From: Paragonimus westermani | Lineage: Eukaryota; Platyhelminthes; Trematoda; Plagiorchiida; Troglotrematidae | Direction of reading: 5' to 3' | Assembly (NCBI GenBank): GCA_008508345.1 | Contig: QNGE01000289.1 | Coordinates: 261,611 to 325,610, forward strand | Length of the DNA: 64,000 nt | In this document: in pieces, positions 1 to 64,000 of the stretch | How positions within the stretch are numbered: the first letter of the stretch is position 1 | How the letters are laid out: every line of letters starts with the position of its first letter | The notes under the pieces: generated by a model | Database searches by the model: none | What the model saw: only the letters and a program-made list of their open reading frames with translations | What the model was told of the DNA's origin: nothing | Position numbers and translations under genes: made by a program

Positions 1-824
1 TACTGATGGAAGTCCGCTTTTATAAACCAAAGTAAGTTGAATTTAGGTGTGAATTCTGATGAGTCATTAAGGAACGGTTCCAGGTTGCAAGCAGAAGGAA
101 TGGTTACAACAGATGTAGAAAAAGACTAAGAAGGGGAATAGTGAGAACTCTGAAGTTTATTGTTGACAAGAAAACGGTGGTGCTGCTTGAGTGTTAAGAT
201 GTTGGTCTGTGTAGGCTCTAAACCTCTAGGTACTGTGCTCAAAAGAAAGTAATACATGCTACCGACGCGGTATAACATACTACTGGAAGTTGCTCTGCCA
301 AGATGATTTACGAAAGCTAATACGTTCCCACAGTTCGGTAAAATGAGATATGAGTTATCTAAGAATGTTCGGCGTGTCCACCGTTTGGGTGAGAAGTAAC
401 GAGTGAGATTTACAAAAGCGACTGTTGCAGATGAGTGAAAACGTAACTAATGGTGCTGTCATCCAGATCATCAGCACAGAAGAGCATTTTTAAAACATTC
501 GCCAGTTTCCTCAGCGACGTTCATTAGGTTGCGTCATGCCACAACATCGGTAGATTGAGGTTCAAATGGAGTAAATTATCTTTTACGGGTGAGTGCTAAC
601 GTCGGATGAAATAAAATCCAACCCGGGGAAAATCAGAGCGATTGAAGAAATATCCACTCCGAAGTAAGTAAAACCGGTTAGTCGGGAGAACAGAATGAAC
701 AACTACATGGGTCGTTTTGTACCCAATAAGGTGAAGGGTGACGTGGAAGTGAAGAGTAACGAGAGGCATTGAAGAAAATCGAGAGTTGATAGTTTATACG
801 CCGATGCTTGGCAATGTAACGCAC
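1..824. other. Left edge, no gene recognised
   Basis: No exon, RNA gene or recognisable element was found on either strand. A short match to the hammerhead strand CTGATGAG lies near position 55, but the partner GAAA box and stem I are missing, so it is not called. The SLC46-like gene on the minus strand may run through here. Confidence 0.4.
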
Positions 825-927
825 CTTTTCCTCTTCTAAACGTTCCATTCGCGGCTTGGATGCCATACTCGGATCCTTGCTGTACGGCTTCACCCAGTCT
901 ATTAGCACGGAGTCAGGGAGAACACGA
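825..927 (-). CDS. Candidate exon, charged loop or tail, function unknown
   Basis: A minus-strand open segment of 1 nt plus 34 codons lies between a good 3' splice acceptor (pyrimidine-containing tract ending in CAG at 930-928) and a good donor (AAAAG then GTGCGT at 824). The peptide is hydrophilic and contains DSVLIDWVKPYSKDP followed by a run rich in Glu, Arg and Lys. It has the strand expected for a later exon of the SLC46-like gene at 4497-24718 and could be a cytoplasmic loop or tail. Its entry phase (2 nt needed from upstream) does not follow directly from exon 3, so at least one further exon would be needed between them. It could also belong to another gene or be a chance open frame. 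Confidence 0.3.
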
Positions 928-3589
928 CTGCGTAGAAACACGCTGTTATGCCTATTACCAGTTCGACAAATGAATGAAATGTACGTAAATATATATCATG
1001 AGCTAGTCGCCAAATATAGCCAAATACACGTTGAACCAATGCCCAGTGGTTTAGACCACTTCGCGGTTAGGTGGCCCAGTACGGTCAATTCCATAGCCGT
1101 TACCTTCTGATTAGCTCATCGGGTTAGAACGATACCCACGCCCACCTTTATGCCTCATCCCGGTTGGTTCAACTGGAAAAACGTGCACGCCAGCGTTTGG
1201 TTGATGAACGACTTCGTCAGCCGTTACCGATGATCTGATTAGGTTGTTTTGATGATGTTGTTTCCTGACACTCGGATTATGTGACATACCTCGACTCCAT
1301 ATACAACCAGCAGTGGTTGTACGCAGTATTGATGAAGTAAGTCAAACGAGTTTAGAAGTCGACTGCTGACAGACGTCAGAGGGCAGTGTGCGCAAGATGG
1401 AAGAGAAAAGGTAACCGTGATTCATGTCAGAGAACAATCTAATTAATAAACCTTGGAGGTGCAAACCACGATAGTCATGAGTCACAAAATCTTGGTCCAA
1501 ACTGACAACAACACGCCTCATTCACTTTAATAACGTCAGCGACGAATGCATATCGGTCTTCAGAAGTGTAATGTACATAAAATTTACCAACTGGGATCAA
1601 AACTACATAGCGCTAACAATTGCCATGGACTACCTTCAAAAAATCGAAGGAACTTAACCAGACTTCGAAGACTCTCCTATACACATCACATCGACGTAAA
1701 CATGGAAAGACAGTGATAGATAAACCATCATGCAACGGAATGCAGAAGCCGTATTCTATGTCAGAATGCAATCCTGAACGGATAGCCTAAAGAACTGAAA
1801 TCGCCGACGATGAAAACGATGTTTTGTTTCAATTTTCTAGACGAGTTAACACGTTGGGAGGCACCGATCTTCGAACGAGATACGATACTGGTACCAGAAG
1901 TAATATACCAATCTATGCTGAAGAATGCATATCGTATGTGAATAACTGTATCAATATAGCCCGAAGACTGGTGTTTTTTGGGAATGTAGACCCATATCAG
2001 TGGATTTGCAAAAATTCGAGGAACGAAACGACATTATAATATTGTAAGCCGACTCACTACTCCAGCACGTGCGAATTCAGGTAAATGAACAAAGTCGGGT
2101 AGATTTACCAAGATGATTAATAGTGTATCACGACTTTTGAACACAGAAGGCAATGTTAAAAACATGGTCATTCTATCATAAGCCCATTGTTGCTATGTGT
2201 TAAATACAGAAAGACAAGACAGCGCAATGAAAGTCATCTGGATTAAATCTCGATTTCAGAAGTGAAAGGGTTTATGGTTTACAATTCATACGTGGTACCG
2301 ATTATTGTCTTTGGCCTATATCAGTGGACAACAGATAAAGCTGTTTTAGGATGCCGTGACAGACAACTAAATAGTCAGACCAATGGCTAGCAAATTGTTC
2401 GCTTACTACGCGAGCGCACGCCAACATGAGTCAATAGGACACTGTGGTGGTGTACGAATTCAAATTGGTTCGGACCGGAATTCCGAAACCACGAGGATTT
2501 ACCCTAACTGATCTCGTAACCGAGTCAGGTTAGTGATCGGTGCCCACGGAGCACTATAACAAGGTTGCACTCGCCAAATTACGAATGGAAGCTTTGTTTA
2601 GGTTGCCACAGTTATATCTGTAGTTCGGTAATAGCGGAAGGCTAATCGAGAGCGAACAGCTCGGCAACCGATGGGCGCTGCAGCGCTGGGACCCAGTGTA
2701 GTGAGGATAGACGGTCGCACTATACTACTGACACCACCACTATTCAATAGCGAGGCGACAGCGTGGGTCGAAATGGCCGCGGGACAAATACGGGAGAGAT
2801 ACGGGAAGGATCATTGGAGGGCAGCATCACATGGAATGGCTTTTGCTGCATGAGATAACTGAGACTTGGTGTCCAAAGCGACAGGAACATCCTCAGATCA
2901 GTGTTTTGTGCAAATGAGTGTTTTTGCTCGTAGTCATGTTGGGACGCATAACTCGTGTATTGGTTTCCTCAAATAAACAACCTCTCAGCCATCCGCCTCC
3001 TCGGTTCACAATACCAGTATTCATTGGGGAATCGGGAAGAGACAGAGTAAGAAACACTGTATCTCCTCAGCGCACCGACGTAAGCTTTCTCTAATTAACG
3101 CAGGATGGATTTGCACACCTATTAGTAGAGTACGTTTCGACCCGGAATAAGACTGGTTAAAACACAGTGCAAAAGTGCTCAGTCAATGTGGTATTCTTCC
3201 ATCTCATTCGTTAAACCATTATGGGTACCTTTCCCATAATAAAACTGAATGGTCATTACGTAAAGCAATGGGATATTCCGACACGCCTGAGAGATAATGT
3301 CCTGGAACTTATGTTACATTCCTGATGTTACACTATGTATAGATTATAGTCCCATTACGATCCCTATATGAAGCCCGACAAACACTCTGATGTTCTGGAG
3401 TTAAAGGAATGGTACACTTTAAGTTGCGTACTATCATTCTGGGATTAAAATCACGGGATACTTCACGTTACACACGAGCCAAACAGACTTGATTTCTGAT
3501 GGGTAGCACGGCATTTTGGTTTTCCTACACATTAAACATCACCAGCAATTAATTGCACCTGTCGCATTCTCAAAAATTTGGAGGTCGAT
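928..3589. other. Non-coding or unassigned sequence
   Basis: About 2.7 kb with only short, unrecognised open frames on both strands, for example 1824-2039 and 2671-2853 on plus. None shows a known motif or convincing splice borders. Further exons of the minus-strand transporter may be hidden here, but none could be supported. Confidence 0.4.
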
Positions 3590-3598
3590 CGAAAAGAA

Positions 3599-3643
3599 GT
3601 ACTAGTCTCGAGTCTCGCTCTCACTAGAGCTCGTCGGTAGTGC
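3599..3643 (-). ncRNA. Degenerate hammerhead ribozyme in SINE copy 1
   Basis: On the minus strand the core reads CCGACGA (3637-3631), against the consensus CUGAUGA with one U4-to-C change; position 7 may vary. Stem II is a perfect 5-bp hairpin, GCTCT-AGTG-AGAGC (3630-3617). The GAAA box is GAGA (3616-3613). Stem III contains the palindrome CTCGAG (3612-3607). Cleavage would fall after C3605. Stem I pairs 3638-3641 with 3604-3601 (four Watson-Crick pairs) plus 3643 with 3599 after one mismatch. U16.1 is A and A14 is G, so this copy is probably inactive, but the fold is clear. Confidence 0.7.
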
Positions 3644-3662
3644 ATACCCTTGCCACGGCCGG

Positions 3663-3715
3663 GACTAGAACTTCGGTCGTGATTTCATAAGGCAACTGTA
3701 CTGGCCACTGCGCTA
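3663..3715 (-). promoter_or_regulatory. RNA polymerase III internal promoter (A and B boxes)
   Basis: The A box TAGCGCAGTGG (3715-3705) fits the consensus TRGCNNARYGG exactly. The B box GTTCTAGTC (3671-3663) departs from GTTCRANNC at one position. The spacing of about 33 nt between the boxes is normal for tRNA genes. No full cloverleaf was found, so this is a SINE head and not a functional tRNA gene. Confidence 0.65.
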
Positions 3716-4164
3716 TTCGCCTCACACTAGGCGCGATTGAACCATCATGTGTGAACACAGTCACACCCGCTTGTTTTCGTCAGTTAATATATCCATGTAA
3801 AGTATGTTCCCAGAGGAGTTGACTCGTTAATCTATTGGACGGAAATCGAGAAATGTAAGCAACCATTTAACCGAAATACACTTTTTTTAAATGTCCAGTG
3901 ATGGGACTTCAGAAAGCAGAAACTCGTTACACCTAAAACTGATACAAATTGGGCCTGATGACACTGGGTTTCTGCGTGTGTGCTTCGAACAAATCAGAGG
4001 TAAACTGGGAGAGAAAAGTCAAAAGTATCGTAATTGCTTTTAATTTCTTCCCAGAGCAAACGGGCGAATGGTTATTAAGTGCATTACTTCAGCCTCTACT
4101 AAACCACACCAGCCATGGTAACAGAAGTGAATCGGGTAATTGATCAACCCAAAAACAGTATACG

Positions 4165-4379
4165 TCATGCGGAGGCTTTATGCGTCTTGGTGGCTTCGTG
4201 GTTCGTCTTTACAAATTCGAAGGAAAGTCCGTAGTCATCACCATTACATGCGACACGGTGAGGTTTGAAGCATTTACTCATGAAGTATGAAAGAAGTCTG
4301 TTCTGCGCTTTGTTAGCACTTCCACTCCACAAACAAAACACTAGCACGTAGTACGGCGAAAACGACGGGGTAGAAGCAT
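4165..4379 (-). CDS. Possible fourth exon of the SLC46-like transporter
   Basis: A minus-strand open frame follows a weak acceptor (ACAG at 4383-4380). It begins with two nucleotides that complete the 1-nt overhang left by exon 3 (4497-4760), so the phase fits. The intron between them would be only about 117 nt. The peptide begins ASTPSFSPYYVLVFCLW, which could be a membrane helix, then becomes basic and ends at a stop at 4165-4167. The acceptor lacks a pyrimidine tract and the helix is short, so this may be a chance frame. Confidence 0.3.
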
Positions 4380-4496
4380 CTGTACGCGTGAACTTATAAA
4401 TAATCAAATCGCCCTGAAACTATTGGAAAAGTATTCGACCTTGAGGTCACATCAAAAAGAGAGAAAAGGTAAATTAGACACTATCTGACAGCTTAC

Positions 4497-4760
4497 CCAG
4501 TGAGCTATTGGCTGCGGCTGCGGCCAAAACGATGACGGTGTCGAATGCGCCCAGTAACAATAAACGTCTACGTTCCTCACGACCTTGTCTGAAGCCTGCG
4601 ATCTCAGGAGATTGATCTGAATTCTCCACGATTCTGGTAAGATCGGTGAAGCATACATTAACTTGCACAATGAAAGAGATCATTCCACCACCCACGATCC
4701 CAGAGAGAAAGGAGCCAAGAATTAAAAAAGTCACCGAGAGTTCCAGCAGAATCATGAGTA
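4497..4760 (-). CDS. SLC46-like MFS transporter, exon 3
   Basis: This minus-strand exon of 264 nt (2 + 87 codons + 1) lies behind a strong acceptor, TCATCTTTTTTTATAG at 4776-4761, and ends at a GTAAGC donor at 4496. It encodes two hydrophobic stretches, LLELSVTFLILGSFLSGIVG and, after a polar loop, LLLLGAFDTVIVLAAAAA. Between them, SFIVQVNVCFTDLTR sits where SLC46 proteins have the short motif after helix 4. The charged run REERRRLLLL resembles the start of helix 5 in that family. It takes the 1-nt overhang of exon 2 (CTA, Leu) in the correct phase. It is part of a plasma-membrane or lysosomal solute carrier; the substrate cannot be told from sequence. Confidence 0.65.
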
Positions 4761-5678
4761 CTATAAAAAAAGATGAAACAACGTAACAATTATGAACTGG
4801 GGAAGAGGGAAAACACATTGCAGTAGCGGTCGGGTAGTTAGGAACAGTACTTTTTCACTAAACTCAGGCTGTATAGTATTTCTCAGGACCTCGATGTGTT
4901 AGCCAAATCAGCGAAATCATGGAACAATGGAAAGAAAGATGTGAACTATCTAATTTTCTGAGCCAATAACTATGGTTTTTGAGAGCGAATAAGCTGGAAA
5001 GCGTAGGGTCATTTGCTTGACTTGGTCTATCCCAAATTGGACACACATCGGGAGTTAAACACCTGAAATCTTCGATTTGCCAGAACCAGGTTTCTCACAG
5101 CTTGCCATCTGAAAGATCAGTTTACACCACTTTTATTGAGTGTAGTAAGCCTTCCGGAAATATACTTGTACAAATCCATTTTCTCCAACTTATGGTTGGC
5201 TAGCTCGTCCAACTTTATGAATAAGCCGGAATTACATTGTGCAAGTTACACTGATAAAGATTTTAGGTTACATTAAATTAAGATCAATATATTTTCAACG
5301 TACATCATCCGGTAGGTTCTTCCTTTACCCAATTGTGTACGCAAGAAACTAAGCTAGTAACGGATTTAATCAAACCGTCTAGAGAGAAAATAAGTAAGTC
5401 GCATTGTGTCTGTATCATCATCAGAAACTTTATCAACTGGACGGCAACCTCTTCGACCACCAATCTAAGGGAGAGGATACGAAAGACTGTAAAAAGTCGA
5501 CGAGAACTCTGTAGAAACCAAGTGTCTCTCTTTTCCGTCCTCAAGGTTATCTGGGAATAAAATGTCAACCATCCCTAGTGTTCTGAACAGTCTCACCAGT
5601 CAGCTGGGCAGAAGCCGTTCCAATACAGATTGAATGATGAAAGGTCCACTACCAAATCTGTATGCTAAACGGCGCCGT

Positions 5679-5680
<2 letters not shown>

Positions 5681-5718
<38 letters not shown>
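5681..5718. repeat. (AT)n microsatellite
   Basis: Nineteen uninterrupted AT units inside intron 2. Confidence 0.98.
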
Positions 5719-5721
<3 letters not shown>

Positions 5722-6492
5722 ATTCAATTGAGCAGCACACAAAGTAGGCGAGCGACCTCGTAGTTCGACTTATATTTATAATAGAACCAGACAAACTTAT
5801 GACCACTCAAAGTCGAACAACTGACGTTGATCAATCAGCTTGTCAAAAGCGACCAGAATTGTCCGCTTTTGTCAGCAAATGACCACGCGGATCGACCTGA
5901 ATAGCTCACACTCTTGTGCATGAGAGGAACTCAACGTTTTTGAGATCTGCAGTCCTGATAACCATGCGGTCTTCTAAAAAAAGTGGTACAAAGGCCCCAG
6001 CCAGCCCAACTGAGCTTTTTATTTTCAAATAAACTAATGGATTGAGAAAAATGTACATTTATCGCTAACACGCCCATCAGCATTGTGACCAACAATATTG
6101 CCTTGACATTTGAGTGTGTGGGTTACATAATTAAATTTGAAACACTTCTTTCAACAGGAAGCGCCTTCAGAAGACAGAATGTAGTTATTCCTGGGGGGAC
6201 GGTACTCTCACCTAAGAAATCCATTTGTCGTGGGTGTAACACCATCAGTGAGACAACAGCAACCCATCAAAATGGACAAATCAGTCACGTCTGCAAGACC
6301 GCGAATGAGGATTCTTCAGAATAACTTTAAGTGTAGTAAAGTATAGAAGGGATGTAGAATATAGAATGACCTCGCTTGTAATTTACTTTAGTGGTCATGC
6401 ATCTATTGAACAAATATGGAAAAAACACGCCGAGGTAAAAGATGATAGAATTAAATAGTGTTAAACCACCCAGCATTTACCGCCGTCCAACA

Positions 6493-6508
6493 GTGTGTGT
6501 GTGTGTGT
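6493..6508. repeat. (GT)n microsatellite
   Basis: Eight uninterrupted GT units in intron 2. Confidence 0.9.
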
Positions 6509-7595
6509 ACATGTGGGTAGAGATATTACCACAATACCGATGTTTGGACAAAATCCAACTAGCTCCGATTTGAATCTATTGATGGGCAATCGGAGGTTTT
6601 GGTAATTTCCAGTGGATCGTTGCCAACGTTGATCACAACCTCAACATTCCAATAAGCACTTTGGTCAGACCTTGTCGAATAGAAGTACGGAACCAGATAT
6701 GAATTTCCACCTTATTCTCATGAAGCAACCGTGCTGACAAAGGCAAAAATGAATCACACTCGGTGCGACCGGAATACAATACGTTCAGTGGTTCACTGAC
6801 GAACAAGGTTGCCTCAAGAAAACGAGGCCGATTGTTTAGTCCCAGTCCTGACAAGGATATGCACCAGTGATGAGCTCTAATGAGAAAGTAACACTAGTGT
6901 GGTGCTCCTTCTTGAAACAGGTCAACCGGAAAGTCTGTCCTACTGTGGAAGCTGCGACCAAAGTTGACTGATTTTCAACTTGAAATTAACTTATATTTTA
7001 CTTAGACCAAGGACTTAGTCAGGAAATAGGCGTATTTCAAAAGGCGGTAACCAATTACTTCTTTTTTCAAGGACTTTAAAAAGTGGCAAAGCGTGGTTTG
7101 TTTTTTTACCATTAACAAGCAACTGCATTACCCACAATATTAATTCCAGGTGTCAAGGGTTTTGAACCAAATCTCTAGCATAACCCGCGCACTCAGACTT
7201 GCATACTAGAACAGTCTCGGTTACCATTCGGTTGGTGTCAGATTGACGTGAATCCGATAGCAAAACCAGTATAGATTAAAACAGTAAACTACATTATTTA
7301 GCCGGGTTTAAATAAGAGCTAAGCTAACAGGAACGAGGAGTGAAGATTATCTAGGAATTGATTCATGTACTATGAAGATCCGTTCAGAGGCCACTGAGTA
7401 GGCAGGCTGAGTGCAGTCTGGAGTGACTGCTATACTGTTTCTACCTGGGAGTCTGAGCTACGGCTCTCGAAGGTGTGTTTTTAACGGCGGTAGCCAATGC
7501 AAAGTATTCCGCCTGTCGTACAAGTATTTCTAGGACGGAAACTGACATGTTTGTGACTAAATAAATGTATGTTATTATTATTAACATTAACTCAC

Positions 7596-7798
7596 GAATA
7601 ACAACGTTATGTAAACCCTGCCCGAGTAAGACGACTCCAATGGCCAGACGTCGTCCGTATTGATCAGACAGTCGACCAACAACAACGGAGGAAAACAACC
7701 CGGATATCAAGGAAGTCAGTCCGACCATCGACAGGAGACGTGCCGTTTCGGCTTGAACATCAGCTCGCTTATCACTTATTGGATCGTCATTCAAACTG
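7596..7798 (-). CDS. SLC46-like MFS transporter, exon 2 with motif A
   Basis: This minus-strand exon of 203 nt (1 + 67 codons + 1) runs from an acceptor (CCCGTTTTAATTGGTTCACAG ending at 7799) to a perfect GTGAGT donor (7595-7590). It begins with an acidic, polar stretch (LNDDPISDKRADVQAETARL) like the loop before helix 2 in SLC46 proteins. Then comes the helix SMVGLTSLISGLFSSVVVG and the hallmark MFS loop 2-3 motif A, GRLSDQYGRR, with the Asp and Arg residues that gate MFS carriers. Helix 3 starts at LAIGVVLLGQ. The Leu-Phe-Ser-Ser before motif A also matches SLC46A1. It joins exon 1 and exon 3 in phase. MFS membership is near certain; SLC46 is the best subfamily fit by eye. Confidence 0.75.
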
Positions 7799-9054
7799 CT
7801 GTGAACCAATTAAAACGGGAGGTATGTGATCCAAAGCACTTCGTTCATTGGGAAAGCAGTGTTCAGCAACTGTTCAAATCAGTATGAGACCTGAGGATGA
7901 ACAACAGTGTAGAAAGCTACACACGTTTTGCACACAATCAACGAACTGTAACTGAGTTTGGGAACAATAGCTACTGACATAGAAGAGCTCCCATGATTCG
8001 TCGAGTTTTCTTCTAATCGCATAATCACATAGCGATCAAAGGCAAAACATGAGTTATTTGAAGGTCCAAAAGATGGGTGAGAAATCAGCCGGAAACCGTA
8101 TGCTCATGAGCTTGCCTATAGCTGTGAACCCTCTGTGAGGATCATAGACGTATATGGGGCTAGCATCTTCAGTACACCTGCTTCTTTCCCAAATAAACAC
8201 AAAACACACATCACCAAAAACACAGATGATAACGCACCAAAGTTGGCAATGTGCTAAGAATTTTCAAATGAATAATAGTCAATAATACCACCGTGTAAAG
8301 GAACTACAGCACTGACGGTTTATACACAGTACAGCAAACCAGAGCATTACCAATAACCACTAGCTAACGTTTGTCATATTCTGTTGTTCATACAACTGTC
8401 ATAAGAGCTCAGTTCAAACGACAAACTAGATGTTCGGATAAAATGACTGGTAACAAACAAAAGTGCCAAGTGATTGCATGGTAGCGAAGTACAATATCAA
8501 AAAAGGACATGAAGTTAGAGTGCTGGACGCATTCGCTGCGAACTAACCGAGAAGCTAAAAAAAGTTACGAAATTAATAGGACATTCCGCTCCAGTCATCA
8601 TGTGTGAGTGCTCATTCTTCCTGTATTACCATTCGTCAAGAACGCTGTTTTGGATGCAGCATACAACTGGCACGATAGCATACCGCGTGCACAAACTAAG
8701 GTTACCTAAGAGAGATAATTGTCCGGACAACCGTTCACAGCAGCGGCTGGTGTGTGATAAAAACAGACAGCTATTGAGTTAGTTAGGTTGTCGATTCAGA
8801 TAACCAGCCAGGTAGGAACAGTGGGTAGCCAACCTAAGGTAAAAGTGTTCGGAGAATGAATCCACAATCTGTTTGCACCACACTCCAGTTACATCAAAGT
8901 AGCTGTGTTATGTGCCCCACTTTGACGGCGTGCGATTTTATAGTTACACGCTTTATGCAGTAGCAACACTTGAGCGCGACTTCCAAGACACGATGTCTAA
9001 TACACACAAGCGAATGTGGATGAACGTTTATATCCGACAACTGAGCTGGGCGCA

Positions 9055-9192
9055 ATACGAGATCATTTGCACAGTAGTCAATATGCGTGATTCATGAAAG
9101 CGAGACCAGAGTTCCGGTGTCTGTACTGACAAGCCTATGCAATTCTGATGAACCCTAACAGGGACCAAACTCGAGTCTAGTAGTTCTTTGCG
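9055..9192 (+). repeat. SINE with tRNA-like head and hammerhead ribozyme, copy 2
   Basis: This is the same SINE family as 3590-3722, here on the plus strand. The A-box equivalent TTGCACAGTAG is at 9067-9077 and the B-box equivalent GTTCCGGTG at 9111-9119, both more decayed than in copy 1. Co-linear blocks shared with copy 1 include CAGT-G-CA, ATGAAA, AGTTC, CAAG--TATGCA and CTCGAG-CTAGTA-TTCTTT. The element ends near 9192, after which the two copies diverge. It lies in intron 1 of the transporter, antisense to it. Confidence 0.7.
9139..9183 (+). ncRNA. Hammerhead ribozyme in SINE copy 2
   Basis: The first core strand CTGATGA (9145-9151) is perfect. Stem II is the 14-nt segment 9152-9165, with a CCC/GGG helix. 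The second core strand is CAAA (9166-9169), a single G12-to-C change from GAAA. A15.1 (9169) pairs with U16.1 (9176), and C17 is 9177, giving the usual GUC cleavage triplet. Stem III is only the palindrome CTCGAG (9170-9175). Stem I pairing is weak here (AATT against TAGT) but strong in copy 1. A change at G12 normally abolishes catalysis, so this copy is probably inactive. Confidence 0.6.
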
Positions 9193-10357
9193 AAACAGCC
9201 GCCTAAGACACCAGTAGAAAAGCAAAAGCTTCAATCAGGTGTGAATGATGTTTAGCTTAAAGCAAACTTTTCATGGGAACAAAATAATTGATAACATATA
9301 CTGCATTCACAGGTGGAACAGCGGCGACACTATGAATTCTTTAAAAAAATCAAGGATAAGAGCACCACTTGGTCAGGAATCCCTTGACTCGTTGTGAACA
9401 AAAAAGTAGCTGAAACACAAGACTCAACTTGGGCAATAACCAGCATGTCGGAGATAGTTTACAGAGTTTCAGCAAGTATAATCAAAAGATAACACGGTAT
9501 TCTCGTTAGGATCGATGAGAATTAGATCGAAGCGAGCTCCTTGAGAAACTATAACTCTGGGCCAAATAGAGACACAAATATGGAGGGATCAGCATAAAAA
9601 TAACCTTGACTATCCACCAGTCAACGGATGACATCACATACAACGAAACTGAAAAACGCGATATGATTTATGCGCAGCATACTAAGGTTTGTTATACCAA
9701 CTTACAGTAGATAGTGACGGGGTCCAAAAAAAAAGGAATTAGGAGGAGATAGAATGTGTTAGACCTGAGCCAGAGACAATGCATAGTTGAACGTAATATG
9801 TGCATTCTTTCGGTATTCAAGAAATATATTGGAATTTGACGATCAATAAGGTAAATTTGATTGATCCTGCATCTAGTTCATGCATCTACCAAATGAGAAC
9901 ACTAATAAAATGAGGTGCAGAATTTATTTTAAAAACCTCATTGAAATAACAGGATATGTAACAGGCGCTTTAGGTTCCCATTAAACTTACAGATTCTCAT
10001 GAAAGTGGACTGCCCGATTAACTTCATAGGGTAGACCGGCATCTTTCAACAACCTGTTGATAGAGAAAGACAGAGAGACTAGCAATGAATGCAACTGGGA
10101 TTGGTCTTTAGCAATAAAAGTTCACGAAATTGCTATCCGAGGGCTGTTACTTTGAAAACGCACTGTCCTGTAAATCAGTTAACACGATCGGCGTCGTTTT
10201 GGTAGTCAATAGTAAGGTGAAGCATAGTCATTGATGCTAAACGCAGTGGGATCAATACCACTGCCGGAGTACCTCACCATTTGAGACGAAATCAACGGAA
10301 TTAAGAAGGAATACCTGCGTTATGAAGCTATCTTAAACATCATATGAACTACTGTTG

Positions 10358-10667
10358 TGACTGCAAAGAAGCTTCGCCTGCAAGGTTGTTTATTGTATCA
10401 AATCCTGCATATGTTATGCTAAAACATAGAACCACGAACGCGTACACTCAATTACATGGCTGATGCATACTCACACACACACACTGGGCCACAATACATT
10501 ATCGTTCGTCTTGGCGGCACGTCCCCCATAATGCGTACACAGTGTTTCAACAGTCGCTTCTGGTACTTCGTCCTCTTGGCGTTGATGCTTGCCTTTTTAG
10601 TTCCCATATCTGCTCCTAACTTGTAAGTAGTATACTACTTACCAACGAAGCTGTCCATTACACAACA
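10358..10667 (-). repeat. Gypsy 3' LTR
   Basis: A 310-bp direct repeat of 14505-14798. In element orientation it begins TGTTGTGTAATGG and ends GCAGTCA, giving the expected TG...CA termini. Its start abuts a clean polypurine tract, which fixes this boundary. The best-conserved block is the stretch around GTTATGCTAAAACATAG, followed by an (AC)n run. Confidence 0.85.
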
Positions 10668-10681
10668 CTCTTCTCTCTTCT
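10668..10681 (-). other. Polypurine tract of the Gypsy element
   Basis: On the minus strand this reads AGAAGAGAGAAGAG immediately before the 3' LTR terminus TGTTG. This is where plus-strand DNA synthesis is primed in LTR retrotransposons. Confidence 0.8.
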
Positions 10682-11099
10682 GAGGTTCTTTGGCTCCTCT
10701 GGATGTGCCGACGAATTCTCTCTGACCGCCACAGTGTCGCCTCTCGGACTACTGATCCTTTGCTGATTCGCCGCTCGAGAATATCGTGTCACTATGGCAA
10801 TTCACTGTCAAGCACTCGTTTCGTCTCACCGTCCGCTTGATCGTGCATACTGAGTCTCGTTTGTAAATTGCTAAACACGGAGGTTTCCACTTGGCACAAG
10901 TTTTCTTGACCCTGGGATGTTGGCACCGACGGTCTCGATATTCCACCCCATCTCCTAGGTTGAACATTCTAGCGTTCCCGAGCCGCTGTGCTGCCGATTG
11001 CTCCTTTGCATGTGCCTGCGACGCTTCCGAATTTCATCTGACTTCTCTTCTTTCGGCAAACAAGTCTCCATCAGAATCGCTGCATTGTGGCCATATTCC

Positions 11100-12003
11100 A
11101 ATATATTGATCCATCAGAAGTCGAGGGGTTCTGCCGTGCATCAATCGAAATGGCGATTTCTTCGGGCTCGCCTGCACAGACTCACAGTGGGCAAATAACA
11201 CTAGTGGTAACGCAAGCTTCCAGTTGCCTCCTTTGAACGATAACCATTCCTTGATCGTTCGGCTGTTATGTTCAGTGGGCCTATTCGTCTACGGATGCGC
11301 TTGATTCTTAACTGTTTCATGCGTGTTCGAAACTCCTCGCTCTCAAAGCATGGTCCCTGATCCACAAGATCGTTTTTGGCACACGGTGGTTCCTATGACG
11401 AACATCATTGCTATATCTCCCACCGTAGATGTCTTTTGGGACGCTAGTCGCTTCAATTCAACGGGTAAAATGTTCTGTCACGACCAGAATGTACTGGTTG
11501 TAGTGGGTGCTTAATGGAAACGGGCCCATAAGATCCGGTGACCACAGTTCACTGATTTTGGAGACCGGTATCGGTAGTAAGGGATGCTGAGCTCCCCGGT
11601 TGTCGCTTTTCAGTAGCTGACACTGTTGGCAGGCAAGCACGTAAACCGTTATATCTTCTTTCATCTTCAGCCAATATGCTCTTTGTTGTAACAGATCATA
11701 TATCCTGGTGCACTCAGTGTGTGCCAATTCATGGCAGTTTGTTACCAGTTTCCTCCGCAGTTGTCTCGGGATGACTACCACATGAGAATGACCAACGCCA
11801 CGTTGATACGTCGCACTGTTCAGGCCAAATCTTCTCCAATGGGAAGCGATTATTTTTCGCTCTTGAACCTTAGTAGCTGCTGGGACCTCTACGTCTCTTG
11901 TCAAAGTGTCAGTCACCTTTCGGAGGACCTTGTCCTGACACTCTAGACGTACTAGTGCTTTTGGGTCCTGCTCCATTACCAAGCCATTTACGTTGAAGGT
12001 CAC
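11100..12003 (-). pseudogene. Gypsy integrase (broken)
   Basis: The open part is 11458-12003. It carries the N-terminal HHCC zinc-binding domain: histidines in CHELAHTEC, then W..M and the CQQCQLLK cysteine pair. A linker leads to the start of the catalytic core, ELWSPDLMGPFPLS, whose Asp is the first of the DDE triad. After a stop near 11457 the frame still reads core-like sequence (IEATSVPKDIYGG) with further stops down to about 11100, so the rest of the catalytic core is eroded. Integrase would insert element cDNA into the genome. It is the last gene of the element, as expected for Gypsy. Confidence 0.8.
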
Positions 12004-12024
12004 TTTGGGAAGTTCGTCGTCCGC

Positions 12025-12672
12025 CTACAGTCGAGAAAGAAAATCAGCGACGCAATAATGAGAACCGGGCATATGATTGATCGCGAACTCATTCCTGTAA
12101 ACAGCGCCCATCGGACTAATTTGCCTCTCGGGCCCCTCGCCGTCCTGATCCACTAGAGGCTTGTGATCCGTCACCACGTAGAACTGTTGACCCAACAAGT
12201 ACGGCCTCCACTTGTCCAGTGCCCAGACGATTGCCAAACATTCCTTCTCAATGTTTGAATACTTTTGTTCAGTTGGGGCCAACAGTCTGCTGGTATATTC
12301 GATTACTCTTTCCTATTGCTTGAGTACTGCCCCAACTCCACGGTCACTGGGATCGGCTGCTACGATGAACTGTCCTTTCGTATTCGAAAGTTTCAGCGTC
12401 AGTTGCTGCTCGATCAGCTCTAACTTCGCTCGCATGGACGCCTTCTGGGTCTCATCGGTCCATTCAAATTGCTTGTCTGTTCGAAGGAGTTCGTACAATG
12501 GAGGTAAAATGGAGTGGAAACTTTTCACGAACGGACTGTAGTACTCTGCTCGACCCAAGACTTTTCTCAGAGTGCGCTTAGAATTCGGTGCCACGGCCTC
12601 TCTAATTGACAGTATTTTCTCTGGCAAGGGACTGATTTCACCTTGGCCTACCTTGTTTCCCAGTAACCTCAT
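12025..12672 (-). pseudogene. Gypsy RT connection and RNase H domains (broken)
   Basis: Two adjacent minus-strand frames, 12313-12672 and 12025-12282, are separated by one stop. The first opens with LLGNKVGQGEISPLPEKI, matching the post-RT region (FLGH.V...GI.P...K), and continues into the RNase H start FIVAADPSDRGVGAVLKQ, with Asp residues where the catalytic DAS is usually found. The second reads QKYSNIEKECLAIVWALDKW, which carries the conserved Glu, and VVTDHKPL, which carries the conserved Asp. It ends with HMPGSHYCVADFLSRL, a standard Gypsy RNase H terminus. RNase H removes the RNA template during reverse transcription. Confidence 0.85.
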
Positions 12673-12729
12673 CGATGACCGTCCGAGTTGTGACCTATCG
12701 GAATTAATCTAGAGTCCTGAGTTATTTAT

Positions 12730-13266
12730 TCAACTTAAGATCGTACCTAGGTGGACAGCATGTTCCGAATCTGTGTTACTGTATATCACAATATCATCTC
12801 CATATACCGCTACATTATCCAGCCGTTTTAACAAGTGAACCATCAGGCGTCGAAATGTGAATGATGCTCCCGATAAGCCAAGCGGCATCCACTTGATTGC
12901 TACTGTCTGTCGCCCACCATGATCCGTGGGTTTGATTGCTAGCTGCCAGTATTCAGAACGTAGGTCCAACACAGTGAACAACTTGGCTTGTTGCATCTTA
13001 TCAAAAATATCAGCGACGGACGGTATTAGTACAACTGTGTTTCGTGTTACCTCATTTAACCGTTTAAAATCCACACAAAAGCGGTACTTCCCGTTGGACT
13101 TCACCAGGAGGGCATGGGAGTTATACGGACTGATGGCTTCTTCGACAACATCCTCATCCAGTATGTTCTTTATATGCCTTTTTACTTCCTCTTCGAGATG
13201 AACCAGTACCCTGCGGGATCCGTGAGGTCGAATTGTCCCGATTAAGGGTATTTCACATGCAACCAA
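12730..13266 (-). pseudogene. Gypsy reverse transcriptase
   Basis: An open stretch of 178 codons contains the Gypsy RT signature blocks in order: EEVKRHIKNILDEDVVEEA, SPYNSHALLVKSNGKYRFC, VDFKRLNEVT, FTVLDLRSEYWQLAI (motif A, Asp present), LPLGLSGASFTFRRLM-like sequence (the usual GAP is GAS), and VAVYGDDIVIYS (motif C, with both Asp residues of the YxDD box). The catalytic aspartates are therefore intact, but the frame is cut off from the protease upstream and the connection domain downstream. It copies element RNA into DNA. Confidence 0.88.
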
Positions 13267-13507
13267 GTTGCAGAAGTCGTACGAATAATCGTCGTTCGTA
13301 AATACCTCCGCGTATTTCTCTACCGCGGACTAGAATAAAGGAGCTGTGCAAATGGGGTTTTCACCGTGCGAATTTGGTGGAAGCTACCCTGTTCCTGTTC
13401 TGTGAGTGTCAGGGTACCAGACGTGGTTGACAGCATTTTGAGCCTCAGATCGACCACGGTAGCAGTTGCAACAAGGATAGTGGTTCCAAGGATCGTTTGC
13501 ATGTTTT

Positions 13508-13747
13508 CTAGGGCACAATGAAACGGTGCTTGACGATATGGCTACCAATACGCACCCCACATTCTTTCAAATCATCAACTGGCAAGCTGTGACCCGTAAC
13601 TGTCCTGATCATCATGGATTTCGGTTCTACGTTTTGCTTTCCTGCACGAACAACCAACGAAATAGCCGCTCCCGTATCGATCGAGTACTGTTTCATCTTC
13701 CCGTCAGCTTCGACTCTTGTCTGTACAGTCCCTCTCTTCGTCGTCAA
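13508..13747 (-). pseudogene. Gypsy aspartic protease
   Basis: A 79-residue segment contains the active-site motif YSIDTGAAISLV (Asp-Thr-Gly) and, further on, the hydrophobic-Gly segment VRIGSHIVKHRFIV expected of a retropepsin flap and C-terminal part. Retropepsin cleaves the Gag-Pol polyprotein. It lies between the zinc knuckle (13826-13867) and RT, as in other Gypsy elements. Confidence 0.75.
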
Positions 13748-13825
13748 TATTACTAGATGACCTATCCAACAAAAGGAACAATCATGGAACGCTTTATCTC
13801 TAGATTTCTTAAACCGCCGGTTTGG

Positions 13826-13867
13826 GCAATCTTTCGCCTAATGTCCTTTTTCACGGCAGATGAAGCA
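13826..13867 (-). pseudogene. Gag nucleocapsid zinc knuckle with an in-frame stop
   Basis: The minus strand encodes C-x2-C-x4-H-x4-C (CFICREKGH, a stop codon, then AKDC), a CCHC zinc knuckle that binds element RNA. A TAG stop lies directly after the His. This frame leads on toward the protease segment downstream. Confidence 0.7.
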
Positions 13868-14091
13868 GCTTCTCAGTCGATCGTTCCTTCGCGATATGTT
13901 GCTAGCTGCTCCATTGCTTTCTGCATTTCTTCTAGTGTCTTCCTGCCTGTATTGCCATTCACATCCACCGAGACCACGGACATAACTCCCAACCCCCGTG
14001 TCACCTTCGCAAGTTCTTCAAGGTCCATCTGCCGAGCGAAGTGAGTAATACGGACTAGGTCGTGAACCGCCGTAGGGGGAACATCGATAAA

Positions 14092-14463
14092 TTATTCCAA
14101 CAACTGTCGTCGTGATTCATGAGTTAACTCCAGTAGTGCCCTGTCCAGCACTCCTTGCAGAGTGGCAGCGAACCAGGATGGATTCGTTCCTTTTGCAAGC
14201 CTGGCCGCCTTGAACCACCGTATGGACTCCTGGCGGTTGGCCGGGCCGTCAAACCCAGCTGCCAGTGCATCCTTCACAGCGGCCCACTCCATATACGCAA
14301 GGCTTCTTCGCGCTGCGTCAAGCGCCGCCTTCGCTCTGCCCTCCACCAGCGACCGCATCGCAGCCAGCTTCCCACAGTTGGTCTTGAATTTGACCACTTT
14401 GGCCACGTCCTCGAAATCATCCGGGAACGCCCAAACGTCCCCACCTTCGAACGGCTGTGTCTA
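14092..14463 (-). pseudogene. Gypsy gag (capsid region)
   Basis: The minus-strand frame reads PFEGGDVWAFPDDFEDVAKV and continues through an Ala- and Arg-rich helical region containing ARRSLAYMEWAAVKDALAAG and PSWFAATLQGVLDRALLEL, to a stop at 14092. This matches the retrotransposon gag layout, with the conserved W-x-F-x-D-x-F start and an all-helical body. A separate frame downstream (about 13870-14060) continues the gag C-terminus. Gag forms the cytoplasmic particle in which reverse transcription occurs. The real start codon was not identified. Confidence 0.7.
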
Positions 14464-14504
14464 GAGTATCTTTATCCTCGTGTTCGTCATAGTACTAATT
14501 ATCA

Positions 14505-14798
14505 TGACCGCAAAAGAAGCTCCGCCTGCAAGGTTGTTTATTGTATCAAATCCTACACGTGTTATGCTAAAACATAGAACCACGAACGCGTACACTCAAT
14601 TACACGGCTGATGCATACTCACACACACACTGGGTCACAATAAATTATCGTTCGTCTTGGCGGCACGTCCCCCATAATGAGTACACACTGTTTCAATAGT
14701 CGCTTCCGGTCGTCTTCCTGGCCTTGAGAATCGCCCTTTATTTCCCGAATGTACGCACTATACTATTCACAAGCAGAGCTACATGTCAAGCAACAACA
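14505..14798 (-). repeat. Gypsy 5' LTR
   Basis: A 294-bp copy of the 10358-10667 LTR. The right boundary (14798) is set by alignment to the polypurine-anchored end of the other LTR. The segment next to it on the element side, 14504 downward, starts TGATAATTAGTAC on the minus strand and should hold the tRNA primer-binding site, but I could not assign the tRNA. Confidence 0.8.
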
Positions 14799-17700
14799 CG
14801 CTATTTGAAGCGTACCTGATTCTGAGTGAAAACTCCATTTACAACACAATTATTTGAAGTGACGTAATGCACAGTTGGAGGCTTTCTGATATATCCCGTT
14901 AGGGTTTTGTCTTACGTTTACAGGCCTTAGTCTAAAACGATCGTTTTGAACTAACAACCTTAGAAGAGACTGTCCAGTGCAATGCCTGATCGGTGTATCT
15001 GTAGTCAATTGCGTCCAGTGAGCGGGAAAATTTTTCCTTGTATTGTGGGCACGTTCAATGGTCGCCGTTATGCAGTTCTATTTACCCATGACTACCACAA
15101 CTGGAGAACAGATCTATATAGTGCGAATCAAAGTGGCCTTTGTTTTGAAAAAAGGACTCTGGGCACAACCAGGACACTTTTGCATACCCTAAGCACGTGC
15201 TGTCTGCAGGATGGCCCCAGTTATTTTACAGATAAGCTTGACCCTTCCAACTGATCCTTTACCGAAAGATCCAGCAGAAGCAGCTACTGGTACCGCATCT
15301 GACGAAGTACCTACGTAAAAGCCGGCTAATCCAGTCAGAACCGGACCAAACTACTGTTTACGGATTAACCAACTAACTGCGAATGCAGAAAACGATGATG
15401 GAATCTATCTGAAATCCGGGTTTTGACGACCAGGCCTGTGTGGAGCGGACGGACGTACGTTTGCAACATTTTCAAGTCCGGACACGTTCGAAACACGTTA
15501 CTTCCGATTAGTACTGTATGGACCGCTTTATTTCCGTTTTTGTATGAGACCGTTATCATTCCATTCCAACAAATGGTACAGGTTTAAAATGTTTCATGCT
15601 ACAGAATACACATAGTCCATATCCCTACTGAGTCCAACCTGGGTGCTTTGCAAAATAAAAAACCGAAAGCTCATTCGTTTATAAACGACAACAGAAGTGA
15701 ACACGAGGCTTACGAACTGGCCGTTCATGTCATCTAGCTTTATTTTTACACTTCAGAGGGCAAAGTAAAGTATCAAACGACTGCATAAGTTTCTTCATTG
15801 TTCCAATAACAGCGGTAGTATTAAGTACAGAGTTAGAAAAACAGGTAGTTCAAATCTAGTAGAGAATGCGTCCGATAAATTGAGAGGAACCGGATTCCCT
15901 GTGCTTATACTGACTAGTTGCACAATAATTAATACGCGACAAGTTGTACGAAAAACAAAATGAACAGTTTATGAATTCCGTTGTAGTGAGCTATATCATA
16001 ACTACAAATACAATTGATTTAAGTGTAGGTATGTTCAGGGTAGCTAGCCATCCAACGCTGAGAATCGGTTTATTAGGGTACACGCAACAAAGCGATTGAA
16101 TCGTATACATATCCAGCGACCAAACAATACGCGTACCGTGTCTTTTAGGCCCGTTTTCCTTGAAGGCATTCTAAAATGATATGTTGTCGAATACTATTAC
16201 CGGAATGCAGCATAAGTCAGAATACTCAAAAACATTCTCTCGTCGATTCACTATTGGTGTTTTAATCGTAGACATAAAAAGCCACTACAGGTATATAAGG
16301 ACATGTTGAGTAGGCTATTGCTCGTGTGACCCATGCACTATTGGCAGTGGTGTTAAAACCACATTCATCAGAATAATCGCGAAATTCTGTGGAATGATAT
16401 CAGTTATGGGAAGATGGATCAATAATCAACCCAGCCGTCGAATTACATTGAGACATAAACTCAACCGGTGTCACCATGCTTAGTATCACGCTTTAAGTGA
16501 GTAATTTGATGCAAGGAGAACAGCAATGAGATCACATCGGATGATAAGCGCATCTGAAGTTCACAGAACCAATATTGTAGTACACCGACCAAAAATCACT
16601 ACTGATTCTTATTCAATGCCACCTCATATGGAAGGTCAACAGCAATTAACGTACTGATGCCTTATGTGAATGGGGTGAGTGTAAAATCGTGTAGACTGCG
16701 TTCAAAACAACCAGGACTGCCGCAGTAAGTAAATCAACGTATTACGACGAGGGCCGTAAAATGAGGCTTTCATTAGAGTCCGACGTAGACTTATGGGAAT
16801 GTGAGGAAGATACTTGTTCCAATTAGCACCGGTAAGATAATGTTGAGTAGTGAGAACAAATACGATCTGGATGAACCAGTCATACAGGTGAGTTGAGAAA
16901 AGTCGACTACGGACTAAAAGAGGGGGCGGAAAAGGACAGAAAAACCTGTAGAGTAACAGTCAGTGACGAAAGTCTAGTTGCTGCATGATTATGTGGCAGA
17001 GGTTGGAGGGTTTTCAGTTCTATGTGTATACATGCAAACAGACAGATGCAAACATAAACCCACTGCGAAAGAACCAGTGTGCGCGTAACTGCCCAGCAAT
17101 CTGTGGGTGCCTAAAAACAGTTGTCGAAATCAAGTTTGTGCCATCGATCGCATAACTATCGCTCTATCTGCCAAACGAGTCGAATTGAATCAAACAAAGA
17201 TATCTTGGATGCAGCACGTGTGCAAATACTATACCATTGGTCCTTTTTTAAGAAAAAATTCGACATATTGGAGCAGAATCAACAACAAAGGTTGCAATCA
17301 GCACACGAAATCAGATTTACACATTGGTGATGAATCGAAGTGACAATAAGTTATACATGCGTCTCAATCCTTTAACTATAGCTATATAGTTCGAAAAAAT
17401 TCACGAAGAACAAGTCAATCCATTATCTTCATGAATTAGAAATGTACCTTCTAGTGATATTGAGGATGATCGTTCCAATATCTGGTGGGGTATTTCCGAC
17501 CACGGAGTGCTTTGAAGTTAATTTACTGGATCTCCCAACATGAACTGTCGCCTACCGGCTGATTTACAGGTAACGTACTGATTCGGGTTCATTAGCAAAA
17601 CCGTTATGTTGACGGTAGCTATAACAAAATTCGGTTCTTCAATAAAAAGTGGCGTTTATTTGTTGTGAAACACGTGAAAAATACAGGACCTCACTAGCAA

Positions 17701-20700
17701 GAATACACCTAGTGACAAACAATGAAAATCAATGACGATCAAATAATATAATGACAATCGTAATTGCATTCATGATCAAACCAAGACAAATAAGAGATAA
17801 AACGAGAATAAAATGTCAGCCACTTTGTAAACGATTAATGGCATTTTCCAATTAACCTTTAAACAAGTGTTAGCATCAAATCGGTTCGCATGAGAGTTGG
17901 GATATGCAATATTTAAATAGCAATGAGTAGCCGGGAGCTTACCAAAAATACACGTTAGATAACACTTTGATCACAGCTTTCGAGATTCAGAGAGACCTTC
18001 CAGCAAACCCATTTGGAATAAACTTAGCCTCGCTTACAAGTGGATGCAGATGACTTTTTGGATACAATAACTCAATCGCACCTAATGCACTAACACTGGT
18101 GGGTAGTCGACAAGATCGTCTGACGCGTAAGTAGGACTGAATTTAAACCTCAACTAGTTACACCAAAAGTCCAGCTACTTTTAAATGAACTGACACGTGA
18201 AAAGTCATGCAGTCCGGAAAGAAGTTTGCCTTTTTAGATGGAGGGTGGCGCCGACTGTTTAGTTTCGCCATTGGTGGATTTCTTCTAAAAGGTGTATAGA
18301 GGAAGACAAAACAGTACACTGTTGAAAGAGTGTGAGAATTGCCCCTGTTGTGGAATTGAAACTCATTAAGTAGGAACCGATAGCCTACTCACGTTATGAT
18401 CAAATGAAGAGAAAAGTATCTGTGAGTAAACCACAGTCCCGTCTTCAGACTACTAATTCATTTCAACCTGATTAACGAACCTCCCAGTCAGCAGCTGCTC
18501 CACCTATTTGTCAAACTACCTAACTGCCAGACAGACACAAGACTGTCTTGGGGACAGTGGATCGCAGAGAGATATTACAACTTCCGCAAAAACGAAAATA
18601 GGATTTGTTGTATTTTAAACAAAGGGGATATTACTTCTCTTCTGAATGGTCACAATCCCTCCAGTAATTCAAGCTGTGAGGCTCTTTGAGGAGCTAATCT
18701 TCACTCTTTCATGTACGTTTCATGGGAAACGTCACCTGGTATGTTACAACGTCAATGTACGTAAGCGTGTACAGTATTTCGATGCTCTGCAACCCCAATT
18801 GTAGCAATCCAATCAATTTCTACGAAAGGAAATTGGTCAAGACAGTAGTGAAGTAGTAGAACAATACGACAACCCTTAGGTGATTTTAAACTCAAAACTT
18901 CTCTGGATACAATTCTATTCGATGAAGAGTTGAAAGACTGGTTGACACTTTTGCACATTTACCCAACTCAGTCGTTGGATCGAATATTGCGTCTACTTTT
19001 AATTCTAGCAGGTCTCGTCGAAATTTCAGCCATCAGCCCTTTTAAAACCTTGAACACATCCACTCTATTTTGTAAAACCTCCCGTTATAAGCTGCGTGTC
19101 ACTGCACTAGCTGTGTTGTTCATCGGTTGTTTTAAACATACTTTTGGTAGTTTTCGATGACCACTCCGCTAATTTAAGTGGAGTCACTTTTACATCGCTG
19201 TTTGACGACTGTGTCTGTGATTAGTTTACCTCCTGCGATAAACTTATCTACAAGATTTATTCGAATCCGTCCGATGATCAACCTAAAGTGCTTACCAAAT
19301 GTATTCTTCTAGTTCACGTTTCCCATCATTTTGGTTCGTGGTATACCAGTTCCCTGTCAGATCTTACGCTAACGTCACAATAAACACAAAATAATGAACA
19401 AGCAAAAAGGTGGTTAATTAGTGGTTAATCCCGTAATTGTATATTTTGTTCACTTCATCCCCACCGTGTAAACGTCAAATTTCATACCCCTGTTGCCAAT
19501 GATTATTTTCGTACAACCATTATGTCCATGGCAATTTATTATTATTATTATTATTTGCAATCCGATGACAAACGAGGTCATAGTGGACTGGATGACATTT
19601 TCAAGTTGCCTACACTCAGAAACAATGAGTCGAGAGTAATCTGGTATATACATGCTGTCATGCGACTGATCGTAAAGCGTCGTTACGATTAGGACACTAC
19701 TGCGGCTTCTGTACAACAGAACCGAGGAATGGTTACCACGAATAGCGAGATTTGTGGGTCTAATGTACTGTGTGACCATCAACATTTACTAGTTCAAACA
19801 AATATGAGATTATGTGCACAACCAATAAAACTTTATCTCTGGGTCGAATTTTGTCGACATACCTGAAATTAGTGGTGTATTCACCGCAGTAACTAGTGTC
19901 CAAAAAATACTGTTAACAATAGCAAGAAGGACCACACTCAACCATCTGATACCAAGTAATCCCCTGATTAACACATTCATGCACACATGTACAACTAGTA
20001 CAGTACCAAAGCAGGAAGACAGTTGTGAGAAAACAATCAGTCATGTATAAACGCAACAGAGACAAACTAAGTCACTGGAAGATTGTAGCCGTGCGACTAC
20101 CCATAATGCGCACACACGTAGAAACTACCAGACCAAGCCAACTAACTAGTTAAAACCTAGGCTTACAAAACGTTTCGGATATGGATGAGTGATCGCACAC
20201 ATTTCCCATCAGAACTGTGCAAGTTCAATCAATCCGTTAAAGAGTCTGCATTTATATTCTTTTATCCCGAAAAGTAAGTGTGTTGTCAGGATTGTAAAAT
20301 AAAGTTCAAGTGTATTACGTTAGGTCAAGGCAATAAACAAGATCGCAACCAGAAACGACTCAATCATAGGTGAATACACGTAAGCGTGTACCTCATAAGT
20401 AAGCACAGTATTGTGCAACGGTCTTCAACTTTCTAATCGGGCAGGCGCAGGTGTTCATTCAGGGGATGATATTCATCAGGACTTGAGTTCATCCAAATAC
20501 AGTTATATCAAGTAGGCCAGATAGGAAGAACTGTGAGAAAAGTGACAGCAGTGTGTGTGCAAACGATGTCACATCGAAGTAGTTAGATGGTGACACATAA
20601 GTCAGATCAAGCCGAGGGAATTTTTTATAACTGAACATTTAATATATGTTCCCATTAGTGTACAGCAAAATTATCTCACATACAAAGACACTTCTATCAC

Positions 20701-23639
20701 CACTGGCTATGGCCATGTGCATATCATCATATGTGGCTGAGAAAAGCAATACTGCTCAGGAGCACGATACTGCTTTGCACATAGCTTTTACGCCAATTTG
20801 TAAGTTAGACTGCATAATGAAGTCGTGTCCAATTCATTCCAGAGCTAGTTTGATCCCCACTAATGAGTGATCCAAATTTTCATAGAATTGATTAAAGGTG
20901 GAATCCCAAACATTCGCTATCTCGCATTATTAAGCAGATCCTGAGAGAGAGAATACTCCGAAGAAACTCCATTTGCAGCGTGAAATGAACACTGGCTAGT
21001 GGCCTAATCTTTTGAACAAAATGCTTATCCGTTTCGCTTAGCTCCAAGTGTGTGAACTATCACCAAGGACTGGAGTTGTAAGCTGACCCGGAATTCGCAT
21101 GGAAACCATGGAAACTATTCAGTGAAACGGCAACATGAGTTGAAACAAGCCTTATGTTTAGGAGTAGAAGAGGTCCAGATTACCTAAACCGCGGTTGTCT
21201 TGGCTGTTGACTTGAGATCAATGAGACCATATGTGAGGAAGATTGGCAGTGTACCATAAAACATTCGCGTCAACCCGATAAATGAAAGACCATGCAAAAA
21301 TCAACGCATCAGGTCAGAACAATATTTTTGTAATCAACGGAACTCGAGCAGTACGTCCAATATGCTATGGAAAGTGTGTTTATGACATCGTAAGTTTCGT
21401 AAACACAACAGAGTAACCTACCCAACCATTACTTCGCACATGTTATCGATTAGTTGTCGTGACGTCTGCATCACCCAAGAACGGATCGACGCGTGTGCTG
21501 ACAAACGAGTGCAAACTTACCCAAGTGACTGAATGCGTAACGGTGTGGATAACAAGAGGATAAATAGGATGTGGTCGATTGAGAAACGCTTAGAAACTGG
21601 GTTATTTTTCAGAGCTGAAACTATTCAAGGTGTTATTATTTACAGTAAACCCCGAGTGTTGAGAAAATAGCAAGCAACACTGTATGAACAACAGGCTTAT
21701 CTAAGTTGATTTAACGAGCTTCGGATCACAAACTGATCGCTGTTGTGTGACATGCAAGATGGTTTAGGAGTGGAGAGTGTAAATACCCAAACCGCGAAAG
21801 AAGCAAACACACAAACCAGACCTGAATAAACGACCACATTACCAGTGATCGGACGTTGTTGTCACCGTGCCACCGCGAGTCTAATTGCCAGTATCCACTC
21901 TTTTCCGTGGATTTTCCCCATTAGATGAGAGGCCAAAAACGTTGGTATGACGAAACACCCAGGAATTTACAAGAACACTACACGGCCAGTTATTTGTATA
22001 GATTAACGATTGCGGTCTTTCAAAAATGTATTCAGTGCTCAAAACAAATACAATCTTCAAAGAAAAGTGATAGCCCTCGAACAAGATTAGGACTAATGAC
22101 AGCTTGAGGTTGACAATGCAAATGGTGTTAAACAAAAATGTTTAGCATTTGCCGTTAGTTGGAATTTACAGTTGACATGAAAACAGGGTGAGTTCCGTTT
22201 GATTATGCACACAGAGTTATGTTTTAAAAATACAGTAAGCAAAAAGACCGGGAGTAAGTAGGTTTACGTTCGTGACTTAAGACAGTAAACGGAATCTTAA
22301 CATCTCACGGTACATTTCACCTATCGTTATTGGTGAACTGCATCAAGGGAACTCAGCGTTTTAAGTTACTGACTTTGTTAACAGTACAGCGAACGGCGTT
22401 CCAAAGGCACTCAATATGATAAGAAACTCATTAGTAAGGTCTTCAAGACAACGTTCAAAGGCTTTTTACTGTAATTGGTTCAGGTCACGCTGATATACTG
22501 TCGTAGAAACCGAGTGCAAAGTCACACATCCCACAACAGCCATCATGAGTTCGAACATGCATACAGACTGCACGAATTCCTCCAAACGCGGTTCAGACCG
22601 ATCCCCTAATAGTATTAAGTAGATACAGTATCCGAGCTTCGGTCGCGCCAACCGCAGCAAACGTCAGTCACCTCTCGCTGTGATGGTCACTCCTCTTCCC
22701 ATTTCCAAATTTGCATCACCGATTGCAAAACATCGCGACAACCCCATTTTAAAGTGGTTTCGGATTGCGTTTGAAACACTGACAATCTGCTGTTATGAGC
22801 TACCAATCGAAACAAGTCAATTCTCGTTGTCACCAGGTATGATATGCCCCTGTGGTCGTCTAACAACATGACTTCTAATTAAGCTCACCCAATGAACCGC
22901 AACGATACACGTTTGATGTGATGCCATTACAGGGAAGGCGGTGACTTAATCCCAGATGCGAAGAACGGGAAAAACAAACGCATGGGGGGCAGGTAAATAG
23001 GATGGTAAACAGTAAGTGCCTCATGCAGTTAGGAAGATATCACGTTGTGAGCGCAAGCACTATAGTAACAGTTATACTGGTGGGGAGCTAATAGTTGTTG
23101 GAATGTGTACTGCTCAAGAGGTCATATTCTGAAAATAGGCATGATGATAGTCAGTGCTTCAGAAAGGGTGAAATCTGGCAATCACCTAGGGTCTTTTAGG
23201 CCGAAAATCATAACATAATTTCTCTGTGTGACAGCTTAAGACGTTCCAAGCAGGGGAATTACGAATGACGTACAAAGCGACGTTGTCATCAAGGACCAAC
23301 CAAAACCGTCAGTGGAGTTCGTATCGATGGTGTTTGTGTTCCTCATTTTAATTTATTATGTTTAGCAAATATTTCGTCATGGTCTGAGTTCACATCTTTT
23401 CCGATGCCCTTCATCCTTACACTGATTGTGGCGCTAACGTTAGTATGCAGGGTTGAATTAGATACAGATTTAAGGAATCAAGTTAAGATCCTCTGGGGGT
23501 CCGTAAACCAATCAGAAAACAAGTGTAGCGTGTGTGTGACTGGTCGATCGTCGAGATTACCCTCACTTTGTAGCCAGGCTGACATGGCCAGCACATCGTT
23601 TAGGTATAAAAGAATTCGGCGAAGAAGCGATCGCATGCT
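14799..23639. other. Intron sequence without recognised genes
   Basis: About 8.8 kb of intron 1. Open frames at 14982-15254 (plus), 17107-17343 (plus), 18752-18958 (minus), 18930-19160 (plus), 20646-20870 (plus) and 22466-22871 (both strands) show no motif I recognise. Some could be very old repeat fragments. Confidence 0.4.
19535..19555. repeat. (ATT)n microsatellite
   Basis: A run of seven TTA/ATT units in intron 1. Confidence 0.95.
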
Positions 23640-24110
23640 GTGACGTCTAAAAACTTAACGTTCAGCAGGATTGAGAAATGTAGACGTCTTGGTGTGTTAT
23701 TGCCCAAGTCGAGTGGCGGGAATGAAAAAATCCAACAAATTCGGATGTCATGTGATGCGTAGGACAGAGTGGAAGAAGAAAGAATGGACGTTTGTGGATA
23801 ACGCATTAAGAGAAGCATAACAGTGTCAAGCGTTCCAATGAGAGTGGTTGGCTGAAAAGAACCCTAAACAAAGTAGGCAGGTGCTTTGTGAAGCTTCGAA
23901 ACAAAAGTCATTCACTTCCCACGGTACACTAGATGTGGTTAGTAACCTTTCCGTACCAACCCACATATTAAAACGATGCTTAAATCAGATGGGGATTCAG
24001 TCCAGAAGTCCTGATCACGTACCGCTTTTAAAGAAGAGATATAGGGGAAAAACAATATCGTCACTGAAAGAGACACTTATGCACGATAAGCGTTTGTAAC
24101 ATACGTGAAC
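23640..24110 (+). pseudogene. Tc1/mariner-type transposase fragment
   Basis: The clearest part, 23848-24099, reads SVPTHILKRCLNQMGIQSRS followed by PDHVPLLKKRYRGK and KETLMHDKRL. This is the C-terminal part of the paired helix-turn-helix domain and the linker of Tc1-like transposases (pattern TvrRrLhe.Gi.sr.p...PlLtkrhr..RL.fAke). Just upstream, across a frameshift, about 23645-23760 reads LTFSRIEKCRRLGVLLP and NEKIQQIR, the first helix-turn-helix. The DDE catalytic part is missing and no terminal inverted repeats were found. It is a dead fragment inside intron 1, antisense to the host gene. Confidence 0.65.
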
Positions 24111-24589
24111 ATCTTTACCATACATTAAAAGACCAGGACTTATTTCACCTACTGTATACTCACAAAAATCAACCGCGCGAACTAACTGATCGGTCGAACT
24201 AGAACATAGAAAGTGTTTAGGGCACACGATAGTTGCGATTCAAAAAAGTAACAAAACTTGAAAAAGTGAAGAAATGAACACGATAGTCTGACGGTTGAAC
24301 AAAGTTGAGCATACAATTTAATGCGTCACACTGTCACCCAGCTAACCTACAATCTGGTCATTAACCAACAGTTTATTTTCTTACAGACAGAAGAAAAATA
24401 ACGATTACGCGGTAGGACAACAATGTTATAAAGTTTTCCAGATTAAAAGGAGATAAGCAGTTACATTTGTCCTTCGATAACAAAATGAGAGTGGATAAAC
24501 GTTTTCAAAAAGAATGCCTCTAGAATGTATCTGGTCTAGGCAAAGTCCATATAAGGCTCGCGGAATTAGTACCAAGGAACAAGACATAC

Positions 24590-24718
24590 CTGTAATAAGC
24601 ATACTGATTAGCAATAAAGTAGAATCCGGATGCACAAAAATTGGCCAGCAAAGCTAGCACCGTCAGGATACCCAAGACAAATATTTTCCGTTGCCGTGTA
24701 GCCATTGTTGAACGCCGG
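24590..24718 (-). CDS. SLC46-like MFS transporter, exon 1 with start codon
   Basis: The minus-strand exon begins 13 nt upstream of the ATG (24705-24703) at a 3' splice acceptor (TACCTCCTATCTCGATTGCAG ending at 24719) and ends at a perfect donor, AG|GTATGT (24590/24589). It encodes 38 residues plus 2 nt: a short basic start (MATRQRKIF) followed by a helix, VLGILTVLALLANFCASGFYF, and ANQYAYYR. The ANF...QY...R pattern matches the first helix of SLC46 transporters. The 2-nt overhang fits exon 2. The acceptor just before the ATG means either a 5'UTR intron or a spliced-leader trans-splicing site; flatworms use trans-splicing. The N-terminus is cytosolic. Confidence 0.65.
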
Positions 24719-24740
24719 CTGCAATCGAGATAGGAGGTAA
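24719..24740 (-). promoter_or_regulatory. 3' splice acceptor 14 nt before the transporter ATG
   Basis: On the minus strand a pyrimidine-containing tract ends in GCAG at 24722-24719, only 13 nt before the start codon at 24705. No upstream 5'UTR exon could be identified, so the site may accept a spliced leader. That is inference: the same signal serves ordinary cis-splicing. Confidence 0.45.
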
Positions 24741-25101
24741 TTAAGGGGAATTGAACTTTAATGAGGAGTTAAAATACAGAACACTCCGAAAAAAGGAAGT
24801 TCCAGTTATTTCAAGTCGACCAGTAAAATAAGCGAATAGGGCGGTGGTCATACTCAGCTATCACATCAACGGTCGTTGGCTATACAAAGACTACCAGAAC
24901 ATCAGAATATATGGCAGTTCGCACAGGAGGAATCACTAGCGTTTATAACAGTACGGTTAGAGTGATGATTAGAAAATAGAATCGGTAACTAACAAACCAA
25001 TTAGCCCAGGCGTACAAGTGTGATTCTAAATGGGCACTATCTGCGTGGCCAAAATGATTATTTTGACCTCCAAGATACACTTTGAAACTAGTTTATTGTA
25101 G

Positions 25102-25248
25102 TTAACAACCTGTTGTGGATTCTTTTGGTACACGTGAGGGTGTTAGGTTTTGAGAGCACCATGAACAGCAATAATTGTTCCAGCGAACAGCTTGTCATTT
25201 GCACAAAACGATTCGGGGTGTGTGGTGCACTCGAGGCAATAAAATTGT
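25102..25248 (+). CDS. Candidate exon, unknown protein
   Basis: A plus-strand open segment (2 + 48 codons + 1 nt) lies between an acceptor-like TTTATTGTAG and a perfect GTAAGT donor (25249). It has an internal ATG at 25161 and encodes NSNNCSSEQLVICTKRFGVC, a Cys-containing stretch without a family match. It would be transcribed divergently from the transporter. It has no confirmed neighbours, so it may be a chance frame. Confidence 0.22.
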
Positions 25249-28200
25249 GTAAGTTAAAGAAAGATATCAATGACTATGACTGTCTGATAATCCGTATTGG
25301 AGACGCACAGAAGAAGGACTGAAAAATACCTAGAAAGATGTCCATTTCAGATTTAGTAAGAAATACCGAAAGGTAAAGCATTATAAAGCAAAACAAAACA
25401 GGAAAATACAAAACGCGCACTCAAGGAAGACATAGGCCAATGTCGACAAACAACGACTTAGCGGCACTGACATCGGGGGTAGTACACCACAAGAAAAAAG
25501 GAAAGAGTCAGGTGACCCCGACAGGAATATTAAGATGACGGGACCAGAATAAGCAGCAACTGCATGTCCTACAGTCCTCTGTCGGAAACGGTCTAACAGC
25601 TTGAATTATTGAGGTGTAACAAGACTTTTGATTCAGACCTTCTTTCACCTTTGCTTTCCAGAAATTAATACTCAAACCAACAACACCAATTCGGAAGGTT
25701 TGTACATCCGAAGAGGTATCTCATGCATGTTGCTTAGCAACGGCTGATATTGTTGTCCAAGAGCGATCCACAGTCCACAGAGCATCCACTTCGACTCCCT
25801 CGTGTCCACTTAATCACTGATTTGGTACTTTGTCCACTCAACATACAGATAACTGAAAATGAGTCAAGTAAAAAAGGGGCTGATTGGGAATGCACTCGCA
25901 AGCACAAATAGGATTCCATCACATGAATCATAATTCTCCTATCAATGGATTCAAGGTTTACAGCAAAATTCCCTGCAACCCGTTGTTCTCTGGCATATAA
26001 AACAGAACAGCATCGGTGTCAAGGTCCAAATTATACCCACACACCCATACATCTTTGCAACAGTGCTCAAAAGTGTAATGGACAACGATCAGTCCGATAT
26101 CTATATCAAGGCCAAAACTAAAATATACTTTACGCACTTAGGATTACAGGATTATGTGAGAACAATTCGAAGAGAAACAAGCACATAAGTACTACACCGT
26201 TCTCCCTACAGTTAACCAGTGGAACTAATAAATAATTCATTGGTCATATAGTAATGAACACAAATCAGTATGGGTATACCAGAAGAACAACATTTTTGCG
26301 GAACCTTTTGTATTTGTTAGACGAAGAAACAGATTGGACGAACCAAGCAGAGCTTTTTGGTCTTTCACGGAAGCTTGAGATAACCTTTCGACTAGGTTAA
26401 CCGTTAGTTGAAGTTCCGCAAGTTGGAAGTATACACTACCTACACTTGTCACCTGTTTTGAGTGTACAGCCTTCTGAGGGATCAAACGATTAGACTTTCG
26501 GTTCGTTTATAACGACCGTCAAGTTTCTAGAACGTACTGTGGTTAGAGCCGCTGTCTATGACAAGAGTGACGTGGGGGTCCACGGAATCCCCGACTACCA
26601 ATGTTGTTCATATACATGAACGACCCTGTCAAAATACAACAGTAATTAAGATATCCTGGGTGATCCAGAATAGCCTGTGCTCTAATCATGCGGACAAAAG
26701 AATGAGACTTAGATGAAATCACAAAAAGTGTATATCAGCTGTGTCTTAAAACACCCTGAACTAACTATCGACATCCAAAAGGGGTCGGTGTAAGAATTAG
26801 GAGTGAATGTGGGCGGGTAACGTGCAACAGCAAAACTCACTCAAACTCACTCTCTTGGCCACTTGCCATTTCAAGAACAGTGACCGGTTTTTCATTTCAA
26901 AAGGGTCTTGTGATTTTTTGGATTTGAGCCCTTCCACTCTCCGTGGGATAATGTAACTAATACCATCTATGAATTTATGGTCACCCTCAAGCACAGTAAT
27001 CCACGAAGTGAGGACAAGTGAGAGGACCCGAAGAGAGTGAAAAAGGAATGAATTGAAAATTCATTACAGTCTTCTTCAAACAACCAAAATCTGTCAAACT
27101 GGGACGTGAAGCACGAAACGTTTGAGTGCGCACGTCAACGTCGAGAATCAACTGTTAATCTTTTCCTTGCAGTTACAAAAGTGAAATTGAATGCCAAACA
27201 CATACTGTTGTCGGGCTACTCAGACTTATTGCACAGCCGTTTACAACATAACTGAATCCTCTACATCCAGCCGGCTTTCCGGAAACCCTTTCATCAGCTG
27301 AATTTCCGGCACACCACGGATAAGATTGAGCTTTAAGTTGAACAGGTAAAGCATAGCGAGAAAAGGCCAAACTCATCCCAGAATGCTAAAAAAGCATCCC
27401 GTAGCCTCGTTAGATCATTCCACAAATAATGTATGCTGGCATTTCTATTGGCATCAGTTCCACAGAATGAACGACTAAAGTAATCGTCCTATACCAGTCA
27501 GTTGATTACCAATCCTCCACTAGTTAACGACCTAGCGACTTGACTAGCATCTCGTGCAAGACAGTACATCTTGAAAGTAAAATCTTAAAACATTCTGCAA
27601 ATAGTCACATCGCAATATCACACCTGAAACTCTAAACAAGTCCGTCCTGTGTGGTTAGTATGTATCACTTTATATACAACTTGCCGGAAAGCGAAGAAGC
27701 TGGCCTTCACCTCCTGAAGTAAATTGCGCCTTCTTCATAACTGTCCTAGTAAACTCGGATTTGCCTGAGGCTAAGCAAGAAATTTGGTCAATATAATAAG
27801 TTTTCCCTGGCAACACTATCTCGGATACTACATGCAGTTTCACCGTCGAAATGTTCGTTTTGATTTTATGGAAACGCTTTATTTCGTGGTAACTTACAAC
27901 CAAATAAGTTCTTTTATATCATGCTAGAAGCGGAAAACATTTTCAAACAACGAAATCAATTAATTAACCGGTAAGCTTTCTCATTCTTCGGTTCAGGCAA
28001 TTCTTGAATTGAAGGTGAAAGCATTTTAGGGGTACTTGTAATCGGAGGTGCCCATGAGCCTGGAAAAGAAGACAACTAAATGGATATACGAAACAACCCT
28101 CGTCATGCCATAGGCTGAGATACCCGATAAACAAGAGTGGGACATTCACAATCACAATTTTGTAATCGTGAGTCCAACTGTGTTGAAGGTGCTGTTGCTG

Positions 28201-30527
28201 GGCCAGACAATCTCGCTTCTGTAAACCTAAGTATAACTGTAGAGACTCAGAAGTCCACCTAGGAACCCAACGCTAAGAATTGGGTTGATTTATTTCATCG
28301 TCTGGGTTTCAAACTTACTGTTGTGAACACATGCTGAAAAAGTGTGGACAGAAAGTTATTGAGTCACAGTCAACTGAGGTGGCAACACTCAAGTGACAGA
28401 AGGGAGTTAAAAACTATGAAGAATATTCATTTGAAATCTGGACAGACATCGATCATGTTCATAAAATATCTCTTAAGCTGCGTGAAAAATCAAGATTCAG
28501 CAGGAGAGAAGCAGAGAGGGACGAGACAACAGTCATAGTGAAAAAAACACCAAAACCGCATCGGGGATGAAATAAGCGAGTGGGACTAAAGTACGTATCT
28601 TCTGACGTATCGAGATACTAGTAACCAATGTGGATATTTTCAAGAACCCAAAATGAAACGGGAAATTTCCCAGATGGTAAGGTAAGACTTCTATCACCAT
28701 GTTATACGGAGGCAAAGGAACTAGCGAAATCAGCAGCTGCCGAATTTAGAACGCAGTTGAGAGCGGTTATCTCGAGTAGTCTTATTCTTCAACAGGCGGT
28801 ATCTGTGGCACATCGCAAAGGTAGCTTTCACAAGTCTTTTTTCATATTGCGTTTACTTCCCCACCTGCTTTTATCAATAAGACTAGGCTGAGGGAATCAC
28901 AAGTCAGCCATCGGTAGGGGTTTGTGAACAACCCCCCCCCCCAAAGTCTTTGTAATGATCTCAGGAAGCCCATTTCTAACGTGACTGGTTCTCATTTGAG
29001 TGACACTCGCCACCAAGTGAAACTGTACCAGGCGTTGCCGTTCATCAACAAACTTCCTAAGGCACAGAGATTTCAGAGTAAAACTGTTGGCAACAGCAGA
29101 GTCGTCCGTTATCAGTCTAAAACCAGTGCCTCTGTACGCAAAACGGGCTCTCACAAACTGTTCATCTCCCTTAGACAACTAACCCCAGGTCACATGAAGC
29201 CCGCGTAAGTACGAACCAATTCGCAACGACAGGCGCCTGTGTTGTGGCAGGCAGATGAGCCATTATCACATGTTTGTAAATACCTCCACTCCTCACAACA
29301 GACTGTGATTCTCCCCCCATATATTAATCCTAATGACGTAGTTGGCTTGTTCCGATTTTCACAAACAATTAGCAGGGTTAGCCAAGGAACATTAAGATCA
29401 GAAAGTGTGATCTCCTGATGATCCTAGGAGTCAGTTGGCCACTGCTAAATAAGAAGACAATTCTGTAACTGCAAAATTCTGGTCCGCAGGTTGCAAACCC
29501 CCCGTCGGCAGTAAAAAAGCCTACGTTAAAAGCACCGAAAAAACATCCTTCAGTTGTAAACAGACAGTTTGTTTATGACGGCGCAAACCGAAGGGATCAG
29601 TACACGCGTGACTATTGGATAGGGTGGACAGGTTGGGTAAACACGTGACTGCAGGCCACAGTGATTGAATGGCGCTCGAAGAATGCCAGCTATCCATTCA
29701 TAATCCGTAACGCTTGGAGAACCCGGCAAAATGCGTGGAACAGACTGTCCTATGGGTCGCCTGATAACTTCCTGAAGAAGGTATAGGTATCGAAGTATAA
29801 TGAGGTGATGTCACCGGATACCACAATATTCGGTGTTTTACAAACGTGTGTAGCGTTATACTTCCAGGGATTACATTTCAGCCGACTTACTTGAGACTGT
29901 GATGAGGATATTGTGGTTTTTCGCAATGCATGCTGGTGTGATGGGAACGGAATGCTTTTTTCAGTTGGCATTCATTACTGAAAATTACGAAACAGAAGAT
30001 ACCGGCCTAAAGACCGCCTTAGCCTTTTTGTGATATAACATACAAAATAGTCCCAAATCTTATTGCTCCATATTGTGCCCAAATCATCAGGAAAGCTTGT
30101 GTAATCTGTACTGCTTTACAGTTTGTCCGTGTGCCATTTCGCAATGTCGATGTCGCATATGGCGTTATGCATGACCCTTTGTACATCCGGTGTAATAACT
30201 ATTCGGTCAAAAATCTCAACGAATTTTCGTATGTTGAATTTGCTTGACGCGTATCTGTGAACAGTGGCTTGATGTGCCGTGTACCGAATTAGTCAGCCAG
30301 GTCAAATTATTCTTCTGATGCAAATACTTTTTACATAACTATAAGTTAGTAAATTTACATATTTTGATTCGATTTGCTGTCGATTGTTCGTTTATAATAG
30401 CCCGATGTTCGCTTGGCCACTGATGTTTACGTTCGGCCGCTCGTATCGGGTGGCACTAGTGAGTAACCAATGGATAACTTAGGAAGCGGGTGCTTGGTAG
30501 CGGCTGTCAAACGAGTTTTTTCGTTCA
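25249..30527. other. Unassigned intergenic or intronic sequence
   Basis: About 5.3 kb without a nameable gene. Open frames at 26237-26485 and 27670-27903 (minus) and at 28628-28891 and 28924-29208 (plus) have ordinary amino-acid composition but no recognised motif. A run of 11 C lies at 28932-28942. Confidence 0.4.
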
Positions 30528-31145
30528 GTTCTTACATTTGCACAGACTCAGATGGTTAGGTCGTGTGCTAAGGATGCTAGCTAGTCGCCTGCAACAGCGA
30601 GCAATCTTTGCTGGCGTTGCGGCCGATTAGTGTATGGTGCGAGATGGACAAGTGATGACCTCGCGAAGAGAAACGAAATCGTTCACCAAGTGGTTAGCTA
30701 CTGTAAGCCGGGTTCGTCTCCCGGGCTGGGGTGCTGGCTACTCACAGAGTCGGTGGTTGGAGACTATAGGTGAGATGGCGGCTAATAGAGTTCAGTGGCG
30801 TGAATGTTGTCGTTTTTTGGCCGAGTTGTCACTGAAGTGAATGCACTTAATGACGCGGGGCAATGAAAGTCGTAGAGAAGCTGTCTTGCTAATGACGCTT
30901 TACTTTCACCTACACTTCGGTTATTTGTTTACAAGGTGTAGGCACCTTGATGTTGAATGTGTGAATATAGACGTAGCCACATTTTTTCATCAGTCAGGTC
31001 CCTTCCCGCTCCCTTTTTTTTCTCTTCTCTGCTGATACAGGGTTTGAAGAAGAAAATAATTTCTTCTTCAATGTTATGTGGCAGTTGAGCATCAGTGTGA
31101 ACCACTGATGTACTGTTGTATATGATGATAATAATGATGACGACA
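30528..31145 (+). mobile_element. RTE-type non-LTR retrotransposon, 5'-truncated 3' end
   Basis: This is the last part of the same family as the copy at 33130-35080. From about 30536 it encodes the C-terminal tail of the reverse transcriptase protein: LQRLRWLGR-like sequence, TSRRETKSFTKWLATV, RVRLPGWGAG, SQSRWLETIGEMAANRVQWR, RFLAELSLK, then a stop at 30838-30840. A 3' untranslated region with TTTACAAGGTGTAGGCACC follows, and the copy ends in imperfect ATG/ATA trinucleotide repeats (31122-31142). Ending in a short simple repeat instead of poly(A) is typical of RTE elements. The body shows substitutions relative to the minus copy. Confidence 0.85.
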
Positions 31146-31195
31146 ATTGTAATGGCCTCTCAGTCACATTTTGTCAGATTTTTGGGTCAATGCAA

Positions 31196-33085
31196 TAGCA
31201 ATACTTTTCGCTCCTTTCGAGAAAACAACCCTAAATCGTGGTTTGTGCACCTAGAAGCCTCCCTATATTATGGTTACACCCTTTTTGTTACTAAAGTGCA
31301 GCACTACTACCTTACGTCGTTGGCAATATTTTGGATGCTATTCTGGAGCTGCCGGATCTCAGGAAGTCGCACAAGCAAGTGAAAGCAGCGGCGACTGAGC
31401 ATTTTGGCTCGTCCAACCGCCAGCACACTACTCGACTTTTAAGCGCGATTGACCTCGATGACCGTAAACTACTGCGGCTCCTTTACCGCATGCAACGGTT
31501 AGTAGGCATAACAAAACTAAAAGAGGTTCTTTCAGAGATGTGGCCACAACATTTACTAGAGAGTATGCCAAACACTCTGAGCGCTAACCCTACAGCAACC
31601 CTGATACAGTCAGTGGATACGGTCGAATGAAACTGGAGGAACTACATCATGACGATTTACCTACTCCCTCCGAGCAGTCAGGGCCCGATTATCAATCTGA
31701 CCGCCCAACTTGCTCACCAAACTGAAAAGGTTTCAGGTCTTAACGATGCAACCCTTGTAACATGTTCGGTTACTCCCATCTGACAGTACGACGCTCGTCC
31801 AGGGTTGCATGCACCTCAGCTACAGCAACGGAACGCCAATCCTGATAACTGAAGGGGTCACTAGCAACTGGACAAACATCCTCAACGATGAAAAAAGCAT
31901 CGCAGTTTTGGCACAGTCAGCAAACAGACCATTCAAACCTCCCGTGACTTCTAAGTCATCTTGTCGTCTTCAAAAAACCACAGATCTGGAATTTGCCATC
32001 CCCTTGACAGTGGTACTCAGATCAACATGGTTTGAACTGGAGCACACAAATTAAATCAGTCGATCGCCTCGAATCCTCGCACAGCCAACGAAAGCACTAT
32101 CAAAGTGTTTGGCTAGATCAGTTGTATACTTAACCTGAGTCTTCGCAAACGTGTTTGCTGAATCTTCACGAGCACCGACGTCGAAATGACCATAATTTGC
32201 ACCGACATTCTCCAATAGTTCTATCTTCTAGTAGACTCCAAATGATGCTGCCTGATCGATCAGAGGATAGGGCATATCGTAAGCGGAAATTTGACCAATA
32301 GAGTTTCAATCAATGCAGTAGATCAAAGCTCTACGAAATTAATTTAGTTCAATTTCCTAAACGACCAGTTCTCTATTGTCTGCCGACTTCATCTGCGCTT
32401 ACCATCACAGATATCAAGAGGCAGTACATAGTTACGGCCAGCCAGCCGATGTTAGCCAAAGCTCGCAGATTGACATCGGATAACTTGAAAAAAGCTTGCG
32501 CCGAGTTCGTACACATGCTCAAACGTGAGTTCACTCGCTCTTAATAGAGCTCAGAATTTATATATCTAAAACATTATTAAAATGGCGACCAAATTGAGAT
32601 TACTGTTCCCTTAATAACGCTACGACAACTGATAGATACCGGATTTTGCACACACACGAATAGCCATCATGGTACCCATGCGCTCCCGTAAACTAAACTG
32701 ATGTGTGCCTGCCACCAGCTATCGGCTACTGACGAAGATGTTGCTAAGGCGAATGTTATGAAACCAATCGGTTTGATGGAATTTCTACGTATGAACTTTG
32801 GTGTACGAAACGGTTTGAACGCTTCAAGGTTTCCTCGACGACGTCACGCAAGGTTTGAATTTTGTCTACCAATACACTGACAATTTGTCAGATTCAAACA
32901 TCTTTTTCGAACATAAGAATCACATGTGACAGCCCTTTGAAGGATTACCAAATTTCGGTGTAACCAGTAAAAGAAAAAAGATTATTGCTGGACAACTCAC
33001 AGTCGAGTTCATGGGAGGCCTTGTCGATCCGAATTATATTCGACTGTTGGTTAATAAGGTAGAAATTTATGGCAGCGTCTGTCCT
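31196..33085 (+). mobile_element. Second Ty3/Gypsy element, decayed internal region without LTRs
   Basis: Plus-strand remains of gag, protease and RT. Gag: NNPKSWFVHLEASL (31220-31270), then, after a frameshift, 31331-31630 reads ILELPDLRKSHKQVKAA and DLDDRKLLRLLYRMQRLVG, the gag block of CsRn1-like Gypsy elements, ending MPNTLSANPTATL. RT: IVTASQPMLAKARRLTSDNL and KKACAEFVHMLKREFTRS (32415-32540) match the conserved RT entry. NNATTTDRYRI, DEDVAKANVMKPIGLMEFLR and MNFGVRNGL follow at 32610-32820, and FMGGLVDPNYIR at 33010. Frames switch repeatedly. It is a different lineage from the 10.4-14.8 kb element, and no LTR was found. It lies between two RTE copies. Confidence 0.75.
31331..31630 (+). 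pseudogene. Gag fragment of the second Gypsy element
   Basis: A 99-codon open frame carries the most diagnostic part of the element: a leucine-rich helical gag with RKLLRLLYRMQRLVG and WPQHLLESMPNTLSANPT. The preceding W-F-x-H-L-E-A block is in another frame at about 31235-31260, so a frameshift splits gag. It ends at a TGA just after VDTVE, where intact relatives continue. Confidence 0.7.
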
Positions 33086-33414
33086 ACAACGTCTGCTTTC
33101 ATCCGTCACCCCGACGAAAGTCCATTATTCATCACCATCATCATCATCAACATCATCATAGACAGCAATACGTCAGTGGTTTACACTACTGCTTAACTGC
33201 CACACAACCACGAAGAAAAAGCAAACCCTATATAGGAAGAAAGAAGGGGACGATAAGAGACATAATTACCGGAAATAACTACGTCTATAATCAAACATTC
33301 AGCATCAAGGTGCCTACACCTCGCAAACAAATAACCGAGCTGCAAGTGAGAGTAAGGCGTCATCAGCGAGACAGTTTCCTTACGGCTTTCACTGCCCCGC
33401 GTCATTCAATGCAA

Positions 33415-34527
33415 TCACTTCACAGACAACTCGGCCAAACAACGACAACATTCACGCCACTGAACTCTATTAGCCGCCATCTCACCTATAGTCTCCAACC
33501 ACCGACTCTGTGAGTCGCGAGGACCCCAGCCCGGGAGACGAACACGACCCACGGTGGCCAACCCCTTCGTGAACGACTTCATTTCCCTACGCCAGGTCAT
33601 TGTCGGTCCACCTCGCACCTTACACCAGTCGATCGCAGTGTCAGCGAATAGTGCTCGGTGTGGAAGACGACTAACTGGCATTCTTAATACATGACCTAAC
33701 CATCTAAGCCTGTGTAAACGTAGAGATTGGACAAGAGAACTCGTCTGACAATCACTACCAAACACCCGCTTCCTAACCTCCTCGTTACTTACGCGCTGAT
33801 GCCACCCGATACGAGCGATTGAACGCAGACATCGGTGGTCAAATACTTGAAGACGGTTCACGTCTTCTACCCTGAGCGGCCAGGTTTCGCTGCCGTAAAG
33901 TAATACGGCCCTCACCGTTGTCTTATATACACGACCTTTAAGCTTCAGAGAAATACACCTCTGTCGCCAGAGATGCCTCAAGTTAGCGAATACCGCCCTA
34001 GCCTTAGAGATACGCGCTTCTATTTCATTCCCTACACCTCCACCGCTGCTGATGCAGCTTCCCAGGTATACAAACCGGTCAACAACCTCCATGACTACAT
34101 TATCCAACATCAAATCGACGTGGTCACAGCAATCCTGCAGAAGCACTTTGCATTTTGAGGCTGCAAAGCGCATTCCGAAGTATTTTGCAGAACGCGAAAT
34201 AGCGTCTAACATTACTTGTGCCGATTGAAAGTTGTCAAACAGCAACACCTTGTCGTCAGCATAATCAAGATCCGTCAGTCTTTCACCAGGTAGGAGGTCC
34301 ACGCCGGCATCTTGTGAGTGCCGCAAACAATCCTCCATTATTTCGTCTATGACGAAATTAAACAAAAATGGTGACAGCGGACAGCCTTGACGTACGCCAC
34401 TCATGGTGCTGAAACTGTCAGACAGCTCACCGTAAACCCTAACCTGAGCTGAAGTATGGGAATAGAGTGCCGACAGTATGTTCACGTACTTAGTCGAGAA
34501 ATACAATGGTTGGCCGGCGGTATACAT
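33415..34527 (-). pseudogene. RTE reverse transcriptase, palm to C-terminus
   Basis: This is the longest open frame in the window (370 codons). It includes SGVRQGCPLSPFLFNFVIDE (RT motif B region), LTDLDYADDKVLLFDN (motif C, YADD intact), a block with GMRFAASKCKVL, and the thumb-like FVYLGSCISSGGGVGNEIEA with RISKARAVFANL. The downstream module VRAVLLYGSETWPLRVEDVN, FDHRCLRSIARI and SRLPHRALFAD is typical of RTE elements. No start Met is expected: the frame simply enters the body after a deletion near 34515 that removes motif A (see findings). It cannot encode an active enzyme. Confidence 0.85.
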
Positions 34528-35068
34528 GAGGTTGCTCCAAAATTTGACGAAGAGTGGAAATGTTATCTACACATCCCCGCCCTGGACGAAATCCTGCCTC
34601 TTCCTCCCAAATGTTCTCATCTCGAGCTGCAGTGAGTCGACGAAGTATAATTGATGCTAGAACCCTAGAAACGACTGGGGTCAAACTAATTTCTCCGTGG
34701 TTTTCGCAAGAGCCCCTTATACCTTTCTTGAATATAGGAACTATTATCGAGTGACCCCAACTCGGGGGGATAGTTTCCGTCGTCCACACGAGTTGAAACA
34801 AATGAGTCAAAGCCTCCACTAACGCCTCTCCCCCTTCTTTGAAAAGTGCCGGCACGAGGTCATCTGGACCAGCAGGCTTGTTACGCTTGAGGGCCGCAAT
34901 TGTATCGCGGCCCTCAGTCTCGGTGGATGGTTCCAGGTCTATCGACCAGAGCACTACATTAAAAGTTTGTGGCGGCAACGCAGTAGAAGCAGAAGGCCAG
35001 TTAAATTGACCCCCGAAGTGTTCCATTTTTACAGATGGTTCATTCCGCAATTCACTATGCCCCCACAA
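34490..35068 (-). pseudogene. RTE reverse transcriptase, N-terminal part
   Basis: The minus-strand frame begins with the inter-domain linker KMEHFGGQFNWPSAS, then carries RT fingers: LKRNKPAGPDDLVPALFKEG (the conserved K-x-G-P-D), SWGHSIIVPIFKKG (conserved P-I-x-K-K-G), ISLTPVVSRVLASIILRRL and AGFRPGRGCVDNISTLRQIL (GFR-x-G-R). It ends at PTIVFLD followed by a stop, exactly where motif A (FLDF-x-A-A-F-D) should continue. The N of the usual N-Y/H-R motif before ISL is kept (ENHGEISL), with the R replaced. Confidence 0.85.
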
Positions 35069-35080
35069 ACTCTAAAAGAT

Positions 35081-36107
35081 TCATTATGTGGCCATATCGA
35101 CGGTGGTGTCGAGTTATTTGCTAGAGCTATCGAATCCTCCGACCAAAAAAGATGCATTGGCCATCGATAATCTCAGCAGTCGAAGTAAGTATGAATAATG
35201 ACCAGTCAGAAACTGCAGTTCTTGCCGTTCTTCATCAGTAAGTCGGAGGACCCTGAAGGTCGCCCGCCTCATTTTCTAGACGTTTAAATTCGGCTGAAAA
35301 TAATTTTGGCATGTTCTGTCGTGAGGTGCTAGCTAGCCATTTGGCCGTTCGTCGCTCTTGAGGTGTTCTTAAAGGAAAACAGTTTGCGATTCTTAACGGC
35401 TGAGAGCCGTCAGTATTGGAATTCCGCAATCCACGTGGTAGATGTCACCCCACTAAATCCGACATTCAAACGTCGTATTTCGATTTTCGCCAGACTTCTG
35501 GGGGGGGGACAATAACATTGTCTGGTGCTCTATCACGACAACACTAGCCAGTAACGTCTCAATCGACTCAACCGCAACGACTAACGTACAACGTTCACAA
35601 ACCGACTTCTACACGTCCTGTTAGCAATCAACTCCTAGTCTCGGCGAATTACTTCATGCAACATTCGGTAGTACGATCCCTTGAAATCTTCAATGAACAC
35701 TTGAGTCCAGTGGTTCCAAAACCTTCAGCATCAATCCCAACGCGTTCTCGAAGCAAACTGCATTGGCGGAAGCACTTTTCAGAGGGGTGTTGATGTAAGA
35801 AATAGTAGTGAACCAGAAGAGAAAGAGAAAAAAGTTGCGGAGCCACTGAAAAAGCGTGCATTCACTCACCTTGTTTATTTGTGTTCGCCATCGTTACGTT
35901 ATTCTGCTGTGTGCGTCAATCATCCTCGCATGCATACTCAAAAATTTCGTTTCGTTTCCTATCGCATGTATTTGCCTGACGCCGACGTGCCGCATGTGGC
36001 ACAACCACGAAACACGATCATCGCCGACTCAACATATGGTGTTGCTCGCGAAAGTTCCGTGGAAACCACAGCCAAAGCTTCGAAACGTTTGCCACTGAAC
36101 GTTCCAC
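35081..36107. other. Unassigned sequence between retroelements
   Basis: No recognised coding sequence. The minus frame at 35235-35429 could be a diverged continuation of the RTE linker but shows no motif. A run of nine G lies at 35500-35508. Confidence 0.4.
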
Positions 36108-36285
36108 GCTTTCAGATTCAGATTCAAGCGAGACAAAGACTTTAGGAATATCTCCCGTAGTTGTTACACATGAACGCCGTTGAAACCAGAGCAGGAGTTG
36201 GATAAAGCCAGATAAAATTGACGTATCTGAGCTTGCGCACATGAATCCAACGACGAGTCAACTAGTACTACTCATGCAAGCCACC
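36108..36285 (+). repeat. Unclassified interspersed repeat, copy 1
   Basis: Aligns with 37985-38150 in the same orientation. Shared blocks in order are CAGATT-AGATTCA-GCG-GAC, AGCAGGA-TTGGATA-AG, then CACATGAATCCAAC--CGAGTCAA. It lies next to the CR1 fragment at 36265-37180, but the second copy has no CR1 neighbour, so it is probably a separate family. No promoter boxes or open frame identify its class. Confidence 0.6.
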
Positions 36286-37180
36286 CTGTAAGCCTCGAAA
36301 TCCGAAATTGACGGAGCACCGACCCATAGTCTCCAAGTACTCGCCCTTTTTCAAAACACCTTCCTACCCTCTTGGTCAGTTTATGGAACGGTTTAGGTGA
36401 CGCATTCAACGTTTGAGAGGGGTACACGAGGTGTAGAAATGAACAACGTAACTGTGTAGCTCCTGGACAGGAACAGCTGACGAAATTCGGCGGCCCTAAC
36501 AGCACCGAAGTCCGCCTTCCAGATGTAAAGAAAACGAGACTGCGTACAGCCCTTACCCCTAGTAACACAGCAGTGAAACAACATGAGGACACGATCTACG
36601 TGCCCAGTAGCTGTTGGTAAACCAAACCGCAAACAAAATTAGTGGATTTCGAGAACAGACCCGATGTTGAAGGGGTCTGATTCGCCATAAATCTTGTTTG
36701 TTGATCAATAAAATTCAATGAGATGTGGAGATAAGAACTTGCAGATCACTTACAAAGCTTTCCGTTGCAGCTGAACAGGAGGTGAACTGCCGACATACAT
36801 CCGACACGTTGAATCCCTCTAGGACCAGACATCTGTTTGATGTGTTTACGAATGAATTGTAAAGCAACGGACGAATTAGAAGTAGGACTTCCGTGGACAG
36901 CAAAAATTGTCATCAGTCCCCCAGGACACATGTTCACGTACTTCGCTAGGACCTCGACGAACCCATCGGGAGGACTGAACGAATGGTTCTTCAGTATATC
37001 AAGATCATTTTCGATGTACAGAAGAATGCCACCTCCTTGTCGCTGAGGTATCCGATCACATCTAAACAATAAGTAGTTTGTTGGAAACCGTTTGTTGTGG
37101 ATCATAGCAGCATTTCGGCAAAAGCTACAGTTCCCGGATGATGGTCATCAACTGGAGCCTGCACAGGGAAGACACTCGAG
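36265..37180 (-). mobile_element. CR1-type non-LTR element, endonuclease fragment
   Basis: The minus strand encodes the endonuclease of a CR1-like ORF2: RCDRIPQRQGGGILLYIEND, then DGFVEVLAKYV and CPGGLMTIFAVHGSPTSN (36746-37105). After frameshifts come QTPSTSGLFSKSTNFVCGL and WKADFGAVRAAEFRQLF (36400-36560), and finally FEAYRVACMSS near 36270. These are successive blocks of the CR1 endonuclease and the linker to RT. The RT itself is absent, so the copy is truncated at both ends. APE-type endonuclease nicks the target DNA to prime reverse transcription. Many stops show that this copy is dead. Confidence 0.75.
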
Positions 37181-37189
37181 TGAGAACTC

Positions 37190-37984
37190 GTTTAGAACTA
37201 TGGGTGATAGTGTTCCCATGACATCTGTCTTCAAAAATACCGAAGTATTACTGCCACAGTATTCTTCCAAGGGGTGGGGGCAATGTAGTGACCTGGAGAA
37301 TTTACAGACCTACCTGCTGTGTACAGCAGTTGTACTTAAATTGTTAAAACAGTACGCACATGCATAGGTACACACGCATATATATATACCGAATGATACC
37401 GTACGTTAAGTCGACAGCGACCACTGTGTGGAGCTTGCAAACGTTCGGTCTCCAGACTATAGTACTATAGTTTGGAGACCGACCGTCTACGAGTTCCACA
37501 AAATGATCATGATCACTGTCGAGAAACGTTTACCGTGTACACACAGCAACTGTTTCGTGGCGGTGTCATTCCCACCTTTATACAATGTCCATCTTATATT
37601 CTATGCGATCTCTATGAACTTTTTGCACGTTGAATCCAATCTAAGGATATCCGTAATTAAAAACCAAACGCCATGGACTGGAACATGTTAAACTTTTAAG
37701 TCACCGAATGACAACAATGAGGTGGGAAAATGCGAACAAAGAAGATAGTCAACAAAGGCCAAGAATCGAAGAGGACCATGCATGGTACGTCTTTTGTGTT
37801 TGCAAAAATTAAGTGCCACTATGCAAGAACGTGCACTCAGGTGTTAGGGACTCCTTAAATTGTGATATACAATGGCTATTAATCAAGTAATCAGCGTACG
37901 AGTGACTTTTTCAAGTAATGAACAGGTCGAGTCATGTCCAGTGGAACATTCATTTTCCCGCGTTACTCCGAAGGTCAATTCAGC
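37190..37984. other. Unassigned sequence
   Basis: About 0.8 kb with no recognised feature other than a short TA run at 37378-37389 and a small near-perfect inverted repeat around 37443-37480 (CGGTCTCCAGACTATAGT facing ACTATAGTTTGGAGACCG). Confidence 0.5.
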
Positions 37985-38150
37985 CCAGATTTAGATTCAC
38001 GCGGGACCAGAACATTAAGCGCACATTCCGCGCTTTCTCTCGCGGATGCGTTTTTCAGAAGCAGGATTTGGATACAGACTTGCAAAACTGATTTAACTAG
38101 GCTCGGACACATGAATCCAACCGCGAGTCAATCAGTATTGTTAACCAAAT
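37985..38150 (+). repeat. Unclassified interspersed repeat, copy 2
   Basis: The partner of 36108-36285, with the same block order: CAGATTTAGATTCACGCGGG, AGCAGGATTTGGATACAG, CACATGAATCCAACCGCGAG. The two copies differ at roughly one position in four by eye, so both are old. Confidence 0.6.
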
Positions 38151-39512
38151 CGATGGCATTCCACACTTCTTTCAGCTATACACCGATTATTACAGGAGTT
38201 TAATTCAGTAGGCTAAAACAGCCTCAATCCAATCGGTTTGTCGTTTTCGATGTTAATCGGGAGTCTGTTCACTTGAAAACAGACACTGGAAACAGGTTAC
38301 AGTAAATACCAGGAACAGAGTGTGATCGCCAGATTATTTCAGGTAAACAGTGGTCTAACAATGTTTTGAGGCCGTCTACAGAAGCGCAGCTAACTAACTC
38401 CGAAGGTTGGTCATTGGTTAATGGCTATATAAGAAAAGAACGGCTGTCTCTGGAAGGTTTGGGGACAGATTTGGAGAAGCTCACTGTTATGTCCTCACCG
38501 ACTCTCAGCATTTGTTACCAGGACGAACAGTTCAATGAGATCTGTCTCTCAGAAGTAATGTGTGGTGAATCGAATCTATATAGAATAGTTCAAATTTAGA
38601 TGGGTACGGATCAAGAATTTAATGTCGAGGTCAGTACACAACATTTCTTAATCCGGCAGTCACTGTGGTGGTCCCGGGCTATTCATAATGAGCAGCGAGT
38701 ATGTCTTTCCTCAGGCCAGTTTATACGACCTGACTGATATATTTCAGTGGCGATGTCATGAAAGCCTCGAGTTGCGTTTGGAAAACATTCTGGTCCATTA
38801 GGGGAAAAGTACGGTTTGTCTTCCTAACAATCGCAAATCTCCTCTTGCAGTCATCTCGTGTTTCAGTTCAGTTCAGTTCACAGGATTTGATCGCCAGTCA
38901 CCTGGTAGTCCAGTTTCGTGCACTAGCAGCTAACAGCTTCCCGCGCCACTATTATGAAGACTCAGCTCCACATCCTGTCTACCAGATGCCAGTGACCTAC
39001 AAGCACAAAATATCATGACTGCATATGAAGGAGAAAAACCAACTCGTAACTGACCAGGAGAAAAAGAGACACTTCACAGGCAAGCTACCTGGTAAATGAA
39101 AATTGGCTTCCGCGCACACGCACTAATTCATCTTTACACACAAGCAATAAAATGCATGTGGTATTTCAGTTTTCTACTCCACTCATGCGTGAATAAGGCA
39201 CTCGTGCAACACTTCAATCGTACAATACCTAGTAACAATAATGTATTCCTGCACACCGAAAAACTTTCATGCAGGCTGCGTACCTGCGAGAGACCTTCCT
39301 ATTTTGCGGCCGAAAATAAATAACTCAAGAACAAGGGACATGATTTGTGATGGCCCAATTCACTTGAAGCTCTCGATTAATCGACAGCAACATGTTGGAG
39401 ATATCTCATACCACCCAAAAAACTGTCCACTAACTGGAATTAGCAGTTACCGTTTTTTGTAAAGCCAAATTCCTCTGATGTACCAAAATTTTTTATCTAT
39501 GGCGCCGACTTA
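38151..39512. other. Unassigned sequence
   Basis: About 1.4 kb. Plus-strand open frames at 38366-38599 and 38758-39018 show no known motif. The duplicated CAGTTCAGTTCAG at 38865-38880 is a short tandem repeat. Confidence 0.4.
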
Positions 39513-39850
39513 CATACTGGACACTAGTAAGCCTGTTTTTTCCCTGGTCGGTGGATTTGGATATTGGACGCTAATAAGCCTGTTTTTTCTCACCCAATGG
39601 CTAGACGAGCTATAAAAACGCAAGCGCTGTATTTTGTAATTACACTTCGGCACTTCTACACTCCGAACTTCGGACTGAGACAATTACCGCTGGTTTTCTG
39701 GAGACCAGTGTTTTTCCTTCGTAGTCGGCTTTGGGTATCGGCTCTTCGGGGTAAAACAGCGCGTACGATATCACTGCGTCGTATAAATCGTTCTAGTTCA
39801 ATTGCATCCACTCGGTCGCTCCGCGATATAACACAACAAATGAACTTACC
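39513..39850 (+). promoter_or_regulatory. LTR-like region with tandem motif and TATA box
   Basis: A 30-bp motif (GGACACTAGTAAGCCTG then a T run) occurs twice, at 39513-39542 and 39560-39589, with about 27 of 30 positions shared. A TATA box, GCTATAAAAACG, follows at 39609-39620, and then GC-richer sequence with ATTACACTTCGG about 30 nt later. The layout of upstream tandem elements, TATA and a downstream leader resembles the U3-R part of a retroviral-type LTR or a small promoter. No second copy or target duplication was found, so the nature of the region is inferred. Open frames on both strands here have no recognised motif. Confidence 0.3.
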
Positions 39851-40639
39851 AATACTCAGGCAGTCCGATGTATGTTCATTGGCAATAAGACGGAGGGAGT
39901 GAAATTCAATTGTCATCACTCCCCATTATATTATGTGGTGCATCCAATCTTGTAACTTTCGGAATAAAGACATGATCATTCTGTTATAATCAGCGTTCTT
40001 AAATGGTTTTAATGTCGTTAACTCTCTGTACTTCGCTTAAGAGCCTTTTTGCAGCTAACTCATTGTGGTCTGTGTTTTTTAAATAGTTTGCCGTATATAT
40101 GCTACTGTAAAATATCAGGAAAGGTGACTTTTCATCGGTGTTATCTCGGCCTTCTCTCTGCATTAGCCAACCTGTCGTATCTAGGGGCCGTCGTGAGCCA
40201 GCAAAAAGTGAGAAGATAGGGGGAAATAGATTTTTTGAACAATAATATTAAAACAAAACTGAGACTGCGATACGATTAAGTAGAATAGAATGGGGTGCCA
40301 CATCAAGGAGTAAACAGTTGACCATATGATGGAAGGTTTAAGCTGTTCATGACCGCAAGTTATGTCACCTCAGACTGTCTTCTGTTTGTTCCCACGAGCG
40401 ATAACCTGGTTGCAGTAGACATTGCTGTGTAAGTCGGGATAGTACCTCACATCTACCACAGGTGGTTAGCAACAGCATTTCACACTTCGAGAGGTGTACG
40501 AACGTATTAATATACAAACACCTGTCTAATTCCTGAAAGTCACACAGAGCGCAGTTACAGACAACTGGCTTGCATACAGGGTCAAAAGACAGTAAATCTG
40601 AACTGCATCAGGAAACAAATGGATACAGAAATGGTCAAA
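39851..40639. other. Unassigned sequence
   Basis: No recognised feature. The right end may hold the 3' untranslated part of the minus-strand CR1 relic that follows. Confidence 0.4.
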
Positions 40640-42200
40640 GTTATGCTTGAACGTTTCGGTCGTTGGTGTCTCAAAATTGTACGAGAGAGCTTGATCCACG
40701 CGCCCACGACTTTGTGAGAGAAAAATGCAGCTTGGATACCCTTATGTGTTCTTTGCTGCGCGGATCACCGTTTGGTTTCTATCACATGGGGTTTTCTCAT
40801 CGGTCGCTGAAAGACACCATGTGATACATCCGTAAGAGCCATTGAGATCTTGTAAACTTATCTAAAGTTTTCATGGAGGTTCTTTCGTTCGAATTAGGAT
40901 AGGGGGAGAGCTTCCAGTTTACTTATACGGTTTGAGGGCTTCAAGTAATGCACACATCGAGTAAGTAGCCTCTGTTCGCCTTTAAGGCATCATTATCCCT
41001 TCAGTAGACTTGGACTTCAGGCCTAAATACAGTTACCAAAGTAAGGCCTACCGAACGTTTCATACAACCGAATAAATATTTTCAACTCTCCGGATGAGAA
41101 GGCTCCCATGAATTGGAATTTCGATTCCGCTGCTGTCTTCATCGCCAAAGCGCACTGCGCTGCAGGCCGCCCCGTGGTCAGAACCCCGAAATCTACGTCC
41201 CCAGTAACTCCATTTGTTTTTCTCTGGGCTACCAGGAGTTGGGAGCTGTGTTCGAGTGGAACTGTCACCGTCCTTGAGCAGTTACAAAAATTTCGTGATC
41301 GAGAAGTAGATCCATCCCCCTTGGGCCAATCGGAAGGCTTTATTGAGTCAGAGTGGACGACATCTAGATTCGGATACACAACCAATTTCAACCCATCAGC
41401 AGACACATACCCGGTGAGGTACCTACACCATTTTCCGTGGTGTCTGCCCTGCTCATCGCATCATGTATTACAAAAACATCGTCAGACCCCCACCGAACGA
41501 CGTGTGCACACCTACTATCACCTTGTGGTGGCTTCAATCGTTCGACCAGCTGTTAAATTGCACGAAGATCAACCTGTGGTGGACTGGGATCACTGACACT
41601 CCGGTTTTTAGTTCGTCGGTGTCTAGAAGAACATAGCTGAATAGATTGCTCGGGAGATTGTTTATGAAGATAAGAAACTGAAGAGGACCTAACAGTTACC
41701 TTTGAGGAGATTTTGCATAGGTCGAACAAGGACAGCAAATGTATGGTTGGGATTTATCTCCAAGAGTTCTACCATACGGAAGATAGGCAGCCCAGCGACG
41801 AACCCATCCCTGGATGCCATGAGCCTCAAGTTTGTGCATGAGGAGAGCGATTGGGATCCAGTCGGAAGTCTTGAAGAAACCGAAGAATATAACGTCTAGC
41901 ATCAACCCACTGTCATTTGACTCCGTTGAGCTGTCCTTGAAGATAAGTGTATTTGCCAACATCTTCGGTCAAGGAGGAGGCCATTCAGGTTGGAAGAACA
42001 AAGATCGTTAGACAGAAAGTGTCCGAGGATGGCGCGCTTCAGTAAGCACCCCATTCTCTCGCACGAAGTGGTAGTAGGGCTGACGACCGGAGGTGCTGGC
42101 CATTCGGTTTGAAGGAGGAAGTGTTCGTGGTTTCTTTTCATGCACTGGGGACAGTGCCAGCTAGAAGTTTTTGCTCAAACAGATTCTGAGAAGGTGCTTC
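40640..42200 (-). mobile_element. CR1-type non-LTR element, reverse transcriptase relic
   Basis: The minus strand keeps CR1 RT blocks across several frames: SNLNGLLLDRRC (QHGF-x-x-x-RSC region, about 42000), VIFFGFFKTSDWIPIALLMH with KLEAHGIQGWVRRWAAYL (motif A and following, 41700-41890), FLIFINNLP and LDTDELK (VLGPLLF and the eroded YADD, about 41600-41700), QCALAMKTAAES with IFIRLYETFGRPYFGNCI (41023-41150), SPSLLKG and RCVHYLKPSNRISKLEALPL (about 40860-40990), and FFSHKVVGAWIKL (about 40690-40730), the usual C-terminus. The active-site Asp pair is lost. The endonuclease is absent from this copy. Confidence 0.75.
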
Positions 42201-44799
42201 CTAGCCGGCAACTGCTTCCTTGATAATCTTGGGGTAGGTCCTGTCACGGCCCATCGCACTGGAAAAATTTACCATGTGTAACAAAACTTCAAAATGGAAG
42301 ACAGAGGAGGGAGAAGTCATGTGGTACAAAATGAAACGACTTGACGTGAAAAGAAGGTGTACGTATCTGGACGAATTAAAAATTATCGGTGAGGGCCAAC
42401 GATGAAATCACACAAGTAGACAGGTTGAAATCACTTAGTGTATACACCGACAACTGCGGACAACCTGGAGTCGGATTCAACTTTGTGTGCCGTCACTGCG
42501 GAAGCCGTCACGATATCTTGCTTTGTAATTCTTGACGACTCCCAGGACTTTCGGAGAGTTTTTAACCGTCATCCTTGTAGAGCAACCTATCTAGATCAAA
42601 TAGTGACGAAATTCAAGTACATACTGTATCGTTCGCTAACGTTTTGGGTTCCATCAATTTACGCGTAGTATGGCGATGCAATAATGTCCTTCCCAGACAT
42701 TCAACGATTGGAAAGCTACCTCGAATTCGGGACGAATAATTGGGAGGCACTTGTGAGACTGATTAAAAAGGTACGGATCAGATAAGCACAAAATTTTAAG
42801 CTTTCATATTGAATGCGGGGAATTCTCAAGAACTGAACAAATGCTTTACCCGTTCAGCGAAATAAACAATTGTGCATCGCTCAGCAATGGTGGATGATGA
42901 AACGAAATTCAGCCCATTTGAATAAATGGCCGCTGGTTGGGCCGTGCTGTGGATAGAGGAATGAGGGACAATATAATTCACTCAAGAAACTGCATAAAGG
43001 TGAAATATCCAACTATGACGTGTAGGATTTTACAGGGCTATGACTGAACGACAGTACGGGAAATGGCACCGGTGGCTGAATTAAGGATAATGTTGACCGA
43101 TGCAGTGCATCTAGGGAAAACACTAAAACTTAGGGCCACTTCTCAACAATACTCAAACAAAGTTCAGCAACCTCAAACCATTCAACTCCTTGAAAATCTA
43201 ACTTTAGCTCTGAAAACCGGTTCGTTTGTTAACTGAAGATGACAAACGGGACAGCAGCGATCGACCGGTTTTCCAGGATATTTGTACATCTTGTTTAACC
43301 CGTAACAACCTAGTGTTACTTTACTGGCGTTTCCAGAAAGCAGAAATACCTGATATTCCTTCTAACACCGCCATTTGAAATTCACAATTTCATATGCAGC
43401 ACGTGTCCGTCCCCACCAGGTGATTACACCATAAGGCGGCACACACATGGGCGCTTCTTCTTGGGGAACAACCACATCGTCTACCTGAAGATCTCTTGGA
43501 GGTTGCAGTCACTCAGTAGAGATTCATACCGCCATTGCCTTCCAAACACACGAGCAAAGCGCTGTTTGTCTTTCATCCTGGGGGCAACCTTCACGCAATG
43601 TCAAGTCCTCTGAAATCAGGTCTACCTTCGAGCGCAACAAGAGGGAATTGTTGGGACGACGCATCTGGGATTTGCCTGAAGCGTCATAAACAAGCCGGCT
43701 GACGCTCCGTTTATCTTCCACTATGTAGTTGAGAAGTGACTGCTCATTCATTACTCCTTATTGTGTTACTGGTGACAGTAATCATTTTACCATTCTAGTC
43801 ATTCTTACCCAAGTCCTGTCCCGAAGACTTGCGCCCAGAAAACTATAATATCAATTAGTCGCCTGCTTCGGTGGTTTACCTGCCGACAAACAGTGGTTTG
43901 TGGAATGTAACCTTCGTTTTGGCTCCAAGTCGGCCTCATAGATATTGGAACGTTTTCCATTGTGAATCGTTCCCAGCGTGTTCTGCCTGCGAAAAAAAAC
44001 ATTTTTTCCCGATAGGTAAAACTTAGAGCCACCTCTCTACAGAAATCACATCAGACACATCGATCACAATGATGCTGCAACACACTTGACCAAACTCAAC
44101 ACGATTATCTTCGGGTACATGAGTTTGCAGAAGTTAGTCCTCAGCGTTTGGACCAAACTCAGCCGGACATATTTTAAACCTCGGCATCAAATTTACAATT
44201 CGAGAAGTTCCGACCGACTCCTGTAATAACTGAGTGCTCAAGTGTTTGACGCGGTACGTTTAGCACAGTTAAAGACTTCACAAAGTTTGTGGGGATTTTT
44301 GAGATCAAACGCTGGGTGGTGTGACATGCACCATCTACTGATCACCTGATCAACCTCAGCAGTCACATTTTGATAAAGTGGGATTGTATTAAAGTAGTGT
44401 ACTTCGAATACAGATCTTTTATACCTCAAAAGCGGTCTCGTAGAAAGTTTACGCGCTTCAGATCCAGTATTTAGTTGTTGGGCACACGAATCTACATTGC
44501 ACTCAGCTGTGACGACCGCTAGTCAAACTATCATGATTCACATCCGGCAGTAGATGTGAATTATCTCCATTTACTTAGGGTTTAACGAAGTTTGTTCGGT
44601 CACCAAAGTCGTGGTTGTGTGGAGCTGAAGATGTTCCACAGTGAAGAAATGTTCCAGAAAAGCACAGCCCGGGAAAGTACCTGAAACCGCGTGTTCACCT
44701 AATTCGATCGAACGGGACTTCAATTGTATGTGATTATTTCCATTTATTGGTTCTGGCTGAACAAGCAGCGGCCTACTGATGTACTGCATAAACCAGCAT
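42201..44799. other. Unassigned sequence
   Basis: About 2.6 kb without a recognised gene. Minus-strand frames at 43524-43751 and 43805-44032 are polar and unmatched, and 44571-44976 holds overlapping short frames. It may include very old transposon sequence. Confidence 0.4.
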
Positions 44800-47700
44800 A
44801 TTAAACACACCTTGATCGATTTCCGAATTCAATTTTTCTAAGCTGTGGCCGCCACGTGGAAAGAAGCGGAAAAATAACGGACAAAATTGGAGAAACGGGG
44901 AAAATTCCACAAGGATTGTAGATTGGAGGGAAAGACTTGAAAAGATCGAAGAGCTAGTTATAGATATTTGCGCCATATTGGAATTTTAAAAGAATAATTA
45001 AACCAGATCCGTAAAGAAAGAAGGCATTTGGTGAAAGTGGTCTCACACCTCGAATCTGAAAGTGATACAGCCGTTGGTAGGAACGAGAGTACCGCCATTG
45101 GCAGCATCGCCAAGCCTATCAGGCAGGAGGTCGATGGCAAGAAGGGAGAGGCATTTCGCCCGGTAAATGTCCTACAACAACGGATATTCCGGAACGCGTA
45201 GTCACCAAACGGATGACAGGGTTGGACAGATGGCAGGCAAGAACGTACGGCCCTAATCCAATGATGGTTGAGTTCGCTAACCCCCATGCATCCGGTTGGG
45301 CTCCCAGCACTGGAGGGGAAGGTATGCGCGGCTGCTCAGAGTAAAATACAGTGACAGCAAGTGGGTCAGCAGGATGGAATGGTGATAGCCGTCAAGGTGA
45401 TACTGATTTCCCATTTAAGGAGCAGCAGTGCATTTAGGAGTTGGAACCATGGGCACAGCTGATACGATCAGCCGTGGTACTAGAATGGTGAGGTAGGGGG
45501 AAGATCTACCTCTACTGAGACGGAGCTGAGGATGGGAAGTATTCGGATGTTGAGATGTTTCATCAAGGACCGTGAATCGAGCCTGTATCTTCTTGTCGTT
45601 CGTAGAAGTCCCGCTTCTACTCGATCGAAGGATTAAAAGTTCCTTGGTGCAACTGAATGATGGATAGACGTGCCACAGTAGATCTCTATAGTATAGGTTC
45701 CAGTGCTTCTTGGGTGGATTAGGGACTTGGATTTGTCGTTAGCACTGCCAGAGTTGATAGATAAGATGAGACTAACTCAGCGTGTTAATGGGGTCAATAG
45801 GTAGAGTGGAGTGCGGGCTGTTACAGCGTTAGGCTTTGCTGTGGTGAGGAACCCTGATGGCATTTTGGGCTTAAAGGTCGGAAGTCCCCTGGGTGAGGGT
45901 GACCATGGAGTCACACGTTAACGGTTTGGCTGTGTTTGCACCAAAGTCTCTGTTAAATGTCGTAGGTCCTTCAGGAGCACGAGAACCAAACAACTAATGT
46001 TGGATACGAAACAGATGAGTTGGTCAGATTGTCGTGGTACCTACGATGGGCCGTGGTTAAACGCACCCTTACAAAGCTGGTTGTCACATTGGGATGTGAA
46101 CGGCGTAAATGGGAGCCTTTTTGGTAAAGGTATATGGAGGCGAAAGAGCGGAAGCACATATGGAAAGCTATGATTATGTGGAAACACTCGTTTGGATAAA
46201 TCAGGTTTTGTCGACGCAAAATAGTTCGAAAGGTGTGCCCCAGCATACAACAACAATGTAGAGCCAATTTTCAGACTGATCTGAAGTTAAATCACTGTAA
46301 AAACCCCAGGGTCCTTTTAAACCGTCTGAAGGCAAAGAAGGTCAAAAGGAGAGGAATGGATTGCAAGTCTGATACTGCGAACAATGTTGTCGGATAATAC
46401 CTGCAGGAGGCGAATGTTATTCTGCGCTTTTTGAGGTGGTCACATCCCGGCCTACTACAGTCGAAACCAGTATATCGGCTGCCAGAAGGACCCTGAAAGA
46501 TGAAGTTGAGGACAGGTTGGATAAACTAGGTTTGGATAAGGCAGTGTGACAAGACAGTACACACACAGGGACAGTGATACTTTTGAACGATGTTTCGCAC
46601 AGCCTTCCACCCAGCTGCCTAATATCATCCTCCTGAGAGTCATGTTCCCAGATGACTTGATAAAAGCATGGGTTGTGTTCATTTATAAGCAGGGGAGAAG
46701 CATGAGGCAGAGATCCACCAACAGGTGTATCTGAGATCAGCTAAGCTGAAATAATTGTTGGGAAGTAATTATGAAGCACCTGACTGGAAATAGCACATCT
46801 TTCACAAACAAACATGAGTTAGAGTGGGAAAAGCCTCGTCCCATCAGCATGACTTGCCTCCTCGAGGTCGAATAAATACAGAACCTCGAGGTTTGCTACC
46901 TGGATTCCAGGACTGTATCGAATCCCGCAAACTGTTGATTGCTAGTCTTCAAACCAGAGGCCTTCAGTGTTCGATCAAGACTGTAAGGAAGGGTGGAAGA
47001 TTTCTCGACGAATAGCAACATTCACTTAGAAATAGTAAGAGGTGTTGTATCTGTATCCGACCCCCATCCACTACATGCCTTACAGACAATAACAATTTTA
47101 GTGAGAACGAGTCACCCAGTAGAAGCGCTTCGTGTATTGTCGCATTTACAAGCAATCGGGTCATTTTAAAGAGCATGGACGAGTGAGCCGTTGATCGCTG
47201 AAGCCGCGACCAATCAGAACACACTTGGAGCCTTGGCACGAGTGTGGGGCACACAGGCGGCCTTGACGCGTATACGACAAAAGGGTTTACAGAAAGTGCG
47301 GTGGCTAGTGGGGTGCTTTGGTGTCAGTACTTGGACCATTACAGTTTTCATTATTCACTACTGAACCCAACAGTCACCTTAATCGGCTCTGTTACACCTT
47401 CGCTGGAAGTGTGAGGGTTGTGAGAAGTCCTGATGACAGCGCAAGCGGGAGGATCTCGGTATTGTTCAGAGGTGATCAGGTGGGTGCCAGCCACACTTGA
47501 ATACGGACAAGTAAGGCCAAGTGATTGCTAAAGGTCAACCAAGGTCTGCAAAGCTTTTCGATAGGAGAAGAAAGCACTTTGAGAGCGTAGAGTCAACCGA
47601 GGTGTGAGTGCTCATAATGGAGAATTTTGTAACCTCCAAACGGCAGGTGGCAAAAAAGGAAATGAAGCCCTGTGTATATTGCGAAGTACTTCAGCTCCAA

Positions 47701-50270
47701 GGAGACCGAATGCGCTACTGCAGAGTTATGAAGCGTACTTGGAGCCACATCTGGATTGCTTGTGCAGGTCCGCAGTCAGAATGTTGTTGAGGTGGTTCGG
47801 AGATGTTCAAAGGGCTGCCGTGAGCAACTCGTGGCGATGCGTTCAAAGGTAGGCTACGGAACCCTCTTCTTTCTTTTTCAGTACGTAGAAGGTTCAGAGA
47901 GAACCTCACGGAGGCCTCCAGGGATCGTGAGGCGATCAACAGAATTCGACTGAAATCTCACTTCAAGCCTCATACAACTACCACTCTCTGGGGGTAACAC
48001 TATTAAGTTAGATTAGGCGACGTTTGCTAAACCGATTGAGAATAAACCCTTCATATACGAAGTTACCCACCGTAGGAACGTGCCTTCATAAGGCGCAGTA
48101 TTTTCTGGCGGTGTGACGGGATTTGAGGAAAAGCTGGGCGATTGCTGGCCATTTCTGGTTCCAGAACCATTGTGAGGTATACTGAACGGACTTAACTAAC
48201 AAGTCGGTTGAGCTTCTGCCTTTATTTGTCGCTACTATCAACTGCTGGGTGGTTGTTTCATCCACAAAGCAAGTCACAACATCTGAAAGTGCAGTACTTG
48301 GGAAAAAACTCATGATAGCTGTTCATCTCAATCTTTTCTCATTTCTTTTTAACGGTGCGGAAGGTTGCTGTTAGCCTGTTGTGCACTGATGGCACTGATG
48401 AATGGGGGTTTATGGCATTTTGTTTTTTGATTGCCATGATTACTGGTGAGAAAGAAGAATCTTTTCTTTTATCGTCTCGGCGGTGGGCGCCCGCAGAAGC
48501 TCACTGGCCTAAGAAAGTGGGCAGTTTCTAGCTCAGGCCACTCTGTCCTGAAACTGAACTGAACTGGAGAAGTTTGGGTTGAACCAATTATAAAAGTTAA
48601 CGAAGCGGGCAGAGATAAACCCCATGGCATACTGTACTGTGTTCAGTCGAAAACATCCATGCTCACCCTGATGAGTTGTGTTGGAGACGGAGAGGATGGG
48701 CATGATGCTAGCAACAAAGGGGAAGCTGAGATCTTTCTCCGATTGTCTAAAGATACACTCATTGCCGACAGTGGGAACACCAACACTCATCTACTAATGC
48801 AGACATGTGTTGCCGCGAAGGGAATGATGAAAACGCTAGTTATTTTGGCTACCCACACAGCAGTAGGTCTAGGTGGTACACATCCGGCGCTAGTGGAGCC
48901 ATTGGCTGATGTCCCGACGGGTCCTGGAGAACGTTCGTTTAGTGCGTCTTTGGGCAGGTCATTCATCGCAGCAGTGGAAATCAGCCGCGGTTACTGCGGC
49001 ATACAAGGAGGGCATCGAGGGGCAGTTTACAACTTATTCACTTGGTTATTTCACTCAGGTGTTATTAAAACTACTGGAAAGAGCGCCTGGGGATACGGGT
49101 TTTAGCTACGCCCCCAAGAGTTGACTGTTAACAGCCGTACGGCAGGGCTTTGTGCAGAAGTGGTTTTGCCTGGTAAATTCACCATAGCTAACTGACAAAA
49201 ATCGTCAGGAGGTTAGGTAGAGGAGATGGGTAGCAAACTGCTGTTTAGATTTGAAAGGCCTTCGACTGGGTTGACAGCAGACTCCAACTCAAGAAGCTCG
49301 AGGCGTTCAAGCTGTTCTTAAGGCTTTTGAATCGTTCAAGAAAATACATCCGGGATCGCAGACTTTTCGCTGAGGTTGGTGGTACCCAGTTAAGTTCAGC
49401 GGTTACAAGAAGGGGAGTTTCACAATGGTATGATCCGGGATCCGTCGTATTGCTTGTTTTCTAAGTGCTGTTTGCGCCAGCGCAGCTAAACTGGTTGGCT
49501 GCCAGAACAAAGTGGTCTCGCAGGAAGATCTGGACAGAATCTGTCAGCGAGCAGCACGTGAACAGATGTAAGCAAATGTTGGAGATGGAAGCAGTGGTTT
49601 CCTTTAGACACGTGAGAGGGTCTGAAGTTTCAGGAGTGGCAAGAGAAACTTTGGGGGCGAGAGATCTAGTGATACAGATGGGAGCGAACTTCAAAACCTC
49701 CATCTAAACCACAGCTGCCAGATAGGTCTACAAAGCTCTGTTTCATTTTAAGAAGGTTGTAGACTTTCTGGTAACGAAGGTCTTTGTACGTTGGTTTGGG
49801 AAATATGTTTGGTTCCATCTTGAGTTTTGCGCGAAAGCCCGCAGTCAATATCTTATTGGGGATGCAGAATTGCTAGCAACAGCGCAGGGGCCGTTTACAA
49901 AGTTGTGTGTAACACTTGAGGCTATGGGCTACCGAAGTGAACCTGGATATTTGGGCTACTCATTCGTGTGAGGAACGCGCAAACGCGGGTAATTGATTGT
50001 GGTCTTGAAATTTCCAGCTGGCCTGACTTGTGCTGGTCAGCAGCCGTTTTGGCGTATTGACAACTCAGCGCTTCGAATGTTTCATCGGAAAGTCGCAAAA
50101 TTGTGCGCCAACAGAAACAACCGGGCCTACTTTAAATTCTGCACAACGGTGAACAGTTTGAGTCAGATGCCGGCGGAAGTGATATTAGGCACGACGACCA
50201 ACGATTTTACACATAGGTTTGTAAATGTTGATCATCGGCGTTTCCTTGTTTGGGGTGGTGCTTTGGAACT
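44800..50270 (+). mobile_element. CR1-type non-LTR element, near full length, heavily decayed
   Basis: CR1-like blocks occur co-linearly on the plus strand over 5.4 kb. At 44880-45190 there is a charged coiled-coil-like ORF1 segment (RLEKIEELVIDICAILE-type, then GKKGEAFRPVNVLQQRIFR). At 47760-47950 is the linker NVVEVVRRCSKGCREQLVAM. At 48880-49080 is RT fingers: HPALVEPLADVPTGP, then QQWKSAAVTAAYKEG, then LLKLLERA. At 49240-49440 are motif A (AFDWVDSRLQLKKLEAFKL) and RDRRLFAEVGGTQLSSAVT. At 49510-49560 is SQEDLDRICQRAARE. At 49750-49860 are KVFVRWFGKYVW and SQYLIGDAELLA. At 50080-50250 is NNRAYFKFCTTVNSL followed by QMPAEVILGTTTNDFTHRFV, the C-terminus. Every block is separated by frameshifts or stops. 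Confidence 0.7.
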
Positions 50271-50949
50271 AAGAAAGGTTTACACTCCCACTTCATTTTC
50301 GACCTCTGATTCTGTCAGTTTCTCTTTATTCCTAATTCAGTCTAACAGGCAATCCTCTACAAAATGTCATATCTCTCCTTCTTTCCGCTTAGCAGAACTT
50401 GGCGATCCACCAAACAGCCGAAGTCTTGAAGAGGCAATGCGGAACGTACAGCAACAGTGACCGTGCGCAATAAACTAACTTTGCTACGTTAGTTCGTCAT
50501 TCTTCTGGCCGTAAGCACACGGTCTCGGAAGATCAATCTACTATAAAGTGAAGGCTTTATTTGATCGTTGCGAAACAGTGAGATCCGTGTAGCTCACAAT
50601 TGAAAAACTGGACGCTTCCAAGTAATTACCGCAAACCCTGTGACCTGGAATTCATGGCAGTTTTGATCCGTAAGAAAGCTTGGATATAGCAGGTCGAAAA
50701 GCATACGAATAATCTTCCAAGACACTGCGCAAAATCTGGGTTCATAGATGAAACTGAACCGGTAGATGGAATGGTCATCGAACCATCACGGAGGCTTAGC
50801 GACCACTTGCGAGCGAGTTTTCAACTCTGTCTGTTACCGGCTTCGGGTGACTGTAACAAAAGTCTCCAGTTCGAAACTTTCAGAAATCGAACGTCAACGC
50901 AATATGAATACTCCTAAGTACACTCACCCTCGTATCTGACTCAATGAAC
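50271..50949. other. Unassigned sequence between CR1 copies
   Basis: About 0.7 kb, probably 3' untranslated CR1 sequence and its junction with the next copy. No motif is visible. Confidence 0.4.
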
Positions 50950-51660
50950 TCGAACTACGATTCACTTCAGGTCACCGTTTACGTAGGTGACGAGGCATCT
51001 CTTTCTCGCAAGCCATGAGAATCTTTTTCTCGTCAGGCGATTTCGCCTAGAATACGACACCCTTATGACCATTATGTCGTATGTTCTTCAAACAAAAGGT
51101 AACAGAGAGCCGGAGGATCTAGGAGCCCTTCGTTCTATACGGAAAATTTGCAGGCGGATATTTCGTTAGTACACTCAACAGTTACAAGCGGAGCTGTTGC
51201 TAATAACCTACAGAAATAAGAAACTTTCGTTCATGTACATGCACCTCCAGAATAAAAAATTCCTCCGTGACTTCTCCGACAAGGTAACATTCCCCAAAAT
51301 CCACGTGGTTTCTCAGGTGTTCAAAAGATGCTATTCGGCGGTTTGGAATGTGGTCTCACAAACATGTATGCGTTTCTGCCGCAGGCTACTTTCCAGTACC
51401 CACTGTTGACAGCTGAATTCTTTGTATCTGATTTTCAAGATCTCTCATTTAAAATGATTCCCCATAGTTTAGTGGGACCAGATGCAATCCACCTCCGGAT
51501 CCTCGAGGGAGTGGCCCTTGATTGGACTGCACCGTTCCACAATCTGTTCAATCATAAACTTCAGACGGGTAATAGTCAGGAGTCAACCAGAAAGGTCACT
51601 GTCACATCAACAGTTAACGCAGGCGGTCGAAATATTTTCGCTAGTTATCGTCGGAACTGA
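50950..51660 (+). mobile_element. CR1-type fragment, linker and RT fingers
   Basis: The plus strand reads LLLITYRNKKLSFMYMHLQN (51190-51250), the pre-RT linker in which CR1 proteins have Y-x-x-x-L...K-x-x-x-x-Y-I. Then, in a 110-codon frame (51328-51660), it reads LSFKMIPHSLVGPDAIHLRI followed by LEGVALDWTAPFHNLFNHKL and QTGN, matching RT fingers (K-S-x-G-P-D-x-I-x-P-x-I-L and LF-x-x-S-L-x-x-G). It breaks off before motif A. It repeats a part already present in the copy that ends near 50270, so it is a separate insertion. Confidence 0.7.
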
Positions 51661-52802
51661 CGCATCAACATCTCACACAAAATTATAGGGGTATATTGAA
51701 ACGCGTTAGCCTTCAGCGTTTTCTTCTCAGGCATCGCTTTCCTTCATAGTCACCATGACTGCCTTTCTGTCATGCTACTTGTAAACGGCACGTTGCTCAC
51801 CATGGATAATCTGACATAGGTCAAAGATAGTAACCAAATCTGGGGTGCTATCTTCTTCGTTTTTGCCTAACCCTTCAGCCATGTCCCACACGGTCATGCT
51901 GCAGATAATCTAGAAGCTGATTGCACCCAAAGCGAGACCATCCACTGGATTATATCCTTTGTTGCTAGCATAAATTTAGGAGTAAAAACCGAATCTGCCC
52001 TTTCTTCTTGTAATCCGATCTCTGCTGGAAAATTTCAAGAATCTGCATCTGGTCCACTGTTGCTTCTGATGCATATCAGTGACCTTCCCAGTTTTTTTTC
52101 TAGCGGCACTCTTCTTTATTTTGATGACCAAAAACTGAAGATTTACAATCTTAATGTACAGACTGACACTGAAAATACTGAATGCTAGACAGATGATTGG
52201 ATTCCCCCACTAAGCGACAGTAAACGTGCACATATGTCGCTTGGAGGAGACGTTAGGGACCAATTTGTGATACATAGTGCACAGAGTGGGATGAGCGTAT
52301 CGAAGAATGGCCCGAACAAAGTGTTGCAGATTCCGCTGTGATCAAGTTTATCCTTCCCTTGTCACCACCAGATGACCGCCAGAAGGGGATTTGGGACACT
52401 TGGAACTATATTGCTGCATAGAGAGCATGATTTCAAACGGCTTACGAGGTCTACACAACGCCGATACTTACGTAAGTTGATCATTCCATGTATATCCTCT
52501 GAAAAAAGCGCGGAATCGCTATTGTACGTGTCTAACAATTGGCAGCCAAAATTACCGCTGACTTGCGGCCTTTCTCCTACGAGCCTCGACTTGAAATCAT
52601 TGAGTGGGTTTCCTTGCATCTAAAAATAATCTTAAAAGTGGTATAAGGCGAGTGTTGCGGTAAGTTTAATTAAAGTGGTACAAGGGAAAATCCCAAATCA
52701 AATGTATGAAAACTGCACATTGCACGGAACCTAACATCATTGCACCTAGTTGGTGTCTAAATGGTCCACCACAAGTAAATCGCTCTTGTCCGGTGAATCA
52801 GC
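51661..52802. other. Unassigned sequence
   Basis: About 1.1 kb. It may contain strongly decayed CR1 sequence downstream of the RT fingers (for example the region around 51960-52130), but no block is convincing. The frame at 52372-52623 is unmatched. Confidence 0.35.
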
Positions 52803-53048
52803 ATGGCGGTGAACAACGAGGACGTGTTCTGGAGAATATACAAGAAGTATCAGAACTTCCGAGAGTACCAGGAGGATCTGAAAAAGTTTCAACGCGAAAC
52901 GTGTGGCAGTATCTTCATCAATAGTTCGCAAACGGCAGCAAGTGCCAAGATACAAAGTTGAACAGATTTGCTACCAGGCTGCCCGTACGGAATTGTCGTG
53001 TATAAATGTGTACACTCTACTCCTCGGACGGTAGCCGCCAAACGGTAA
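52803..53048 (+). pseudogene. FAR1/ZSWIM or Mutator-type N-terminal domain fragment
   Basis: From ATG 52803 the frame reads 52 codons (KKYQNFREYQEDLKKFQRET, then SIFINSSQTAASAK) to a TGA at 52959-52961. It continues in the same frame for 28 more codons (PYGIVVYKCVHSTPRTVAAK) to a TAA at 53046. The pattern F/Y-x-x-Y-x-E-x-L-x-x-F-x-x-E-T, S-x-T-A-x-x-A-K, Y-x-x-V-Y-x-C-V-H is that of the zinc-binding FAR1-like N-terminal domain found in ZSWIM proteins and Mutator-like transposases. It could be a relic of such a transposon or the first exon of a gene interrupted by a stop. The catalytic part is not present downstream, where the sequence turns into a TA-rich tract. Confidence 0.45.
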
Positions 53049-53109
53049 TGTATCAGTACAATTTTTATTACATTACCATTTAAATTAGCCGACTACGGCT
53101 GCATTCGCA

Positions 53110-53895
53110 ACCTATTTATATATACGTGTATATGTGTACATATACGTATATGCATATGTTTTTATGTATGTATATATGTATACATATATATATATATATA
53201 TATATGTATACGCATGTTTAATATTATAAACGTTCGCACAGACATATATATACATATAAGTGTGCATATAAGAAGGCATAAACATGTACATATATGTACA
53301 TATATTAATGTGTATTTTTAAATATATTTATATTTATATACATATATATATATGTATGCATATGTATATATCTATATATGTACACCGTATACATGTGTAT
53401 ATAAATGTAATCCGTTTTGGAAATATATATTTATACATGTATATATATATATACATACACACATTAGTGTCCGCAACGATATACATATTTATATACATTT
53501 ATATACATGTAAACATATGTACATATGTGTTTATCTGAACAAGCGTTTTCATATAGCTACACACATATATGTACTTATATGCACATATATACATACACAC
53601 GTATACTTATATACATAAATATGTAATATATATACTTCCATTTACATACATATATGTATACGTTTATCAGGGTTTATACATATATACACATATACTCATA
53701 TGTGCATATATACACGTATATATGTATATATAAGTTTATACAAATATATATATGTATACATATATATACATATACACATTCTGGTCACAATATACCTGTA
53801 TATAAGTCACCACATGCATTCACATTTTCGCAGACATTTCCCCGTATTCTTTAGGTATTTGTTATATATATGGTCTACATATATATTACACAATT
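53110..53895. repeat. TA-rich low-complexity tract (TATATGTATACATA type)
   Basis: About 0.8 kb built almost entirely of interleaved TATATA, GTATAC, ACATATAT and TGTATA units with occasional CATACACA. The Tyr- and Ile-rich open frames here are translations of this simple sequence and not genes. The tract is rich in short inverted repeats and can fold into hairpins. Confidence 0.95.
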
Positions 53896-54591
53896 GGCGT
53901 ACCTATTACACGTATGCCTGCTACAGACGCACTGATTTGGCAACCAGTGAGAAAACTCGGCTTCAATGTCAGTCAGCTAATTATAAATGTAATGCGCGAC
54001 AGAAACCAGCGAGCGCGCACGAATTGAATTTCAGTTGTGCAACGGGGCGTGCTGCTGTGTTGTCAGTGCCGTTTTGGTTTGCGTTTGTGCGAGTCGTGTG
54101 CATGGCTGACTGATCCTTCGGCTCATGTTTGTTAGTATTGTTTCCTTCTTCAGAACTGTCGTTCGAACCCCTACATCGGAAAAACGCTTTCCCCTGGTGC
54201 GCCCACGTTGCCCAGAGGTTGGTCCGCGAAGTTACGGGCATTCAATATAGAGTCGGCTGACCTGAAAGTTACATTAAGCAGTTCAAATTATATTTTCTCG
54301 GGTATGAAAGGAAGCCGGCTCCCGAAATCCTTGATCCCTATCCACGTAATTTTTGCAGACCCCGCAGCATATTGATCGCTACACACCTTTCCTTCGAAGA
54401 AGGATACATGTGACAGTTTTTACTCCAGTAAGTGACAACGGTCAAAGGTGTCACGCCAAGAAGCTTGAAAAGTTCTAACGAACTACCTGCGCACGCGGCT
54501 CAAATTCGAATATACGTTGCTTCTGTCGTCCTGCATTTTTTATGCCTTATAATTCAGGTAACCTAAGCCAGATACAGATCTTGCGGGTAGT

Positions 54592-55500
54592 ATGCACCCT
54601 GCCTCCCACTCGTGGTTCAACAAGCAGTGTGGCAGAATGGTGGTAGTCGGTATACGATATGACACATGCGATAGATGGTGTCACCAATCATGTGCATACA
54701 TCAGCACTGGGCTATATAAACTGCACAGCATTTATTCTGACCGGTGCTGGGTTTGTCTAGAATGCAAAGCCAGGAGAAGAAAGCTGTTTCATCTCTCAGA
54801 GGGATCGAAATCTGCAATAGGTGTTTCACCCATACGACTTCCGGCATCTGTTCCACGAGCCATATCACCACTAAATTTCGAAACCCTGCTGATACAAAAA
54901 TTAGGACTAATCATCACGGAAACTCAAGAGAGGTTGAACACTTTTCGATGGCCCTCTGCACGCAGTCCGTACGCCCCACACAAGGAAGTGGCCCGCTTGT
55001 ACGCTCAACACCACTCAGATCAACAGCTTTACACCCTAACAACGACGCCTCGGTTTCCTTAGAATTCCAAAACAACAATGATTTTGCGCAAGAAATACAA
55101 AAGCCGACTACGAGCATAGTTACGGGACGTCAGAAACCGGTAGCGTGGAAACGTGGAGGAAGGTAGCAGGATGCCTTTAAATCACCGTGTTCACCTCAGT
55201 CCCAGTAGCCCGACAAACGTCGATGCGGTTCTTGTACGAATAGCGCAACACCAGGCTCATCTACGTATTGTTGGGGCCACTTTACATAGTCAAATTAATA
55301 GAGTTAGACAGTTAAAAAATTATTACGAGGCCACCCTAAAAAGGGACAGGAACCTAATTATTCACGTCCCCGAAACGAACATACCGAGTTATAAACTTAG
55401 GGGGTCCTCGGAAAGACAATTAATTCTAGGTGTCTTGCGAAACGCCGAACTACTCGCGGCGACAAAATGGCTCAGAGGGCATAGACACGGTAGGTGAATC
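54592..55500 (+). pseudogene. CR1 ORF1 with PHD-like zinc finger
   Basis: The first frame (54592-55062) encodes CDRWCHQSCAYISTGLYKL and, after 17 residues, CWVCLECKARRRK, a Cys/His pattern like the PHD or ESO finger at the start of CR1 ORF1 proteins. Thr/Ser-rich and basic stretches follow in shifted frames (54744-55166 and 55153-55497), with a helical part IAQHQAHLRIVGATLHSQIN that may be a coiled coil. ORF1 proteins bind element RNA in the cytoplasmic particle. Two frameshifts split it. Confidence 0.65.
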
Positions 55501-55768
55501 GTATCCAACACAAAAACGAACAGTCACAGACCAATCCTGGTAGAATTTCAAAACCACAGCATTCGGGGTCCGGTACTATCCAAAGCTAACACGATAGCTC
55601 AGGGGATGTCAGACATGAAAGTCAAAGGATACACAGACATACAAAGTAAATCTGACCCACTTATGATGATGTCAGCCGCACCAAGCATCATAAGTGATCG
55701 ACTTGAGTTAAACCTAGGTCAGGAAGCAAAACACAGCGCCAAATGAACAAGACGACGATGTTACAGAC

Positions 55769-56461
55769 TTGAAGGTCCAAACATCGAAGAGAAAAAAGAC
55801 TTATATCGGGCCGGTTCTTATCCACATATCCAAAAAGCGGACGTATCCCTCGGAGAAAACCCCCGAGGGATTAGATACGTCCAACCGGCGGAGTAGTCAG
55901 AAGGCCAAATCATCGGAGCTAAAATTCATCCTGGCCAATGTATGCAGCCTGCCTAACAAGAGCGGCGAGCTGCAAACAGCGATCCGCTCCAGAAATATTT
56001 CCTTTCACTCATATGCCTGGCTCAAAGAGGAAACAGATCTGGGAGATTGGGCGCGTGGGTTGCAATGATATCGCAGAGGCCGTAGCAATGCAGTCGTGGT
56101 TGACTAACTATTGTCTTTCAGACGTTCTATAAGACATTTACCCGTGAACTATAACTACAATTGAGTGGGTGTTCAAACCGCTGTCAGCCTGCTTCATGTC
56201 AATCCTCCATCGATGGTCATCGGGGTGTACCGTTGTCCGTGTACAACACCAGAAGAGGACGGAGCATCACTGGAATCATTCCAGTCGGCTTGTCAATCAG
56301 GCTATCGTCTGCTTGTTTTGGGAGATATCAATGCTCCTAAAGTCAACTGGTTATTGGGATCTGTTCGTGGTAGAGGATTTGATCACGAGCTGTTCGACCT
56401 ATTCAACAAATTTACACCAACACAGCATCTGAGAGTAGTCACGAGATCCTGGCCTGGTTAG
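55769..56461 (+). pseudogene. CR1 ORF2 endonuclease (broken)
   Basis: The frame 55769-56068 reads SSELKFILANVCSLPNKSGE and LQTAIRSRNISF, the first conserved block of APE-type endonucleases (hydrophobic-x-x-N-V-x-S-L-x-N-K). After a frameshift, 56165-56461 reads VIGVYRCPCTTPEEDG, RLLVLGDINAPKVNWLLGS and FDHELFDLFNKFTPTQHLRV, the catalytic D-x-N block and the region after it. The block with the catalytic Glu is partly lost between the two. It would nick genomic DNA at the target site. Confidence 0.75.
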
Positions 56462-56699
56462 CTGGCCTCAGTGCTAGGCCTGATCCTAATTCGGCACATT
56501 ACGGACGTCACACACGTATTGCCTGCAACACCGCTGGGAATGGGTGATCACGTAACGACTTATTTTTTGTTCCACTGATTCCTATTAGTAAAGCAAGCAC
56601 ACAAGGTTCAACTGTTCCATGGAGCAGACAACAAGAAATTAATAGTAGAGGCTGATAAGATTGGCCTGAAACCCGACGGTCTCCACAAAGGACGTTGAC

Positions 56700-58060
56700 A
56701 ATCTATGGTCGATTTACGTCGGTAACATCCGGGTTCTTACAGTTAAAAATGCCTATTAGAAACAAGTCGGGGAGGAGGTCGGAAGCGATGGGTTCGTCCC
56801 AGAGTCAAGAGAGCTTTCCAGCTTAAGTACATGGCTCTGAAGGCATATATGCAACATAAGGGGTTTGAAAGCCTCGTGAATAACCAAAAAGCTAGAAATG
56901 AAGCAATCAAGTTAGCAAGAAATGTTCGTATAGTCTATGAGCTCAACTCAGCAAGAGATGTTAAACAGAACTCCAAGAGGTATTATGATTACGCTTGATC
57001 CAGGTCCCCTCTAAAAGAAGAACTTGGGACTACACCACCCTATAACAGGGAGATTCTGTCGACCGAAAATGGCATAGAGGACGCGTTTATGGCACAGTTT
57101 AAGTGTTCATTGCCCAGACGACAAAGCGGCTGGCTTCGGTCTAATGCTGTTAGCATGCCTATAGTGGATCAGGTCATTATGACCCATGAATTTCGGCGAT
57201 GTCCAAGCTAAACATAACAAAGTCCGCAGGACCTGACCACTTCCATCTGACAGTCCAAAAACCTCTGGGAAAATTGCTGGCGTCAACATTTGCCCAAATA
57301 TTCAATCTCACACTAGAAACAGGGATAGTGGTGAGAGACTAAAAGGGATCCATTATAGTTCCCATCTTTGAAGATGGCGACCGGTCAGGGGTTGGAAATT
57401 ACCGATCGGTAAGCCTGAATAGTGTTGTGAGCGAAACTTTCGAACGAATATTACCAGAGGAGATCTGCAAGTATCACTGCGAACAAAAATTCTTCAGAGC
57501 TCCTCAACATGGTTTCCTAAGAGGGAGATCTTGTCTTACCAATTTGCTGACGGTTTTAGACACTGTCAGGGAGAAATTGGGTGTGTTATCTAAACTTTCA
57601 GAAAGCCTTTGATTCTGTCAACCACAGGCTTCTATGGTGGAAACTCCGAGAAGCTGGAATCTCTCCTAAAATCTGCAGGTGGATACAGGCGTTTCCAGTT
57701 GGAAGGTGGTGAAGAGCAAGAGCAAGAGGGGTGCTGTCGGAAAAACGTCCTCCGTTAGTTGGAGCTCCTCAGGGATCAGTCCTCACCCCTCTGTCATTCC
57801 TGGTATACAAAAACGACCTGATCAACCACTCAGTCTGCCTATGTCATCTGTATGCAGGTGATATGAGGCTGGCCGGGGGTTCGTCGGAATCGATCGCTCT
57901 CCAAGGACTCATTCTGAATATTTGCGAATAGACATTAAAGTAGGACTTACTGCCGAACGTTCTCAAATTTCATTTCCTCGGCAAAGCTCTACAGTCAACA
58001 TCCAGGTATTCAAGGGTTGCACATGGACAGACAGTTGAACTAAAAACTAAGCAGAAAACA
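56700..58060 (+). pseudogene. CR1 ORF2 reverse transcriptase (broken)
   Basis: Blocks in order: TKSAGPDHFHLTV-type K-S-A-G-P-D (57215), VPIFEDGDRSGVGNYRSVSL (57360-57415), SETFERILPEEICKY and HGFLRGRSCLTNLLTVLDT (57427-57570), FRKPLILSTTGFYGG-type eroded motif A (57600), then VGAPQGSVLTPLSFLVYKND (57760-57815), and HLYAGDMRLAGGSSES (57845-57890). The last is motif C, with the usual YADD changed to YAGD. At least three frameshifts interrupt it. The blocks give a clear CR1 assignment. Confidence 0.8.
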
Positions 58061-58770
58061 ACAGACTTGGGTATCTAAGTCACTAGTACGTTCACTCCAT
58101 CTGCTCAGTGTACCGCCTCCACGGCAAAAGCGCGATGGGCGTCATATCGACTGAAATCGGCGATCGCCACCCATTGCCCAGCGGTGTTCATTCCACTTGA
58201 CTCAGCTGGAGTTCGCCTCCACTTGGAAAATTGTGTCCAAGCTTGGTCACCATACCTCCAAAAGCACATGCCCGCCCTCGAGAAAGCACAAACGCTTGCC
58301 ACACGTGTGGTATGGGGTATGAAGGGTCAAAGCTACTAACACCGACTAAGTTCGTTAAACTTACTTATGCTCGAAAGCAGGCGGGTAAGGAGAGACCTTA
58401 TCGAAATGTACAAAGTTGTCTACCTTACTGGAACGAGTCCCATGGCAGGTTTGTTCGAGATGGGTCAGGACAGAGACCTAAAGTGTCATAGGTTCTCAGT
58501 CAAGTAAACAAGATCACGACTTGCTGTCCGATATAACTTTTTCACTTACCGGGTAGTCAACTCGTGGAACAAGTTGCCTGCGAGATCGTTGAGGCCGCTG
58601 GCGTGGATATACTTCAAACAGAACTAGTCAGCTGTTGGAACAACCCTTCTTCTACTTTGTACTAATAAGAGTATGATTCGTTTCTGCTGTTAGAGCAGCC
58701 AGGGTTGATACTACTTTACTTCTGTCCCTACCCTCAGACGACCACTGAACGCATCAATAAAAGACGCAGT

Positions 58771-60820
58771 CTGGTCGATCTCTAGATCACACCAGTCGAA
58801 CAGCGGGGCGTCAACAGACGCCAAGTACTGGATTTGAAATTTGAAAAATCCTCGACTTCGGAACTTCCACGGAAAACGTTTGATGACTCACAGAACTGTC
58901 AGTGTCACGAATGACTTCCCGTTCGAGTCATTTGCTCTTCTGAGAACGGCTTCATGGTGTCATCATTGACCCGTTCACTTATGACGTTGTCAGATTGATA
59001 TTTTACTAGTATATTAGCACTTTCTGTAACCCTTGTATGCGGTGCTATACTCCGTTTTCAAAAACTGCGTTGCAGGTAGACAGAATATCGCCGGATATCG
59101 AAACAGACAAACTGACTAGAACCCAGAAATTCATTTCCTCGGCCTCTAACCCCTGTACGAATCGTTAAAATCGCCTCTCTGCGTTTTAAGTGCGATAGTG
59201 AAACGCGACCTTGATAACCGTTATGCATCGCGTTAGTTGAAAATTAACAACATGGGTTAGTTCATAGATTTATTAAACGGCCTGCTTTAGACGAGGCTCT
59301 GTTCCTTCTGAATTCGTTGGCAAAGGAAGCCGCGAGCCATAATGATGTTGCGATGGCTCATGTTACTGCTAGAGTTTCTGCTGTTTTGTGCTCGGTTCTT
59401 CTGAATAGATGTTATGACGTTCTGAAAACTTTGGAGTCTTCCGACTTGTTGGTAAGATACGCCTGAACTTACAAAATTCACCTTCTCTGGTAGTTTGTAG
59501 TTATTGTCACTGTTCATAGTTTGCAGTTCGCCATCCAGCAGTAAAATGCAACTCATCCGTTTTTATTCCCTTTTCGGAACATCTCGTCATGAGGATAATA
59601 AATGCTTCATATATTTTCCTCTCCCGTCGATTGCAGTATCATGTGCACGTTTAAGAATTGCTCGGAAAACACTCTATTAAGTGCCGGCGGCATGGGAAGT
59701 GCATTTCCTTTAATGTTCAATCCCACCTTTTGAAAGGCTATCAAAACTCAGTGACCTTAAATTCAGTCACCTAGGTCGACCAGAAAATCTACCTCGAGTC
59801 CATTACGTTGCTTCTGCGTCAAATTTTTTCCCGACAAAATAGTCAGCGCGACAGCGCACGCATTAAGATGTTATAATCTCGGCATAACTTAGTGCAAACC
59901 ATGAAGCCTTTGACTTCAAAAACTCAAACTAAGCGCTTCTTCAAACACTCGGGCATTCAATATTTCGACCTCTACCATATAGGTGTAATCTGGATTGCTG
60001 TTATTACCAAATATCGGCGACAACTATGTATAGTTAACCAAACGTGAAGACGTTTAATTAAGGATTCTTGTAAAACAGTGTATGGATTTGGTTGCCTGAA
60101 GCCCCAGTGTGATCCCCGTTTTTCGAGCTTACGTTATCTCACCAAAGAAAAGTGTCGTCTGATATCTGGTCCACCTAGTTACATCACAGTTGCCTTCTCA
60201 ACATTAGTTTAGCTGAAGCACTACGTTAAGTTTTGCTAACGGACATTGTTTTCCAGATTATTGTGCAACTCTACAATATTTCTAGCGGTTCGATTGCAGC
60301 ATTTTTCATTCAGCGCCGGTAACCTTAGCCCGACTACCTATGTGCTATACTGAAGATATTCTACTTTGAACACGTCCTATTCTTGAAGCACTGTAGTAGA
60401 GCCAAACGCTAATCAGCCGAGTAAAAGTGACGCATTAAGTGGGTATCCGCAGTTAAGACAACACTCAGAAAAACGCACAGATTCGTTGCATACCTTGACT
60501 ACAGTAAGGAGTTTGCGAGCATATTTACTCTTAAATGAAAACGGATGCTCATTTCGTAAAGAAGCTAAAACTTTTGCCTTATGCATTTGCTCCCTAAAAG
60601 ATCAATGGGGCGTTCGTGTTAAACCCTGATATACTTCAAAATAGAATCACCGGTATTAGCCTGTTTAAGAAGTCTTGGACAACCGTATTACTGTCGTTTT
60701 CTGTATAGCGCATCCACACAGTTCCATGTGCTAATATCATTTGGCACTTCTTGACACGCATATCTAAATGTGTATGTTTTAACATAACGATTGTAGCCAA
60801 TACACAATTTGCGCACGTGC
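58771..60820. other. Unassigned sequence
   Basis: About 2 kb with no recognised gene, RNA or element. The minus frame 59287-59556 is unmatched. Confidence 0.45.
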
Positions 60821-61085
60821 CATCATCATCATAGACAGCAATACATCAGTGGTTCACACTAATGCTTAACTGCCACACAACCATGAAGAAACAGCAAACC
60901 CTATGTAGAAAGGGAGAAGGAAAATGAAGGGGACGGGAAGGGACCTCACTACTGAAAATGACTACGTCAATATTCAAACATTCAGCATCAAGGTGCCTAC
61001 ACCTTGCAAATAAACAACCGAGCTGCAAGTGAGAGTAAGGCGTCATCAGCGAAACAGCTTCCTTACGGTTTTCACTGCCCCGCGT
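60821..61085 (-). mobile_element. RTE family 3' end, copy 3
   Basis: The minus strand contains only the RTE 3'UTR: a CGCGGGGCAGTGAAAACCG-type start (61085), the conserved TGTAGGCACCTTGATGCTGA block (about 60983-61002), and a tail of ATGATGATG at 60832-60821. It is severely 5'-truncated, at about 265 bp. It matches 33130-33410 and 63703-64000. Confidence 0.85.
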
Positions 61086-63702
61086 GTGTACTGATTGTTT
61101 ACACATAACTTCAGTACCTATATTCAATAAGTCACACTTAAGCCCGGCCACATAAAAAGTTGACTACTTGGAAACCCTTTCCCAGGGGACAGGTCAGAAA
61201 TGCTTTGTAGATGTTGCAATCGATCACTCAAAGTTACAATGTAATGTTGCCATTATACATTCCTATCAAGGAGGCTGTGGTGTATTCCCGCACTACACAA
61301 CCTTGGAGTGTCTATTTTCTTCATCATAGTTACGTGGCATTTTTGTTGAAATATCACAATTGATTTTCTTGATTTATCCCCATAGCCCTTTTGTTACTTT
61401 TTTCATATCCTCTCGTGTGGTCTCAAGCATTTTTGACCTATATTCTTGCAGGATTTCTCGCATTTTACGTGTGTCATTTAATTTCATCACTTGTTACCGA
61501 AAAAGACGATGTATCTGCAATAAATCCTTCAGGTTTGCACATATCATTCGTGATTAGTTACGCGCTTCTTCTGCTAGTCTTTACGGTCCGGTGGATTCTC
61601 AAATTTCATTAGTATGCCCGAACAGCACCCCTCAACTAGTTGGTGTGGGGAGGTCCAAACGTGAAATCGAACTGGCCTACCTGCTTTGTAACAAGCATAT
61701 TAGAATAACGCAACCTCTTGGCATAAACTGACAATGTTTTTATTTTGTGACAGCCTGGTGTTTTGGAGTTACATTTTATAATGACACAATATGCGTTTGT
61801 TACCGTTGTACTGTTACTTCTTCAAGAGTGTCAGCCAAGCCTCCGTAACTGTCAATAACCATGTGCGTTTCTTTCTTGCTTTTGGACATTATTATTACTG
61901 CTGGACATTATTGTCGCTATCGCTTTTGTCACTGACAACACGTTGACAGCAAGATGTGTTATCCTTGAGAGTGACTCGACAATATAACTTCGCACTACTT
62001 ATCGTTGGAGTTTCAAGTGCTATAAGCGTCTCTCTAAGCTACTGCATCATTTCGTGTAATGAAATTTTATGCATTCCTTGCCAGGAGAGACACGAGAGTA
62101 GATACTTTTTTAAAGTTTAGCTGACATCACACTGCGTTTCATAAGTTCTGCTGATTTCTTGAAATTAACTGTCATGTTGAACAACAACCACACCAACTAA
62201 ACCGTTATAATTGCTTTATAAGTGTGTTTGCAAGAAAAGAGACACTTTTGGGTGAAAATCGTGGTTGAAAGAGGCTTGGCAGCTGATTCATGCGAGCGTT
62301 TTCATCCAACTTGCTAACCAGACGAACCCTCGTAACTGCGTTGCCGTGAATAATAATATGAGCTTTGCCGTCCGTGAATTAGTGTGTACTGCTACCCCAA
62401 AGCGATAAGAGAACTTCACTTTCAGTTTCCAGCAAATTGCCAACATTTGATGATGTAAATTTTATATTAAGATTTTTGTGAAGATTCACTCTTGATTCTC
62501 TTTTAAATTAACAGCCTTTGAGGTGGTTTTCACGAGCTCCCCGTTTTATATTTACATAGGTGCGTTAACTCTCAGGACCATTCCTAGTATGGCTGGCAGT
62601 CCCCCATTGAATAGTTGTATGAGTAGTGTCTCTCAAACAACCAAATCACTTCCTAATTAATAGTCAACTGGGAAGTCAGCTAGGAATATTCATCAAATGC
62701 CTGCACTTTCTTTTTCTAACCTGCAAGAATATCCCGCAATAGCTTTGTAGTTATTCAATTACCTGTGAGTATTATTAGGAGAACGTCGAAAAATCCGACT
62801 TTGCCCAATTTTCTTTATTGAATAAGAACGTGGGGTCCGAAATACAAGTGGTCATGGTCAATTAGGAGTCAGTTTTACGCTTGACGTCATACTTATTCGG
62901 GATTTTCAAAAGTGTCTTAACCTTTTTATTGGCGTGAGATGAACAAAATGTCCGTGATACTAGATGTAGTACGTAAAGCTCTATATGTGATAATTTTGGG
63001 ATGACGCTGAACCGCCCCCAGTTAAGAAAATAGAAGGGGTTGAGAGAACACTCAATTAGTTGAACCGCGGCATTGAAAATCTGGTTACTGGCATTCGCAA
63101 AGGCAATTTTATCTCTAGTGTAAGTCATATAAACGTATAAATAGGAACAAGTTGATCGCGAACGTATCGTTGTTAACTAAATAGGTCATGTTTCTCCGAA
63201 AGGTTCATCACAATGTTAGTAACACCATAAGTCAATCAATTTTGTGCAGTAGTGACATTTCCTTTCAGAAAAGTCACACAGCGTTACTGAAAATTCGAAA
63301 CTCACCACTACCCATCACTTAACAGTAGCTGTTCTTCCTATTCAACATAGTTTTAAGCTAATCTCATCCCAAAAATGATGATGGGTAATTTTGCAGAGGC
63401 ACTCTTGTCCGAACAAATCATGACGTCCTGCTTGTTGTGAGCTGTTGGCTGCGGTAGCAGTTGGTGACGCCAACTTTATTCCGCCTTGCACGCACCATCT
63501 AGGAAGATCTCACTAGGAATTAGGATGGATGTACTTTCTATTCTTCCGCTCCTGACTTCCATCTCTGTGGACTGGTGTATCCTGAATCTATTAGAGTAGT
63601 GAGTACTGTAACTGACTTTTTTAATACAAACTTCGGCAGTAGATCCACTGCTTTTGTACAGTAGTGCAGTATGAGGTACAACTACCACGAGGATGACCCT
63701 CA
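61086..63702. other. Unassigned sequence
   Basis: About 2.6 kb. Plus frames at 61360-61612 encode hydrophobic peptides (LFSYPLVWSQAFLTYILAGF and VISYALLLLVFTVRWIL), which could be a two-helix exon, but no splice-supported structure or family match was found. The rest shows nothing. Confidence 0.35.
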
Positions 63703-64000
63703 ATCATCATCATTATCATCATCATCATCATAGACAGCAATACATCGGTGGTTCACACCAATGCTTAACTGCCACACAACCATATAGAAGAAACAAACCT
63801 TATATATAGGAAGAGAGAAGGAATAAAATGGAGACGGGAAGGGACCTAACTACTGAAAATAACTACGTCCATATTCAAACATTCAACATCAAGGTGCCTA
63901 CACCTTCCAAACCACACAACCGAGCTGCAAGTGAGAGTAAGGCGTCATCAGCGAGACAGCTTCCTTACGGCTTTCACTGCCCCGCGTCATTAAATGCACT
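63703..64000 (-). mobile_element. RTE family 3' end, copy 4 (runs off the window)
   Basis: On the minus strand the 3'UTR of the same family is followed by a longer ATG/ATA tail (63731-63703). The copy reaches the window edge, where it is at the stop-codon region (AGTGCATTTAATGACGCGG), so coding sequence may lie beyond 64000. Confidence 0.85.

Follow-up and report, generated by a model that had tools for sequence, protein, structure and literature searches.

The SM-alpha and Sj-alpha elements of Schistosoma are short SINE-like elements of trematodes that carry a hammerhead ribozyme, of type I according to a passage of PMC8490949. Excerpts of PMC2770079 report about 38,500 (S. mansoni) and 5,000 (S. 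japonicum) hammerhead candidates found by blastn, and 2,342 tRNA-Gln-TTG-like copies that are classed as SINE and similar to Sm-alpha. The W-element families of S. mansoni, as excerpted from PMC8490949, have minimal hammerheads with an extremely short stem III, are possibly part of SINE-like elements, are satellite-like and were first found on the W chromosome. The hammerheads of Penelope-like elements are minimal, of type I, and possibly cleave as dimers; in passages of PMC7761336 and PMC6155905 they stand in tandem in pseudo-LTRs and are described as being without helix III or loop-loop contacts. Metazoan non-LTR retrozymes are small non-coding retroelements with a type I hammerhead, a weak helix III and, in amphibians, dimer action (passages of PMC7229834 and PMC7761336), and they are said to have no promoters (PMC7761336, in excerpt). 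A weak stem III with dimer action is noted for newt and amphibian motifs in excerpts of PMC6155905 and PMC7761336, and a legend in PMC3088659 lists several hammerheads, including those of Aedes aegypti, with a palindromic stem III or loop III that would pair in a dimer.

Accounts of SINEs in flukes differ. A passage of PMC6191129 refers to SINEs as lacking in flukes; in contrast, a table in PMC6329441 gives 0.96-1.26% SINE for four fluke genomes, and the lung fluke Paragonimus westermani has a GC content of 43.3% and 0.96% of its genome labelled SINE in the excerpted text of that paper, from which the word hammerhead is absent. Our literature search found no report of a hammerhead-carrying element of this kind in Paragonimus, and an earlier mention is possible (e.g., Lunse 2017, Cervera 2014, Ferbeyre 1998 or Laha 2000). 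When "hammerhead" and "Paragonimus" were searched together, the matches listed included only a paper on the mitogenome of a land flatworm.

We analyzed a 64-kb stretch of P. westermani DNA, referred to as the window, and found three copies of a short SINE-like element with a putative hammerhead (Table 1). Because it is built like the SM-alpha and Sj-alpha elements (excerpts of PMC2770079 and PMC8490949), we regard it as a new element of a known kind. Compared with those elements by description, the lung-fluke element is distinguished by an 8-nt palindromic stem III and by having no recognized tRNA. Unlike the W-element families, it occurs as single dispersed units with a putative A/B-box head; unlike the Penelope-like hammerheads, these single units have a bulged stem I; and unlike the retrozymes, it has A and B boxes in copy 1. 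The Aedes aegypti hammerheads and their like, which resemble it in stem III, are from other animals, and the legend in PMC3088659 mentions no tRNA-like head.

Table 1. Positions of the element copies and their parts in the window
Feature	Position	Strand	Remark
Copy 1, SINE-like element (head, hammerhead, 3' body)	3533..3725	-	both ends approximate
A box of copy 1, TAGCGCAGTGG	3715-3705	-	exact match to TRGCNNAGYGG
B box of copy 1, AGTTCTAGTCC	3672-3662	-	2 mismatches to GGTTCRANNCC
Hammerhead of copy 1	3594..3651	-	predicted fold and alignment
Copy 1, outer stem I	3651-3647/3598-3594	-	
Copy 1, inner stem I	3643-3638/3604-3599	-	
Copy 1, core CCGACGA	3637-3631	-	
Copy 1, stem II	3630-3626/3621-3617	-	perfect, 5 bp
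Copy 1, GAGA	3616-3613	-	
Copy 1, stem III region	3613-3606	-	
Consensus cleavage place projected on copy 1	between 3605 and 3604	-	predicted
Copy 2, SINE-like element	9053..9269	+	initial annotation 9055-9192; ends approximate
Hammerhead of copy 2	9131..9188	+	core CTGATGA, palindrome ACTCGAGT, triplet GTC
Copy 3, SINE-like element	6777..6992	+	core aligned 6783-6920; ends approximate; absent from the initial annotation
Hammerhead of copy 3	6853..6910	+	palindrome ACACTAGTGT over stem III
Possible copy 4, without hammerhead core	6623..6745	-	head-to-head with copy 3; uncertain

The relationship among the copies was examined by blastn within the window. The initial annotation had placed a second copy at 9055-9192, and this was confirmed by the match of copy 1 to 9069-9193 (+), with 65% identity and an E value of 1.8e-10. 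Copy 1 also matched 6808-6915 (+), which belongs to copy 3, with 69% identity (E 1.3e-12), and copies 2 and 3 matched each other with 62% identity (E 5e-7). The three copies lie within 6 kb, with both orientations represented. Their 5' flanks aligned beyond shuffled sequence in none of the three pairs (0.13, 0.58 and 0.62; 400 shuffles each), and homology on the 3' side past the ribozyme was found in two of the three pairs (0.005 for copies 1 and 2, 0/400 for copies 2 and 3, 0.875 for copies 1 and 3). Since the 5' flanks are unrelated and the orientations differ, segmental duplication of one locus was ruled out. The pairwise alignments of two copy pairs span 181 to 220 nt, suggesting that the element is roughly 190-220 nt long and that the ribozyme is internal to it. 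From the three-copy majority, copies 1, 2 and 3 diverge by 17, 22 and 20%, respectively, as counted over 220 columns that exclude 25 three-way ties and the gap columns and include some 3' sequence of unsure homology. A search for target-site duplications yielded only short, unconvincing repeats of 7-8 nt (e.g., two 7-nt matches around copy 3), none of them at both ends of an element.

Searches of the 64-kb window with nhmmer, using two- and three-copy models, returned only the three copies and a doubtful fourth. The latter consisted of two collinear weak HMM matches (E 0.093 and 0.25; E 0.011 and 0.42 in another profile search), and its alignments to the cores of copies 1, 2 and 3 gave 0.03, 0.09 and 0.05 against shuffles. 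Its 3' side aligned in one of three pairs (0/400 with copy 3; 0.20 and 0.25 with the others). With a covariance model built from the three copies, which match it by construction, the next match in the window had an E value of 0.92. Four exact-pattern scans of contig collections (three of viral contigs and one of genome contigs) gave no match, and a reverse-transcriptase probe of the viral contigs gave eight pattern matches, none of which was confirmed. These results say little, because the collections are not expected to contain fluke DNA.

The surroundings of the copies were also examined. The GC content of the window is 40-47% in 4-kb windows. Copy 3 lies between two exon-like ORFs, 4474-4854 (-) and 7441-7809 (-), and copies 1 and 2 flank the pair; neither ORF has a Pfam match, and the second shows a weak likeness to a proton-coupled folate transporter (E 0.095). 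Fragments of an LTR-type retrotransposon occupy 11458-13329 (-): a reverse transcriptase domain and an integrase zinc-binding domain were recognized there, and an RNase H match fell below its cut-off. At 33415-35071 (-), a non-LTR-type reverse transcriptase is divided between two ORFs; a DUF6451 match in this region is below its cut-off. The closest named match of its 383-aa reverse-transcriptase ORF (33415-34566, -), among the best 120 of 881 matches, is from P. westermani (98% over 49% of the query), and other P. westermani matches in that set show 78-93% over 31-59%. These matches and the GC content point to Paragonimus or a close relative as the most likely host. The matches listed also included three fluke-type reverse transcriptases that carry the organism name Streptococcus dysgalactiae; their contigs are 2.1-3.4 kb long and look like fluke DNA in bacterial assemblies. 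An AT-rich repeat region at 53113-53779 gave microRNA matches below the cut-off in Rfam.

The hammerhead was examined in each copy separately. In copy 1, all the parts claimed by the initial annotation (CCGACGA, the perfect 5-bp stem II, GAGA, CTCGAG and a stem I of four pairs plus one) were present. With a simple hammerhead scorer, the length penalties of which were set with copy 1 in view, copy 1 alone ranked 7th among the 1474 sites of the window with a score above 8, indicating that its hammerhead, taken alone, is within chance; copies 2 and 3 passed none of the filters of the scorer. In copy 3, all six inner stem I pairs are formed (GCACCA/TGGTGC), the outer stem I is AAGGA/TCCTT and two of the five stem II pairs are broken. 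In copy 2, four of the six inner stem I pairs and two of the five stem II pairs are broken. Each copy has one to three private core lesions, which are U4C, A14G and U16.1A in copy 1, G12C in copy 2, and C3G, A13U and H17G in copy 3, suggesting that all three copies are inactivated fossils. The initial annotation had proposed to run the Rfam hammerhead models on every copy, and no cut-off was reached: HH9 scored 13.7 bits in copy 1 searched alone (E 0.86) and 11.8 bits in copy 3 (E 1.9) against a cut-off of 52, and no Rfam hammerhead was detected in copy 2 searched alone. Across the whole window, Rfam gave no match at the gathering threshold and no hammerhead up to an E value of 10.

The three copies together gave a different result. 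The majority of the ungapped core alignment reads UAUGCACUA CUGAUGA GCUCU AAUG AGAAC GAA ACUCGAGU C UAGUACUUC, and this consensus, taken blind to structure, restores every core letter (CUGAUGA, GAAA, U16.1 and the triplet GUC). At the required core positions the hammerhead letter is present in two or three of the three copies, with no ties in those columns. The type I core CUGANGA...GAAA...UH is complete in the consensus and in none of the single copies. The initial annotation had named many copies with a consensus restoring CUGAUGA, GAAA and U16.1 as support for its reading, and on the small scale of three copies this is what we found. The stems of the consensus are imperfect, since stems I and II each contain a single C-A mismatch. 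Judged from sequence, the ribozyme is probably a type I hammerhead, its core complete in the consensus and decayed in every copy.

We compared the consensus with several kinds of random sequence. It scored 31.1 with the hammerhead scorer, against 23.7 for the best site in the window. This score was reached by none of 3,000 mononucleotide shuffles (best 27.5), none of 40,000 dinucleotide shuffles (best 29.9; made from a 257-nt majority sequence whose 41 tied columns took the letter of copy 1) and none of 20,000 majorities built from random trios of window sequence (best 28.2). A strict descriptor, which repeats the test without weights, was satisfied by 7 of 1,000,000 shuffles of the consensus and found no site in the window and none in 160 shuffled windows (plus strand). 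The family copies and the complete hammerhead core of their consensus lift copy 1 above chance, and the reading of this locus by the initial annotation as a hammerhead-carrying, tRNA-headed SINE is supported, with reservations about the tRNA-type head.

Pairing in stems I and II was examined across the three sequences. Paired cells made up 74.4% of 39, compared with 23-49% when the partner strand was shifted by one to three columns. In two pairs both letters have changed: copy 3 has C-G in place of U-A in one pair of stem I, and copy 2 has the same replacement in one pair of stem II. The sequences are too few for these changes to prove covariation. Shuffling of the 3' letters, a weak control with three rows, reached the two-sided changes in 55 of 500 trials and the paired cells in 120 of 500. 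An outer stem I helix (AAGGA/UCCUU in copy 3), which was picked by eye, prolongs stem I past a 3-nt bulge, UAU. Of the 15 cells of this helix 86.7% are paired, and three of the five pairs are invariant; when it is included, a slide of -2 also gives two two-sided pairs. The UAUGCA that spans the bulge is identical in all three copies. Fast natural hammerheads are built with a bulged stem I in contact with loop II, and the bulge may matter for this reason. Tertiary contacts of the S. mansoni hammerhead motif are described in a passage of PMC6155905.

The initial annotation had also claimed that stem III is reduced to a palindrome, and this is borne out, as palindromes of 6, 8 and 10 nt are found at stem III across the copies. 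Stem III of the consensus is the 8-nt palindrome ACUCGAGU. Between positions 15.1 and 16.1 the consensus and copy 2 have ACTCGAGT and copy 1 has CTCGAG; the palindrome of copy 3 is different and longer, and overlaps the stem III site. The simulated chance that a palindrome of at least 8 nt survives three random changes is 0.025, which is suggestive only. The palindromic stem III suggests that the ribozyme may act as a dimer. Cofolding of two consensus strands gained 7.3 kcal/mol and paired the 8-nt palindrome along with some of stem II; stem I did not form. In the monomer, the predicted energy of the hammerhead fold was above that of the lowest-energy fold for the consensus (+3.4 versus -5.5 kcal/mol) and for copies 1 (-2.0 versus -9.4), 2 (+8.6 versus -5.7) and 3 (-6.6 versus -12.6). 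These modeled energies count against the hammerhead, at reduced weight because tertiary contacts and the dimer are absent from the energy model.

We investigated the head of the element. The initial annotation had described a consensus A box and a near-consensus B box on the minus strand of 3590-3722, and both are present, with 0 and 2 mismatches. They are spaced 43 nt apart, start to start, which is near the value of about 44 in a tRNA, and the hammerhead-like stretch lies about 20 nt downstream. On both strands of the window, copy 1 is the sole instance of an A/B pair with at most two mismatches in total. By itself this pair is weak evidence, because 10 mononucleotide shuffles of the window yielded 0.3 such pairs per strand. 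The places aligned to the A and B boxes have 2 and 5 mismatches in copy 2 and 3 and 5 in copy 3; the boxes of the HMM consensus have 1 and 2, or 0 and 2 if ties are assigned to copy 1. ARAGORN detected no tRNA in the 64-kb window, and single-copy Rfam searches of copies 1 and 2 gave no tRNA family up to an E value of 10. The claim of a tRNA-type head is favored by the good boxes of copy 1 and weakened by the poor boxes of copies 2 and 3 and by the lack of a recognized tRNA.

Other readings of these results were considered. The copies could form a true repeat family, a SINE or another short element, in which the hammerhead of the consensus is a chance resemblance. Single copies score within background or not at all, none has an Rfam gathering match, one to three core letters are missing in each, as many two-sided pair changes arise in 55 of 500 shuffles, and the consensus has two stem mismatches and a hammerhead fold that is not the one of minimum free energy. 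However, the core of the consensus is complete, only 0 of 40,000 and 7 of 1,000,000 shuffles do as well, and sliding lowers the paired cells from 74% to 23-49%, and we hold a chance resemblance to be quite unlikely. A repeat derived from a C/D box snoRNA, with UGAUGA as the C box, would leave GAAA, UH and the stem I parts unexplained. Copy 3 does have sub-threshold matches to snoR24 (18.3 bits, E 0.31), SNORD82 (17.6 bits, E 0.19) and SNORD113 (14.6 bits, E 1.5), and these three families outscore HH9 there (11.8 bits, E 1.9); the scores are far under the respective cut-offs of 38, 43 and 36, no match was found in copy 1, and copy 2 matched only snR75 (9.4 bits, E 4.1). A snoRNA origin is hardly credible.

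It is also conceivable, but improbable, that the hammerhead is real and that the copies come not from a pol III SINE but are fragments of a Penelope-like pseudo-LTR or of a non-LTR retrozyme. Penelope-like elements are described as having minimal type I hammerheads in which stem III is almost absent, and amphibian retrozymes as having dimer-dependent type I motifs (both in excerpts of PMC7761336 and PMC6155905); the boxes of copies 2 and 3 are poor and no tRNA fold is present. This reading is opposed by copy 1, where an exact A box is followed at a tRNA-like distance by a B box, a combination seen nowhere else in the window, and by the absence of tandem arrangement among the three hammerhead places of the window. 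Moreover, Pfam searches of 18 of the 23 listed window ORFs found no Penelope-type domain.

The most probable explanation, which we hold with good though not full confidence, is that the copies are three independent old insertions of one short interspersed retroelement, the ancestor of which combined a pol III-type head, a type I hammerhead and a palindromic stem III. The ancestral element was probably headed by a tRNA-like RNA polymerase III promoter with A and B boxes. About 20 nt downstream of the promoter it would have carried the type I hammerhead, in which stem I would be bulged, stem II about 5 bp long and stem III made of ACUCGAGU; the ribozyme would have been followed on its 3' side by a further 60-75 nt or so of element sequence. 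From this anatomy we infer that the element may have been transcribed by pol III and that two transcripts, or two units of one transcript, may have joined by base pairing of their palindromes, giving a long stem III common to both. The ribozyme would then have cut after the GUC triplet, and the RNA may have been retroposed by the enzymes of another, partner element. A bolder proposal, which we consider possible but doubtful, is that hammerhead-carrying pol III SINEs are ancestral to digenean flukes and that the lineage of lung flukes retained a form that depends on dimers and whose stem III palindrome changed (ACUCGAGU, ACACUAGUGU) and yet stayed self-complementary. If this were true, it would point to selection for ribozyme action between two transcripts.

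The proposed retroelement adds a lung fluke to the blood flukes as hosts of hammerhead-carrying SINE-like elements. It also provides a short family in which the role of the ribozyme in retroposition, which is still unclear, can be examined. If the palindrome proves to be kept by paired changes genome-wide, it would provide sequence evidence for dimeric action of the ribozyme.
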